From a virus, in the IMG/VR virus record IMGVR_UViG_3300036845_000138, positions 1 to 41,269 of that record: DNA of 41,269 bases; one strand, given 5' to 3'. Below are positions 1 through 41,269 of the stretch, piece after piece (the first letter of the stretch is position 1; the number at the start of each line of letters is the position of its first letter). Both the position numbers and the translations under genes were made by a program. Under the pieces are notes generated by a model. It was not told the DNA's origin, did not search any database, and was given only the letters and a program-made list of their open reading frames with translations.

Positions 1-127
1 TAGGGGATCGACCTTAATTTTGGCGGGGGCGGGCCGGTGATTTCGATGGGTGGTCATGCCCCCTAAAATTTTTTTCCCGTGGCAAAAGGGCCTTGTTTTT
101 TGCGCAGAATTTTCCGTCTGGTGGAGA
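1..127. repeat. Terminal direct repeat, left copy (assembly overlap)
   Basis: These 127 bases are identical to the last 127 of the window. A length of exactly 127 equals a common maximum assembler k-mer, so I read this as the overlap of a circular assembly graph rather than a biological terminal repeat. The true genome is then 41142 bp, either circular or circularly permuted. Confidence 0.9.
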
Positions 128-170
128 ATCGCGGCGCGTCAAAAATTTTCTGGTTTCTGTTACATCCAAC

Positions 171-254
171 TTGACAAACACGTAACACTGTTATTTCGGC
201 CAAATGGTGATGTCATCAGATATTCGCTTGACACAAGTTGATTCGACATAAAAA
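171..254 (+). promoter_or_regulatory. Candidate rightward promoter(s) of the accessory operon
   Basis: There are two consensus -35 hexamers TTGACA, at 171-176 and 228-233. The best -10 candidates are TATTTC (192-197, 15-base spacer) and TAAAAA (249-254, 15-base spacer); both are weak. The position ahead of a run of 19 co-oriented genes makes a promoter here likely, but the exact site is uncertain. Confidence 0.3.
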
Positions 255-458
255 AGTGCTTCCATTCGCTACAAAGTTAGTTGTAGGATTTGCATCGCGA
301 AGGATGATGGCGACCAAGGGAAAGTAATTGTCGGCCATCCGCGACCAAGTTCTCGGTCGCCCATTCCGCACCTTCGGGGCACGTAGCTCCGAACAAAACG
401 ACACAACAAAAACGCCGGAACTCCGGGGTTGCGGTTTGGCTTTGTTCAGGGGCAGACG

Positions 459-845
459 ATGATCATCACTCGCAGGCAGTTCATTGCCGCAGCCGTACCC
501 GCTACGCTGATCATTCCCGTTTTGACCGATGAGTTGCTGCACCCTGGCCGCAAGTTTTTCCTGCCCGCACGTAAGGTGTTCACGGGGGAGCCAGCCATCG
601 TTGTGCCGCGTATGGAGTACACGTTGGTGAATCATCGCTACACGGGTCGCGACGGTCGCTTGCACAACTCTAGTTTCTGGGTGCGGCATGAGACGTTGGT
701 CCAATTGCAGGCGGCGATTGCCGCAGGTATTGACGCGCACCAAGCGCGGGTCAACACGGAGCATCACGTCCGCACTGATACGTGGGCGCCCGATCCGTTC
801 ATTGCGTTGCCGATGGCCGATGAACGGCTGATCACGGTCACATGA
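459..845 (+). CDS. Small exported protein with a Tat-like signal (unknown function)
   Basis: A 128-residue protein opening with MIITRRQFIAAAV, followed by a hydrophobic stretch to about residue 22. The twin arginine at residues 5-6 followed by QF and an Ala-rich core resembles a Tat signal peptide, so export of a folded protein is inferred. The rest is soluble and unrecognised. The start is chosen at the ATG after an AGGGG motif; an upstream in-frame codon at 429 lacks a ribosome site. It is the first gene of the rightward operon and overlaps the next by ATGA. A lysis or envelope role is possible but nothing shows it. Confidence 0.65.
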   Translation: MIITRRQFIAAAVPATLIIPVLTDELLHPGRKFFLPARKVFTGEPAIVVPRMEYTLVNHRYTGRDGRLHNSSFWVRHETLVQLQAAIAAGIDAHQARVNTEHHVRTDTWAPDPFIALPMADERLITVT

Positions 846-1081
846 AGGGTTTTAGCATCACTGCGGTCGCTGGTGAGGGGAATCATATTTTCAGGCGTGG
901 CGATAAAGTCGTTGTCATCGGCTTGGGTCCTCAACAAATGGAGGACTTGATGAACGGAGAACCGGCGTGGGTTGAGACCCCGCCCGGTATCCCGGACGTA
1001 TTGCTGTTTTACGGCAGGGACACGCTTGCCTGCCAGCAAGCCATCGAAGAGAAGTTGGGAATGAAGGTGCCGCACTCATGA
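842..1081 (+). CDS. Hypothetical protein, 79 aa
   Basis: Not recognised. It is coupled at both ends by ATGA overlaps, at 842 to the Tat-signal gene and at 1078 to the next gene. The middle is beta-rich with an RRGDKVVVIG segment, and the C-terminal third carries CQQAIEEKLG, probably a helix. There is no membrane segment. It probably folds as a small SH3/KOW-like beta domain, but this is inference only. Confidence 0.6.
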   Translation: MKGFSITAVAGEGNHIFRRGDKVVVIGLGPQQMEDLMNGEPAWVETPPGIPDVLLFYGRDTLACQQAIEEKLGMKVPHS

Positions 1082-1449
1082 TCGATGTCCCCGACGATTA
1101 CCAGGAATTGCGCGAAGCGTATTTGGCGGTGGTTGCCAAGCTCGCCGAAGCGCGCACCGAAGAGGAAGGCAATTACCAACTGATCATGCGCCAGGGGCAA
1201 TTACTGCGTGGTGTCGCCAATGCGTTGAAGGGCGATCCGCCCGCCGACACGATGTGGAGCGTACACGATGTGGTCGAGTTAGCTTCGGCGATGACCGGCG
1301 AACGCAACCGCTACCGGATGATCTTGGAAAACATCGTGTCGCATGTGGAAGAGTGCCAGGGCCACGATTATGAACGGGTCTTAGACACCATTTTGAGAAT
1401 GGCCACTTTGGCATTGGAATTCGAAGATGAACCAGACCCCGAAGGCTGA
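1078..1449 (+). CDS. Hypothetical acidic helical protein, 123 aa
   Basis: Not recognised. It is almost entirely helical by composition, with heptad-like stretches at residues 7-50 (many Glu, Ala and Leu) and acidic ends. It starts in an ATGA overlap and its 3' end overlaps the next gene by 23 bases in another frame. A coiled-coil or helical-bundle accessory protein is the most that can be said. Confidence 0.6.
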   Translation: MIDVPDDYQELREAYLAVVAKLAEARTEEEGNYQLIMRQGQLLRGVANALKGDPPADTMWSVHDVVELASAMTGERNRYRMILENIVSHVEECQGHDYERVLDTILRMATLALEFEDEPDPEG

Positions 1450-1708
1450 TCAAACGTTCGCAGTGGGCGACTTGTGCCTGGTGATCCGTATCCCTGGGTT
1501 TTACTGCCATGGGTTTGGCCCTGGCACGGTGGTAACCCTGGTGGGATTGGAAATCTTCAATTTTGAGTTGCGCTGGCGTTGCACGAACCCCGCCGCCGAG
1601 ACGGCGTGGGCGGTGCCACATTGCTTGCGCAAGTTGCCGCCCGATCAGTGGAAGGCCGCTGATTGGGACTGGCGTGAACTTACGGAACGACGCGAGATTG
1701 CGGCATGA
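1427..1708 (+). CDS. Hypothetical Trp/Cys-rich phage protein, 93 aa
   Basis: This belongs by appearance to a common class of small phage proteins starting with a FxVGDLCLVI strand and containing GTVVTLVG and a late WDWREL motif, suggestive of a KOW/SH3-like beta barrel. Three cysteines (DLC, RWRC, PHC) could bind a metal or simply be structural. It overlaps the previous gene by 23 bases, so translation is probably coupled. Confidence 0.6.
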   Translation: MNQTPKADQTFAVGDLCLVIRIPGFYCHGFGPGTVVTLVGLEIFNFELRWRCTNPAAETAWAVPHCLRKLPPDQWKAADWDWRELTERREIAA

Positions 1709-1747
1709 GAAGCATGGCCACGAATTTTGCGCGTGAAGGCGATCATC

Positions 1748-1909
1748 GTGAAAAAAGCAATATGCGAACAATGTGGCGGTCCGCGCCACGGTCATGGGGC
1801 GAAGCTGTGTCGTAAGTGCTACGTCCTCAATGCGAAGGCTAAAAAGCGCCGCTCGGCAGATGCGGTGAAGCTGGCGAATTCTTGGATGGGAAACAAGGGA
1901 AAGAAGTAA
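1748..1909 (+). CDS. Zinc-ribbon miniprotein (GTG start), 53 aa
   Basis: It has two CxxC knuckles (CEQC and CRKC) about 14 residues apart followed by a Lys/Arg-rich tail, as in small nucleic-acid-binding zinc ribbons. I choose the GTG at 1748 because AAGGCG lies eight bases upstream and the zinc knuckle follows directly; GTG at 1733 and TTG at 1727 are alternatives. The stop is immediately followed by the ATG of the next gene. Target unknown. Confidence 0.6.
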   Translation: MKKAICEQCGGPRHGHGAKLCRKCYVLNAKAKKRRSADAVKLANSWMGNKGKK

Positions 1910-2515
1910 ATGGAATTTTCAAGGTATGCAAAGCGCCCGATGGGGCGGTTGTACACGATGGCGCAGCCGCAAAATGCACCCGGCTGGCCAGCGCCGCCGA
2001 AGCCGCGCGGGCTGTGGTTATCGGTCGATGGCCCCGATGACTGGTACGCGTGGTGCATGAGCGAACGCTTTCCTTGCGGGCATCTGCGCTACAAGGTGCG
2101 CGTCGATACCGCTCGATGTCTGCACATGACAACCGCCGAAGAGCTACGGAATTTCACCAAAACCTACCATTTCGATGTCTCGCACATCTACAACAGACCG
2201 GGCGAACGGCAGTTGAACTGGTACGGGCACTACATCAATTGGCGCGAAGTCGCGCGCGACTACCCCGGCATCATCATTTCGCCGTATCAGTGGCAAAGTC
2301 GCATGGAATTCATGTGGTACTACACGTGGGACTGTGCAAGCGCATGCGTTTGGGACATGGAAATCATTGGGCGGGTGAAACGCATGCGATCAGGGGAAAA
2401 AACCCGCCTTCGGGCTTACACGAAGCACCGCGCGCGCCAGCGAAAGCGGTTCAATTTTTTCAAAACCATGAGGAAACTAAAACGAAAATCTGGCAACAAC
2501 AAGGACATTTTATGA
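1910..2515 (+). CDS. Conserved phage protein of unknown function, possible ADP-ribosyltransferase-like fold
   Basis: A 201-residue protein. What is visible: a KPRGLWLSVDG segment near residue 31, DWYAWC near residue 44, a PGIIISPYQW segment near residue 118, then WYYTWDCASACVW near residue 136, and a strongly basic C-terminal tail of about 40 residues. From memory, this set of motifs recurs in unannotated phage proteins. The PRGLW strand followed by a late PYQ recalls the layout of small ADP-ribosyltransferases, but I cannot identify a convincing catalytic triad. Treat the function as unknown. ATGA overlap with the next gene. Confidence 0.7.
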   Translation: MEFSRYAKRPMGRLYTMAQPQNAPGWPAPPKPRGLWLSVDGPDDWYAWCMSERFPCGHLRYKVRVDTARCLHMTTAEELRNFTKTYHFDVSHIYNRPGERQLNWYGHYINWREVARDYPGIIISPYQWQSRMEFMWYYTWDCASACVWDMEIIGRVKRMRSGEKTRLRAYTKHRARQRKRFNFFKTMRKLKRKSGNNKDIL

Positions 2516-2700
2516 AAAAGCAGACAAAGAAGGCGAAGCGCCAAACGACCACTATTCCGATGAAATTACCGCGTGAAATGATCACGTACTTGATCAATAT
2601 CGCGGATATTTCCGGCCTGACAATCAGTGATGTGGCCAATTTGATCATCGCGCAACGCATCTGGGTCGATAAACAGCGTGTACAGGGCGGCAAGCCATGA
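2512..2700 (+). CDS. Ribbon-helix-helix-like small DNA-binding protein
   Basis: A 62-residue protein with a Lys-rich N-terminus, a short strand (TTTIPMKLP) and two helices separated by a turn (REMITYLINIADISG, then ISDVANLIIAQRI). That order matches the Arc/MetJ/CopG ribbon-helix-helix fold, whose dimers bind operators through the paired strand. It overlaps both neighbours by ATGA. A local regulator is plausible; no target site was found. Confidence 0.55.
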   Translation: MKKQTKKAKRQTTTIPMKLPREMITYLINIADISGLTISDVANLIIAQRIWVDKQRVQGGKP

Positions 2701-3089
2701 AAGCGCTGATATGCGGCGGACGGGAGAACAACAAAGAAACGGATGAAAAGCGGTTATTCGCTTACATGGATCAATTTGTAAGTGATGAAGCTGCAAACGG
2801 CCACGCGACGGTTTGTATCGTCCATGGTGGCGCGCGCGGCACCGATACATCGGCGGAAAGATGGGCCAAAGTGCGCGGGATTTCATCTCAAGTCGTTCGC
2901 ATCAAGCGTAGTGATTGGAAAAAATATGGTCTCGGTGCGGGACCGATGCGTAACGCCAAAATGCTCGCATTGAAACCCGATGTGGTGATTGCATTTCCTG
3001 GCGGCAACGGCACTAAGGACATGATTAAACAAGCCAGGGCCGCGAATGTGCGTGTTATCGAAGTACAACAAGAGGGGCAGCAGACATGA
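2697..3089 (+). CDS. SLOG-superfamily (DUF2493-like) nucleotide-binding protein
   Basis: A 130-residue Rossmann-like protein. It begins with the strand MKALICGGRE, typical of the DUF2493/YAcAr branch of SLOG; then HGGARGTDTSAERWA near residue 44, GPMRNAKML near residue 83 and FPGGNGTKDM near residue 101, which form the nucleotide-binding GG loops. Family members bind nucleotides or nucleotide-derived ligands and often sit in conflict or signalling systems; phage copies are common and uncharacterised. ATGA overlaps on both sides. Confidence 0.8.
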   Translation: MKALICGGRENNKETDEKRLFAYMDQFVSDEAANGHATVCIVHGGARGTDTSAERWAKVRGISSQVVRIKRSDWKKYGLGAGPMRNAKMLALKPDVVIAFPGGNGTKDMIKQARAANVRVIEVQQEGQQT

Positions 3090-3475
3090 ACGGATTTGAT
3101 CATATTTTCAAGTTCAAGATCGGCGATGAAGTACGGTTGAAAGTGCATCGTCCTGGCTACGCCGCGAACGGTGCCAAGTTTGTTCCGCAGATTTGCGTGG
3201 TCGCGGAACGGCATATGATTGAGTGCTACGGTGGCGTGCAATTGAGTTACGGCCTTCGCATTCACAGCTTGCAGACCACGGGGACCTTCTCTAACGACAA
3301 CGGTTACAACTTTTTGCAAGGATTAATTCCGGTGACTGAGCCGGAATTGGTGCCGTTGGAGGAAATGGAATTGAGCGCTGAACGACCGGAGCCGAAGCGC
3401 CGCCGTGGGCCATCCCCGCTCGATGAACCACCACCGGAGGGCGGCGATGAACCAAGTACCGCAGTGGATACCTAA
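3086..3475 (+). CDS. Hypothetical protein, 129 aa
   Basis: Not recognised. The N-terminal 75 residues look beta-rich (FKIGDEVRLKVH...), resembling the small SH3-like domains of other genes in this operon; the last 35 residues are Pro, Glu and Arg rich and probably disordered. The start overlaps the previous stop by ATGA, and the 3' end overlaps the next gene by 29 bases. Confidence 0.6.
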   Translation: MNGFDHIFKFKIGDEVRLKVHRPGYAANGAKFVPQICVVAERHMIECYGGVQLSYGLRIHSLQTTGTFSNDNGYNFLQGLIPVTEPELVPLEEMELSAERPEPKRRRGPSPLDEPPPEGGDEPSTAVDT

Positions 3476-3719
3476 GAGTCTGCGTACATGGACGCAAATC
3501 ATTTGGTTTGCGCGCTTCGGGGCGTTATTCGCGTGCGTATTGTTCGCCATCGATGCAACCCGCGCGCATTACATCGCCGCAGCCTTGCAGATGTTTTGCT
3601 TGTTACTGAACGTTTTCAACATCGTTTTTTGCACGCAACAGCGGCGCAAATTATTGGAGTACCAAGATGCCATTATTCGAAGTTGCAATCCTACAGCTAC
3701 CGACCAAAAAAGAGATTGA
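3447..3719 (+). CDS. Small inner-membrane protein, two predicted TM segments
   Basis: A 90-residue protein with two hydrophobic stretches, about residues 18-34 (FARFGALFACVLFAID) and 40-60 (YIAAALQMFCLLLNVFNIVF), then a basic cytoplasm-like tail. The start at 3447 lies after a GGAGGGCG stretch. Small two-TM proteins in phage early operons include exclusion factors and holins; neither role can be assigned here. Confidence 0.6.
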   Translation: MNQVPQWIPKSLRTWTQIIWFARFGALFACVLFAIDATRAHYIAAALQMFCLLLNVFNIVFCTQQRRKLLEYQDAIIRSCNPTATDQKRD

Positions 3720-3873
3720 GGACGGTACTGCGCAGGAAAAATTATTGTTTGGTCCAAAATGCGTGATCGCACGCGACAATCAGTCCGCAGGGATCGCGGC
3801 AGTCACCGGGGAGGACAGTCCGAAAAATCTCGACATGAATCGTGCGCAGATAATCATTCGCCCTTTTGCGTAA
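3667..3873 (+). CDS. Hypothetical protein, 68 aa
   Basis: Not recognised. It starts inside the end of the membrane-protein gene with GGAG about ten bases upstream. The sequence opens with a beta strand (LFEVAILQLP), has a charged middle and ends in another strand (AQIIIRPFA); this suggests a small alpha/beta fold. Confidence 0.5.
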   Translation: MPLFEVAILQLPTKKEIEDGTAQEKLLFGPKCVIARDNQSAGIAAVTGEDSPKNLDMNRAQIIIRPFA

Positions 3874-3890
3874 CGCCTCCCGCAGAACGA

Positions 3891-4064
3891 ATGCGCTCGG
3901 CAGTTCGACCGGCGCAAGGGGTTTTGCGGCAGGCGCATGAAGTGATTGAAGATGCGATGGCCGGTGTCATGGCTGAACCGCCGTTCATCAGTACCAGCAA
4001 CGTGACGTATGCGAGTCCGAAGGTGGGCACGCAGAGTTACAACTTGGCACAGCTACGGCAATAA
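3891..4064 (+). CDS. Hypothetical protein, 57 aa
   Basis: Not recognised, and no good ribosome site precedes the ATG, so the start is uncertain. The N-terminal half is helical (RQAHEVIEDAMAGVMA) and the C-terminal half looks extended. It is kept because it fills the gap between two co-oriented genes and its end is followed by a strong AAGGAGG for the next gene. Confidence 0.4.
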   Translation: MRSAVRPAQGVLRQAHEVIEDAMAGVMAEPPFISTSNVTYASPKVGTQSYNLAQLRQ

Positions 4065-4074
4065 GGAGGCATCG

Positions 4075-4278
4075 ATGTCATTATCTAAAGACCCCACGGA
4101 AGAGGAATTGGCCGACATTTGCGCACGCGGTACAAAACATATTGCCAGATGCTTGAGGGAGCATGATGAGTTTGTGAAGGCGCTGGAAGCGGTGATGGCT
4201 GCGGCAACGGCGTCGAATGCAACGGACTGCTTAAACATCGCTTCCGCCGCACTGGCGAAGATACGCAATGATGGCTAA
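4075..4278 (+). CDS. Hypothetical Ala-rich helical protein, 67 aa
   Basis: Not recognised. The start is well supported by AAGGAGG six bases upstream, one of the strongest ribosome sites in the operon. The composition (TEEELADICARG..., then Ala/Val-rich helices) predicts an all-helical protein. It overlaps the next gene by 11 bases. Confidence 0.6.
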   Translation: MSLSKDPTEEELADICARGTKHIARCLREHDEFVKALEAVMAAATASNATDCLNIASAALAKIRNDG

Positions 4279-4477
4279 AGACTATCCGCAGTGGATTTGT
4301 GCGAGTTGTGGCCGCGAGATGAGCAACTATTCCGCCAAGCTCGCGGAAAAATTTGCATGCTTCCACATGCCCGATGCCGAAGATGAAAGCGATAAATGTG
4401 GGTGGTGCGGGACACGTACCGCACCGCTCACGGAGCCGCGTGATTATGGATACCCGAAGCGACCCGATGCCCACTAG
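4268..4477 (+). CDS. Zinc-ribbon protein, 69 aa
   Basis: There are two CxxC pairs, CASCG near residue 11 and CGWCG near residue 44, which can form one zinc ribbon; the C-terminus is basic and proline containing. It overlaps the previous gene by 11 bases and the next by 32. A nucleic-acid or protein adaptor role is typical of such phage miniproteins, but the partner is unknown. Confidence 0.6.
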   Translation: MMAKDYPQWICASCGREMSNYSAKLAEKFACFHMPDAEDESDKCGWCGTRTAPLTEPRDYGYPKRPDAH

Positions 4478-4655
4478 TGAATTAGCCACCAATACGCGCG
4501 CATCGATGTGTTTATCGAAGCACCGCTATTCGACGCGCATTGAAGCGAAAATAAGCCTGAAACGCTGCGTGGAAAAGCGCGGCGGCATCTTCCGCGTGTA
4601 CCAATGTCCATGGTGTTTCGGCTGGCACATAACCAAAAAGGAAAAGTGGACGTGA
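4446..4655 (+). CDS. Small zinc-finger phage protein, 69 aa
   Basis: Cysteines near residues 22 and 41 plus a C-terminal CPWCFGWHIT motif give a zinc site (CxxC followed by a WH). The pattern of a basic helix with C, then YxCPxCxxWHxT, is familiar from many small phage proteins. Alternative start: ATG at 4467. It overlaps the next gene as GTGA. Confidence 0.6.
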   Translation: MDTRSDPMPTSELATNTRASMCLSKHRYSTRIEAKISLKRCVEKRGGIFRVYQCPWCFGWHITKKEKWT

Positions 4656-4894
4656 GATTCCGCGAGCATCGTGGAGCGCTGCGTGATTCGCTCGATACCA
4701 CCGTCGAGCTTGCCGACAGGGCCGCGCTTGTACAGCATGTAACCAAGTTGCTGCGCCCGTACTGGCGCTTGCCCGTAGTCGATGAGGCTATCCACGTGAA
4801 GCATTATGCCTACGATGATCGATGTGGTTGGGACATGTACATGGTGACGCTCGATGGCTATGGCGTGTTGGGCTTTACTGACTCGCCAGTATGA
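4652..4894 (+). CDS. Conserved small phage protein (GTG start), 80 aa
   Basis: The GTG at 4652 is chosen because it overlaps the previous stop (GTGA), follows AAGGAAAAG, and gives the N-terminus xRFREHRGALRDSL that, from memory, recurs in this class of phage proteins. The rest has VKHYAYDDRCGWDMYMVTLDGYGVLGF, a beta sheet with aromatic residues. Function unknown. Confidence 0.6.
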   Translation: MRFREHRGALRDSLDTTVELADRAALVQHVTKLLRPYWRLPVVDEAIHVKHYAYDDRCGWDMYMVTLDGYGVLGFTDSPV

Positions 4895-5163
4895 TCGATA
4901 TCAAAGAGCATGATGGGTGGGAAGGCGCGTTCACTCGCGCGCAGGCGCCGCAGGCGTATTTCAAAAACGGCGCACGCATCGTCAAGAATGTGAATGAAAA
5001 AGGCGATAGTACGCCGCTCGGCGTCGAAGGCGTGGTGTTGGGATCGATCTACGCCGAAGGCCAGGGCATGGGCACCGGTTACTTTGTGGAGTGGGACAAC
5101 CGGCCACGGGTCGCGTGTTTTGTCATTGCATGGAAGCTCGCGAAGGCATGCTCATCCAAATAA
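4891..5163 (+). CDS. Hypothetical protein, 90 aa
   Basis: Not recognised. ATGA overlap with the previous gene. The sequence has repeated short beta strands with glycines (GVEGVVLGSIY, GTGYFVEWDNRP), compatible with an SH3/KOW-like barrel. No cysteine cluster except two near the end. It overlaps the next gene by 16 bases. Confidence 0.55.
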   Translation: MIDIKEHDGWEGAFTRAQAPQAYFKNGARIVKNVNEKGDSTPLGVEGVVLGSIYAEGQGMGTGYFVEWDNRPRVACFVIAWKLAKACSSK

Positions 5164-5324
5164 CAGCGCCGCACTTTTGTGCCGGTGTAGAACTTGGCGT
5201 CAATGGCGTGGGCGTTCGCGCCGCGCCGATCATCCGCTACATGCGCGGTTGGTCGCTGCAACAAATCGCAACTTACTGCACGAAAAAGAAGTGGCACATG
5301 CAAGTGGTGAGTACGAAACTATGA
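5148..5324 (+). CDS. Conserved small phage protein, 58 aa
   Basis: It starts MLIQITAPHFCAGVE and ends in a basic YMRGWSLQQIATYCTKKKW segment, a pattern I recall from other phages. No specific ribosome site other than AAGG directly upstream, so translation is probably coupled to the overlapping upstream gene; ATG at 5130 is the alternative. Function unknown. Confidence 0.55.
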   Translation: MLIQITAPHFCAGVELGVNGVGVRAAPIIRYMRGWSLQQIATYCTKKKWHMQVVSTKL

Positions 5325-5578
5325 ACCATGAATTTTGCGATCACTGCCCCGGATGTAGACCCGCGCTAGTGAATGCCACAACGGGGAATCCGCTTGCGGT
5401 GGACGACCCGATGAGCATTCGCATCAATCGCATCTGGGATAAGGAAACCACTTATGCGCAGCGTAAAGCCTTTATTGCTGTCACTTGGCACAATTCGCGT
5501 GCGCCAAATGACTTGCGACTGTGCGGCGAAATAATGAAAAAATTTGAGGAAAGCGGTCATTCAGTTCTAGAAAAATAG
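5321..5578 (+). CDS. Hypothetical protein with a Cys/His cluster, 85 aa
   Basis: The last gene of the accessory operon, starting in an ATGA overlap. The N-terminus MNHEFCDHCPGC holds three cysteines and two histidines that could bind zinc; the remainder is helical. Function unknown. A non-coding stretch of about 168 bases follows. Confidence 0.55.
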   Translation: MNHEFCDHCPGCRPALVNATTGNPLAVDDPMSIRINRIWDKETTYAQRKAFIAVTWHNSRAPNDLRLCGEIMKKFEESGHSVLEK

Positions 5579-5671
5579 TGTCAAGCAATTTTTGAATTGA
5601 CCAACCAAACCGCCGGCGTGGCTAAAACGCCTTGTTTTATAGGCTCAAACGCGTTTTTTAAAAAGTCGATT

Positions 5672-5714
5672 TGGTAAAATGATTGCGCGCCGGTGATGTC
5701 CAGTCACCGGCGCG
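5672..5714 (+). promoter_or_regulatory. Extended -10 promoter followed by an 11-bp leader hairpin
   Basis: TGG-TAAAAT at 5672-5680 fits an extended -10 element; the -35 region is poor. A perfect 11-bp inverted repeat (arms 5686-5696 and 5704-5714, seven-base loop TGTCCAG) begins where transcription should start, so the mRNA would carry a GC-rich 5' stem-loop. It has no U-tract and is not a terminator; a 5' stabilising hairpin is the likely role. Confidence 0.45.
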
Positions 5715-5746
5715 ACTACATCTACATCACATGAGGCTATTACGCG

Positions 5747-5935
5747 ATGAGACGCAAACGGATTAAAGAGCCGGGAATCGAATACGTCAAGGCGACCGAC
5801 AACATTGAAGAGATTGAAAAGAAGATGGCGCGGCTATTCAACCAATGGCTGAAGGCCAAGGCACGGCTACGACACGTGAACCGTAAATTGGATGAGATTC
5901 AATTGGTGAGCTTCGGTCAAGCCACGCCAAACTAA
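5747..5935 (+). CDS. Small basic coiled-coil protein of a stand-alone unit, 62 aa
   Basis: A 62-residue protein beginning MRRKRIKEPG and then mainly one helix with heptad-like spacing (IEEIEKKMARLFNQWLKAKARLRHVNRKLDEI). GAGG lies ten bases before the ATG. It has its own promoter and leader hairpin upstream and an intrinsic terminator downstream, so it is probably expressed independently of both flanking operons. A short out-of-frame ORF (5731-5766) overlaps its start. Unknown function; a nucleic-acid-binding or regulatory peptide is likely. Confidence 0.6.
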   Translation: MRRKRIKEPGIEYVKATDNIEEIEKKMARLFNQWLKAKARLRHVNRKLDEIQLVSFGQATPN

Positions 5936-5958
5936 CCGAAACACATCTAGCAACATCG

Positions 5959-5990
5959 GGCGCGTCATCTCTTTGACGCGCCTTTTTTTT
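5959..5990 (+). terminator. Intrinsic terminator
   Basis: Nine-base-pair stem GGCGCGTCA / TGACGCGCC with a six-base loop, followed by eight T (5983-5990). It closes the small unit ahead of the late-gene regulator. Confidence 0.9.
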
Positions 5991-6014
5991 CGCCCTATCT
6001 TCCGTGTCGTTCGA

Positions 6015-6052
6015 ACTTGTAATGGTCTGACCGCAAACACTTGTAATGATCT
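6015..6052 (+). repeat. 14-bp direct repeat overlapping the start of the Q-like gene
   Basis: ACTTGTAATGGTCT (6015-6028) recurs as ACTTGTAATGATCT (6039-6052), 24 bases apart with one mismatch. The second copy covers the ATG at 6046. It could be an operator or a coding-start duplication. Confidence 0.6.
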
Positions 6053-6513
6053 CAGAGACACGACGCCGATTGAAAGAATGGGGGGTATGGGCCTGCGGCG
6101 GCGACCCGCAAGTCTCATCGATGTTCAAGGTGATGTTTGGCCGGGGCGCCCAAAACCTCACTGAGATGCCACCCCACATCCAACAAGTCGATCACATCAT
6201 CTGCATCTCCCCGCCCGACATCCGCGCCGTCCTCATCCGGTTCTACACCACGGGCGGCACCATCCAAGACAAAGCCATTTCCTTTGGGTTAGACCGCCGC
6301 ACCCTCATGCGGCGGGTGGACCGCGCCGACTGGTACGTTCACTCGTGTCTTGACATGCTGCCCATGGAAAGCGCATCTTCCGCGCAGAATGAGTTTGGTG
6401 TCGCCGAACTCCGAAGGCGGGCAAGTGAACCGGCGTCACGCAAGGCTCATAACCCTGAAAGGCGGTTCAACTCCGCAGCCCGCTTCCACTCTCTCCCACT
6501 CGAAACCACTTGA
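6046..6513 (+). CDS. Q-like late-gene antitermination/transcription regulator
   Basis: A 155-residue protein opening MISETRRRLKEWGVW, the N-terminal pattern of small Q-like antiterminators of lambdoid phages, with a central helix-turn-helix-like segment (TIQDKAISFGLDRRTLMRRVDRA, about residues 77-99). Such proteins let RNA polymerase read through terminators into the late genes. Position supports this: it lies right after an intrinsic terminator and heads the packaging and head genes, and a further terminator lies inside the late region at 14859. The last 50 residues look disordered. A sigma-like or plain HTH regulator is the alternative. Confidence 0.6.
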   Translation: MISETRRRLKEWGVWACGGDPQVSSMFKVMFGRGAQNLTEMPPHIQQVDHIICISPPDIRAVLIRFYTTGGTIQDKAISFGLDRRTLMRRVDRADWYVHSCLDMLPMESASSAQNEFGVAELRRRASEPASRKAHNPERRFNSAARFHSLPLETT

Positions 6514-6524
6514 AGGAAAACGCC

Positions 6525-6713
6525 ATGCCTCACATGCCGCGTAATGAAAACCGTGCGTCCGAAAAAGGCATGAGCCGCGCGCATGGCAACAAGGGGTCTG
6601 AGACCGTTCACGACATCGAGCATGTAGGCGGCAGTGGCGAACACTGCGTTCGCTTCAAGATGCCCACCGATGTGGTGGACCACAGCCAGGTTCGCCGAGA
6701 ACTGAAAGAGTAA
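6525..6713 (+). CDS. Hypothetical protein, 62 aa
   Basis: Not recognised. The start at 6525 is supported by GAAGGA ten bases upstream. His-rich and polar (MPHMPRNENRASEKGMSRAHGNKGSE), ending KMPTDVVDHSQVRRELKE; probably largely unfolded by itself. It sits between the regulator and the packaging genes and is co-oriented. Confidence 0.5.
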   Translation: MPHMPRNENRASEKGMSRAHGNKGSETVHDIEHVGGSGEHCVRFKMPTDVVDHSQVRRELKE

Positions 6714-6716
6714 CCG

Positions 6717-6929
6717 ATGGCTACCATTCGTTTGCCAGACCGGTACAACTCGGCCAGCGGTAGAGCGCGCAGCGGTCCGAACGTCAAGGAGTCTGGCGTG
6801 GCCACGGTCGCCCGCGTGATGACCGCCGCCGAGAAGCCGCAGGGCACATCCACGGGCAGGCCGATCCGCTTTGAAATCGACAAGGCGAATAAGGCCAAGA
6901 AAATCGACCATGACGCGGTGCCAACATGA
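6717..6929 (+). CDS. Hypothetical basic protein, 70 aa
   Basis: Not recognised. It starts three bases after the previous stop. Basic, low complexity, rich in Ala, Arg and Lys, without a membrane segment. It overlaps the next gene by ATGA. Confidence 0.5.
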   Translation: MATIRLPDRYNSASGRARSGPNVKESGVATVARVMTAAEKPQGTSTGRPIRFEIDKANKAKKIDHDAVPT

Positions 6930-7084
6930 GTAGACGCGACAAGCCAGAACCGTCCGAACCGTCCGAACCGGTCGCTTCGGACACTTCGGACAAGTGTCCC
7001 GGCTGCGGCGGCACGGTCAATGAGCATGGCAATTGCGGCGAGTGCGGGCGCAACTACCGCTTGCCGGTAGACCCCAATGCCTGA
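6926..7084 (+). CDS. Zinc-ribbon miniprotein with Glu-Pro-Ser repeats, 52 aa
   Basis: The N-terminus contains PSEPSEP repeats encoded by a short tandem DNA repeat (CCGTCCGAA), then CPGCGG ... CGECG, two CxxC knuckles ten residues apart. The ATG overlaps the previous stop (ATGA) and the end overlaps the next gene by eight bases, so it is embedded in the operon. Probably a small zinc-binding adaptor. Confidence 0.6.
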   Translation: MSRRDKPEPSEPSEPVASDTSDKCPGCGGTVNEHGNCGECGRNYRLPVDPNA

Positions 7085-7379
7085 ACCGACAAAGGGCGAA
7101 TCGCTCAACGATTTTGTCGGCAAGTACATGGGATCGAAGGAAGCGCGCAAATCCTTTCCGAAGGCCAAGCAGCGCGCGGCGGTTGCCTACTCGGAATTTC
7201 GCGGTAAAAAAAAAGCGAAAAAGTCGGGTAGCGCCAAGCTAGACAAACAGAAGGCCGGTGAAATCCGCCAGCGCCGCCAAGCGGGCGAATCCTTGGATTC
7301 CCTCTCCCGCTCATTCGAGATATCGAAGGCGATGGCATCGAAGGTGGGGCGCGGCGAAGCGTGGAAGGATGAGCGTTGA
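7077..7379 (+). CDS. Hypothetical basic protein with C-terminal HTH-like segment, 100 aa
   Basis: Residues 1-43 (ESLNDFVGKYMGSKEARKSFPKAKQRAAVAYSEF) resemble a short domain found beside phage head genes; a Lys-rich linker follows, then a helix-turn-helix-like segment (KAGEIRQRRQAGESLDSLSRSFEISKAMASKV, residues 61-92). Its position just before the packaging genes makes DNA binding plausible. Overlaps both neighbours. Confidence 0.55.
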   Translation: MPEPTKGESLNDFVGKYMGSKEARKSFPKAKQRAAVAYSEFRGKKKAKKSGSAKLDKQKAGEIRQRRQAGESLDSLSRSFEISKAMASKVGRGEAWKDER

Positions 7380-7761
7380 TACTGGCGTAAGGATCACGAA
7401 TGACACGGTGACGGCGATCCCCGCCTCATCGAGATTGCGGCCCTTGCGCGATGTACTCATTGTCGAACCTTTGGATTGGGAGCCGTCGAAGATACTGAAC
7501 GTGGTGTACTTCGGGGCGCCGCTGCGTGGCCGGGTCCTGGCCGCTGGCCCTGGCCGCTATCCGATCCGCTACAACGGTCGCAAAGGCATGCGTACCAAGT
7601 CGTGGGATTCGAAGGTTTTCCTGCCCACCGAAGTGCAGGTAGGCGATGTTGTCGAGCTTGGCGGCTTGGAGCTTCGCGGCTATTTGTTCGAATCCTTCTT
7701 GTGGGGCGATAAGCGGTGTATCCGCTGTCGCGAGCAAGACGTAGCGATTGTCCATGTCTAA
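7369..7761 (+). CDS. GroES-like co-chaperonin family protein
   Basis: A 130-residue protein. From residue 23 it follows the GroES pattern: LRPLRDVLIVEPL, then RGRVLAAGPGRYP (residues 55-67), a mobile-loop-like basic insert, VQVGDVVELGG near residue 89 and a closing strand with REQDVAIV. GroES caps GroEL; T4 gp31 is the phage precedent, replacing the host cap so the larger coat protein can fold. Placement just ahead of terminase, portal and coat fits help with capsid folding. The classical hydrophobic IVL tip is not obvious, so GroEL binding is unproven. Confidence 0.7.
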   Translation: MSVDTGVRITNDTVTAIPASSRLRPLRDVLIVEPLDWEPSKILNVVYFGAPLRGRVLAAGPGRYPIRYNGRKGMRTKSWDSKVFLPTEVQVGDVVELGGLELRGYLFESFLWGDKRCIRCREQDVAIVHV

Positions 7762-8245
7762 AGACACCTTGATCCCGTACACGAAGGGCAAGAGCGGCAA
7801 CCCCGGTGGCAAAGCCGTGGGCACGCGCAACCGCTTGCAAGGCTCATTCTGGCGGGCCTTGGCGGAAGATTTTGATGAGCATGGCGTACAGGCCATTCGT
7901 GATGCGCGCGAGTCCGATCCGATGGGGTACATCAAAACCGTCGCGTCATTGATGCCGCGCCAGTTTGAACAAACCAGTCCCTTGAACGAATTAACGGATG
8001 CCGAACTCAACGCTGGCATTGACTACCTCCGATCCAAACTCTCTATTGCTAGCCTTGGAACGGGAGCGGGAGAAACGAAACTCCCGCAATCGTCTCGCGA
8101 GCTACAAGCCATACCCGAAGCAAATCGAATTCCACGCAGCGGGGTTGGATTACCGGGAACGGCTCTTGATGGCGGGAAACCAGTTGGGCAAGACCCTCGC
8201 GGCGGGCATGGAAACAGCCATGCATCTGATCGGGGAGTATCCTGA
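7754..8245 (+). CDS. terS: Terminase small subunit
   Basis: A 163-residue protein whose first 80 residues carry the DUF5681-type opening (YTKGKSGNPGGKAVGTRN) and helical segments (FWRALAEDFDEHGVQAIRDARE, then VASLMPRQFEQ) of DNA-recognising small terminase subunits. It would bind the packaging site and hand DNA to TerL. Residues 82-163 lie entirely within the overlap with terL in another frame and are Gly, Pro and Ser rich, probably disordered. The TTG at 7748 is an alternative start; ATG at 7754 is preferred. Confidence 0.75.
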   Translation: MSKDTLIPYTKGKSGNPGGKAVGTRNRLQGSFWRALAEDFDEHGVQAIRDARESDPMGYIKTVASLMPRQFEQTSPLNELTDAELNAGIDYLRSKLSIASLGTGAGETKLPQSSRELQAIPEANRIPRSGVGLPGTALDGGKPVGQDPRGGHGNSHASDRGVS

Positions 8246-9443
8246 AGGCTGGCCGGGGCGCCATTGGCGCAAGCCTGTAGTTGGCTGGGCGGCTGGGGTA
8301 ACAGGTGAATCCACTCGCGACAATCCGCAACGGATACTTCTGGGTAGACCGGGGGAATTTGGCACCGGGGCAATCCCCAAAGATCGAATTCTTGACACGA
8401 CGGCAAGCCGTGGCCTTGCTGACGCGCTTGACACCGTGCATGTGCGTCATGCTCGTGGCGATGTCTCGACCCTACAATTCAAAGCCTACGAAAAGGGCCG
8501 CGAGAAGTGGCAGGGTGAAACGCTCGACTACGTTTGGTTCGATGAAGAGCCACCGGAAGATATCTACACCGAAGGGTTGACGCGCACTAACGCCACGGGC
8601 GGCATGACGTACATCACGTTCACGCCATTGCTCGGCATCACCGGTGTCGTGCGGCGGTTCATCTTGGACCACGCACCGGGTACGCACTTCACGACGATGA
8701 CGATTGAGGACGCTGCGCATTACACGCCGGAACAGCGCGCCGCCATCATCGCGAGCTACAAACCCTATGAGCGCGACGCGCGAACGCAAGGCATACCGCA
8801 ACTTGGGAGTGGTCGAGTGTTCCCCGTCAATCAAGATGACATTACGGTTAAAGCCTTCCCAATCCCTGACCATTGGCCACAGATCGCAGGGTTGGACTTT
8901 GGCTACGACCATCCTAGTGCGGGAGCGCGACTCGCTTGGGATAGAGATAACGATGTTCTGTATGTAACCGCGTGCTATCGAGCGCGCGAGCAAACGCCGG
9001 TGATGTTCGCCGCCGCCGTCCGGTCGTGGGGCGGTTGGTTGCCGTGGGCGTGGCCCCACGACGGGCTGCAACACGACAAGGGGTCTGGCGATCAGCTTGC
9101 GAACCTGTATCGCGAGCAAGGCATGAATTTGCTCCGGGTGCGCGCCACCTTCCCCGATGGCAGCAATGGTTTGGAAGCTGGCGTCACGGAAATGCTTGAC
9201 CGTATGCAGACCGGTCGCTTGATGGTGTTTGAACACCTCGCCGACTGGTTTGAGGAATTCAATTTGTACCACCGGAAGGATGGCCTGATCGTGAAATTGA
9301 ATGATGACCTTATGTCGGCAACGCGTTACGCGATGATGATGCGACGTAGCGCCGCACCGCAAACGCGCCTGATCGGAGCGCCACGCTTCCAACAATTGGA
9401 TTCGCGGTTCTCGCGAGCGGACGGCTTAGGGTGGATGCAATGA
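7998..9443 (+). CDS. terL: Terminase large subunit
   Basis: A 481-residue packaging motor. Walker A GNQLGKT at residues 60-66, Walker B VWFDEE at 179-184, a coupling segment TYITFTPL near 204, and the RuvC-like nuclease domain opening at GLDFGYDHP (acidic D300). It docks on the portal, hydrolyses ATP to pump DNA and cuts the concatemer. The start at 7998 gives the expected N-terminus (YKPYPKQIEFHAAG before Walker A) but places 248 bases inside terS, far more than the usual few-base overlap; no later start keeps the adenine-binding segment. Confidence 0.93.
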   Translation: MPNSTLALTTSDPNSLLLALEREREKRNSRNRLASYKPYPKQIEFHAAGLDYRERLLMAGNQLGKTLAAGMETAMHLIGEYPEGWPGRHWRKPVVGWAAGVTGESTRDNPQRILLGRPGEFGTGAIPKDRILDTTASRGLADALDTVHVRHARGDVSTLQFKAYEKGREKWQGETLDYVWFDEEPPEDIYTEGLTRTNATGGMTYITFTPLLGITGVVRRFILDHAPGTHFTTMTIEDAAHYTPEQRAAIIASYKPYERDARTQGIPQLGSGRVFPVNQDDITVKAFPIPDHWPQIAGLDFGYDHPSAGARLAWDRDNDVLYVTACYRAREQTPVMFAAAVRSWGGWLPWAWPHDGLQHDKGSGDQLANLYREQGMNLLRVRATFPDGSNGLEAGVTEMLDRMQTGRLMVFEHLADWFEEFNLYHRKDGLIVKLNDDLMSATRYAMMMRRSAAPQTRLIGAPRFQQLDSRFSRADGLGWMQ

Positions 9444-9658
9444 TCGGCACGCACACGATTCCGCTGGCGATCAATTTCGAAGGCAATCCGCGCTTGGAAC
9501 AAGTCACGGAACACTTCATCGAGTTGACCATGCCGTGGAAGCGCAAGCTCTACAGCATCACTCACGATGATGAATTGTGGGTGCATCCGCGCATCGTTTT
9601 GTATTGGTCGAAGATCAGGCCGAACTACTATCGCATCCGCTTTGGTTGGATGGTCTAA
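9440..9658 (+). CDS. Hypothetical protein between terminase and portal, 72 aa
   Basis: Not recognised. It overlaps terL by ATGA and ends immediately before the portal ATG. Aromatic-rich (ELWVHPRIVLYWSKIRPNYYRIRFGWMV), probably beta-structured. Translational coupling into portal is likely. Confidence 0.6.
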   Translation: MIGTHTIPLAINFEGNPRLEQVTEHFIELTMPWKRKLYSITHDDELWVHPRIVLYWSKIRPNYYRIRFGWMV

Positions 9659-11827
9659 ATGCCTTCGATTCCCCGTGACCTAAATGAAACAGCGGTTACG
9701 GACGATGAAATAGTCAAAGAGTGCATGGAGCGGCTACGCGTTGCCGAAGCCGCCGAATCGGAGAATAGAGCGCGTGGCGTATTGGCCTTGGAGTTTCGCG
9801 ACGGTCATCAGTGGCCCGATGACCTTTACAATCAGCGCAAGATCGATAAGCGCCCAAGCCTCACGATTAACCATACAAATACCTTTGTACGGCGTGTGGT
9901 CAACAACATGCGCCAGCAAAGGCCGCGCATCAAAGTCCACCCCGTGGGTGATGGGGCGGATGTGGGCAAGGCGGATGTCATATCCGGCATCATTCGCCAC
10001 ATCGAGAACATGTCGAATGCGAGCATTGCCTACGACACGGGTGGTGAATCGTCGGTATCGATAGGGTGGGGTTACTGGCGCGTCCTCTCCGACTACATCG
10101 AGCAAGACAGTTTCGATCAGGAATTGAAGATCGTTCCGATTCGAAACTCTTTCACCGTTTACTTCGATCCCTCATCGGTGATGCCCGCTGGTGAAGATGC
10201 GCAGTGGTGCATCATCACGGAAAAGATGAAGCGCGAAGATTACAAGCGCGATTACCCGGATGCAGACAACACCGAATTCCAGCGCTCTGGCCAGGGCGAC
10301 GCGATGGCGGAATGGGAATCCAAGGAGGACATTCGTCTCGCCGAGTACTACCGGATACGCAAGACTGAGGACACGTTGTACCGCATGTCGAACGGCATGG
10401 CGTTGTTTCAGGATCAAATCGATGAGCTATCGGATGAGCTATCCGCCGCCGAAGTGACGCATCTGAAGGACGGCAAGGGCAAGAAGGTCTCCCGCCCATC
10501 GACGCGCACACAAGTCGAATGGTTCCGCTTAAACGGCGCGAACATCGTTGACCGGCGTTCGAAGGATAATGACCCGCTGCCCGATAAGTGGATACCGGTC
10601 ATTCGCTGCGAAGGCAACGTACTCGACTTGAACGGGCGCGTGCGCCGCAAGGGCATGGTTGAGGACTTGATGGACCCCGCGCGCATGTACAACTACTGGC
10701 GCACCATGGAAACGGAACTCCTGGCCTTGGCACCGAAGGCGCCCTTCATCGTCGCGGCGGGCCAGTTGGATGGCCACCCGGAATGGAAGGACGCGAATCA
10801 GCGGCCCTACTCCGCACTCGTGTACGAACCGGCCTTTGTCGAGCAGCCCGATGGCAGCAAGACCCTACTGCCGCCGCCGCAGCGTATGCAGCCGATCCCG
10901 GTGCCTGCGGGAGCGGTGCAGGCGGCGCAAGGCGCGCAGCAAGATTTGATGGCAGTGGCAGGCATGCCGCATGAACCATCAGCCGATGTACCGGGCGCGG
11001 CGATCTCAGGCGTCGCCTTGCGCCAGCGCCAAGCGCTCTCTGACATCGGGCACTTTCAGTACTACGACAATCAGACGCGGGCGATAGCGCACACCGGGCG
11101 CATCTTGCTGCAACTGATCCCGTTCTACTACAACGGGCAGCGTATGCAGCGGATCATCGGGGAGGACGGCACACCGGCCATGGCGCCGATCAATCAGCCG
11201 CAACAGAACCCGATGAACCCGGCAATCATGTCGGTGCTGAATGACATGAGCATCGGTCGCTACGATGTGGTCATGGACACCGGTCCCGGCTATGAGACCA
11301 AGCGCTTGGAAGGCGCTGAATCGATGATCGATTTGCTCAAGACGCCGCTCGCCGAACCGATTGTAAAAGTCGGTGCTGACGTGATCGTGCGCGGTATGGA
11401 CTTCAATGGTGCGTCCGACTTGGCAGACCGCTTGATGGCGGTCAATCCCACGGCTATGCAACAGGCGTTGCCGGGACTGCCGAAACAGGCACAGCAGATT
11501 ATTTCGACCATGCAACAGCAGTTGCAGCAAGCGCAATCGACCATTCAGCAATTGCAGTTGGAAATTAAGTACAAGACCAACATCGAGCAAGGCTGGATGA
11601 AAGTCGAAGAGGACAAGATCAAAGCCAAGTCTGGCGAAGTTGTTCTCTCGAATCTCACCAAGAAGGAAGATACGCACGTGCGGGCGATCACATCGACCCA
11701 CGTTGCCGAGATTCAAGCCGCCGCGCAGCTTCTCAACACGGACAAGGAAGCCGCGCATGAGAAGGAAGCACAGAAGGCGTTGCTTGCATCCGCTACCAAT
11801 GCTGAACGTTCGAATGGAGCCGGATAA
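9659..11827 (+). CDS. Portal protein (P22 gp1-like)
   Basis: A 722-residue protein, the size of P22 gp1 (725 residues). It shows the portal N-terminal region with RDGHQWPDDLYNQRKIDKRPSL, the FVRRVVNNMRQQRPRIKVHP segment, a central stem and wing, and a long Gln-rich helical C-terminus (about 590-660) that in P22 forms the barrel extending into the head. Twelve copies form the vertex through which TerL packages DNA and to which gp4 binds. The stop overlaps the 3' end of an opposite-strand tRNA by 13 bases. Confidence 0.93.
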   Translation: MPSIPRDLNETAVTDDEIVKECMERLRVAEAAESENRARGVLALEFRDGHQWPDDLYNQRKIDKRPSLTINHTNTFVRRVVNNMRQQRPRIKVHPVGDGADVGKADVISGIIRHIENMSNASIAYDTGGESSVSIGWGYWRVLSDYIEQDSFDQELKIVPIRNSFTVYFDPSSVMPAGEDAQWCIITEKMKREDYKRDYPDADNTEFQRSGQGDAMAEWESKEDIRLAEYYRIRKTEDTLYRMSNGMALFQDQIDELSDELSAAEVTHLKDGKGKKVSRPSTRTQVEWFRLNGANIVDRRSKDNDPLPDKWIPVIRCEGNVLDLNGRVRRKGMVEDLMDPARMYNYWRTMETELLALAPKAPFIVAAGQLDGHPEWKDANQRPYSALVYEPAFVEQPDGSKTLLPPPQRMQPIPVPAGAVQAAQGAQQDLMAVAGMPHEPSADVPGAAISGVALRQRQALSDIGHFQYYDNQTRAIAHTGRILLQLIPFYYNGQRMQRIIGEDGTPAMAPINQPQQNPMNPAIMSVLNDMSIGRYDVVMDTGPGYETKRLEGAESMIDLLKTPLAEPIVKVGADVIVRGMDFNGASDLADRLMAVNPTAMQQALPGLPKQAQQIISTMQQQLQQAQSTIQQLQLEIKYKTNIEQGWMKVEEDKIKAKSGEVVLSNLTKKEDTHVRAITSTHVAEIQAAAQLLNTDKEAAHEKEAQKALLASATNAERSNGAG

Positions 11828-11888
11828 CGGAATCGAACCGTTGTCGATGGGTTACGGAGCCATAGCTCTGCCATTGAGCTAATCCGGC
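11815..11888 (-). tRNA. tRNA, probably Thr(CGU) type with non-canonical position 33
   Basis: The complement folds into a full cloverleaf of 74 nt: acceptor stem GCCGGAT/ATCCGGC (7 bp), D arm GCTC-AATGGCA-GAGC, T arm AACGG-TTCGATT-CCGTT, discriminator T and encoded CCA. The anticodon stem ATGGC/CCCAT has one C-C mismatch and loop TCCGTAA, which by position reads anticodon CGU with C instead of the near-universal U at position 33. U73 and the GTAA loop end fit threonine tRNAs. It lies opposite to the late genes, between portal and scaffold, so it would need its own leftward transcript. Confidence 0.85.
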
Positions 11889-11936
11889 ATTTTCTTATCG
11901 ATCAATAGTAAGGCGCTTCACTGCGCAGAGTAAACC

Positions 11937-12956
11937 ATGCCCAAAGTAGTTACATCGGCGGGTCTGAACGATTTCGTTACGACCGGCAAAATCACTGAGG
12001 AATTCAAGTCGGAACCGAAGCTCAAGACCACCAATGGTGCCGCGAAAGTAGAAACCGCGGAAGTCGTACCACCGGTCGAAGAGCCGAAGGATGAACCGAT
12101 TGATACGCCGGAAGCGCCCGAAGATGATGTAGCGGACGATGATGATACACGCGCCGCAATGGAGCAAAGTGAAAAGCTCCGCGACGCCATTGCGAAAAAG
12201 AATGCCGTTATCAATCGCAAGCATCGCGAGATGCGCGAAGCGAAAGAGGCGGCGGAAGAGTCAGAACGGTTCGCGGAAGGTCAATACACCCGCGCCCGTC
12301 TGGCCGAAGAGCGCGCCGCAGCCTTGCAGCGGGAACGCGATGATTTGCAAGCCAAGGTGGTCCCCCCGGAAAAGAAGGCGGAACTGGTAAAACCCGATCC
12401 GCAAAAGTTCTACGACGATAAAGGACAGTTCAAGGCGTTCGAATACGCAGAGGAATTAGCCGCCTATTCAGCGAATAAAGCGGTAGCGGATTTAGAGACA
12501 CGACAGGCGGAAGATAAACGCAAAGCTGATTTGGCGCAGGCCGAACAGTTGGCACGGACGCGTGTGGCCGAAGCGGTCAAGAAACATCCTGACTTCAAAG
12601 AAGTCATGGAGAAGGCCGACGTACATACGCACAACGCAGTGCTGCAATACCTCTCTGCAAGCGATCACATAGGTGAGGTTTCTTACTACCTCGCAACGCA
12701 TCCTGAGTACGTTGAGAAAATCAATGCGCTCAATCCGCTCAAAGCAATCGCTGAAATCGGAAAACTTGAACTCACTTTTGAGGAAAAGGCGCCGTCCAAA
12801 AAGGACGATGTAGCCGCCGCAAAAGTTACCGCGAGCGCACCAGCGCCCATCAAGCCGCTTACTTCGCAAAGCTCGGTCAATACCAATACCGATCCCGCGA
12901 AGATGAGTTTCAAAGAGCTTCGGGCCTACGAACGGTCGCGCGCGCGCAAGCGTTAA
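11937..12956 (+). CDS. Scaffolding protein (P22 gp8-like)
   Basis: A 339-residue acidic, mostly helical protein: a Glu/Pro/Asp-rich disordered N-terminal third, coiled-coil at about 65-155 (repeated AEESER, ARLAEERAAALQRERDDLQ), then helical segments and a basic C-terminus (FKELRAYERSRARKR) like the coat-binding helix-turn-helix of P22 gp8 (303 residues). It lies between portal and coat, the standard scaffold position. It nucleates procapsid assembly and leaves before maturation. Confidence 0.88.
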   Translation: MPKVVTSAGLNDFVTTGKITEEFKSEPKLKTTNGAAKVETAEVVPPVEEPKDEPIDTPEAPEDDVADDDDTRAAMEQSEKLRDAIAKKNAVINRKHREMREAKEAAEESERFAEGQYTRARLAEERAAALQRERDDLQAKVVPPEKKAELVKPDPQKFYDDKGQFKAFEYAEELAAYSANKAVADLETRQAEDKRKADLAQAEQLARTRVAEAVKKHPDFKEVMEKADVHTHNAVLQYLSASDHIGEVSYYLATHPEYVEKINALNPLKAIAEIGKLELTFEEKAPSKKDDVAAAKVTASAPAPIKPLTSQSSVNTNTDPAKMSFKELRAYERSRARKR

Positions 12957-12973
12957 ACCTTTAGGAGACCAAC

Positions 12974-14329
12974 GTGGCTAATAACCTACTCACGATGAGC
13001 TATATCACCAATGAAGCTCTCGTGGTTTTGGAAAATGAATTGGTGATCGCAAACCGGGTCGAGCGGCAGTACTCAAATGAGTACGCGCAGACCGGGGCCA
13101 AAGTGGGGAACACCGTGAACGTTCGCAGGCCCCCGCGCTTCATCGGCGTGTACGGCCCGCCGCTCGGTGTAGAAGATGTAAACGAAGGCTATACGCCTGT
13201 AGTGCTGAACTATCAATTTCACGTTGACGTTCAGTTCACCACGCAAGATTTGGCACTGTCCATGGACATGTTCAAAAAGCGCGTGCTGCGTCCGCAAGTA
13301 GCTGCGATTGCAAATCGCATCGATTCGGATACCTCGCAGTTTGCATTCCTGAATACCGCAACGACGCTCGGCACCTTCGGCACTTCACCGGCAAGCTACA
13401 AGATATTCTCGGATGCCCGTGCGTATCTGGTGTCGGAAGCCTGCCCCACGGAAGGCGAAAAGAATTGCGTGCTTGATCCCATCTCGATGTCGGCGGCGAC
13501 CGATAGCGTGAAAGGGTTGTTCAACCCGCAAGCGCAGTTGGGTGAGTACGTAGAGAAGGGAATGGTTGCGCGCCAGTTCGCAGGGTTGGACTGGTGGGAA
13601 GATCAGAACATCGTTACGTTCATCACGGGCGCGCAGGGCGGCGCACCGGCGAACGCGACCGCACCAGCGGGTACGGCGCTCTTGACCACCGGATGGGCGC
13701 CTTCGGGCACCATTCAGACCAAGGGTTGGACCGCGAGCAGCCCGGTGGTGAAAGTCGGCGACACGATTCAGTTCGCTGGCGTGTTCCCGGTCAATCCGCA
13801 AAACCGCTTGCCCTACGGCAAGTTCCCCAAGCAGTTTGTCATTCTGCCTCCCGGTGGCTTTGTCACCCCGGCAAACGGCGCTGCGCAACAGGGGTTGACC
13901 TACGGTGCGGCGGCTCTTGCCAACGGCACCTTCAATCCCGCCACCGGCGTGTACACCTCGGACGCTGGCGGCTTGCTCACCCTGGTGATCGGAGACGCAA
14001 TCATCTCCGGTGGTCAGTTCCAGAACGTGAACGTGGCGCCCGCTGCGTCCGCGCTCATCACCGTCAATGGTGGCACCGCGTTTGCCAACGTCACTTCGCC
14101 GCAAGGCTTGGTGTTCCACAAGTACGCCTACGCGCTCGCGTTCGCTGACTTGCCGTTGCCGCAGGGTGTTGAGATGGCGGTGCGTGCTTACGACGATGAG
14201 GACGTTGGTATGTCCATTCGTTGTGTCACGCAGTACACAATTAACAACGATTCCGAACCGACACGATGCGACGTACTTTACGGCCCCGCATCGCTGTATC
14301 GGTCCCTCGGCCTTCGTATCGCCGGATAA
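12974..14329 (+). CDS. Major coat protein (P22 gp5-like, HK97 fold)
   Basis: A 451-residue protein starting at GTG 12974 behind TAGGAGA. The N-terminus LTMSYITNEALVVLENELVIANRVERQY, followed by GNTVNVRRPPRF and the TTQDLALSMDMF segment, matches the P22 coat family (430 residues). A long Gly/Ala-rich middle (about 215-370) corresponds to the region where P22 coat carries its inserted domain, here enlarged. Forms the icosahedral shell. The next gene begins 12 bases downstream. Confidence 0.92.
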   Translation: MANNLLTMSYITNEALVVLENELVIANRVERQYSNEYAQTGAKVGNTVNVRRPPRFIGVYGPPLGVEDVNEGYTPVVLNYQFHVDVQFTTQDLALSMDMFKKRVLRPQVAAIANRIDSDTSQFAFLNTATTLGTFGTSPASYKIFSDARAYLVSEACPTEGEKNCVLDPISMSAATDSVKGLFNPQAQLGEYVEKGMVARQFAGLDWWEDQNIVTFITGAQGGAPANATAPAGTALLTTGWAPSGTIQTKGWTASSPVVKVGDTIQFAGVFPVNPQNRLPYGKFPKQFVILPPGGFVTPANGAAQQGLTYGAAALANGTFNPATGVYTSDAGGLLTLVIGDAIISGGQFQNVNVAPAASALITVNGGTAFANVTSPQGLVFHKYAYALAFADLPLPQGVEMAVRAYDDEDVGMSIRCVTQYTINNDSEPTRCDVLYGPASLYRSLGLRIAG

Positions 14330-14341
14330 AGGAGAACATTC

Positions 14342-14842
14342 ATGCCTTCAGTAAATCCCGGTCCGGCGATTACTTCGACGCCTTCGACCGAAGCGGTTTT
14401 GACGCCAATCAATTCTCTCGTGAGCCTGGTTCCGCAGGGTGCAAATGCCCTGCGGCTCTTGGGCGTTGCGCGCGGGGTTGTCGTCAATACGGGAACCGGC
14501 GACATCGCCGCAATCCCGGTACTCAATTCCACCTCTTTCATTCCGACATTCGTGTACTTTGCGAACGCGCAAGGTGGATCGGCGGCAGCGCTCACGGTCA
14601 GTGTGAACGGTGGTCCTGGCGTCACCGGTGTATCCATTGTCGCATCTGCCGCGCTCGCGGCTCTTACGGCACCGAACAAGTACGTGCAAGGCGCAAGCGC
14701 CGTTGCAGCGAACACGTCGGTGCAGCTTGCGACTATGGGCACGTCCGGTGGTGGCTCAAATTACTTCTACGTAAATTCGACGGTGGTGTCGGCTGCGGCA
14801 ACCACCATCGATATCTTCGTATACGGCTACGACATTTCGTAA
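14342..14842 (+). CDS. Probable head decoration or minor head protein
   Basis: A 166-residue protein right after coat with GGAG ahead of the ATG. Ala, Ser, Thr and Val rich, no Cys, beta-sandwich-like composition (TVSVNGGPGVTGVSIVAS, then NYFYVNSTVV). An intrinsic terminator follows its stop, so it shares the strongly expressed part of the late transcript with coat; this favours a stoichiometric head component. Confidence 0.6.
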   Translation: MPSVNPGPAITSTPSTEAVLTPINSLVSLVPQGANALRLLGVARGVVVNTGTGDIAAIPVLNSTSFIPTFVYFANAQGGSAAALTVSVNGGPGVTGVSIVASAALAALTAPNKYVQGASAVAANTSVQLATMGTSGGGSNYFYVNSTVVSAAATTIDIFVYGYDIS

Positions 14843-14858
14843 CAGTTGTCTGCCACTC

Positions 14859-14887
14859 GCCCCCTCTTTCTGAGGGGGCATTTTTTT
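14859..14887 (+). terminator. Intrinsic terminator inside the late region
   Basis: Eight-base-pair stem GCCCCCTC / GAGGGGGC, five-base loop, one A and then seven T (14881-14887). It sits 17 bases after the decoration gene. No new promoter is evident before the next gene, so downstream tail genes depend on read-through or antitermination. Confidence 0.9.
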
Positions 14888-14897
14888 GGAGTAATTT

Positions 14898-15254
14898 ATG
14901 CCAGGAAGTTCTGATATTCCCCGTGGCAATCTTGAAATGATTCAAATGTGCTACGTGCCCGCTCTTACCGTCCCCGCTTCAATCCCCGCAAGTTCCAGCG
15001 GCCAGCAGAGTTTCACCTTGAAGGGTGTACGCCTCGGGGACATAGTTTCCATGAATGTCATCGGTGCTGTCGGTGGTTTGGTTTTCAATGGTTCCGCTCT
15101 AATCACGGCAAGGGATACGGTGACAGTGAGTTTTGCGAACGTGACCACGGCGGCAATTGCAGGCGCGGGACCGTTCACAGCGCTTGCGATAGTGATTCGT
15201 TGTAGCAATGTCCTAGAGGGCGGAATTACGCAGCTACCGACAGCGGTGCAGTAA
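14898..15254 (+). CDS. Hypothetical small structural protein, 118 aa
   Basis: Unrecognised; GGAG precedes the ATG. Composition resembles the preceding gene product (Ala, Val, Thr, Ser; VSMNVIGAVGGLVFNGS), suggesting a beta-rich virion protein. It overlaps the next start by a single base (TAATG). Confidence 0.55.
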   Translation: MPGSSDIPRGNLEMIQMCYVPALTVPASIPASSSGQQSFTLKGVRLGDIVSMNVIGAVGGLVFNGSALITARDTVTVSFANVTTAAIAGAGPFTALAIVIRCSNVLEGGITQLPTAVQ

Positions 15255-15592
15255 TGGCCCGTTCATTTCATTTCAGCACCGGCACGGGTGCGCCTACCGC
15301 GCAAGTCATCGTGGGCGCATCTGATTTTCTAGCCCTCTTCGCATCTTCCGCTGAAGCTGCCAACTACTACGTCAAATTCTGGTGGAGTGGAAATACCACG
15401 AACGCGCCCGTTATCGGCACCACCAAGCCCTCCCTCACTATCCCCGTTCCCATATCTGGCCAATCATCCACGCTCAATTTTCCGCTCAACAATGGCGGGC
15501 TTTTGTATGTGTGGGTCACGGCGGGGGGCGCCGATACCGATGCTACGGCACTCACGGCGGGTAGCGATGCCATCACGATTGTCTTTGACTAA
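15254..15592 (+). CDS. Hypothetical small structural protein, 112 aa
   Basis: Unrecognised. It starts at the stop of the previous gene and its own stop overlaps the next ATG. Beta-rich composition with NYYVKFWWSGNTTNAP and LLYVWVTAGGAD segments. Position between head and fibre-like genes suggests a virion component. Confidence 0.55.
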   Translation: MARSFHFSTGTGAPTAQVIVGASDFLALFASSAEAANYYVKFWWSGNTTNAPVIGTTKPSLTIPVPISGQSSTLNFPLNNGGLLYVWVTAGGADTDATALTAGSDAITIVFD

Positions 15593-17511
15593 TGGCACTG
15601 CAAATCATTTCGACCGGGACGGGACCTAACACCGGCACGGGCGATCCTGAGTTTATTGCGTGGACCAAAGCCAATTCGAACTTCGCGGAACTTTATAATT
15701 TCGTAATCAATCCGCCGCCCTTCTCGCAAATCACTGTAGGGCCGAATCCAAGCGTAACCCCGATCATTGTGCATGAAGGCACATTCGGCACCACGATACT
15801 TCCCGGCATCTTGGTCGATGCCAGTGCGGGAAGCATGGCGAGTATCAGTCTCGCGGCGAATGGTGCGACCCCTGGCACCAATTCATTTGATATTTTTCAG
15901 AATGGGGCGGGTGATTCAACGATCATCACTCGTGGACCTAACACGCTTTTCTTTGGCACGGGTGGCGTTAGCCCGCGCATGTCGATCTTACCGACAGGCG
16001 ATGTAACGATTACGCGGGACCTTGTTGTCGGTGCGCCAGCGGGTAGCTTCCAAGGCGTAGGCACGATCAATGCCACGGGATATTTCCTAAATGGCGTAGC
16101 GCTAGCCGCGCCGATCATTGGACCACCTACGGCATTGGTTGGCACTGCGCCAGTGGTTGGCGTCTTGACGACCGTCATGGCGTCTGACTCTGCGCCCGCC
16201 ATCAATCAAGCCATGTCGCCCACGTGGACCGGTGTGCATACATGGTCTGGTGCTGGCACCTATCAACCCATCAACGTCACGACAACGACCGGTGGCCAGT
16301 TAGATGCCGTGATCATCAATAACACGGGCGGGGCCAATGGCGACAACGCACGGTGGTCTCTGGCTGCGGGTGGAGTTTCAATCGCATGCTTTATTGCGCC
16401 ACCGGCCAACACTGCGGCTCTGATTACCGGTGGCCCGATTGGCGCGCAAGCAACCCTTCGCACATTGGGTGGCGGCGGCATCCCGTTGGTGTTTGGCACC
16501 AACAATACCTATCGCGGCCAGATTTCAAATTCTGGCAATTGGCAAATCGCTGCGGCCACGTCGGGTGATTCGCTTACCATTGCTACGAATACGACCGGGC
16601 GCGGTATCACACTGACGACTTCGGGGGCCAGCGGCGCTTCGTCTATCGCAATGGATAACCCGTCCGGTGCTTTCATACAATTTGGTGGCAATGGATCAGT
16701 ATTTGGGTGGTTAGGATCAGCGGCACAATTGGTCTCTGGTGCCTTACTCGACATGGCGCTGGTGACTAATACCAGTTCCAATAATTTGATATTGGGAACT
16801 GCCGCGACAACCCGCCTCACGATTGCAGGGAATGGTAGCTCAATGAGCTACGCCGCTTCGAATCCTGGCGCTGGTGTCGATCTAAACAATCAGAACACAT
16901 CGAATAATGCATTGTCGATTACGCGCATCAATTGTCAGAATGACGCGAATCGCCAATTGGTGATGGGCTACAGTTCAAGCACGCGCACCACGGCAGTTCT
17001 CCCCGGTGGTCCGACAACCGAACAAGCGTTTTTCTACACACCGGCAAGTTTCCCTATCTCTTTCGGCGCAGCCGCGCAAGAGCAATTTCGCATCAGTCCT
17101 GGCGCACTCTCCGGGCGCGGTCCCATTGCTGGCACTGGCGTAGACATGACTCCCGACTTCGGGACGTTCAACATGGTCATGACCGGCATGACGTTAACCT
17201 CAAACGTCAAATTTGCCAGACTTGGCAACCTAGTGATTATGGGAATTAATGGCGGCACGGGTACATCGACCGCAGCCACATGGACGGGGACGGGAATCCC
17301 GGCTTCGCTTGTGCCTTCTAATCCGGTTAATTTCCTTGTCGCGGATGTTGTTGACAACAACTTACCTACGCAATGCCTAGGCTCAATCGGTGGTGGCAGC
17401 AGTGTTATCACCTTCTCCAAATCATTCACTGCCGCAAGCAATAGTTGGACTGCCAGCGGTGCGAAGGGCGTTGCTAATACCGGTTACGCAACGTTCTGCT
17501 ATTTCCTGTAA
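15592..17511 (+). CDS. Fibre-like structural protein (head or tail fibre)
   Basis: A 639-residue protein. The N-terminus (ISTGTGPNTGTGDPEFIAWTKANSNFAELYN) is the short anchoring motif found at the start of many phage fibre proteins; the body is low-complexity Gly, Ser, Thr and Asn rich with repeated TTGRG, GNGS and GAGVD turns, typical of trimeric beta-structured fibres. It precedes the tail-completion genes, unlike the two tail fibres at 25969 and 27867, so a head fibre is possible. Confidence 0.65.
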   Translation: MALQIISTGTGPNTGTGDPEFIAWTKANSNFAELYNFVINPPPFSQITVGPNPSVTPIIVHEGTFGTTILPGILVDASAGSMASISLAANGATPGTNSFDIFQNGAGDSTIITRGPNTLFFGTGGVSPRMSILPTGDVTITRDLVVGAPAGSFQGVGTINATGYFLNGVALAAPIIGPPTALVGTAPVVGVLTTVMASDSAPAINQAMSPTWTGVHTWSGAGTYQPINVTTTTGGQLDAVIINNTGGANGDNARWSLAAGGVSIACFIAPPANTAALITGGPIGAQATLRTLGGGGIPLVFGTNNTYRGQISNSGNWQIAAATSGDSLTIATNTTGRGITLTTSGASGASSIAMDNPSGAFIQFGGNGSVFGWLGSAAQLVSGALLDMALVTNTSSNNLILGTAATTRLTIAGNGSSMSYAASNPGAGVDLNNQNTSNNALSITRINCQNDANRQLVMGYSSSTRTTAVLPGGPTTEQAFFYTPASFPISFGAAAQEQFRISPGALSGRGPIAGTGVDMTPDFGTFNMVMTGMTLTSNVKFARLGNLVIMGINGGTGTSTAATWTGTGIPASLVPSNPVNFLVADVVDNNLPTQCLGSIGGGSSVITFSKSFTAASNSWTASGAKGVANTGYATFCYFL

Positions 17512-17514
17512 GCG

Positions 17515-17862
17515 ATGCTCACGTTTTCCGCCGATACGACCTTCGTCACGGCGGACGGGGCGTACACGCCGTTGCTCGGCGCACACGCGTTTGCGGACGG
17601 GCTGATCGTTCAAACCTTCGGTGCGTTTGTCATGCCGAACTTGGTTGGGCGTACTTGGTACAACGCGGTTGAAATCCTACTCGCCAATGACTTGGTGAGT
17701 GATGCGCCCAAGTTGGTGCCAGCGCTTGGGCTTGATCCCGGCATTGTCATGTCGCAATCGTTTCCACCGGGCGCAGTGGTTCAGCCGAACACGCTGATCC
17801 AATTGACGGTTTCCAATAGTCCCTACCTTCTGGCGGTTACTCGCACGGAACACAACTTCTAA
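17515..17862 (+). CDS. PASTA-domain protein, 115 aa
   Basis: Residues 40-100 fit one PASTA domain: MPNLVGRTWYNAVEILLANDL, then GIVMSQSFPPGAVVQPNTLIQLTVS, with the typical P..G and final strand. PASTA domains bind peptidoglycan or stem peptides in bacterial kinases and penicillin-binding proteins; in some virion proteins they act as small adhesive modules. Sitting between fibre-like and tail-completion genes, it may help tail contact with the cell wall. Confidence 0.7.
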   Translation: MLTFSADTTFVTADGAYTPLLGAHAFADGLIVQTFGAFVMPNLVGRTWYNAVEILLANDLVSDAPKLVPALGLDPGIVMSQSFPPGAVVQPNTLIQLTVSNSPYLLAVTRTEHNF

Positions 17863-18836
17863 TGGCTACGGCACTCGACATCATTCAAGGCGCGCTACTC
17901 AACATCAACAGCTATTCGCCCGGTGAGACGGTAAGTCCCGCCGATGCGCAAGTCGGTTTGGCGATACTGAACGATCTCATTGATTCGCTCGCGAACGATG
18001 AATGTTTCATGTACACGCAAGTGGAAACGATCTTCCCTTGGGTGGCTGGCCAGTATCAGTACAGTGTTGGCAATCCGGTGGGCGGCACTTTCCTCGGCAA
18101 CGTCACGGGCGGAAGCAATGTCATCAATGGCATTATCCCCGTGCCTTCCGATGTGGCCATTGGATCGGTGCTGACCGATCAGCAAGGCGTGTTGACCGCA
18201 GGCACAGCGCTCGCGCCGATCCCCGTTACTGTCACGGCGCTTGCGGTAAACGCCGTGGTCATCTCGGCACCGGCGACCGCAACTCCCGCCATCAATCCTG
18301 ATCAAGTCACGTACACCGTTCCCGGCAATATTCCCATGGACCGTCCTTTGCGGTTCAGGGACGGCTTTACGCGGGCAACCGCGTCTGGCAATGCGAATCT
18401 CGATTACTCCTTTGAGATGGTTTCCTTCGACCGTTACAAAGAAGAGTTGCTGAAAAACGTCCAAGGCCCGTGGCCGTATATTGCGGCCTATCAGCCGACG
18501 TTCCCTTATGGAACGTTGTACGTGTACCCCTCCCCTGGCGCCGCCTACACCGGCCACTTGTTCACCGATCTATTGATCATAAAGTGGGCCGCAACGACCA
18601 CATCGTACAACTTGCCGCAGGGCTACTCGCGCGCGCTCAAGAAGCTCCTTGGACTTGAGTTGGCGCCGATCTACGGCAAGACGCCTAGCCCGCAATTGAT
18701 CACGCAAGCGAAGGAAGCCAAGGAGTACATCAAGGGCACGAACGATACGCCAGTGGTTACGCTGCGTTTCGATACGGCTATCTCGCGCTCACAAACCCAT
18801 GACCAACGGTTTATCACCGATGGTGGTTTCAGATAA
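17862..18836 (+). CDS. Tail accessory factor gp4-like (packaged DNA stabilisation)
   Basis: A 324-residue protein. The N-terminus (TALDIIQGALLNINSYSPGETVSPADAQVGLAILNDLIDSL) is characteristic of P22 gp4, which adds to the portal after packaging and starts the tail. It is about twice as long as P22 gp4 (166 residues); the extra length includes an Ala/Val/Thr-rich beta insert at about 75-145. Followed without gap by the gp10-like gene, the P22 order. Confidence 0.85.
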   Translation: MATALDIIQGALLNINSYSPGETVSPADAQVGLAILNDLIDSLANDECFMYTQVETIFPWVAGQYQYSVGNPVGGTFLGNVTGGSNVINGIIPVPSDVAIGSVLTDQQGVLTAGTALAPIPVTVTALAVNAVVISAPATATPAINPDQVTYTVPGNIPMDRPLRFRDGFTRATASGNANLDYSFEMVSFDRYKEELLKNVQGPWPYIAAYQPTFPYGTLYVYPSPGAAYTGHLFTDLLIIKWAATTTSYNLPQGYSRALKKLLGLELAPIYGKTPSPQLITQAKEAKEYIKGTNDTPVVTLRFDTAISRSQTHDQRFITDGGFR

Positions 18837-20564
18837 ATGTACGCGGGCCAAGATTTCGGCTTTGTCGGCGGGTCTTACGAAGCGCCGGTCACGCTACAGG
18901 ATGCGCAGCGCTTAATTAACTGGTACGTCGAAGTAGACCCGATGCCAACGGCGAAAGAGCAATTGGCATTGCTCGGATGCCCTGGCTTGAACCCGGTGGC
19001 CAACACAGTGAATGGCCAGCAAGTACGCGGCATGTGGGTGCTACCAGGATCGCAGCAAGCGTTGGTGGTCGCTGGCCGCACCGCGTACATCATGACCATT
19101 CTGGTGCCTGCCACGCAGACATCGTTGCCGCAGTACTCGATTGCGGCGGTAGGGACCTTGCTTACGAACGTCGGACCGGTGTGCATCCGGGACAATGGCG
19201 TATTGCAGAACGGGTTTGGTGGCTATGCGGTCATCGTAGATGGCCAGTTCGCCTACTACTACTTGCTGTCGGGCGTGCCCTACGCGAACGTGTTTGGTGC
19301 TGCGCTCACGGCGGCAAGTCCGACGATTTCGTTCGCGAGCTTGCCAGCGGGTTTGATCATCACGCCGAACGCCATCCTATCGGCGGCATCCGGCCAGATA
19401 CCCGCGAATACGCATTTGATCAGCGTAGATACCGTGGGCTTGACCGGCACCATGGATCACAACGCTACGGGCACGGTGCCCAACGACACGGTGACGCTGA
19501 CCATTCCGGTATTCGGGCAAATCACCGATCCGGGATTCTTGGGCGCTGATCGCATCGCGTTCATCGAAGGGTGGCTGATTTTCAATGATCCTGGTACGCG
19601 CACCTTCTACACCACCGGACCGGTGCCGTACTCGATGCTATTTCCGGGGGCGTTCTTCGCACTGAAAGATTCTTCAACCGATAATCTCATAACACTATTT
19701 GAGAATAACAGGGAACTCTGGTTAGTCGGAGAACGCACCTCGGAAGTCTGGTTCAACGCCGGTGGAGTTAATTTCGCCTTTCAACGCATCCCTGGCGTGG
19801 GTCCGCAAGTCGGCTGCGCGGCGGTGCATTCGATCACGCGCAGCGGCGCGACATTGATATGGCTTGGGCGCAATGAGCAAGGCCAGAACATTGTCGTCAT
19901 GACCAATCAGTACAGCTTCTCGCGCATCTCGACACATGCTGTGGAGCATGCGATTGCGAGCTATCCGAAAGTGGATGACGCCATTGGTTACGGCTATGAG
20001 GAAGATGGGCATTTGTTCTACATGCTGATCTTCCCCACGGCGGATACCACGTGGTGTTTCGATTTGACGGCGGGAGTATGGCACCAGCGGGCGAGCTTCA
20101 CGGCAAGCACGGGGCAGTTCCACCGGCACCGCTCGAACTGCTTTATGGACTTCGGCGACGTGCGCCTGGTGGGCGACTACCAGACCGGCCAGATACATCA
20201 GATGTCCCGCAGCATCTATTCGGATAACGGGGCGCCGCTGGTATGCATCCGCCGCACGCCGCACGTGTGGAGCAAGTCAAACCGCGAACGCGTGTTTTGT
20301 TCGCAGTTGCAGATTGAATTTACTCCCGGTGTCGGCCTGCAAACTGGGCAGGGCCAGGACCCGCAGATGATGCTCCGGTGGTCCGACGATGGCGGCTTTA
20401 CATGGTCAACGGAACACTGGGTCACGATTGGCAAGGTAGGCAGAACCCGTAACCGCGCCATCTTTCGCTTACTCGGTCATGCGCGCGACCGGGTATGGGA
20501 AGCATCGTTTTCCGATCCGGTACAGCGCGACATCATTGGCGCAACACTCTTCGCAGAATTATGA
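18837..20564 (+). CDS. Tail hub gp10-like (packaged DNA stabilisation)
   Basis: A 575-residue protein (P22 gp10 is 472). The N-terminus GGSYEAPVTLQDAQRLINWYVEV and central NRELWLVGERTSEVWFNAG followed by FAFQRIPGVGPQVGCAA are family hallmarks. In P22, gp10 hexamers continue the tail below gp4 and carry the tailspikes. Starts right after gp4 stop. Confidence 0.88.
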   Translation: MYAGQDFGFVGGSYEAPVTLQDAQRLINWYVEVDPMPTAKEQLALLGCPGLNPVANTVNGQQVRGMWVLPGSQQALVVAGRTAYIMTILVPATQTSLPQYSIAAVGTLLTNVGPVCIRDNGVLQNGFGGYAVIVDGQFAYYYLLSGVPYANVFGAALTAASPTISFASLPAGLIITPNAILSAASGQIPANTHLISVDTVGLTGTMDHNATGTVPNDTVTLTIPVFGQITDPGFLGADRIAFIEGWLIFNDPGTRTFYTTGPVPYSMLFPGAFFALKDSSTDNLITLFENNRELWLVGERTSEVWFNAGGVNFAFQRIPGVGPQVGCAAVHSITRSGATLIWLGRNEQGQNIVVMTNQYSFSRISTHAVEHAIASYPKVDDAIGYGYEEDGHLFYMLIFPTADTTWCFDLTAGVWHQRASFTASTGQFHRHRSNCFMDFGDVRLVGDYQTGQIHQMSRSIYSDNGAPLVCIRRTPHVWSKSNRERVFCSQLQIEFTPGVGLQTGQGQDPQMMLRWSDDGGFTWSTEHWVTIGKVGRTRNRAIFRLLGHARDRVWEASFSDPVQRDIIGATLFAEL

Positions 20565-20902
20565 GCAATCAATCATTTCGCACAGTACCTACGTTCTCGC
20601 AGGCCATTACTCCCGGCTACAAAAACGATTCGGTTTGGTATCGCTACTTCCAAGCGAATGAGAACGGCGAACCACCGGCCAACGAATCGGCGATAGCGGT
20701 GGGCGGGTCGCCTTTCACTTTCGTGGCGCCGACAAAGGGCATGGTGATCATTGCCGGTGGAACGGTGTCGCTGGTGCAGTTCAACCGCAGCGGCACGCAA
20801 GTGAATTTCGGCCAGACCACCGGCAACTACATCCTGGCGCAGAACGATGCGATTCGCGTCACCTACTCAGGCAAACCGGTGATGACCTTTGTGCCCCTAT
20901 GA
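20561..20902 (+). CDS. Hypothetical tail-region protein, 113 aa
   Basis: ATGA overlap with the gp10-like gene. Beta-rich (GGSPFTFVAPTKGMVIIAGGTVSLVQFNRSG, then VRVTYSGKP-like ending), no membrane segment. Unrecognised, but the position and coupling suggest a virion protein at the tail. Confidence 0.6.
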   Translation: MSNQSFRTVPTFSQAITPGYKNDSVWYRYFQANENGEPPANESAIAVGGSPFTFVAPTKGMVIIAGGTVSLVQFNRSGTQVNFGQTTGNYILAQNDAIRVTYSGKPVMTFVPL

Positions 20903-21363
20903 ACGACATCGAGCAGATTCCGAATTGGGACCTATTGCCATCGAGCTTGGAGTGGAAGGAAAAGATCGCGTACTTGACGGTGCAGTTCCTAAAGCTCGAT
21001 CAGCAAGAGTGCCCTGTTTCACATCGATTCGAGAACGGGGTCTATATCAGGGAAATGGTGATCCCGGCACAAACGCTGTTTCTGGGTCGAGCGCACATTT
21101 ATGGCCATGAATGCGAACTGGTTAAGGGATCACTCATCCACATTTCACCGGAAGGCAAACGGTTTCTTGAAGCTCCTTTCAAGATGCATACGACTCCCGG
21201 ATATCACATGGTTCTTTTCGCTGTAACAGAAGTACTCGGCATTACGCGCCATCCGAACCCGGATGAGTGCCGGGATGTGGAGTGGTTGGAGAACGATATT
21301 TTCGAATCGGTGGGAGAACTCATTCACTTGGGCGAGATGGTTGAAACGAGGTTACTGCTATGA
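20899..21363 (+). CDS. Cupin-like phage protein, 154 aa
   Basis: The central part (GVYIREMVIPAQTLFLGRAHIYGHECELVKGSLIHIS, residues 49-85) has the spacing of a double-stranded beta-helix (cupin-like) fold, with histidines at GRAHIYGH. ATGA overlaps both sides. From memory, similar proteins occur next to tail genes in other phages. Enzymatic activity is not implied; a structural or assembly role is as likely. Confidence 0.6.
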   Translation: MNDIEQIPNWDLLPSSLEWKEKIAYLTVQFLKLDQQECPVSHRFENGVYIREMVIPAQTLFLGRAHIYGHECELVKGSLIHISPEGKRFLEAPFKMHTTPGYHMVLFAVTEVLGITRHPNPDECRDVEWLENDIFESVGELIHLGEMVETRLLL

Positions 21364-22166
21364 GTGGTGTTGCTACTGCTATTGCTGGTAGCGCCGTGGT
21401 GGGCGCCGTTGGCTCATCGATGGCCGCAAGCAAGCAAGCCAGTGCAGCCCGTAACGCGCAAGCCATTCAACAGCAGCAGCAACAGCAGAATATGCAGTTG
21501 CAACAGCCGTACAACCAAGCTGGCCAGGGCGCGCTCAAGCAATTGCAGTACATGGAAGGGTTGGACCCAAGCCTTAAGGGCACGGGCATGGATGAGTCTG
21601 CCGGTGGCTACGGGTCGCTCAATGCGCCCTTCACCGCACAGACGTTTCAGCAAATGTCACCGGCCTATAACTTCGTAAAGCAGCAAGGTGGCCAGGGTGT
21701 ACTCAATCAGGCCGCAGGTACATCTGGCGCCCTCTCAGGATCGGCGATGAAGGACTTGATGTCCTTCAATTCCGGCCTTGCCAATGAATCATTCAATAAC
21801 GCGTTCAATCAATACACCACGCAGCAAACGAACACGTTCAATCGCTTGAACTCGATGGTTGGCACGGGGCAAAACGCAGCGGCGGGTGTCGGTGGGCAGA
21901 ACACGCAATTGGCGGGCAATGCCGGTCAAGCGGCCACAAACATCGGTAACGCGCAAGCGGGCGGCATCATGGGCGTATCAAGCGCACTTGGACAGGGTGC
22001 AATCGGCGCGGCGGGTTGGAATAATTTCAACCAAAATCTCAATACCGATATGAACAGTGGCGTACCTGCCGGTGGATATTCAGCGCTCAATTCGAGTTTC
22101 TACGATCCTAGCAGGCTGCAAGTGCAGCCGATGCCAGCATTCAACTTGCAAGGGACGGGCGAATAA
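21360..22166 (+). CDS. DNA ejection protein, gp7-like
   Basis: A 268-residue protein: a small-residue, membrane-compatible N-terminus (ATAIAGSAVVGAVGSSMAA), a poly-Gln stretch at about 38-45, and a Gly/Asn/Ala/Gln-rich remainder. P22 gp7 (229 residues) has the same position and character and leaves the virion with the DNA. First of three consecutive ejection-type genes. Confidence 0.75.
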   Translation: MSGVATAIAGSAVVGAVGSSMAASKQASAARNAQAIQQQQQQQNMQLQQPYNQAGQGALKQLQYMEGLDPSLKGTGMDESAGGYGSLNAPFTAQTFQQMSPAYNFVKQQGGQGVLNQAAGTSGALSGSAMKDLMSFNSGLANESFNNAFNQYTTQQTNTFNRLNSMVGTGQNAAAGVGGQNTQLAGNAGQAATNIGNAQAGGIMGVSSALGQGAIGAAGWNNFNQNLNTDMNSGVPAGGYSALNSSFYDPSRLQVQPMPAFNLQGTGE

Positions 22167-23602
22167 TGGCTGACATCGGCTCAGTAACTCCGCTTGGACA
22201 AATGGCGCAGCCGCCGAATGCCTTGGGTACGCTCAATGACATTGTTGGCCTACAGCAAAAAAGACAGGGCCTAGTTCAGCAAGCGCAGAACATTCAGACG
22301 GGCAAGTATCTACAGGCGACCGCAAAGGCCGAAAGTGAACAGGCAACGCTCTCCAATGAAGCGATGCAACGGACGCAATCGGCGATGGTACAGAAGGCTC
22401 AGTCGGGCGGTTATACCGATCCAGATGGCAACTTTGATGGCGTTGCCGCGAGTAACGATGCGTTGCGACTCGGTGGCGTATACGTGGCCGACAAGGCAAA
22501 TCTATTGGTCTCGAATGCCCATGAGATAACAAACAATAAGCGCGACCTACAGTCACTCAACGCTGATCAGCAAAAGCAACTCGGCACACGGTTGCAGGCG
22601 CTTGCGAATACAAAGGTGGACGCTACTGGCAAATCCACGTTGACTCAGACCGATGTCATCAACGAACTATATGCAATGGCACAGCAGAACCCGCAGCTAA
22701 CCCGAATGGCGATTAGCACCGCTGCGCATATTCCGGCGAACTCAAGTTCCGAAGATTTGAAGGACTTGGTAAACAAGTACGGTCAAAGCGTAATGACTCC
22801 GGGCGAAGCTGCGAGCATCAGCTTGCCGGGACAGGCAACCAATGCCGCTAGCCAACTTGTTAATCGCGGCGCGTATCGTGGCAATGTCGCGCTACCTCCT
22901 GGTGGTGGCGGTAATGGCAATGTTAATCCCACGTCATCGGAAGTCGCCGAAGAGACGCAGCGTACTTCGAAAGGCGCACTGAATGATGAGGACTTGTACA
23001 ACAACATCACGCGCACGGCTGGTAATGTCGGCGAGATACGCGGGCAGGTACAAGAGATTAACGCGTTGGCCAATGAAATAAAGTCTGGCAACTTCGCGGA
23101 AAAATATGGGCGGAAATGGGCGGAAATACAGCAGTGGGCCGGTGCTGAACCTGGCCCGATGGATCAGACTACCCGCCGCATGATCCTATCTAAATACATC
23201 GAACAATTAGCCATCAAACAAGAGATTGCCGGTGGTGCCACCACCGATGCCGCGCAAGCGCATGTCAGGGCTGCATTGCCGAATCTAACAACCATGTCCC
23301 CGGAAGCCATCAAGCAAGCTACCGAATATATCGGTGGCCAAAATGATGCGAATGAAGCGCGGGCGCAGCTTGCGATCAGCCACCGGCAGAATCATGGCGG
23401 TAATAGCAACGGATTGCGCGCTGTCGATACGGCATTCCAGAAGGTTAATGATCCACGCATTCACGTCTATGAGGGATTGCCAGCAGGTGATGCGCGGAAA
23501 GATTATGTACGAAGGCTATTCGGCAAAGACCCTGACAAGCAACAGAAGATTGCGGACTTCAATGCCATGATAAGCGTTTATGAACATATGAAGGCGAAGT
23601 AG
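22166..23602 (+). CDS. DNA ejection protein, gp20-like
   Basis: A 478-residue, Gln/Ala/Asn-rich helical protein with coiled-coil-prone segments (LVQQAQNIQTGKYLQATAKAE; MVQKAQSGG). The position between gp7- and gp16-like genes and the size match P22 gp20 (471 residues). Such proteins assemble inside the head and form a conduit across the envelope. Homology is inferred mainly from context. Confidence 0.7.
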   Translation: MADIGSVTPLGQMAQPPNALGTLNDIVGLQQKRQGLVQQAQNIQTGKYLQATAKAESEQATLSNEAMQRTQSAMVQKAQSGGYTDPDGNFDGVAASNDALRLGGVYVADKANLLVSNAHEITNNKRDLQSLNADQQKQLGTRLQALANTKVDATGKSTLTQTDVINELYAMAQQNPQLTRMAISTAAHIPANSSSEDLKDLVNKYGQSVMTPGEAASISLPGQATNAASQLVNRGAYRGNVALPPGGGGNGNVNPTSSEVAEETQRTSKGALNDEDLYNNITRTAGNVGEIRGQVQEINALANEIKSGNFAEKYGRKWAEIQQWAGAEPGPMDQTTRRMILSKYIEQLAIKQEIAGGATTDAAQAHVRAALPNLTTMSPEAIKQATEYIGGQNDANEARAQLAISHRQNHGGNSNGLRAVDTAFQKVNDPRIHVYEGLPAGDARKDYVRRLFGKDPDKQQKIADFNAMISVYEHMKAK

Positions 23603-25506
23603 TGGCAAAGATATCTACCGGTGATCCAGATTTGGATGCGGTGGCCAATGAAGAGCATGCGTCCGATCCACCAGTGGTGACTGGCGATCCAGATATGGAT
23701 ACGGTGATTGCGGAACCTCATTGGTACAGTCCTGCCAATCTGGCGAAAAAATATACGGGTTTCCAAGAGGGGCAATTGTCGGGTCTCACTGGCGGCATTG
23801 CATCGCTCGGCGGCGGTCTTACTTACTTGGGCACTCTCGCGGCGACCGGTGGCGATACGAAGGCGGCTAAGGCAGTTCAAGAGGAAACGCAAAACGCACT
23901 GACCTATGAACCGCGCAGCCGAGAGGGCAAGAAGCAAGCTGCGGCACTGAATGAAGCTGGCAGCTACTTGGGACAAAAAGAAGGCGAATTCGCTGGTGGG
24001 GAAATTGCCGACTTGGGCTTCCCCGGAATTGGCGCGGCGGTAAATACCGGATTCAATGCCATTCCCTTTGTGTTGGGTGCGCGGGTGGGTGCGGAAGCAC
24101 CGATGAAATTTGGTGAAGCTCCGCGAGTGGGTGAAGTGCCGAAGCCCAAAGCTGGCCCCGAAACCTTCGCGGAAGAGACTCCCGCTGCGCCCAAAGCAGA
24201 AACTAATAGCCCGGATATGGAAGCAAAAAAATCCGTTTTGCGCTCCGTTGGTTTGGATCAGGCGCGCACGTCGGCTCTTGAGAACAATGGCCCCGCCGCT
24301 ATGTCCGAATGGCAAACGTCGCGTGATCCCACCACGGGCCAAGGGCTTGAAGCTCGCAAGGTGTTTGATAGGGAACGGGACGCGCTAGTCAGTCATTCCG
24401 AAGGCATTGCAAGGGATACCGGTGGCTCTTCCGGTCTTGATACCAATTCTCTAGAAACTCGCGGCAACACGATCTTAAGACCATTCGAGATGCTAGAAGA
24501 TTGGTTCGATAAGAAACGCCAAGGAACCTATGCGGCGGCGGATACGGTAGCGAAACAAAGCAGTGAACTAACCGGTGGGATTCGTTTGCGCGACTTCGAA
24601 GATGTATTGGGCGATGAATCGCATCTCACCAATTCAGATCGCATCGGTTTGAAAAACGGATTAACGGCACGTCTTAAACAACTGAACATGTTGGGTGAGG
24701 ACGGTTCTATCCGTGGGACCGCAGCGCAAGCAGAAACCGTGCGCAAGTACATCAATGAAAATTGGTCGCCGCAGAATTCTGGTTTTGCTGGCAAGCTCAA
24801 AACAGGTATCGACAACAGCGTGGTAAAAGCAGCGGGGGAAGATATCTATAAGGATTCCCGCGCCACGGTGGAACAACAGAAAAATACCTTAGAGAATCCT
24901 GCGGGATTGGGGAAATTGCTCGACGCGTCTGGGCCGAATGAAATGAACCGCAAAGTAGCTGCGGAAAAAGTGCCGGATGCCATCATGAATATGCCTGCCG
25001 TACAGGTGCGCCATATCATGGATACGCTTGATACGATGCCCCCTGAAATACAGGAGGCGGCGCAAGCGGCAAAAGCTGAGATGCAAGCTCACGTAGCACA
25101 CCGCTTAACCGAAGCGGGAAGTACTGCGGCGGATTCTTGGAACAACAAGAATGTAAATCAGTTCATGGATAAGAATGCCGCTCGGCTTGATGCCATCTAC
25201 GGCAAGGATCATCCATTACTTCAAAAGATGCGCAACTTGCGAGCGGCGGGGAATATCTTGCGCGTCGATAGGCGCTATCCGGGAGCGGCGATTCAAGGCC
25301 GCATTTTGCAATCGACACTGGTTCCGGGAGCGATTACCGGGGCGGGAACACTCATCGGGTCGAAGGTGGGACTAGCCTTCGGGCATCCGGTCGCCGGTGG
25401 AACGATGGGCGCTAGTGCGGTCGCGCCCTATGCGTTGAAAGTGAGGGCGGCTGCGGGGAGAAAAGCGGTGCAAAAACGCATGACACCGCTAGGCCCGGAA
25501 CCGTAA
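23602..25506 (+). CDS. DNA ejection protein, gp16-like
   Basis: A 634-residue protein (P22 gp16 is 609). GTG start overlapping the previous stop. The N-terminus repeats a short motif, TGDPDLDAV (residues 6-14) and TGDPDMDTV (26-34). Residues 50-80 and about 575-615 are Gly/Ala-rich and membrane compatible; the middle is helical. Likely inserts into the inner membrane during DNA entry. Confidence 0.75.
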   Translation: MAKISTGDPDLDAVANEEHASDPPVVTGDPDMDTVIAEPHWYSPANLAKKYTGFQEGQLSGLTGGIASLGGGLTYLGTLAATGGDTKAAKAVQEETQNALTYEPRSREGKKQAAALNEAGSYLGQKEGEFAGGEIADLGFPGIGAAVNTGFNAIPFVLGARVGAEAPMKFGEAPRVGEVPKPKAGPETFAEETPAAPKAETNSPDMEAKKSVLRSVGLDQARTSALENNGPAAMSEWQTSRDPTTGQGLEARKVFDRERDALVSHSEGIARDTGGSSGLDTNSLETRGNTILRPFEMLEDWFDKKRQGTYAAADTVAKQSSELTGGIRLRDFEDVLGDESHLTNSDRIGLKNGLTARLKQLNMLGEDGSIRGTAAQAETVRKYINENWSPQNSGFAGKLKTGIDNSVVKAAGEDIYKDSRATVEQQKNTLENPAGLGKLLDASGPNEMNRKVAAEKVPDAIMNMPAVQVRHIMDTLDTMPPEIQEAAQAAKAEMQAHVAHRLTEAGSTAADSWNNKNVNQFMDKNAARLDAIYGKDHPLLQKMRNLRAAGNILRVDRRYPGAAIQGRILQSTLVPGAITGAGTLIGSKVGLAFGHPVAGGTMGASAVAPYALKVRAAAGRKAVQKRMTPLGPEP

Positions 25507-25656
25507 TTAGTGGTGATCGAAAGCGCCGGAGAAGCCCAATACCATGAAAATGGCGAAGGCCCCGGCACCAATGCCCATGATCCAAAAGAGGACCTTACGG
25601 AAGCCCTCATCGGCAACGGCAAGATATAGGACGACGGCAGCGAATATCCACGGCAT
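25507..25656 (-). CDS. Small two-TM membrane protein of a moron cassette, 49 aa
   Basis: Reads MPWIFAAVVLYLAVADEG then VLFWIMGIGAGAFAIFMVLG, two hydrophobic segments separated by a short charged turn, ending in FDHH. Its ATG directly follows the stop of the lipoprotein gene upstream on the same strand; its stop touches the gp16-like stop. The two genes oppose the late operon. Superinfection exclusion or a holin-like role are both possible. Confidence 0.6.
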   Translation of the reverse strand: MPWIFAAVVLYLAVADEGFRKVLFWIMGIGAGAFAIFMVLGFSGAFDHH

Positions 25657-25893
25657 TTAGTTTGTCTCCCTAATCCAACCATGTGCGCCCATGCACGAGT
25701 CGAAGTAAACGGGCGTGCTTTGCGTGTCGCGCAGGCACGTCCATTTGTCTCGCATGAAATCATCATTGGTCGCCGTCTCGTGACCGGGAGCGGGGTCGAA
25801 CAAATGGCTCTTCTTAGCGGGAGCCGCCGCAGTAGTGGGCATGGTTTCGCAACCGGTCAGAACGATGGCGATAAAGAGCAAAAAGACTTTCAA
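25657..25893 (-). CDS. Small lipoprotein of a moron cassette (TTG start), 78 aa
   Basis: The signal sequence MKVFLLFIAIVLTGC ends in a lipobox (LTGC), predicting lipidation at Cys15 and export; the mature part has three further cysteines and ends GWIRETN. Starts at TTG with GAGAGG six bases upstream. A perfect TATAAT lies about 34 bases upstream on the same strand, so it can be expressed from the prophage. It may be an envelope exclusion factor; an Rz1-like spanin is less likely because it is not proline rich. Confidence 0.7.
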   Translation of the reverse strand: MKVFLLFIAIVLTGCETMPTTAAAPAKKSHLFDPAPGHETATNDDFMRDKWTCLRDTQSTPVYFDSCMGAHGWIRETN

Positions 25894-25908
25894 GTGAACC
25901 TCTCTGTA

Positions 25909-25932
25909 CGAATTTTGAACAGCGGAATTATA
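25909..25932 (-). promoter_or_regulatory. Moron promoter (consensus -10)
   Basis: On the minus strand, TATAAT occupies 25932-25927, preceded 17 bases upstream by a weak -35 (CTGTTA, 25955-25950). It drives the lipoprotein and membrane protein against the late genes; an autonomous promoter is a hallmark of moron insertions. Confidence 0.5.
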
Positions 25933-25968
25933 CGCGAGTAAACCCTACTTAACAGTGAACTAAAGCCC

Positions 25969-27870
25969 ATGCCCGCAGCCTTTTTAGCCCCAAATTGCCA
26001 ATTCCGCTCTTGGGACAATACGGGTGCGCCCTTGGTTGGGGGTAAGGTTTTCACCTATTCCGCTGGCACCACCACCCCGGTCGCCACCTTCACTGATTCC
26101 ACGGGCGGAACTCCGAACGCCAATCCGGTCATCCTGAACGCTCGCGGCGAAGCGCAAATCTATTTGACACCGAACGTCGGCTACAAATTCGTGTTGCAGG
26201 ATTCTGCGGGCAACCCGATTTGGACCGTTGACCAAATATTCAACAGCCAGTTGCTTACCCTCTTCGGTGGCATCGATACAGGTTTCCCCAACAACTACAT
26301 CCTGAACTTCCCATCGAGCTTCGGCGCGTACACCAACGGCGAAGTGATCTATTGGATTCCTTCGAACAACAATGTGAACCCGCCGCCGCAGCCCACGCTA
26401 AATGTGAATGGCTTGGGTCCGATTCAGATTGTGAACATCGATGGGTCCGCGCTCGGCGCGAATCAAATCGTCGCCAACCGTACCGCGCAAGTCATGTACT
26501 ACAACGGCGTATTCCAACTGATCTCCGTTGGCAACTTCACCGGTGTAACCGTTGGAACCTTCGGCACGGAAGTAGCGTTACCCTCGGCGGCGACCACCGA
26601 CGTGGGCAGCGTGCCCGCGCATACCGGGCTGATCACTGGCAACGCCACCATCACCAGTTTCGGCAACTCGGCGAATCTCTCTGCGCCGTTCTACATGATT
26701 CGATTCTCTGGCACTCCCATTCTCACGTTCAACGCCATCTCATTGCAGTTGCCAACCAATGCCAGTATTCAAGCGCAGCCGGGTGATGCCGCGATTGCTC
26801 AATTCTTGGGCAATGGCAATTGGAAGATAACCAATTACCAGACATCGACCGGTAGCAGCATCGGCAACACGAAGATCAAGCCAGCCGACACGGTACTGAC
26901 ATCGAATGCGACGCTTACCCCTGATCCTGATTTGCAAAGCAATCCGCTGTCGATTGGCCGCTATACCTACGAACTGTATTTGACGTTTGATTCCGTATCG
27001 GGCGCAGCGGGTTTCAAGTTCACCAACGATGGCAGTGCGGTCGATTCGCGAGGCGCAGTACCGGGAGTGGCCGCTGGCTTCATCAATGGCGCGGGTTTTG
27101 GTCCGACCAATGGGACCTTCTATTCGACGCTGGTGCAATTCGCCACGATTAGCACGGGCGTCAATAGCAACGTAGCGGTCTACAAAGGCTCACTCCTGGT
27201 GGGCACCCCCGGCACCTTCGGCATTAGTTGGGCGCAGAACACCAGCACGGCGAGCGCAACCACCTTGCGTGCTGGCTCCTATCTCATTCTGAATCTCTTG
27301 ACCACGGGGTCTACCGTGCAAACGGTCACGCATACCTACATCACTCCGGGGTCATTCACCGAAACGATACCGCTCGGCTACTCGACTGTGACGGTGGAAG
27401 TATTCGGGGCCGGTGGCTTCGGCGGCACTGGCACCATATTTTCCGGCACCAACGTCGGCGGCGGCGGCGGCGGGTCTGGCGGTTATGCGCTCACCAACAA
27501 GAGCGTTTTGGGGTTGGGCGGGCAAACGATGAACTTCGTGGTTGGTGCCGGTGGCAATCTTTCAAGCGTATCAGCGGGCACCTATGCCATTGCCACGATG
27601 ACCGGCAACCCTGGCCAGAATGGCGGCAGCGCGTCTCCAAGCCCCGGCATTGGCGGCAACGGGGGCACGGCAACCGGTGGCTTGAATGGCAATACCACGG
27701 GCAACAGCGGGCAATCTGGCCAGGGCGGCGGTATAGGCGCTGGCGGGGCCGGTGGGCCAGGACGGGCGGGTATCAATGGCGGCGGCAATCCTGGTGCGTT
27801 TGGGGCGACCGCATTGGGGTCTCCCGGTGGCCCCGGCCTTGGCGTAGTCATCTTTAGGTACGCGCCATGA
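25969..27870 (+). CDS. Tail fibre protein, long
   Basis: A 633-residue protein. Residues 1-90 form an anchoring domain (DNTGAPLVGGKVFTYSAGTTTP ... NPVILNARGEAQIYL ... [20 protein letters not shown]) shared with the next gene. The middle is beta-rich; residues 485-633 are extremely Gly-rich (GGGGGSGGYA, then GNGGTATGG-type repeats), like glycine-rich fibre tips that bind receptors. ATGA overlap with the next gene. Confidence 0.85.
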   Translation: MPAAFLAPNCQFRSWDNTGAPLVGGKVFTYSAGTTTPVATFTDSTGGTPNANPVILNARGEAQIYLTPNVGYKFVLQDSAGNPIWTVDQIFNSQLLTLFGGIDTGFPNNYILNFPSSFGAYTNGEVIYWIPSNNNVNPPPQPTLNVNGLGPIQIVNIDGSALGANQIVANRTAQVMYYNGVFQLISVGNFTGVTVGTFGTEVALPSAATTDVGSVPAHTGLITGNATITSFGNSANLSAPFYMIRFSGTPILTFNAISLQLPTNASIQAQPGDAAIAQFLGNGNWKITNYQTSTGSSIGNTKIKPADTVLTSNATLTPDPDLQSNPLSIGRYTYELYLTFDSVSGAAGFKFTNDGSAVDSRGAVPGVAAGFINGAGFGPTNGTFYSTLVQFATISTGVNSNVAVYKGSLLVGTPGTFGISWAQNTSTASATTLRAGSYLILNLLTTGSTVQTVTHTYITPGSFTETIPLGYSTVTVEVFGAGGFGGTGTIFSGTNVGGGGGGSGGYALTNKSVLGLGGQTMNFVVGAGGNLSSVSAGTYAIATMTGNPGQNGGSASPSPGIGGNGGTATGGLNGNTTGNSGQSGQGGGIGAGGAGGPGRAGINGGGNPGAFGATALGSPGGPGLGVVIFRYAP

Positions 27871-28538
27871 CCACAATCCTATCGCCAGTGCCGGTCTTTC
27901 GTGGCTTCGCGAACGATGGCACCCCGCTTGTCGGCGGGCAGCTATTCACCTACGTGGCGGGCACCACCACGCCGCAAGCCACATGGGTCGATTCGACGCA
28001 AACCACGCAAAATACCAACCCCGTCATTCTGAATTCGCGGGGCGAAGCGAACGTCTGGCTTGATCCTTCGCTCACCTACAAGTACGTACTGCAAGATTCG
28101 GCTGGCAATCCGATTTGGACGGTGGACAGAATCTTCGGCGGCGCGGGTGGTGCGCCGGTGTCCTTCGTTCCGCAAATCCTTTTCAACGGCGGCGGCTCAC
28201 TCACCTATTCAACGCGCAACGCTTCCTACACCGTCATCGGGCATCTGTTTACATTCAGTGTGCGAATTAGTTGGAGCGCCCTCAATGCCCCGGTAGGCAA
28301 TCCCTACGTGCCAATGCCAGCACCGGGCACCATCGTGGGCGCCGAAGCGGCATTTGCAGTGGCCATCTCCGGTCTCACTGGACTTACTGCGGGAACCACC
28401 GTGGGCTTTTTGAATCTCGTGGGCAATAACAATATTTTTCTCTACAACCAACAACCAAACACGCTTGTAATATTGACCGCCGCTAACTTTGCCGCTAGCG
28501 GCGGCACTCTTGTCATGTCAGGTAGCTACCAAATCTAG
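27867..28538 (+). CDS. Tail fibre protein, short paralogue
   Basis: A 223-residue protein whose first 90 residues parallel the previous fibre ([20 protein letters not shown] ... [15 protein letters not shown] ... [20 protein letters not shown]). The C-terminal domain is different, a beta-rich module ending [12 protein letters not shown] duplicated anchor carrying two receptor modules is the simplest reading. Its stop TAG overlaps the csrA stop on the opposite strand. Confidence 0.8.
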
Positions 28539-28726
28539 CGATGGCTTATCGCGCCTTCCTTCCCTTCCTTCTTGATCCTTTCGTAAATCTCTTCCCTATG
28601 AACCGCTACGTCCTTCGGCGCATTCACGCCGATCCGTACCTGGTTTCCCTTCACGCCTAAAACGGTGACGGTCACATCATTTCCCACCATCACAGTCTCA
28701 CCTACCCGCCGAGTTAGAATAAGCAT
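28535..28726 (-). CDS. csrA: CsrA/RsmA translational regulator
   Basis: A 63-residue protein, full length. Opens [15 protein letters not shown] and continues [18 protein letters not shown] with [10 protein letters not shown]; the RNA-contacting L4 and R44 are present. CsrA dimers bind GGA motifs in mRNA leaders and alter host translation, carbon storage, motility and biofilm. Near identity with gammaproteobacterial CsrA indicates acquisition from such a host. AAGGAGTT lies just before the ATG; an in-frame extension to 28756 is rejected. The leader contains a 7-bp inverted repeat with GGA. Probably expressed from the lysogen with the two upstream genes. Confidence 0.95.
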
Positions 28727-28741
28727 TGGAACTCCTTTTCG

Positions 28742-28757
28742 AATGATCCTGATCATT
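28742..28757 (-). promoter_or_regulatory. Inverted repeat with GGA in the csrA leader
   Basis: AATGATC-AG-GATCATT on the minus strand, perfect 7-bp arms, in the gap between the upstream stop and csrA. The centre reads AGGA and the ribosome site reads AAGGAG, giving two GGA motifs about 15 bases apart, a layout used by CsrA for autoregulation. Confidence 0.45.
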
Positions 28758-29627
28758 TTATTTCGTTAATTCATTAAGCGCCATCAACGACAGCAAATGC
28801 GCCTGATCAAATTCTTTGATCAAGCCGTGCTGTAGCGCGGTATGCATCTTATCCTTCGCGTGCCGCAAGAATGAGATGGCATCACGCACGTTCACCGGGA
28901 CAGGGGTTATGATCCCTCCCTTAGAATCGAACGGCACCCCAAGAGCGTTCGCTACCGCGTGCGCTTCCTTGCCACGGTTTTTCATGTACGTCCGTGGAAT
29001 CTTCCCGCCTAAAGTTCGCCGCCAATAGTCAATCCCGCTCACCGAAGTCCCTATCTCTTTGGCAATGTCAGTAATGCGCTCACCCTTCGCAACCCTCGCA
29101 AGAATTTCCATTTTGTACTCGCGACTGAACCTACTTACCGCTGGATTTGCGCTTGTAGGTAACGGGTGCTTAAGCGTGCTTTTCTTTGGACTGGCGCGTT
29201 TAGTTTCCGGGGAGTACTTAGCGCGCCACGCTGACAGCATGCTGCTACTAATCTTCAAATCTTTGGAAATCGCAGTGCCGGTTTCCTTCCCCTTGTTCCA
29301 GCGTTCGACCGCTTTGCGCTTATAGGCTTCTGAGTACATCCTGGTGCCGAGACGCGTCACTGAAACGCCTTGTACCTTGGTGGGCTTCGCTGTACTAGTC
29401 TTACCTAAATCGCCGGTCATCCACCGTCGCAGCACCGTGGGATGAATGTGTAGCTGATTGGCTAGTGTTGTGGTGGTTCCCGTCCATTTTTTCGCCCTCG
29501 CGACTGCTTTACGTTTGAAGTCCTCATCGAACTCACGCCTTGGGACGATCTTGCGTCCCTTGCTGTCGTGGGCCACGGGGGCGGCTTCGGGGAGTGGTGG
29601 GGTCTCTATTGCGTTAGCTTCGGCCAT
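28758..29627 (-). CDS. DNA-binding protein with three tandem helix-turn-helix repeats
   Basis: A 289-residue protein with three repeats of the transposase-OrfA-like HTH (HTH_Tnp_1 pattern): [16 protein letters not shown] (residue 33), [16 protein letters not shown] (97) and [16 protein letters not shown] (168), each followed by a recognition helix ending in W (VLRRWM, MLSAWR, GIDYWR). IS3-family OrfA normally has one such domain and is followed by an integrase gene; neither applies here. Residues 210-289 are a separate helical domain. A multivalent DNA-binding regulator is likely. AGAGGA precedes the start; it overlaps the upstream gene by 14 bases. Confidence 0.65.
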
Positions 29628-29859
29628 TGCGCTTGTTCCTCTTATCGCGGCGATAGGATGCTAGTTGGGTGATGTCCTCTCGCCGCTCATCAATATGCTC
29701 GGCACGGAACAAAAATTTACCCAAACGTTTGGTGTAATCCAGTATTTCGGCTGGACGTTTCTTAGAGTGATACGCCATGGACTGGCGGCAGTTTGAACAG
29801 AACTTTCGACGTGCATGCCCCACGAGTACGTTGGGGCAATTAAGTGTTGGACACTTCAA
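29614..29859 (-). CDS. Zinc-finger protein, 81 aa
   Basis: Four cysteines in the pattern CPTLNCPN ... CSNCR (residues 3, 8, 21, 24) form a probable zinc finger; the C-terminal half is highly basic ([14 protein letters not shown]). First gene of the csrA operon; overlaps the triple-HTH gene. Possibly a DNA-binding partner. Confidence 0.6.
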   Translation of the reverse strand: MKCPTLNCPNVLVGHARRKFCSNCRQSMAYHSKKRPAEILDYTKRLGKFLFRAEHIDERREDITQLASYRRDKRNKRNGRS

Positions 29860-30287
29860 GATACATACTCCCTTTCAGGGCGCGACAGGCGCCGGTTCCA
29901 TAAGCTCCTACATGACTGACAGGCATCAACCATAGCGCAGCGCAATGCGGGAGGCTAGTAAAAGTGTTAAGTCCGCTTGCTTGGGACACCCCAAAACACC
30001 GTAACTTCGGATGGCCTAAGTTGGCCCCGGTTGGTACAGATTAGGGGTCTAAAAGTACAAAACGTGTACCACGCCTTTTTTGGCCCTTCATAATCAATCA
30101 CTTACAAGTGTCTTGTGTCCGCAAGGTTGTCACGATAGACTGTATTTCCCGGTAAATACGCACATCTGGTTACTTTTTGATCAGTTGGCAAACACTGGAA
30201 AACACGTAGTTTCTCCGAATTGATGTAGCGGTACTGTACCAAAACTGTACCATTTATCTGGCAGACAACTTAATAGGAAATAACACC
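29860..30287. other. Non-coding region, probable attP and integrase control region
   Basis: 428 bases without a supported gene between the csrA operon and the integrase. It holds four copies of TGTACCA: 30032-30038 (inverted), 30065-30071, 30235-30241 and 30246-30252, candidate integrase or Xis arm sites. attP should be here because it is directly upstream of the integrase; I cannot identify the core without the host sequence. Confidence 0.5.
30234..30252 (+). repeat. Direct repeat ACTGTACCA ahead of the integrase
   Basis: CTGTACCA occurs twice, 11 bases apart (one helical turn), 36-54 bases before the integrase ATG. Position and phasing fit a regulator or integrase binding pair overlapping the integrase promoter. 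Confidence 0.55.
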
Positions 30288-31352
30288 ATGGCGACATTTG
30301 TTAAGAGAGGTTCAATGACCCGCGCGTTGGTTCGCATACGCGGAATCACCGAAACGGCCACGTTCAGCAGCGAACGCAAAGCCAAGGAATGGGCGACCGA
30401 AACGGAACACGCGCTCCGCAATCGCGTCATCGATGCCAGCGGCATGACCGTTGGCCAAATCATGTTGAAGTACATCGACCACTACAAATCGCTGAACGAC
30501 AAGATGGCGAATACGATTGAATGCCACTACAAGCGCTTCGGTGCGGAATTCGCCAAGACTGAAATCGAAACGCTCAACACCACGGCGTGGTGGCTGGCAA
30601 CGGTTCGCGGCTGGCGCAAGGAAGATGGCACGCTACTGACCCCCGGCACCGCCCGTCGCTATCTCTCATTCATTTGCGCGGCGCTGACCGTGGCCGAAGC
30701 CGAATGGGAAGTGAAAGTCGATTGGGAAAAGTTCAAGCCCGCCTTCGACATCTTGAAGTCAAAGGCGAACAACCGCATTGGCAAGGATCGCGAACGGACC
30801 CGCCGTCTACAGCCGGGTGAACTCGACGCCATGCGGGCGAACTTCCCCACCGACACGCACATCAACTGGCCCGATGTCATCGACTTTGCGATCATCACGG
30901 GGTTGCGGCTTGGGGAAATTTGCAAACTCAAGTGGGCGGATTTGAACGAAGTCAAGAAAATGATTTGGGTCAACTACCGCAAAGGTTCGACCCCTGACAA
31001 GCCGATCAACACGCATATGATCTTGATGAAAGATTCTTGCAAAATCCTGCTACGCCAGCCGCGCACCAACGTGCATATCTTCCCGTACAAGTCCACGTAT
31101 CTCAGTCAACAATTCCCGCTCATCTGCCAGCGTGCGGGCATTGAGGATTTCCACTTCCATGATTTCCGGCACGAAGCCATCTCGCGCATGGTGGAACTGG
31201 GCATGAAGATTCACGAGGTTCAGCAGATTTCCGGCCACCGCAATCTGAATCAGCTAATGCGGTACTTCAACCCGAAACCGGAAGATTTGCATAAGGTGGT
31301 GGCGCGCTTGGAAGCCGAGAACAAGCGCCATGATGAACGGATGAGTGCCTAG
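30288..31352 (+). CDS. int: Tyrosine integrase
   Basis: A 354-residue site-specific recombinase. The N-terminal arm/SAM-like domain runs to about 165; the catalytic domain shows R207 (TGLRLGE), K232, H291 and R294 (HDFRHEA), H317 (SGHRN) and the nucleophile Y326 (LMRYFNP). It integrates the phage at a host attB. The ATG follows AATAGGAAATAACACC. The last four bases overlap the convergent AlpA/Xis-like gene. Confidence 0.95.
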   Translation: MATFVKRGSMTRALVRIRGITETATFSSERKAKEWATETEHALRNRVIDASGMTVGQIMLKYIDHYKSLNDKMANTIECHYKRFGAEFAKTEIETLNTTAWWLATVRGWRKEDGTLLTPGTARRYLSFICAALTVAEAEWEVKVDWEKFKPAFDILKSKANNRIGKDRERTRRLQPGELDAMRANFPTDTHINWPDVIDFAIITGLRLGEICKLKWADLNEVKKMIWVNYRKGSTPDKPINTHMILMKDSCKILLRQPRTNVHIFPYKSTYLSQQFPLICQRAGIEDFHFHDFRHEAISRMVELGMKIHEVQQISGHRNLNQLMRYFNPKPEDLHKVVARLEAENKRHDERMSA

Positions 31353-31621
31353 GTCCCGTTGCGGGACGGGGATCGCCCCCCGTCCCGCATCCTTCGATAT
31401 TCCAGCATAGCCTTCGCATTCTCCCGCCGCAGATACGCCTTTACGACCTTCTTTGACACCACGCGATGCCGCCCCCGCCGTTGGGTTGGCACCGGGAAGT
31501 ACCCCCGGTAGATGGCGTTCTGAGCCGCCAGGAACGTCATACCAAAGAGCGGCGCCGCTTCCTTCAACGTGATGTACGGGTCCTCAATGGGCGCGGCATC
31601 ATCATTTAATTTCGCATTCAT
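31349..31621 (-). CDS. AlpA/excisionase-like HTH protein, 90 aa
   Basis: PYITLKEAAPLFGMTFLAAQNAIYRGYFPV ... RRGRHRVVSKKVVKAYLRRE is a MerR/AlpA-like winged helix (HTH_17 pattern), the fold of many excisionases; the C-terminus is basic. ATG at 31621 with GAGGTG upstream; the longer frame to 31753 is rejected because it lies inside the DGQHR gene. Convergent with and touching int, so Xis is a reasonable call; a regulator is the alternative. Confidence 0.65.
   Translation of the reverse strand: MNAKLNDDAAPIEDPYITLKEAAPLFGMTFLAAQNAIYRGYFPVPTQRRGRHRVVSKKVVKAYLRRENAKAMLEYRRMRDGGRSPSRNGT
31353..31388. other. Two mutually exclusive hairpins after int
   Basis: GTCCCG/CGGGAC (31353-31358 with 31362-31367) competes with an 11-bp perfect stem (31361-31371 with 31378-31388). 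No T-tract follows. It may stall RNA polymerase or protect the int mRNA end; it is also the coding end of the Xis-like gene. Confidence 0.5.
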
Positions 31622-31628
31622 AGGCACC

Positions 31629-32507
31629 TCAAAATATCTTGATCTTCTGATCATCATCCGGTTTGACTGTGACGGTGGCACGGGTGGCCGGTTCAGGCTT
31701 GGTGCGGCGGACCCAGTTCCACCCCTTGATGACCATCCGCATGCGGATACCAATCGGGTACTTCGCTACCTTCTCGGCATCGCGGATGAATGCGGCGCGC
31801 AAGATGTACTCGGCGTCGCTGCGTATGATTTCCTCCCCCGTGTAGAACCGCCGCATGAATAGATCGGCCTTCTCGACGTTCTTACGCTGGAACATTTCGT
31901 AGAGCGCGGTGCCACAGCCCAGTGACAGCGGACGCGATTCATGCGGATACCCGGCTAGGGTTTCGGTACATTGGAACATCGATGGGTGTTTGCTCACGTA
32001 CTCGATGACATCGGTGTTGGACATGCGCGAGCGGCCATGGGAATGGATGCTTTGACGTTCCAAGCGATAGCACCACTGCGCGGCGGTCGCGGCGGCTTTG
32101 ACGATGTAGCCTTGGACATCCGGGAAGTACAAGCACAGCGCGTCCGCTCCGGTACGTACCGCGCCGGTGTCGATGGTTTTGAAGGCATCCGGGGAGATGC
32201 CGTACACCACCATCGATTTGATCGGCTTGCCCGCTTCGATGATCGCAAACAAGCGGTGCTGGCCATCCAAGATTTGCTCATCTTCGGCAATGACGATGGC
32301 CTGCCCGTTCACTTGCCAATTGCCGTTCAGGATTTCACTCGCCAGGAATTCGACGTGACGCTTGCGCACCGGGCGATTGTTGCGGTTGGCCCGTAGCCAC
32401 TGCGTGGCATCGCTTGGGCGAATCGTCATGATCTCGGCAATTACATTGCGGTCCGCGCCGAATATCTTCGCCGCATTCGGAAACTGAATGATTTTGGGGT
32501 CTGCCAT
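31629..32507 (-). CDS. ParB/DGQHR-type nuclease-fold protein
   Basis: A 292-residue protein with DGQHRLFAI at residues 81-89, the signature of the DGQHR/ParB-like superfamily (also seen in DndB), preceded by the strand NGQAIVIAEDEQIL. Members bind DNA or nucleotides. It is the last gene of the leftward recombination operon. ATG at 32507 has AAAGGTG upstream; the in-frame extension to 32540 is rejected. Function in phages is unsettled. Confidence 0.7.
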   Translation of the reverse strand: MADPKIIQFPNAAKIFGADRNVIAEIMTIRPSDATQWLRANRNNRPVRKRHVEFLASEILNGNWQVNGQAIVIAEDEQILDGQHRLFAIIEAGKPIKSMVVYGISPDAFKTIDTGAVRTGADALCLYFPDVQGYIVKAAATAAQWCYRLERQSIHSHGRSRMSNTDVIEYVSKHPSMFQCTETLAGYPHESRPLSLGCGTALYEMFQRKNVEKADLFMRRFYTGEEIIRSDAEYILRAAFIRDAEKVAKYPIGIRMRMVIKGWNWVRRTKPEPATRATVTVKPDDDQKIKIF

Positions 32508-32523
32508 GATTTCACCTTTATTT

Positions 32524-32757
32524 TTAGAAAGGAATTTCATCGTTAAAATCTTCTTTTTTTGCTTCGACGGGCTGCTTGATTTTGAAGCGCAGTTTCAAAA
32601 ACGGCATGCGGTCCTTCGTATAGTTTTTCCACCCCGATATCCAAAACTCCTTGCCCTCAAATTCGCCCTGCCCGCTGTAGTCTGGTCGATTCGGGTTTTC
32701 CTGTTTATCGGCTTTGAACAACACGCCTTGCATGTTGTTGTCCCATTTGTTCGCCAT
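32524..32757 (-). CDS. SSB-like small protein with acidic DEIPF tail
   Basis: A 77-residue protein: a compact, aromatic-rich body (MQGVLFKADKQENPNRPDYSG, then EFWISGWKN and FLKLRFKI) followed by EDFNDEIPF. The C-terminal acidic tail ending in IPF copies the tip of bacterial SSB (DDDIPF), which recruits DNA-repair enzymes. In an operon with an annealing protein and an exonuclease, a single-strand-binding or SSB-mimicking role is likely. Confidence 0.6.
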   Translation of the reverse strand: MANKWDNNMQGVLFKADKQENPNRPDYSGQGEFEGKEFWISGWKNYTKDRMPFLKLRFKIKQPVEAKKEDFNDEIPF

Positions 32758-32760
32758 CGG

Positions 32761-32859
32761 TTACTTGCTCCAACCGCCGCCCGCTTTGAAACAGGCGCGG
32801 CACAAAATATGCCCAAGCATGTGATAGACCTTCCCGCACTCCGCACACCATTTGCTCAT
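32761..32859 (-). CDS. Zinc-ribbon microprotein, 32 aa
   Basis: Short ORF MSKWCAECGKVYHMLGH ... ending GGGWSK, with CAEC and CRAC knuckles, enough for one zinc ribbon. Its ATG overlaps the exonuclease stop (ATGA) and its stop lies just before the SSB-like start, so it is translationally embedded in the recombination operon. Confidence 0.65.
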   Translation of the reverse strand: MSKWCAECGKVYHMLGHILCRACFKAGGGWSK

Positions 32860-33506
32860 GCTGCGTCTCCCGCCATAATGCTGTCGTACACGTTGGAAAC
32901 CTCATCTAGAAACTTGAGCGCTTCGGCCTGGTACTCATCGATGCCCGCGTTGTAGCGCTCGATCCGCACTTTGAGTAATTGTTTTTTGTGCGGCACGCGG
33001 TCATCAAAGGAAATCAAATCGCAGAACGCTGCACCGCTAATCCACATGTTGTGCGCGACTTGCGCGGCATACTCTTGCGGGAAGCTGGCGGGATTGGCGA
33101 GATACCCCAAGTGGGTCGCGAGCTTCGGGCATTTCAACTCGATGATCCCGGAGAACTCCCCAATGTCCCCATCGAGCGAACACCCCGCCATGTACTTGGT
33201 ATGGGATAGGAAACCGGTGTGCCGTACCAACTGGCCGCTGATCGCTTCGTAGGCGGCGAATGCGGCAGGTTCCAAGTCAATGCCACGTTGCATCTCGGCA
33301 TTGAAGTAGTAATTCTCATGCGGCACGCCGGTGATGCGCTCGGCGACAAGCTGCAAGCGGTAGTCGCGCCGCTGCGTTGACTCGGCGCCCTTGGTGCGGC
33401 CTTTGGCCAGGATCACCGCTGCGCGTGACCCGGTGATGCGACCGCAGCGCGCTTGCTGCCATTCCGGGGAACGTTGCTCGGCTTCGATTACTGTGAAATC
33501 AGCCAT
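32856..33506 (-). CDS. YqaJ/lambda-Exo-type recombination exonuclease
   Basis: A 216-residue nuclease. Core motifs: GSRAA near 27, E79 (DLEP), D112 in SLDGD, E123-x-K125 in IIELKCP, and QVAHNM (149-154), the D...ExK metal site and Q of the YqaJ/alkaline exonuclease family. It resects double-stranded ends to give 3' tails for the ERF protein. The start at 33506 matches the family; the longer frame to 33575 is rejected. Confidence 0.88.
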   Translation of the reverse strand: MADFTVIEAEQRSPEWQQARCGRITGSRAAVILAKGRTKGAESTQRRDYRLQLVAERITGVPHENYYFNAEMQRGIDLEPAAFAAYEAISGQLVRHTGFLSHTKYMAGCSLDGDIGEFSGIIELKCPKLATHLGYLANPASFPQEYAAQVAHNMWISGAAFCDLISFDDRVPHKKQLLKVRIERYNAGIDEYQAEALKFLDEVSNVYDSIMAGDAA

Positions 33507-33598
33507 AGGTATCGCCCCGCTTTGAAGATCAGATACAGAAACGTCCATACGCCTAGGCCGGTGAAGCAAGCCCAAACGAAGTCCTCACGGCTCATCAT
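33488..33598 (-). CDS. Single-TM microprotein, 36 aa
   Basis: MMSREDFVWACFTGLGVWTF followed by LYLIFKAGRYLWLISQ: one hydrophobic segment with a basic end. The ATG overlaps the ERF stop (ATGA) and the 3' end overlaps the exonuclease start by 19 bases, so it couples translation of the two recombination genes. Role unknown. Confidence 0.5.
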   Translation of the reverse strand: MMSREDFVWACFTGLGVWTFLYLIFKAGRYLWLISQ

Positions 33599-34368
33599 TT
33601 TTTGGATGCCGCTTGCGCTTTGAGCGCGGTCCATTCAGCCGTGTGATGGGTGGCGATGATGCTGCGGGATGATTCGCTCAGTTCCTTCCACGCTTCGTAG
33701 AGCGCGGCGGTGCCTTCTTGGGCGGCATCGCGCAATGATGTCCACGCATCCGCTGGCGCTTCCGGGGCGCCATCGGTAATGCCCGCCGTGCGCCCATCGT
33801 CATCGTCCTTTTCCATGTCCCCGCTGGTCATGCCGGTGGCCGACAACAACGTGTACCGCTGCAAGTAGGTGACAGCGGACGCTAAGGCTTGTATGTCGGA
33901 CTTGCCGCCCGACTGATCCGCCATAGCCTTCATCGTGCAACGCTCGATGTGGCCCTTCACATGCGTGACCGCGCACGTTACTTCGATGCCGGTGTCGGTC
34001 TGATTGATGCCCCACGAAAAGGACAGGCCATGCGGCGCCAGGGCGGCGCCGATCTTCTCAACTACTTCGGCGTGACTCGCATGGCTGTATTCGGTCAAGC
34101 CGCCCGATTTGTTGCGGTAGGCAACGTGTTTGTTCTTTGTGATCTTCGGCGGATTCGCTTTGAAAGCGGCCATCGATTCGATGTAGGCATTGCGCGCTTC
34201 GTTCAAGTCCCATCGCTCTTTCAGCACCAGCAATTTTTCCAGTCGATCTAAATCAAACTCCGGGGAGTTGGCTGCGCGCTCGATGATGGCCATCAACGTC
34301 GAGACAGCGGGAACCATCGGCACTGCCGCAGCGTGCGTGACTTTCGGATCACCGTATTCGTTCATCAT
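33595..34368 (-). CDS. ERF-family single-strand annealing protein
   Basis: A 257-residue protein. The ERF core spans about 20-165: LMAIIERAANSPEFDLDRLEKLL, then the ARNAYIESMAAFKANPPKITKNK segment, SHASHAEVVEKIGAALAPHGLSFSW, and the closing LASAVTYLQRYTLLSATGM. P22 Erf promotes homologous recombination and genome circularisation. The C-terminal 80 residues are linker-like and helical. GGAGG lies upstream of the start. Confidence 0.9.
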   Translation of the reverse strand: MMNEYGDPKVTHAAAVPMVPAVSTLMAIIERAANSPEFDLDRLEKLLVLKERWDLNEARNAYIESMAAFKANPPKITKNKHVAYRNKSGGLTEYSHASHAEVVEKIGAALAPHGLSFSWGINQTDTGIEVTCAVTHVKGHIERCTMKAMADQSGGKSDIQALASAVTYLQRYTLLSATGMTSGDMEKDDDDGRTAGITDGAPEAPADAWTSLRDAAQEGTAALYEAWKELSESSRSIIATHHTAEWTALKAQAASKK

Positions 34369-34536
34369 TTATTTTTCCTCCTTATTGGGCGGATCGAAAC
34401 GGCTACTCATGCGCGGCGGTACGTGTCGCCAGTCATCACACAAGCTCGCCAACCCGGCAACGATTGCCAGCACCACCAAAACGCCGATGCAAATCAGCAC
34501 AACCCAAACACAAATCAACAGGACGTGGACAAGCAT
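34369..34536 (-). CDS. Small membrane protein, first gene of the leftward recombination operon, 55 aa
   Basis: MLVHVLLICVWVVLICIG then VLVVLAIVAGLASL is one long or two short membrane segments, followed by a charged tail ending NPPNKEEK-like. I choose ATG 34536 because GAGG sits seven bases upstream; the same frame is open to 34620. The stop lies directly before the ERF start. Confidence 0.5.
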   Translation of the reverse strand: MLVHVLLICVWVVLICIGVLVVLAIVAGLASLCDDWRHVPPRMSSRFDPPNKEEK

Positions 34537-34587
34537 CAGCATGCCTCGGTGAATGTGGGTGTCGAAGAAACGCGGGGAGTAAGTCAG

Positions 34588-34617
34588 TTGATACACCCCG
34601 ATCTCCACCGATGTCAA
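34588..34617 (-). promoter_or_regulatory. Leftward early promoter (PL-like)
   Basis: On the minus strand, TTGACA (34617-34612), an 18-base spacer and TATCAA (34593-34588). It precedes the recombination operon. Its -35 lies eight bases from the -35 of the rightward promoter, back to back. Confidence 0.5.
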
Positions 34618-34625
34618 CATCCAAC

Positions 34626-34654
34626 TTGACTACGGTCAGGATGAGGATTATCTA
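34626..34654 (+). promoter_or_regulatory. Rightward early promoter (PR-like)
   Basis: TTGACT (34626-34631), 17-base spacer, TATCTA (34649-34654), about 120 bases ahead of the Cro-like gene. A further TTGACT at 34703 lacks a good -10. Bases 34617-34630 recur at 162-175. Confidence 0.4.
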
Positions 34655-34773
34655 TTGCGGCATCTCCCGCCGATGATGCGCAAACCCCGTAAAACATAGG
34701 GTTTGACTGCACTGCACTCGATGTCACTACGTGTAACTAGATTGAACTCAAACATACTTCGGCGAGATTCGAC

Positions 34774-35010
34774 ATGCGAAAGATCGACGTGAAAAAACAT
34801 TTCAAAACTTACAACGCTGCGGCGCGCGCACTCGGCATTTCGAGAAGTGCCGTGCATCAGTGGCCCGCTCGCGTGCCCGAAGGTCAAGCGTACAAGTTGC
34901 AAGTACTGACTGGCGGCAGGCTACAGGTGCGAGCGGATATGTATCCAAGTCAAGCGGGCACGCGTGTGCCGAAACGACGTGCTGCTATAGCACACCGGGT
35001 GAACGCATGA
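34774..35010 (+). CDS. Cro-like transcriptional regulator
   Basis: A 78-residue protein: VKKHFKTYNAAARALGISRSAVHQWPARVPEGQAYKLQVLTGGRL is the HTH of Cro/YdaS repressors of lambdoid phages (compare P22 and lambda-type Cro). First gene of the rightward early operon, behind the divergent promoters, so it should repress them to allow lytic growth. The C-terminus is basic. ATGA overlap with the next gene. Confidence 0.82.
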   Translation: MRKIDVKKHFKTYNAAARALGISRSAVHQWPARVPEGQAYKLQVLTGGRLQVRADMYPSQAGTRVPKRRAAIAHRVNA

Positions 35011-35951
35011 AGAGCGGCGGGTGGATCAAGTTCGACAAGGAAGTGATTGACGATCCGCGTTTGGAGCAAGCCGCCATGGTGCTGGCGACAGCGAATCCGT
35101 TACGCGTTAGTAACGCGTTATGTTTTTATCTCAATGCGTTACGCGGTGCGCTGGTAACGATGTGGGTGTACGCGGACACGCACATTCGCAACGACGACAC
35201 GCTGCCAATATCGTCACAAACCCTCAACGCAATAGTCGGTATCGAAGGATTCTGCGCCCTGATCGGGCCGCAATGGATCACAGAACTCGACGGTGGGAAT
35301 ATCAAACTTCCGGGATATTGCGAAAAAAATGGCGTGATTGCGCGCAAAAAGCGGGCCTTGGACGCGAAGGCACGACAAGCCGCTTACCGTGTTAGGCATA
35401 ACGCACAACATAACGATAGTGTAACGCGTGATGACCCCGTAACAAAATGTGTAGAGACAGAGACAGAGTTAGAGACAGAATCTAAGAAAAGAAAAATACC
35501 AAAAGAAAATCACGTGCCGGTGACAACGGACACCGTGCCGGGGTTGGACATGGCGGCATGGAACGACTGGCTTGCCTACCGAAAGGAAATCGGCAAGCGC
35601 TTGCGCCCGGTATCGCAGCTTGGCGCAGCGAAGGAAATGTCGCGGTTGGGAGCGGGCCAACGTGCGGCAGTGGAACACTCGAAGGCGAACGGCTACCAAG
35701 GCTTGATCGCGCCGAAACCGGCGAACGGGGCGAAACCGGGATTTTCGCCGCCCGATCATTCAGCCGAATGGGCTGAAGCAAAACATCTGGCGGCATCAAT
35801 CGGCTATCGCCCGCCCTGGCCGCAAGAATCCGTAGGCAGCTACCTCACCTCGGTGAAGCTCGCGATGAACCGTGGGCCAGCGCGCTCGATGTCGCAGCTT
35901 GCCGCTGAAGCGCGTAACCGTGTAACCGGAGTAACCGATGAAAAAGGTTGA
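35007..35951 (+). CDS. Replication initiator / replisome organiser (O-like)
   Basis: A 314-residue protein. The N-terminal 110 residues (GGWIKFDKEVIDDPRLEQAAMVLA ...) form a winged-helix-like domain; then a basic linker; the C-terminal part WNDWLAYRKEIGKRLRPVSQLGAAKEMSRL ... ANGYQGLIAPK is the module found at the end of many O- or DnaT/DnaD-like phage initiators. No separate helicase or loader gene is nearby, so it should recruit the host helicase. Iteron-like repeats inside its 5' part suggest the origin lies within the gene, as in lambda. Confidence 0.65.
   Translation: MKSGGWIKFDKEVIDDPRLEQAAMVLATANPLRVSNALCFYLNALRGALVTMWVYADTHIRNDDTLPISSQTLNAIVGIEGFCALIGPQWITELDGGNIKLPGYCEKNGVIARKKRALDAKARQAAYRVRHNAQHNDSVTRDDPVTKCVETETELETESKKRKIPKENHVPVTTDTVPGLDMAAWNDWLAYRKEIGKRLRPVSQLGAAKEMSRLGAGQRAAVEHSKANGYQGLIAPKPANGAKPGFSPPDHSAEWAEAKHLAASIGYRPPWPQESVGSYLTSVKLAMNRGPARSMSQLAAEARNRVTGVTDEKG
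35098..35159. other. Candidate replication origin inside the initiator gene
   Basis: Repeats of GTTACGCG/GTAACGCG at 35099-35106, 35110-35117 and 35138-35145 plus GTAACG at 35154-35159 flank an AT-rich stretch (35118-35135, 15 of 18 A/T) in otherwise GC-rich coding DNA. A further GTAACGCG lies at 35421-35428. Iterons plus an AT-rich unwinding element within an initiator gene are the lambda ori arrangement. Confidence 0.45.
35912..35935 (+). repeat. Three GTAACCG repeats at the end of the initiator gene
   Basis: GTAACCG starts at 35912, 35920 and 35929, within the last codons. The third copy sits in the ribosome-binding region of the next gene (ATG 35938), so a protein bound here could affect its translation or expression. 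Confidence 0.6.
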
Positions 35952-36222
35952 ACACGACGATGCCAAGAAAAGCTCCAAGGCAAAACGTGGGGTATGGAAG
36001 GTTCTGAGAGTCACGCGCCGCAAAAACTACTACGCCGGTGGCGACATGCGGCTGATTGTGAACCGCAAGCGCCGCCTCGCCCGCCACATCCGAAATTTCC
36101 CGGAGGACGCTGTGACGCGGGAGATGTACGCCAAGCGTTACGGCGAAGGTTCGCTCGACTCGCCGCTGTGCGCGCCGGTGGGCCGCGCTCGGCGCCGATC
36201 CGCACGTGCGGAACGAAAATGA
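35938..36222 (+). CDS. Small basic protein, 94 aa
   Basis: Very basic throughout (MKKVEHDDAKKSSKAKRGVWKVL, then RRKNYY, VNRKRRLARHIRNF, and RARRRSARAERK), predicted to bind nucleic acid. GGAGTAACCG precedes the ATG; it overlaps the initiator by 14 bases and the next gene by ATGA. Unrecognised. Confidence 0.6.
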   Translation: MKKVEHDDAKKSSKAKRGVWKVLRVTRRKNYYAGGDMRLIVNRKRRLARHIRNFPEDAVTREMYAKRYGEGSLDSPLCAPVGRARRRSARAERK

Positions 36223-36956
36223 TCCACTACCACGGCACACCGATGACGCCAGTTCAGCACATGGCGCGCGCCTTCGGTGGACGCCACGCGATGGTGAGTT
36301 TTGAGCGGCCCGATCAAATCGAAGTCGCGGCTGAAGTGTGCCAATCGGTAGCGCTCGACAACGGCGCGTACTCGGCGTGGGTCCATAAGCGCGAGTATGA
36401 CTTCAACGGCTACCTTGCATGGTGTCGGCAATGGCTGCGACACCCCGCTGTGGACTGGTGCGTAATTCCAGATGAAATAGATGGTGATGAGCGGATTAAC
36501 AATGAACTTATCGATTCCTGGCCATTAGCGCCCGCTGTGTCGGTCCCGGTCTGGCACCTTCACGAATCACTTGGTCGCCTGAAAGTCCTGGCTGAAACCT
36601 TCCCACGAGTTGCTATGGGGTCATCCGGTGAGTTTTCACAAATTCAAACACCGCAGTGGTGGCAACGCATGGGCGAAGCGTTGAATGCCATTTCAGTTGA
36701 AGGCATGCCAGTTTGTAAATTGCATGGTCTACGCATGTTGGACCCCGTTATATTCAGCCACATTCCGCTCAGTTCAGCCGATTCCTGCAACGTCGCCATT
36801 CACGTCGGCATGGACCACCGTTGGAGCGGTCCATATGCGCCCACATCGAAGTGGGTGCGCGCCCTGGTTCTCATGGATCGCATCGAGTCACACGCCAGTG
36901 CAGCCCGATGGTGCGGCAGCAATGGCGTGCAATTGAACTTGGAACTGGCTGGCTGA
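36219..36956 (+). CDS. TIM-barrel protein of possible TGT/DpdA type
   Basis: A 245-residue protein. Visible motifs in order: IHYHGTPMTP, SVALDNGAYSAW (about 43-54), CVIPDEIDGDE (81-91), VPVWHLHESL (107-116), VAMGSSGEF (127-135), CKLHGLRML (157-165) and SSADSCNVAIH (178-188). The DNGAYS, PDxxDG, GSSG and SADS series has the spacing of tRNA-guanine transglycosylase-like barrels (DSGGFQ, GG loop, catalytic Asp), the fold of phage DpdA that inserts 7-deazaguanines in DNA. No queuosine-pathway genes are present, so substrate would come from the host. Assignment is tentative. Confidence 0.45.
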   Translation: MIHYHGTPMTPVQHMARAFGGRHAMVSFERPDQIEVAAEVCQSVALDNGAYSAWVHKREYDFNGYLAWCRQWLRHPAVDWCVIPDEIDGDERINNELIDSWPLAPAVSVPVWHLHESLGRLKVLAETFPRVAMGSSGEFSQIQTPQWWQRMGEALNAISVEGMPVCKLHGLRMLDPVIFSHIPLSSADSCNVAIHVGMDHRWSGPYAPTSKWVRALVLMDRIESHASAARWCGSNGVQLNLELAG

Positions 36957-36957
36957 C

Positions 36958-37260
36958 ATGCGCCGCGCCAATCGCCGCGACTTGCAGCACAAACACATCG
37001 TTGCCGATCTCTTGAAGCTCGGCTTCTCGGTCGCCGACACATCGATGGTGGGAGATGACTTCCCCGATCTTGTCGTAGGCCGCAACGGCATGGATCGATT
37101 AGTTGAAATCAAATCCGGCAAAAAGATTCATCACCAAAGTGCAGATTTGCGCGAAGGCCAAGAGGACTTCCGCCAGAAGTGGAAAGGATCACGCGTCATC
37201 GTTGCGTTCGATGTCAACGATGTCGTTATCGCATTCAACGACAATATGAGGGGCAGATAA
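36958..37260 (+). CDS. Small PD-(D/E)XK nuclease (VRR-NUC/resolvase-like)
   Basis: A 100-residue protein with FPDLVVGRNGMDRLVEIKSGKK: PD at 36-37, E50 and K52 give PD-x12-ExK, followed by Q68 in REGQEDF. This is the minimal VRR-NUC or Holliday-junction-resolvase-like core. The place in a replication operon fits a branched-DNA nuclease. TAATG junction with the next gene. Confidence 0.72.
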   Translation: MRRANRRDLQHKHIVADLLKLGFSVADTSMVGDDFPDLVVGRNGMDRLVEIKSGKKIHHQSADLREGQEDFRQKWKGSRVIVAFDVNDVVIAFNDNMRGR

Positions 37261-37589
37261 TGCAAGAAGCAACCGGCAGGCAGCTACGCGATGAGGGAAT
37301 TGAACGGGTCTTGATGACTGAATTTCATTGGCGCTTCATGTACAAGCGCAGTGTCGGCAAATGGTTTGATGCGCTGCCATCAGGCTATAAATTCTCAGGC
37401 GAACAACTGCGTGAAGCTGCGCTCGCCGCTGACCTACCAGCACCGCACCACGCGAACGTATGGGGCGCCATGTCCAATGTGATGCTGCGCGAATGGCTTA
37501 TCACTGAACGCGCAAAGGTATCGGGCACCAGGCAAGCCAAGAATCGCAAGTGTCACGCACACTTCTACCGCGAATACCGCAAGACATGA
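37260..37589 (+). CDS. Hypothetical NinB/NinX-region-like protein, 109 aa
   Basis: Unrecognised. Helical, beginning MQEATGRQLRDEGIERVL, with WGAMSNVMLREWLITERAKVSG near 70-91 and a basic end. The phrase about a new-start helix with LPAPHHANVWGA resembles small proteins adjacent to phage resolvases. TAATG and ATGA junctions on both sides indicate coupled translation. Confidence 0.6.
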   Translation: MQEATGRQLRDEGIERVLMTEFHWRFMYKRSVGKWFDALPSGYKFSGEQLREAALAADLPAPHHANVWGAMSNVMLREWLITERAKVSGTRQAKNRKCHAHFYREYRKT

Positions 37590-37906
37590 ACAACTTCCTA
37601 TTCGTGTGCAGCGCGAACGTACTGCGCTCACCGACATGCGAGCATGTAGCGCGCTTGCATGGATTCAGCGCCGATTCAGTCGGCTGCGATACGCGTTGCA
37701 ACCCGGTGCGAGTCTTGACTATTGAATCGATGCAACGGGCTGAACGAATCGTTTGCATGGAAGAGCATCATCGGCAGACTTGCCTTGCCTTGAACGGTGG
37801 GATAGAAGGCATTGGCAAACTTGAAGTCTGGAATATCCCGGACATCTACAACTACTGTGAGCCGCAATTGATTGCAATCGTTCAACACAAATTGATGGGG
37901 AGATAA
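37586..37906 (+). CDS. Low-molecular-weight tyrosine phosphatase-like protein
   Basis: A 106-residue protein. The P-loop CSANVLRSPT has C8 and R14 (Cx5R-S), the signature of low-molecular-weight protein tyrosine phosphatases and arsenate reductases; IPDIY (D86) supplies the general acid; ERIVCMEEHH matches the conserved M.x.H helix. All catalytic residues are present although the family is usually 140-160 residues. It may dephosphorylate host proteins during infection. ATGA overlap with the previous gene. Confidence 0.75.
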   Translation: MNNFLFVCSANVLRSPTCEHVARLHGFSADSVGCDTRCNPVRVLTIESMQRAERIVCMEEHHRQTCLALNGGIEGIGKLEVWNIPDIYNYCEPQLIAIVQHKLMGR

Positions 37907-37909
37907 CCG

Positions 37910-38074
37910 ATGACAATGCTAATCGTGTTGCTACTGGTGGTCGCCGTGATCATCGCAGTTCTCTCAGGCTTGAATCCGCCGAAGGCTAAACTGTGGTGGG
38001 CAGTGGTCGCTATCGCCATAGCGGTATTCCTATGCTGTGGAATGTCACTCTTGAAAGGCGCCACCGGAGGGTAA
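37910..38074 (+). CDS. Two-TM small membrane protein, 54 aa
   Basis: MTMLIVLLLVVAVIIAVLSG and WWAVVAIAIAVFLCCGMSLL are two clear membrane segments joined by a short polar turn (LNPPKAKL). Last gene of the rightward early operon, closed by a terminator. A holin-like function is possible but there is no neighbouring endolysin. Confidence 0.6.
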   Translation: MTMLIVLLLVVAVIIAVLSGLNPPKAKLWWAVVAIAIAVFLCCGMSLLKGATGG

Positions 38075-38099
38075 AAAAAAGGCCCGCGACATGCGGGCC
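38073..38099. terminator. Bidirectional intrinsic terminator between convergent operons
   Basis: Stem GGCCCGC/GCGGGCC (38081-38087, 38093-38099), loop GACAT. For leftward transcription it is followed by eight U (A-run 38073-38080), a strong terminator for the ribozyme operon. For rightward transcription the downstream TGTTTCTT is a weaker tract. Confidence 0.88.
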
Positions 38100-38122
38100 T
38101 GTTTCTTGGACTTGAATTGAAT

Positions 38123-38326
38123 CTATTCGCGTTCGCCGCAATAGGCGCACGTTTTCATATCCACAAGCCGCTCCAACGCCAGGAACACCAAGCGCGGTAT
38201 CTCCCTATCCCCCGCACAATAGCGGCGCATTGAACGCTCATCGATGTCCAATTGCATCGCTGCGGCGCGTTGGCTCAATTCAAGCCGCTCCAAGAGCGCC
38301 CGTAGGCGCTTGATATCATCGCTCAT
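38123..38326 (-). CDS. XRE-type HTH protein with terminal zinc knuckle, 67 aa
   Basis: IKRLRALLERLELSQRAAAMQLDIDERSMRRYCAGD is an XRE/Cro-CI type helix-turn-helix; the C-terminus carries CAYCGE. AGGAGTT precedes the ATG. Last gene of the leftward ribozyme operon, overlapping the gene before it. It could be the regulator that binds the palindromes near 40784-40858; it is the best remaining candidate for a lysogeny repressor although it lacks a CI-type C-terminal domain. Confidence 0.6.
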   Translation of the reverse strand: MSDDIKRLRALLERLELSQRAAAMQLDIDERSMRRYCAGDREIPRLVFLALERLVDMKTCAYCGERE

Positions 38327-38631
38327 ACTTGAACTCCTAAGAGGCGCGCTATACGGCGCGCACTCGCGTGCGTGACATTGGGAGGAATGTGTAACGTGCG
38401 TGACTCATGCGCGCCCGTTAGGAATTCCATGGAATTGAACAATTGAATCCGCGTGTAATCCCCCGTTATGCACTCGACGCCACCGACATGCGCGGTACGC
38501 GTTTCGTGCAAGGTTTTGACAGCATCGCGTAGGCCCATGGCGCCGAAGGACTGCGATTGCTCTTCATCAAGGCAGCCCTCGGCTGCGGATTCTGGCGTGA
38601 CGATTTCACTCGTGACAGCGAAGCGAATCAT
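38323..38631 (-). CDS. Hypothetical protein, 102 aa
   Basis: Unrecognised. Contains SEIVTPESAAEGCLDEEQSQSFGAMGLRDAVKTLHETRTAHVGGVECI; the C-terminal half predicts helix. ATGA overlaps on both sides show coupled translation in the ribozyme operon. Confidence 0.6.
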   Translation of the reverse strand: MIRFAVTSEIVTPESAAEGCLDEEQSQSFGAMGLRDAVKTLHETRTAHVGGVECITGDYTRIQLFNSMEFLTGAHESRTLHIPPNVTHASARRIARLLGVQV

Positions 38632-39107
38632 GAGAAAAACCGCCGTGCTATACCAGCACCGAATTCGCGCTTGAATGAGGCGCGCAAGTAATCGCCCGCC
38701 GATTGCTTAAGCTCCAAGAGCCGCGCATCGCTCGGCATGGACGTATCGCGCATCCATGCCCATAGCGTCGAACTCAAGAGACGACAGACTGCCGCGCGGT
38801 ACTCAGTCGGCCAATACTGGCCAGTGGTGTACTCGATGGCGTAGTGGTCTACCGTTTGCGCGTCCTTCGTGACTTGAACGAACGACAGTCGGCCATTTTT
38901 CGCTGCCTCTTCGATCATGTCGGCGGTAATTGAATCGCGCCATTCAATCGCCGATAGCAAGGTCCGTGCCGTGTGCAAGTCTTTGGTGATTGACCGCATT
39001 TCACTGCGGTACGCGGACACGTCCCCATAATTGCCGAACTCCAAACCAGGACGCTGCGCAATGAACGCGCGCAATGCTTCTAGAATCATCTGCTTTCGAA
39101 TTTCCAT
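38628..39107 (-). CDS. Hypothetical protein downstream of ribozyme A, 159 aa
   Basis: Unrecognised, helical, with YGDVSAYRSEMRSITKDLHTARTLLSAIEW and a C-terminal FKREFGAGIARRF. Starts three bases after the 3' end of hammerhead A (39111), so its start codon lies almost on stem II; cleavage or folding of the ribozyme could directly affect its translation. The longer frame to 39164 would run through the ribozyme and is rejected. Confidence 0.65.
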   Translation of the reverse strand: MEIRKQMILEALRAFIAQRPGLEFGNYGDVSAYRSEMRSITKDLHTARTLLSAIEWRDSITADMIEEAAKNGRLSFVQVTKDAQTVDHYAIEYTTGQYWPTEYRAAVCRLLSSTLWAWMRDTSMPSDARLLELKQSAGDYLRASFKREFGAGIARRFFS

Positions 39108-39110
39108 GGT

Positions 39111-39173
39111 GGTCTCATCAGTACCGGAAAATACCGGCAGACATGCGCGCGCCAATGCGCGCACGTTTCGACC
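39111..39173 (-). ncRNA. Type II hammerhead ribozyme A
   Basis: Minus-strand RNA, 63 nt, from 39173 down to 39111: stem II strand GGUC, GAAA, stem III (CGUGCGCGC paired with GCGCGCAUG, loop AUUG), triplet GUC, stem I (UGCCGG with CCGGUA, loop UAUUUU), CUGAUGA, stem II strand GACC. All invariant core bases are present. Predicted cleavage between 39140 (C17) and 39139. The ribozyme begins at the last base of the UAG stop of the 39173-39502 gene and ends three bases before the next ATG. Confidence 0.93.
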
Positions 39174-39502
39174 TATTCGGCTGCGCTATTGATCGCGTCC
39201 TGTAACGCCTCTTCGCGCGTCTTGAATGGTCCAATCGCAGGACCTTCGGGCATGCAACCAGGAAAGCAGCACCACCAGAAGAAACCGCCGACAATGGAAT
39301 TGTCCTCAATCATCGCGGCTACCATCTTGTCGCGGGTTGCGCGATTCATCGACGCCAAACGAAACTCATGCTTGCGCATGTATTCGTGGAGCATATCTTC
39401 GTCTTGCTCGGCGGTTTCCTCGGCGGTCAGTTCAAAGACTTCAATGTCGGGCAGCGAATACTTATCGGCTGCGCGTTCTGGACTTGAATAGTGTTGTGAC
39501 AT
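39173..39502 (-). CDS. Hypothetical acidic protein between ribozymes A and B, 109 aa
   Basis: Unrecognised. The first half is acidic (VFELTAEETAEQDEDMLHEYMRKHEF), then helical, with GGFFWWCCFPGCMPEGPAIG near 74-93, a Cys-rich aromatic patch that may bind metal, and a helical end. The ribosome site AGGAG sits 14 bases upstream in a leader shared with the 39844-40104 gene. Stop UAG feeds directly into ribozyme A. Confidence 0.65.
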   Translation of the reverse strand: MSQHYSSPERAADKYSLPDIEVFELTAEETAEQDEDMLHEYMRKHEFRLASMNRATRDKMVAAMIEDNSIVGGFFWWCCFPGCMPEGPAIGPFKTREEALQDAINSAAE

Positions 39503-39526
39503 GTCTCATTGCTCCTATGTAGTGTT
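39503..39526 (-). promoter_or_regulatory. Shared leader with ribosome site downstream of ribozyme B
   Basis: Minus strand ACATAGGAGCAATGAG (39519-39504) follows hammerhead B and carries the ribosome site for the next gene. The same 16 bases follow hammerhead C (40122-40107), so ribozyme plus leader look like a duplicated cassette. Confidence 0.7.
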
Positions 39527-39580
39527 GGTCTCATCAGCGCACGAACTACGTGCGGACGCGCATCGTTGCGCGTTTCGACC
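39527..39580 (-). ncRNA. Type II hammerhead ribozyme B
   Basis: Minus-strand RNA, 54 nt: GGUC, GAAA, stem III CGCGCA/UGCGCG with loop ACGA, triplet GUC, stem I CGCACG/CGUGCG with loop UAGUU, CUGAUGA, GACC. Every paired position is Watson-Crick. Predicted cleavage between 39555 (C17) and 39554. Starts at the stop codon of the 39580-39834 gene. Confidence 0.95.
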
Positions 39581-39834
39581 TATTGGCGTTCGCCAGGGTA
39601 GATGTCCTCTTGATTGTCTGTGCCCAATGCAATCGACGCGCACAGCGCTGCGCAGTCCTGTAGGCGCTTGGTGATTGCTTGATTGTCGTCAAGCTCGGCG
39701 ATATCCGCGCGCGCCTCATCGATGACCGCTACGCAATCGCGACCAATCGGCGAATCAATCAGCACACTTTCAAGGCATTGCTGATAGGCGGAATCGCCTA
39801 ACTCTTGAATGAAATACCAATGAATGGTGGGCAT
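39580..39834 (-). CDS. Hypothetical protein, 84 aa
   Basis: Unrecognised, acidic and helical (FIQELGDSAYQQCLESVLID; AVIDEARADIAELDDNQAITKRLQDCAALCASIAL). AGGAG precedes the ATG and overlaps the upstream stop. Its UAG stop opens ribozyme B. Confidence 0.65.
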   Translation of the reverse strand: MPTIHWYFIQELGDSAYQQCLESVLIDSPIGRDCVAVIDEARADIAELDDNQAITKRLQDCAALCASIALGTDNQEDIYPGERQ

Positions 39835-39843
39835 TGAATGCTC

Positions 39844-40104
39844 CTAGATAACTTCGGAACAATCGACGCCATGCTGCGTCAAGGCCGCGACTACGCACGA
39901 CGGCAGTTCAAAAACGCCATCGTAGTCACGGACACTGCCGTCAATGATGGTTAGCCCACCAGTGCGGTAATAGCCGCTCGTGTTGGTGGTGTCGGCCTTC
40001 GTGGCTTCGAATCCGTGGAAAGAGGCGCCAGACTGCGCACGACGGTAAAGGTCTACCAGGTACGCGCCTACCGTGACGCTAACGGTTTGTACATCGTCTC
40101 TCAT
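39844..40104 (-). CDS. Hypothetical protein downstream of ribozyme C, 86 aa
   Basis: Unrecognised. Mixed alpha/beta, MRDDVQTVSVTVGAYLVDLYRRAQSG then TGGLTIIDGSVRDYDGVFELPSCVVAALTQHG. It follows the duplicated AGGAGCAATGAG leader. Within that leader an out-of-frame ATG (40114) opens a 10-codon reading frame overlapping this start, which may modulate translation. Confidence 0.6.
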   Translation of the reverse strand: MRDDVQTVSVTVGAYLVDLYRRAQSGASFHGFEATKADTTNTSGYYRTGGLTIIDGSVRDYDGVFELPSCVVAALTQHGVDCSEVI

Positions 40105-40106
40105 CG

Positions 40107-40127
40107 CTCATTGCTCCTATGTGGTTG
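40107..40127 (-). promoter_or_regulatory. Shared leader with ribosome site downstream of ribozyme C
   Basis: Minus strand ACATAGGAGCAATGAG at 40122-40107, identical to the leader after ribozyme B, between hammerhead C and the ATG at 40104. Confidence 0.7.
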
Positions 40128-40185
40128 GGTCTCATCAGTGCCCGCGTTACGGGCATACGGCGCGCCTCTTCGCGCCGTTTCGACC
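40128..40185 (-). ncRNA. Type II hammerhead ribozyme C
   Basis: Minus-strand RNA, 58 nt: GGUC, GAAA, stem III CGGCGCG/CGCGCCG with loop AAGAGG, triplet GUA, stem I UGCCCG/CGGGCA with loop UAACG, CUGAUGA, GACC. Predicted cleavage between 40156 (A17) and 40155. It begins at the last base of the UAG stop of the 40185-40394 gene. Stems differ in sequence from copies A and B while the core is fixed: covariation within one genome. Confidence 0.95.
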
Positions 40186-40394
40186 TATTGCTGTGGGAGC
40201 TTGTAGCGCTCCAACCAGGAAGGACCGAACTGGTTGCGGACTTGCTGTAAGGCAGGCTGGTAGTAGGCGAATCGACCGCCAGCAACCATCCAGGCTTCGC
40301 GTAGCGCAGACTTCCAGCGCGCGCCGTAGTGCTGTGCCCAAACTTGCAGAGCCGCTAATTGCTCGGCTGTGGGTTGCTGTTTCGGGGCGCGCAT
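40185..40394 (-). CDS. Conserved small phage protein, 69 aa
   Basis: AEQLAALQVWAQHYGARWKSALREAWMVAGGR ... LQQVRNQFGPSWLERYKL is a pattern I recall in several Gram-negative phages: a single helical bundle, function unknown. ATG 40394 overlaps the previous stop (TAATG); ATG 40409 is an alternative. Its UAG stop opens ribozyme C. Confidence 0.65.
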   Translation of the reverse strand: MRAPKQQPTAEQLAALQVWAQHYGARWKSALREAWMVAGGRFAYYQPALQQVRNQFGPSWLERYKLPQQ

Positions 40395-40609
40395 TACATG
40401 ACTCCGCAAGCAGTGAGAAACGTTTCGCGGTCAAAACGCGGATTAGTGCGCGCCAGTTCTGTGGCCATGCACGTGCAAGTCATTTCCCATTGCAGGTAGA
40501 TCGAACGACATGCATCGTTCTGGTTTTGTGGCTGCGCCATTTCGGCTTTGCTACCAGGACGCTGGTAACGCAGTGCGTTCGCAATCAACACGAAGTCTTT
40601 GCGTGTCAT
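40394..40609 (-). CDS. Conserved small phage protein, 71 aa
   Basis: MTRKDFVLIANALRYQRPG ... ATELARTNPRFDRETFLTACGV is a familiar arrangement of small early phage proteins (helical, ending near a conserved F...F..ACG). ATGA overlap with the upstream gene. Function unknown. Confidence 0.7.
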   Translation of the reverse strand: MTRKDFVLIANALRYQRPGSKAEMAQPQNQNDACRSIYLQWEMTCTCMATELARTNPRFDRETFLTACGVM

Positions 40610-40734
40610 TTGCGCACCATGGCGCGTAACGCGTTATTGGCTGCGAACTCATTGCGCACGCTGCGGTATGTGGCAATCGGCGCCGTCTTGGCAGGCATGT
40701 TTGCCTTAGCTGCCTGGTAATCGTAATAGCTCAT
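40606..40734 (-). CDS. Leading microprotein of the ribozyme operon, 42 aa
   Basis: MSYYDYQAAKANMPAKTAPIATYRSVRNEF...ending RAMVRK; short, basic and helical. It is the first gene after the operon promoter, and its stop overlaps the next start (ATGA), which supports real translation. GTAGGACCAAAT in front of the ATG repeats the operator half-site. Confidence 0.55.
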   Translation of the reverse strand: MSYYDYQAAKANMPAKTAPIATYRSVRNEFAANNALRAMVRK

Positions 40735-40779
40735 TTGGTCCTACTCCTACCCTCGCAATACGCTGGGTTTCTATGAGCT

Positions 40780-40808
40780 ATAGTAGGACCAATGGTCCTA
40801 GGACACAA
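40780..40808 (-). promoter_or_regulatory. Promoter of the ribozyme operon
   Basis: On the minus strand, -35 TTGTGT (40808-40803), 17-base spacer, -10 TACTAT (40785-40780), about 40 bases before the first gene. The spacer is occupied by a perfect operator palindrome, so a bound repressor would block polymerase. Confidence 0.6.
40784..40800. promoter_or_regulatory. Palindromic operator TAGGACC-AAT-GGTCCTA
   Basis: Perfect 7-bp arms around a three-base centre, exactly between -35 and -10. Half-sites recur nearby: GGTCCTACT at 40737-40745 and AGGTCC at 40808-40813, so the repressor may bind cooperatively. Confidence 0.7.
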
Positions 40809-40814
40809 GGTCCG

Positions 40815-40843
40815 TTTGCAAGTATCTTCTAGTAGCTTGCAAA
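40815..40843. repeat. Inverted repeat TTTGCAAG / CTTGCAAA
   Basis: Eight-base arms (40815-40822 and 40836-40843) separated by 13 bases. No T-tract follows; a protein-binding site is more likely than a terminator. Confidence 0.6.
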
Positions 40844-40846
40844 ACT

Positions 40847-40858
40847 GTGACGCGTCAC
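40847..40858. promoter_or_regulatory. 12-bp perfect palindrome GTGACGCGTCAC
   Basis: A gapless palindrome four bases after the previous repeat. Typical of a dimeric repressor site; distinct in sequence from the GGACC operator, which suggests a second regulator. Confidence 0.55.
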
Positions 40859-40979
40859 TCAGATGCAGAGTGAGCCACTAGTAGAGCGATTGTGGGAGCA
40901 AAACCCCACCAGGACGACGCAATCGGGGGGCGCGCGTCCGTGCTACCAGGTAGCGCGTGCGCTGCACCATTGCCGCTCG

Positions 40980-41013
40980 ATGCTGCGCTGCGCTGTGGCC
41001 ATGCTGCGCTGCG
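40980..41013 (+). repeat. Direct repeat ATGCTGCGCTGCG
   Basis: Identical 13-mers at 40980-40992 and 41001-41013, spaced 21 bases (two helical turns), so two proteins would sit on the same face of the DNA. Confidence 0.65.
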
Positions 41014-41015
41014 AT

Positions 41016-41051
41016 TGTACCAAGCAGTGTACCAGGTAGTGTAAGTGTATG
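41016..41051 (+). repeat. 12-bp tandem repeats based on TGTACCA
   Basis: TGTACCAAGCAG (41016), TGTACCAGGTAG (41028) and a degenerate TGTAAGTGTATG (41040). The TGTACCA heptamer also occurs four times upstream of the integrase. A TATGAT at 41048 might be a -10 but its -35 is poor. Confidence 0.6.
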
Positions 41052-41142
41052 ATCTATAAGGCATTGCGGCTCATCGAGTGACCGAATACAGGACAAGACA
41101 TGACATATCGTGGCGGGAATAGGGGCCGACCCTACAGCCGAC

Positions 41143-41269
41143 TAGGGGATCGACCTTAATTTTGGCGGGGGCGGGCCGGTGATTTCGATGGGTGGTCATG
41201 CCCCCTAAAATTTTTTTCCCGTGGCAAAAGGGCCTTGTTTTTTGCGCAGAATTTTCCGTCTGGTGGAGA
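41143..41269. repeat. Terminal direct repeat, right copy (assembly overlap)
   Basis: Exact copy of bases 1-127. Remove one copy to obtain the unique genome. Confidence 0.9.

Follow-up and report, generated by a model that had tools for sequence, protein, structure and literature searches.

The Phage Record and Its Ribozyme Operon

The window (the whole stretch of DNA analyzed here, IMG/VR virus record IMGVR_UViG_3300036845_000138, 41,269 bases) encodes a terminase large subunit akin to those of P22-like podoviruses, with 47–60% identity to Rhizobium, Escherichia, and Salmonella phages, together with portal, scaffold, major head, and head-closure proteins, an integrase, and an Erf-like annealing protein. 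To judge from the sequence, its source is a temperate podovirus-like phage. A tRNA-Thr (CGU) at 11815–11888 on the minus strand lies antisense among the structural genes and overlaps the 3′ end of the portal ORF (9659–11827), and a 289-aa protein encoded at 28758–29627 on the minus strand contains several HTH_Tnp_1-like (transposase N-terminal) stretches.

The operon of interest runs along the minus strand from about 40734 to 38073, with a terminator at its end, and is divided by three hammerhead ribozymes (HHR1–HHR3) into four blocks, A-B-C, D-E, F, and G-H-I:

40606–40734, minus strand: gene A, 42 aa, block 1; read from the sequence
40394–40609, minus strand: gene B, 71 aa, block 1; overlaps A
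40185–40394, minus strand: gene C, 69 aa, block 1; overlaps B, and its stop shares one base with HHR1
39844–40104, minus strand: gene D, 86 aa, block 2; AGGAG ahead of the AUG, in common with the junction after HHR2
39580–39834, minus strand: gene E, 84 aa, block 2
39173–39502, minus strand: gene F, 109 aa, block 3; homologue in loci L100/L325 has a hammerhead at the equivalent place
38628–39107, minus strand: gene G, 159 aa, block 4
38323–38631, minus strand: gene H, 102 aa, block 4
38123–38326, minus strand: gene I, 67 aa, HTH-like, block 4
38073–38100, minus strand: intrinsic terminator (hairpin 38100–38080), GGCCCGC..GCGGGCC, then a T run

Genes overlap within blocks (A/B, B/C, G/H, H/I) or, in the case of D and E, lie a short distance apart, and no ribozyme lies between the members of a block. 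The HTH-like last gene, I, gives the sole functional hint among the small proteins of the operon. Because no sigma-70-type promoter was found when one was sought upstream of the operon, we can only infer its co-transcription. A Trp_leader match at 38196–38074 was rejected as owed mostly to the terminator hairpin. The gene G AUG at 39107 lies 7 nt past the HHR3 core, without a clear ribosome-binding site, and the gene G frame stays open upstream through HHR3 up to a GTG at 39164 (minus strand).

Sequence and Fold of the Three Ribozymes

From 5′ to 3′ on the minus strand, each copy reads GGUC-GAAA(C)-hairpin III-UH-hairpin I-CUGAUGA-GACC, and the G of the upstream UAG stop codon is in each case the first base of stem II:

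40128–40185, minus strand: HHR1, predicted type II hammerhead; GGUC, GAAA, stem III of 8 bp, UA, stem I of 17 nt (loop UAACG), CUGAUGA, GACC
39527–39580, minus strand: HHR2, predicted type II hammerhead; stem III of 7 bp, UC, stem I of 17 nt (loop UAGUU, which departs from the UNANG consensus)
39111–39173, minus strand: HHR3, predicted type II hammerhead; stem III of 10 bp, UC, stem I of 18 nt (hexaloop UAUUUU)
A40156 (A17)/U40155, minus strand: HHR1 cut predicted from the sequence
C39555 (C17)/C39554, minus strand: HHR2 cut predicted from the sequence
C39140 (C17)/U39139, minus strand: HHR3 cut predicted from the sequence
40185–40187, minus strand: gene C UAG stop, its G the first base of HHR1 stem II
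39580–39582, minus strand: gene E UAG stop, its G the first base of HHR2 stem II
39173–39175, minus strand: gene F UAG stop, its G the first base of HHR3 stem II

The hammerhead core (CUGANGA, GAAA, and the UH cleavage site) is exact in all three copies, all of which have the type II topology, with loops capping stems I and III and an open 4-bp stem II. RNAfold returns the hammerhead three-way junction as both the minimum free energy and the centroid structure in each case (z −3.5, −2.4, and −2.7). Stem II is identical among the three, and stems I and III vary yet stay paired; by inspection, HHR2 and HHR3 have a potential 4-bp pairing with the tail, and none is clear for HHR1. An earlier, sequence-only reading had proposed three motifs with these coordinates, core, and closed stems I and III, which the sequence and RNAfold bear out, and had predicted 5′ ends at 40155, 39554, and 39139, in agreement with the cut sites derived here. 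Its placement of the three sites at three gene junctions on one strand of one operon also stands, the operon ending in a terminator hairpin, as does its statement that the stems covary among the copies, which applies to stems I and III, stem II being identical. Sequence, structure, and covariation among relatives thus support the assignment of the three elements as type II hammerheads.

Detection and Exclusion of Chance

The Rfam Hammerhead_II model (RF02276) matches all three sites with 27.6–29.0 bits (E ∼1e-5), below its gathering score of 37 bits, and no hammerhead match above the Rfam gathering threshold occurs anywhere in the 41,269-base window. The expectation of strong Infernal matches to Rfam models therefore held for the location of the matches and failed for their strength; the matches are only sub-threshold because the Rfam model describes another sub-type. 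A covariance model built from 58 relatives with the window excluded (R1) scores HHR2 at 61.4 bits (E 2e-14), HHR1 at 56.4 (E 5e-13), and HHR3 at 47.8 (E 1.4e-10). The lack of a covariance-model match, which the sequence-only reading had named as telling against it, is thus not what was found, R1 recovering three of three at E values from 2e-14 to about 1e-10. On whole genomes R1 is lossy, a known copy in a Caulobacter genome being missed, and a genome-wide R1 search was dropped.

A loose pattern (GAAAC..T..CTGATGA) occurs in the window only at these three sites, on the minus strand, against 0.16 expected. The full descriptor gave 0.005 matches per shuffled window, with three or more in none of 200 shuffles, and no match in 2.64 Mb of shuffled DNA compared with 443 in related loci; four scrambled cores each gave none in the same related loci. 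A chance origin of the three motifs is excluded.

Relatives, Arrays, and Covariation

A strict search pattern of 20 fixed bases with a GGUC/GACC stem II was found in at least 119 stretches of viral contigs, and its sister pattern, GGAC/GUCC, in at least 120; the mismatched combination GGAC/GACC was found twice in a complete scan. Because both paired forms are abundant and the mismatched form is rare, stem II pairing is under selection. A full scan of the genomes of 84,980 bacterial and archaeal species with the strict pattern yielded 66 stretches. Many of the bacterial-genome GGUC/GACC copies are in Candidatus Gastranaerophilales assemblies, often paired ∼360 nt apart. In the alignment of the 58 relatives underlying R1, 13 of 16 pairs show two-sided changes with pairing kept; these sequences were pre-selected for most of the pairing, so the figure of 100% paired is not independent. 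RNAalifold recovered the same structure from the relatives unprompted.

Applied to all fetched loci, the descriptor identified, among the matches listed, 264 loci with 443 non-redundant type II hammerheads between them. Among the same listed matches, 92 of 265 locus-strands hold at least two copies, 33 at least three, 11 at least five, and four at least eight, with ten distinct copies in L122 and at least eight, roughly one per gene, in L075. Three ribozymes in one operon, which had been singled out as the most unusual feature of this phage, are thus not exceptional, given the 33 sampled locus-strands with three or more, the four with eight or more, and a triple array already described (Perreault 2011; PMC3088659). 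The L075 hammerheads (13998–9152, minus strand) stand behind about eight consecutive small genes, and a tandem repeat built of CACCACCCTAGG-like units precedes them. The L122 array mixes two type II kinds, its first copies having a 3–4-bp stem II and a loop I complementary to the tail (pseudoknot type) and its later copies a 4-bp stem II and a stem I of the 17-nt type.

A Compact Sub-type with a 17-Nucleotide Stem I

Within this viral sample, which was gathered by the GGTC and GGAC stem II patterns among the matches listed and to which the sub-type shares apply, stem I is exactly 17 nt long in 347 of the 443 hammerheads and 18 nt in 60. The 17-nt stem I has 6 bp and a G-C-closed loop of 5 nt that mostly reads UNANG, and the 18-nt loops are mostly UNAAUG-like. 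An A lies directly 5′ of stem II in 334 of the 347 members of the 17-nt class and directly 3′ in 286. Complementarity between loop I and the tail shows no excess in this class (75 compared with 72.4 after shuffling, SD 6.2), whereas hammerheads with a stem I of at least 19 nt have an excess of loop I-tail matches of 5 bp or more (15 compared with 7.1, SD 2.2). In 13 hammerhead-rich loci just two copies exceed the Rfam cut-off, both in L122 and both with a longer loop I that by inspection is complementary to the tail. HHR1 fits the 17-nt class, HHR2 fits it by length but not by loop, and HHR3, whose loop is unusual, belongs to the 18-nt kind.

The type II consensus of Perreault (2011; PMC3088659) combines a short stem II with a pseudoknot that links loop I to the 3′ tail. 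In contrast, the class nearest to the window has a 4-bp stem II with an A on both sides, a 17-nt stem I, and a UNANG loop, shows no pseudoknot excess, and scores under the cut-off of RF02276. A limited literature search found no account of such a 17-nt, stop-abutting sub-type that has an A on each flank of stem II, lacks a pseudoknot signal, and nearly always scores under the Rfam cut-off, and which HHR1 matches best of the three copies. This compact sub-class may be a new variant of type II.

Stop Codons and Gene Junctions

Among the 407 listed relatives of the 17- and 18-nt classes used for the junction statistics, 283 (70%) have an upstream stop codon 6–13 nt ahead of GAAA, compared with 2.5% at displaced control points, the commonest placements being UAG at −6, UAA at −7, and UAA at −9. 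The same set is depleted of ORFs that end within the ribozyme (4.7% compared with 17.9% in the control). Where a downstream start was scored, it lies at a median of ∼25 nt past CUGANGA, an approximate value since 70 of the matches are an AUG within the core. The structure and conservation of the ribozymes and their position at gene junctions are direct observations.

Over the 12 nt before the start, likeness among the ribozyme junctions of one locus is 0.45, compared with 0.32 to the other starts of that locus, which suggests from sequence likeness that stop, ribozyme, ribosome-binding site, and start are copied as a unit. The flanking genes turn over, junction pairs with one homologous neighbor numbering 861 compared with 149 with both. 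The idea that the ribozyme travels with its upstream gene, prompted by L100, was rejected, linkage being symmetric across loci (355 compared with 506 pairs, in 29 and 25 groups).

Relatives of Genes F and G

The phage collection contains no match to protein F or protein G. In viral contigs, five of eight gene G relatives that were identified through the protein alone are in contigs with R1 ribozymes, in which stem II is GGCC/GGCC, not GGUC/GACC; copies from two of these loci, L192 and L195, were included in model R1. The gene G relatives L189–L191 have no R1 match, and R1 gave no significant match on the terminase-sharing Rhizobium phages RHph_N2 and RHph_Y25 (the latter chosen as the second of its group), Microcystis phage MJing1, or Achromobacter phage CF418P1, which was covered in its first 50 kb. 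The ribozymes are therefore dispensable.

The gene F homologue in L100 (56% identity over the full alignment) ends likewise, GAAUAGGUCGAAAC, with a full hammerhead, and is followed by a different gene. Among 12 gene F loci, of which L332 ends before the stop codon, R1 matches L325 only, apparently the same sequence as L100. Five ribozyme-free loci (L191, L330, L331, L327, and L323) carry a long hairpin that lies at the stop codon of the F homologue or shortly after it. One slot may thus be filled by different structured elements, which would favor a role at mRNA ends or in processing. A second new ribozyme in L191/L330/L331 was considered and rejected, since the fold of the repeated junction element is a long imperfect hairpin in which mismatches recur regularly, and a pattern made from it matched only its own contig among viral contigs.

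Alike 50-nt imperfect hairpins stand behind several stops in gene F phages without the hammerhead (L317, 4803–4854 and 5521–5572; L331, 2405 and 2813). They show one compensatory change (A-U to C-G) between two copies and resemble an RNase III-type site, with no known Rfam family. In L328, directly after the stop of the F homologue (2855–2870), TAGTCGAAACGTAGG is like the first part of the hammerhead only, and is either a decayed copy or chance.

Proposed Processing and Alternative Explanations

We consider it probable that the three type II hammerheads are cis-acting transcript-processing sites that turn one message into four mRNAs with hairpin ends. The ribozymes would fold during transcription of the operon, each cutting after its UH, to give an A-B-C mRNA, a D-E mRNA of 601 nt (40155–39555), an F mRNA of 415 nt (39554–39140), and a G-H-I mRNA with the terminator. 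To our knowledge, type II is the sole hammerhead arrangement that closes both stem I and stem III, and for this reason a hairpin would remain on each new end: the upstream mRNA would keep a 3′ hairpin (stem III, with a 2′,3′-cyclic phosphate) directly behind its stop codon, and the downstream mRNA would carry stem I as a 5′-OH hairpin from its first base onward. Such protected ends would probably serve to set the lifetime and dose of each block separately. We infer self-cleavage of these copies, protection of their ends, and separate dosing; the cleavage speed of HHR2 and HHR3 is uncertain because their loops I (UAGUU and UAUUUU) are off the sub-type consensus. The sequence-only reading proposed that processing could tune the stability of each gene separately; the predicted cuts part blocks of three, two, one, and three genes rather than every gene.

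The contact between stop codon and ribozyme in all three copies, and its tightly constrained proximity in most of the 407 relatives, could also point to a translation-coupled switch, in which a ribosome ending at the stop prevents folding by sitting on GGUC-GAAA and a portion of stem III. Cutting would then occur only if the upstream gene is untranslated or between ribosomes, and cleavage would report on and regulate translation. However, a compact phage genome would pack any element barred from coding sequence equally tightly, and folding is possible between ribosomes, and we regard such a switch as rather unlikely. It is highly improbable that the motifs act mainly as hairpins behind stops, as an exonuclease block or an RNase III-type site, with ribozyme activity minor or lost: the hairpins at or behind the equivalent stop in the ribozyme-free gene F relatives listed above are in keeping with such a role, but the catalytic core, which hairpins do not need, is intact in all copies, and four scrambled cores gave no match in the same loci.

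The identity of stem II in three copies whose stems I and III differ raises the further idea that halves of neighboring copies share stem II and rebuild a hammerhead at the excised ends, yielding ligated or circularized gene-length RNAs. Agreement at the third stem II pair is indeed higher within than across arrays (0.79 compared with 0.50), even with diverged stem I, yet shared ancestry suffices to account for this, since stem III pairs agree too (F 0.27–0.50) and stems II and III do not differ significantly (bootstrap −0.15 to 0.53). In mixed arrays, neighboring copies show no surplus of agreement (17 of 33 compared with 16.4), and a search for such products found none (Perreault 2011; PMC3088659). 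Interchangeable halves and circular mRNA were rejected, within-array stem II agreement being no greater than ancestry predicts, and this reading is barely credible. Processing in cis into hairpin-ended mRNAs is the reading that we prefer.

Known Systems and Implications

In T7-type early mRNAs, RNase III sites are intercistronic structured elements, and the cut polycistronic mRNA keeps hairpin ends; unlike at hammerheads, a host protein makes the cut and the RNA has no catalytic core. The HDV-like theta ribozymes of gut phages are self-cleaving, associated with tRNA genes, and have been proposed to process transcripts (PMC10879173), but belong to another ribozyme class and lie beside tRNA genes rather than at protein-gene junctions. 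The closest precedents are the clustered type II hammerheads of prophages, which flank single genes (Perreault 2011; PMC3088659); as with the three copies here, several hammerheads flank genes or short blocks in a phage. Cleavage of three of those arrays was shown, the triple array cleaving in vitro and in E. coli, four of 18 consensus hammerheads tested gave no cleavage, and transcript processing was already proposed (Perreault 2011; PMC3088659). Neither type II prophage arrays nor their interpretation as processing sites is therefore new.

More tentatively, and as a possibility on which we would place less than even weight, the ribozymes of the window may belong to a large, phage-borne, pseudoknot-free sub-class with the 17-nt stem I, UNANG loop, A-flanked 4-bp stem II, and adjoining stop codon described above and with a loop contact undescribed for type II, largely overlooked below the Rfam cut-off, that forms a portable stop-to-start junction by which phage operons are cut up to yield capped mRNAs and is possibly controlled by the terminating ribosome. 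The field still regards the role of phage hammerheads as open (PMC6155905), and this phage, with three copies in one short operon and exact predicted ends, offers a clean natural test. Our survey suggests that the ribozyme all but includes the stop codon, and any coupling of cutting to translation can therefore be put to a direct test. Judging from the same survey, arrays of this kind seem to be widespread among viral contigs, with a common compact sub-type slipping beneath the usual annotation threshold.
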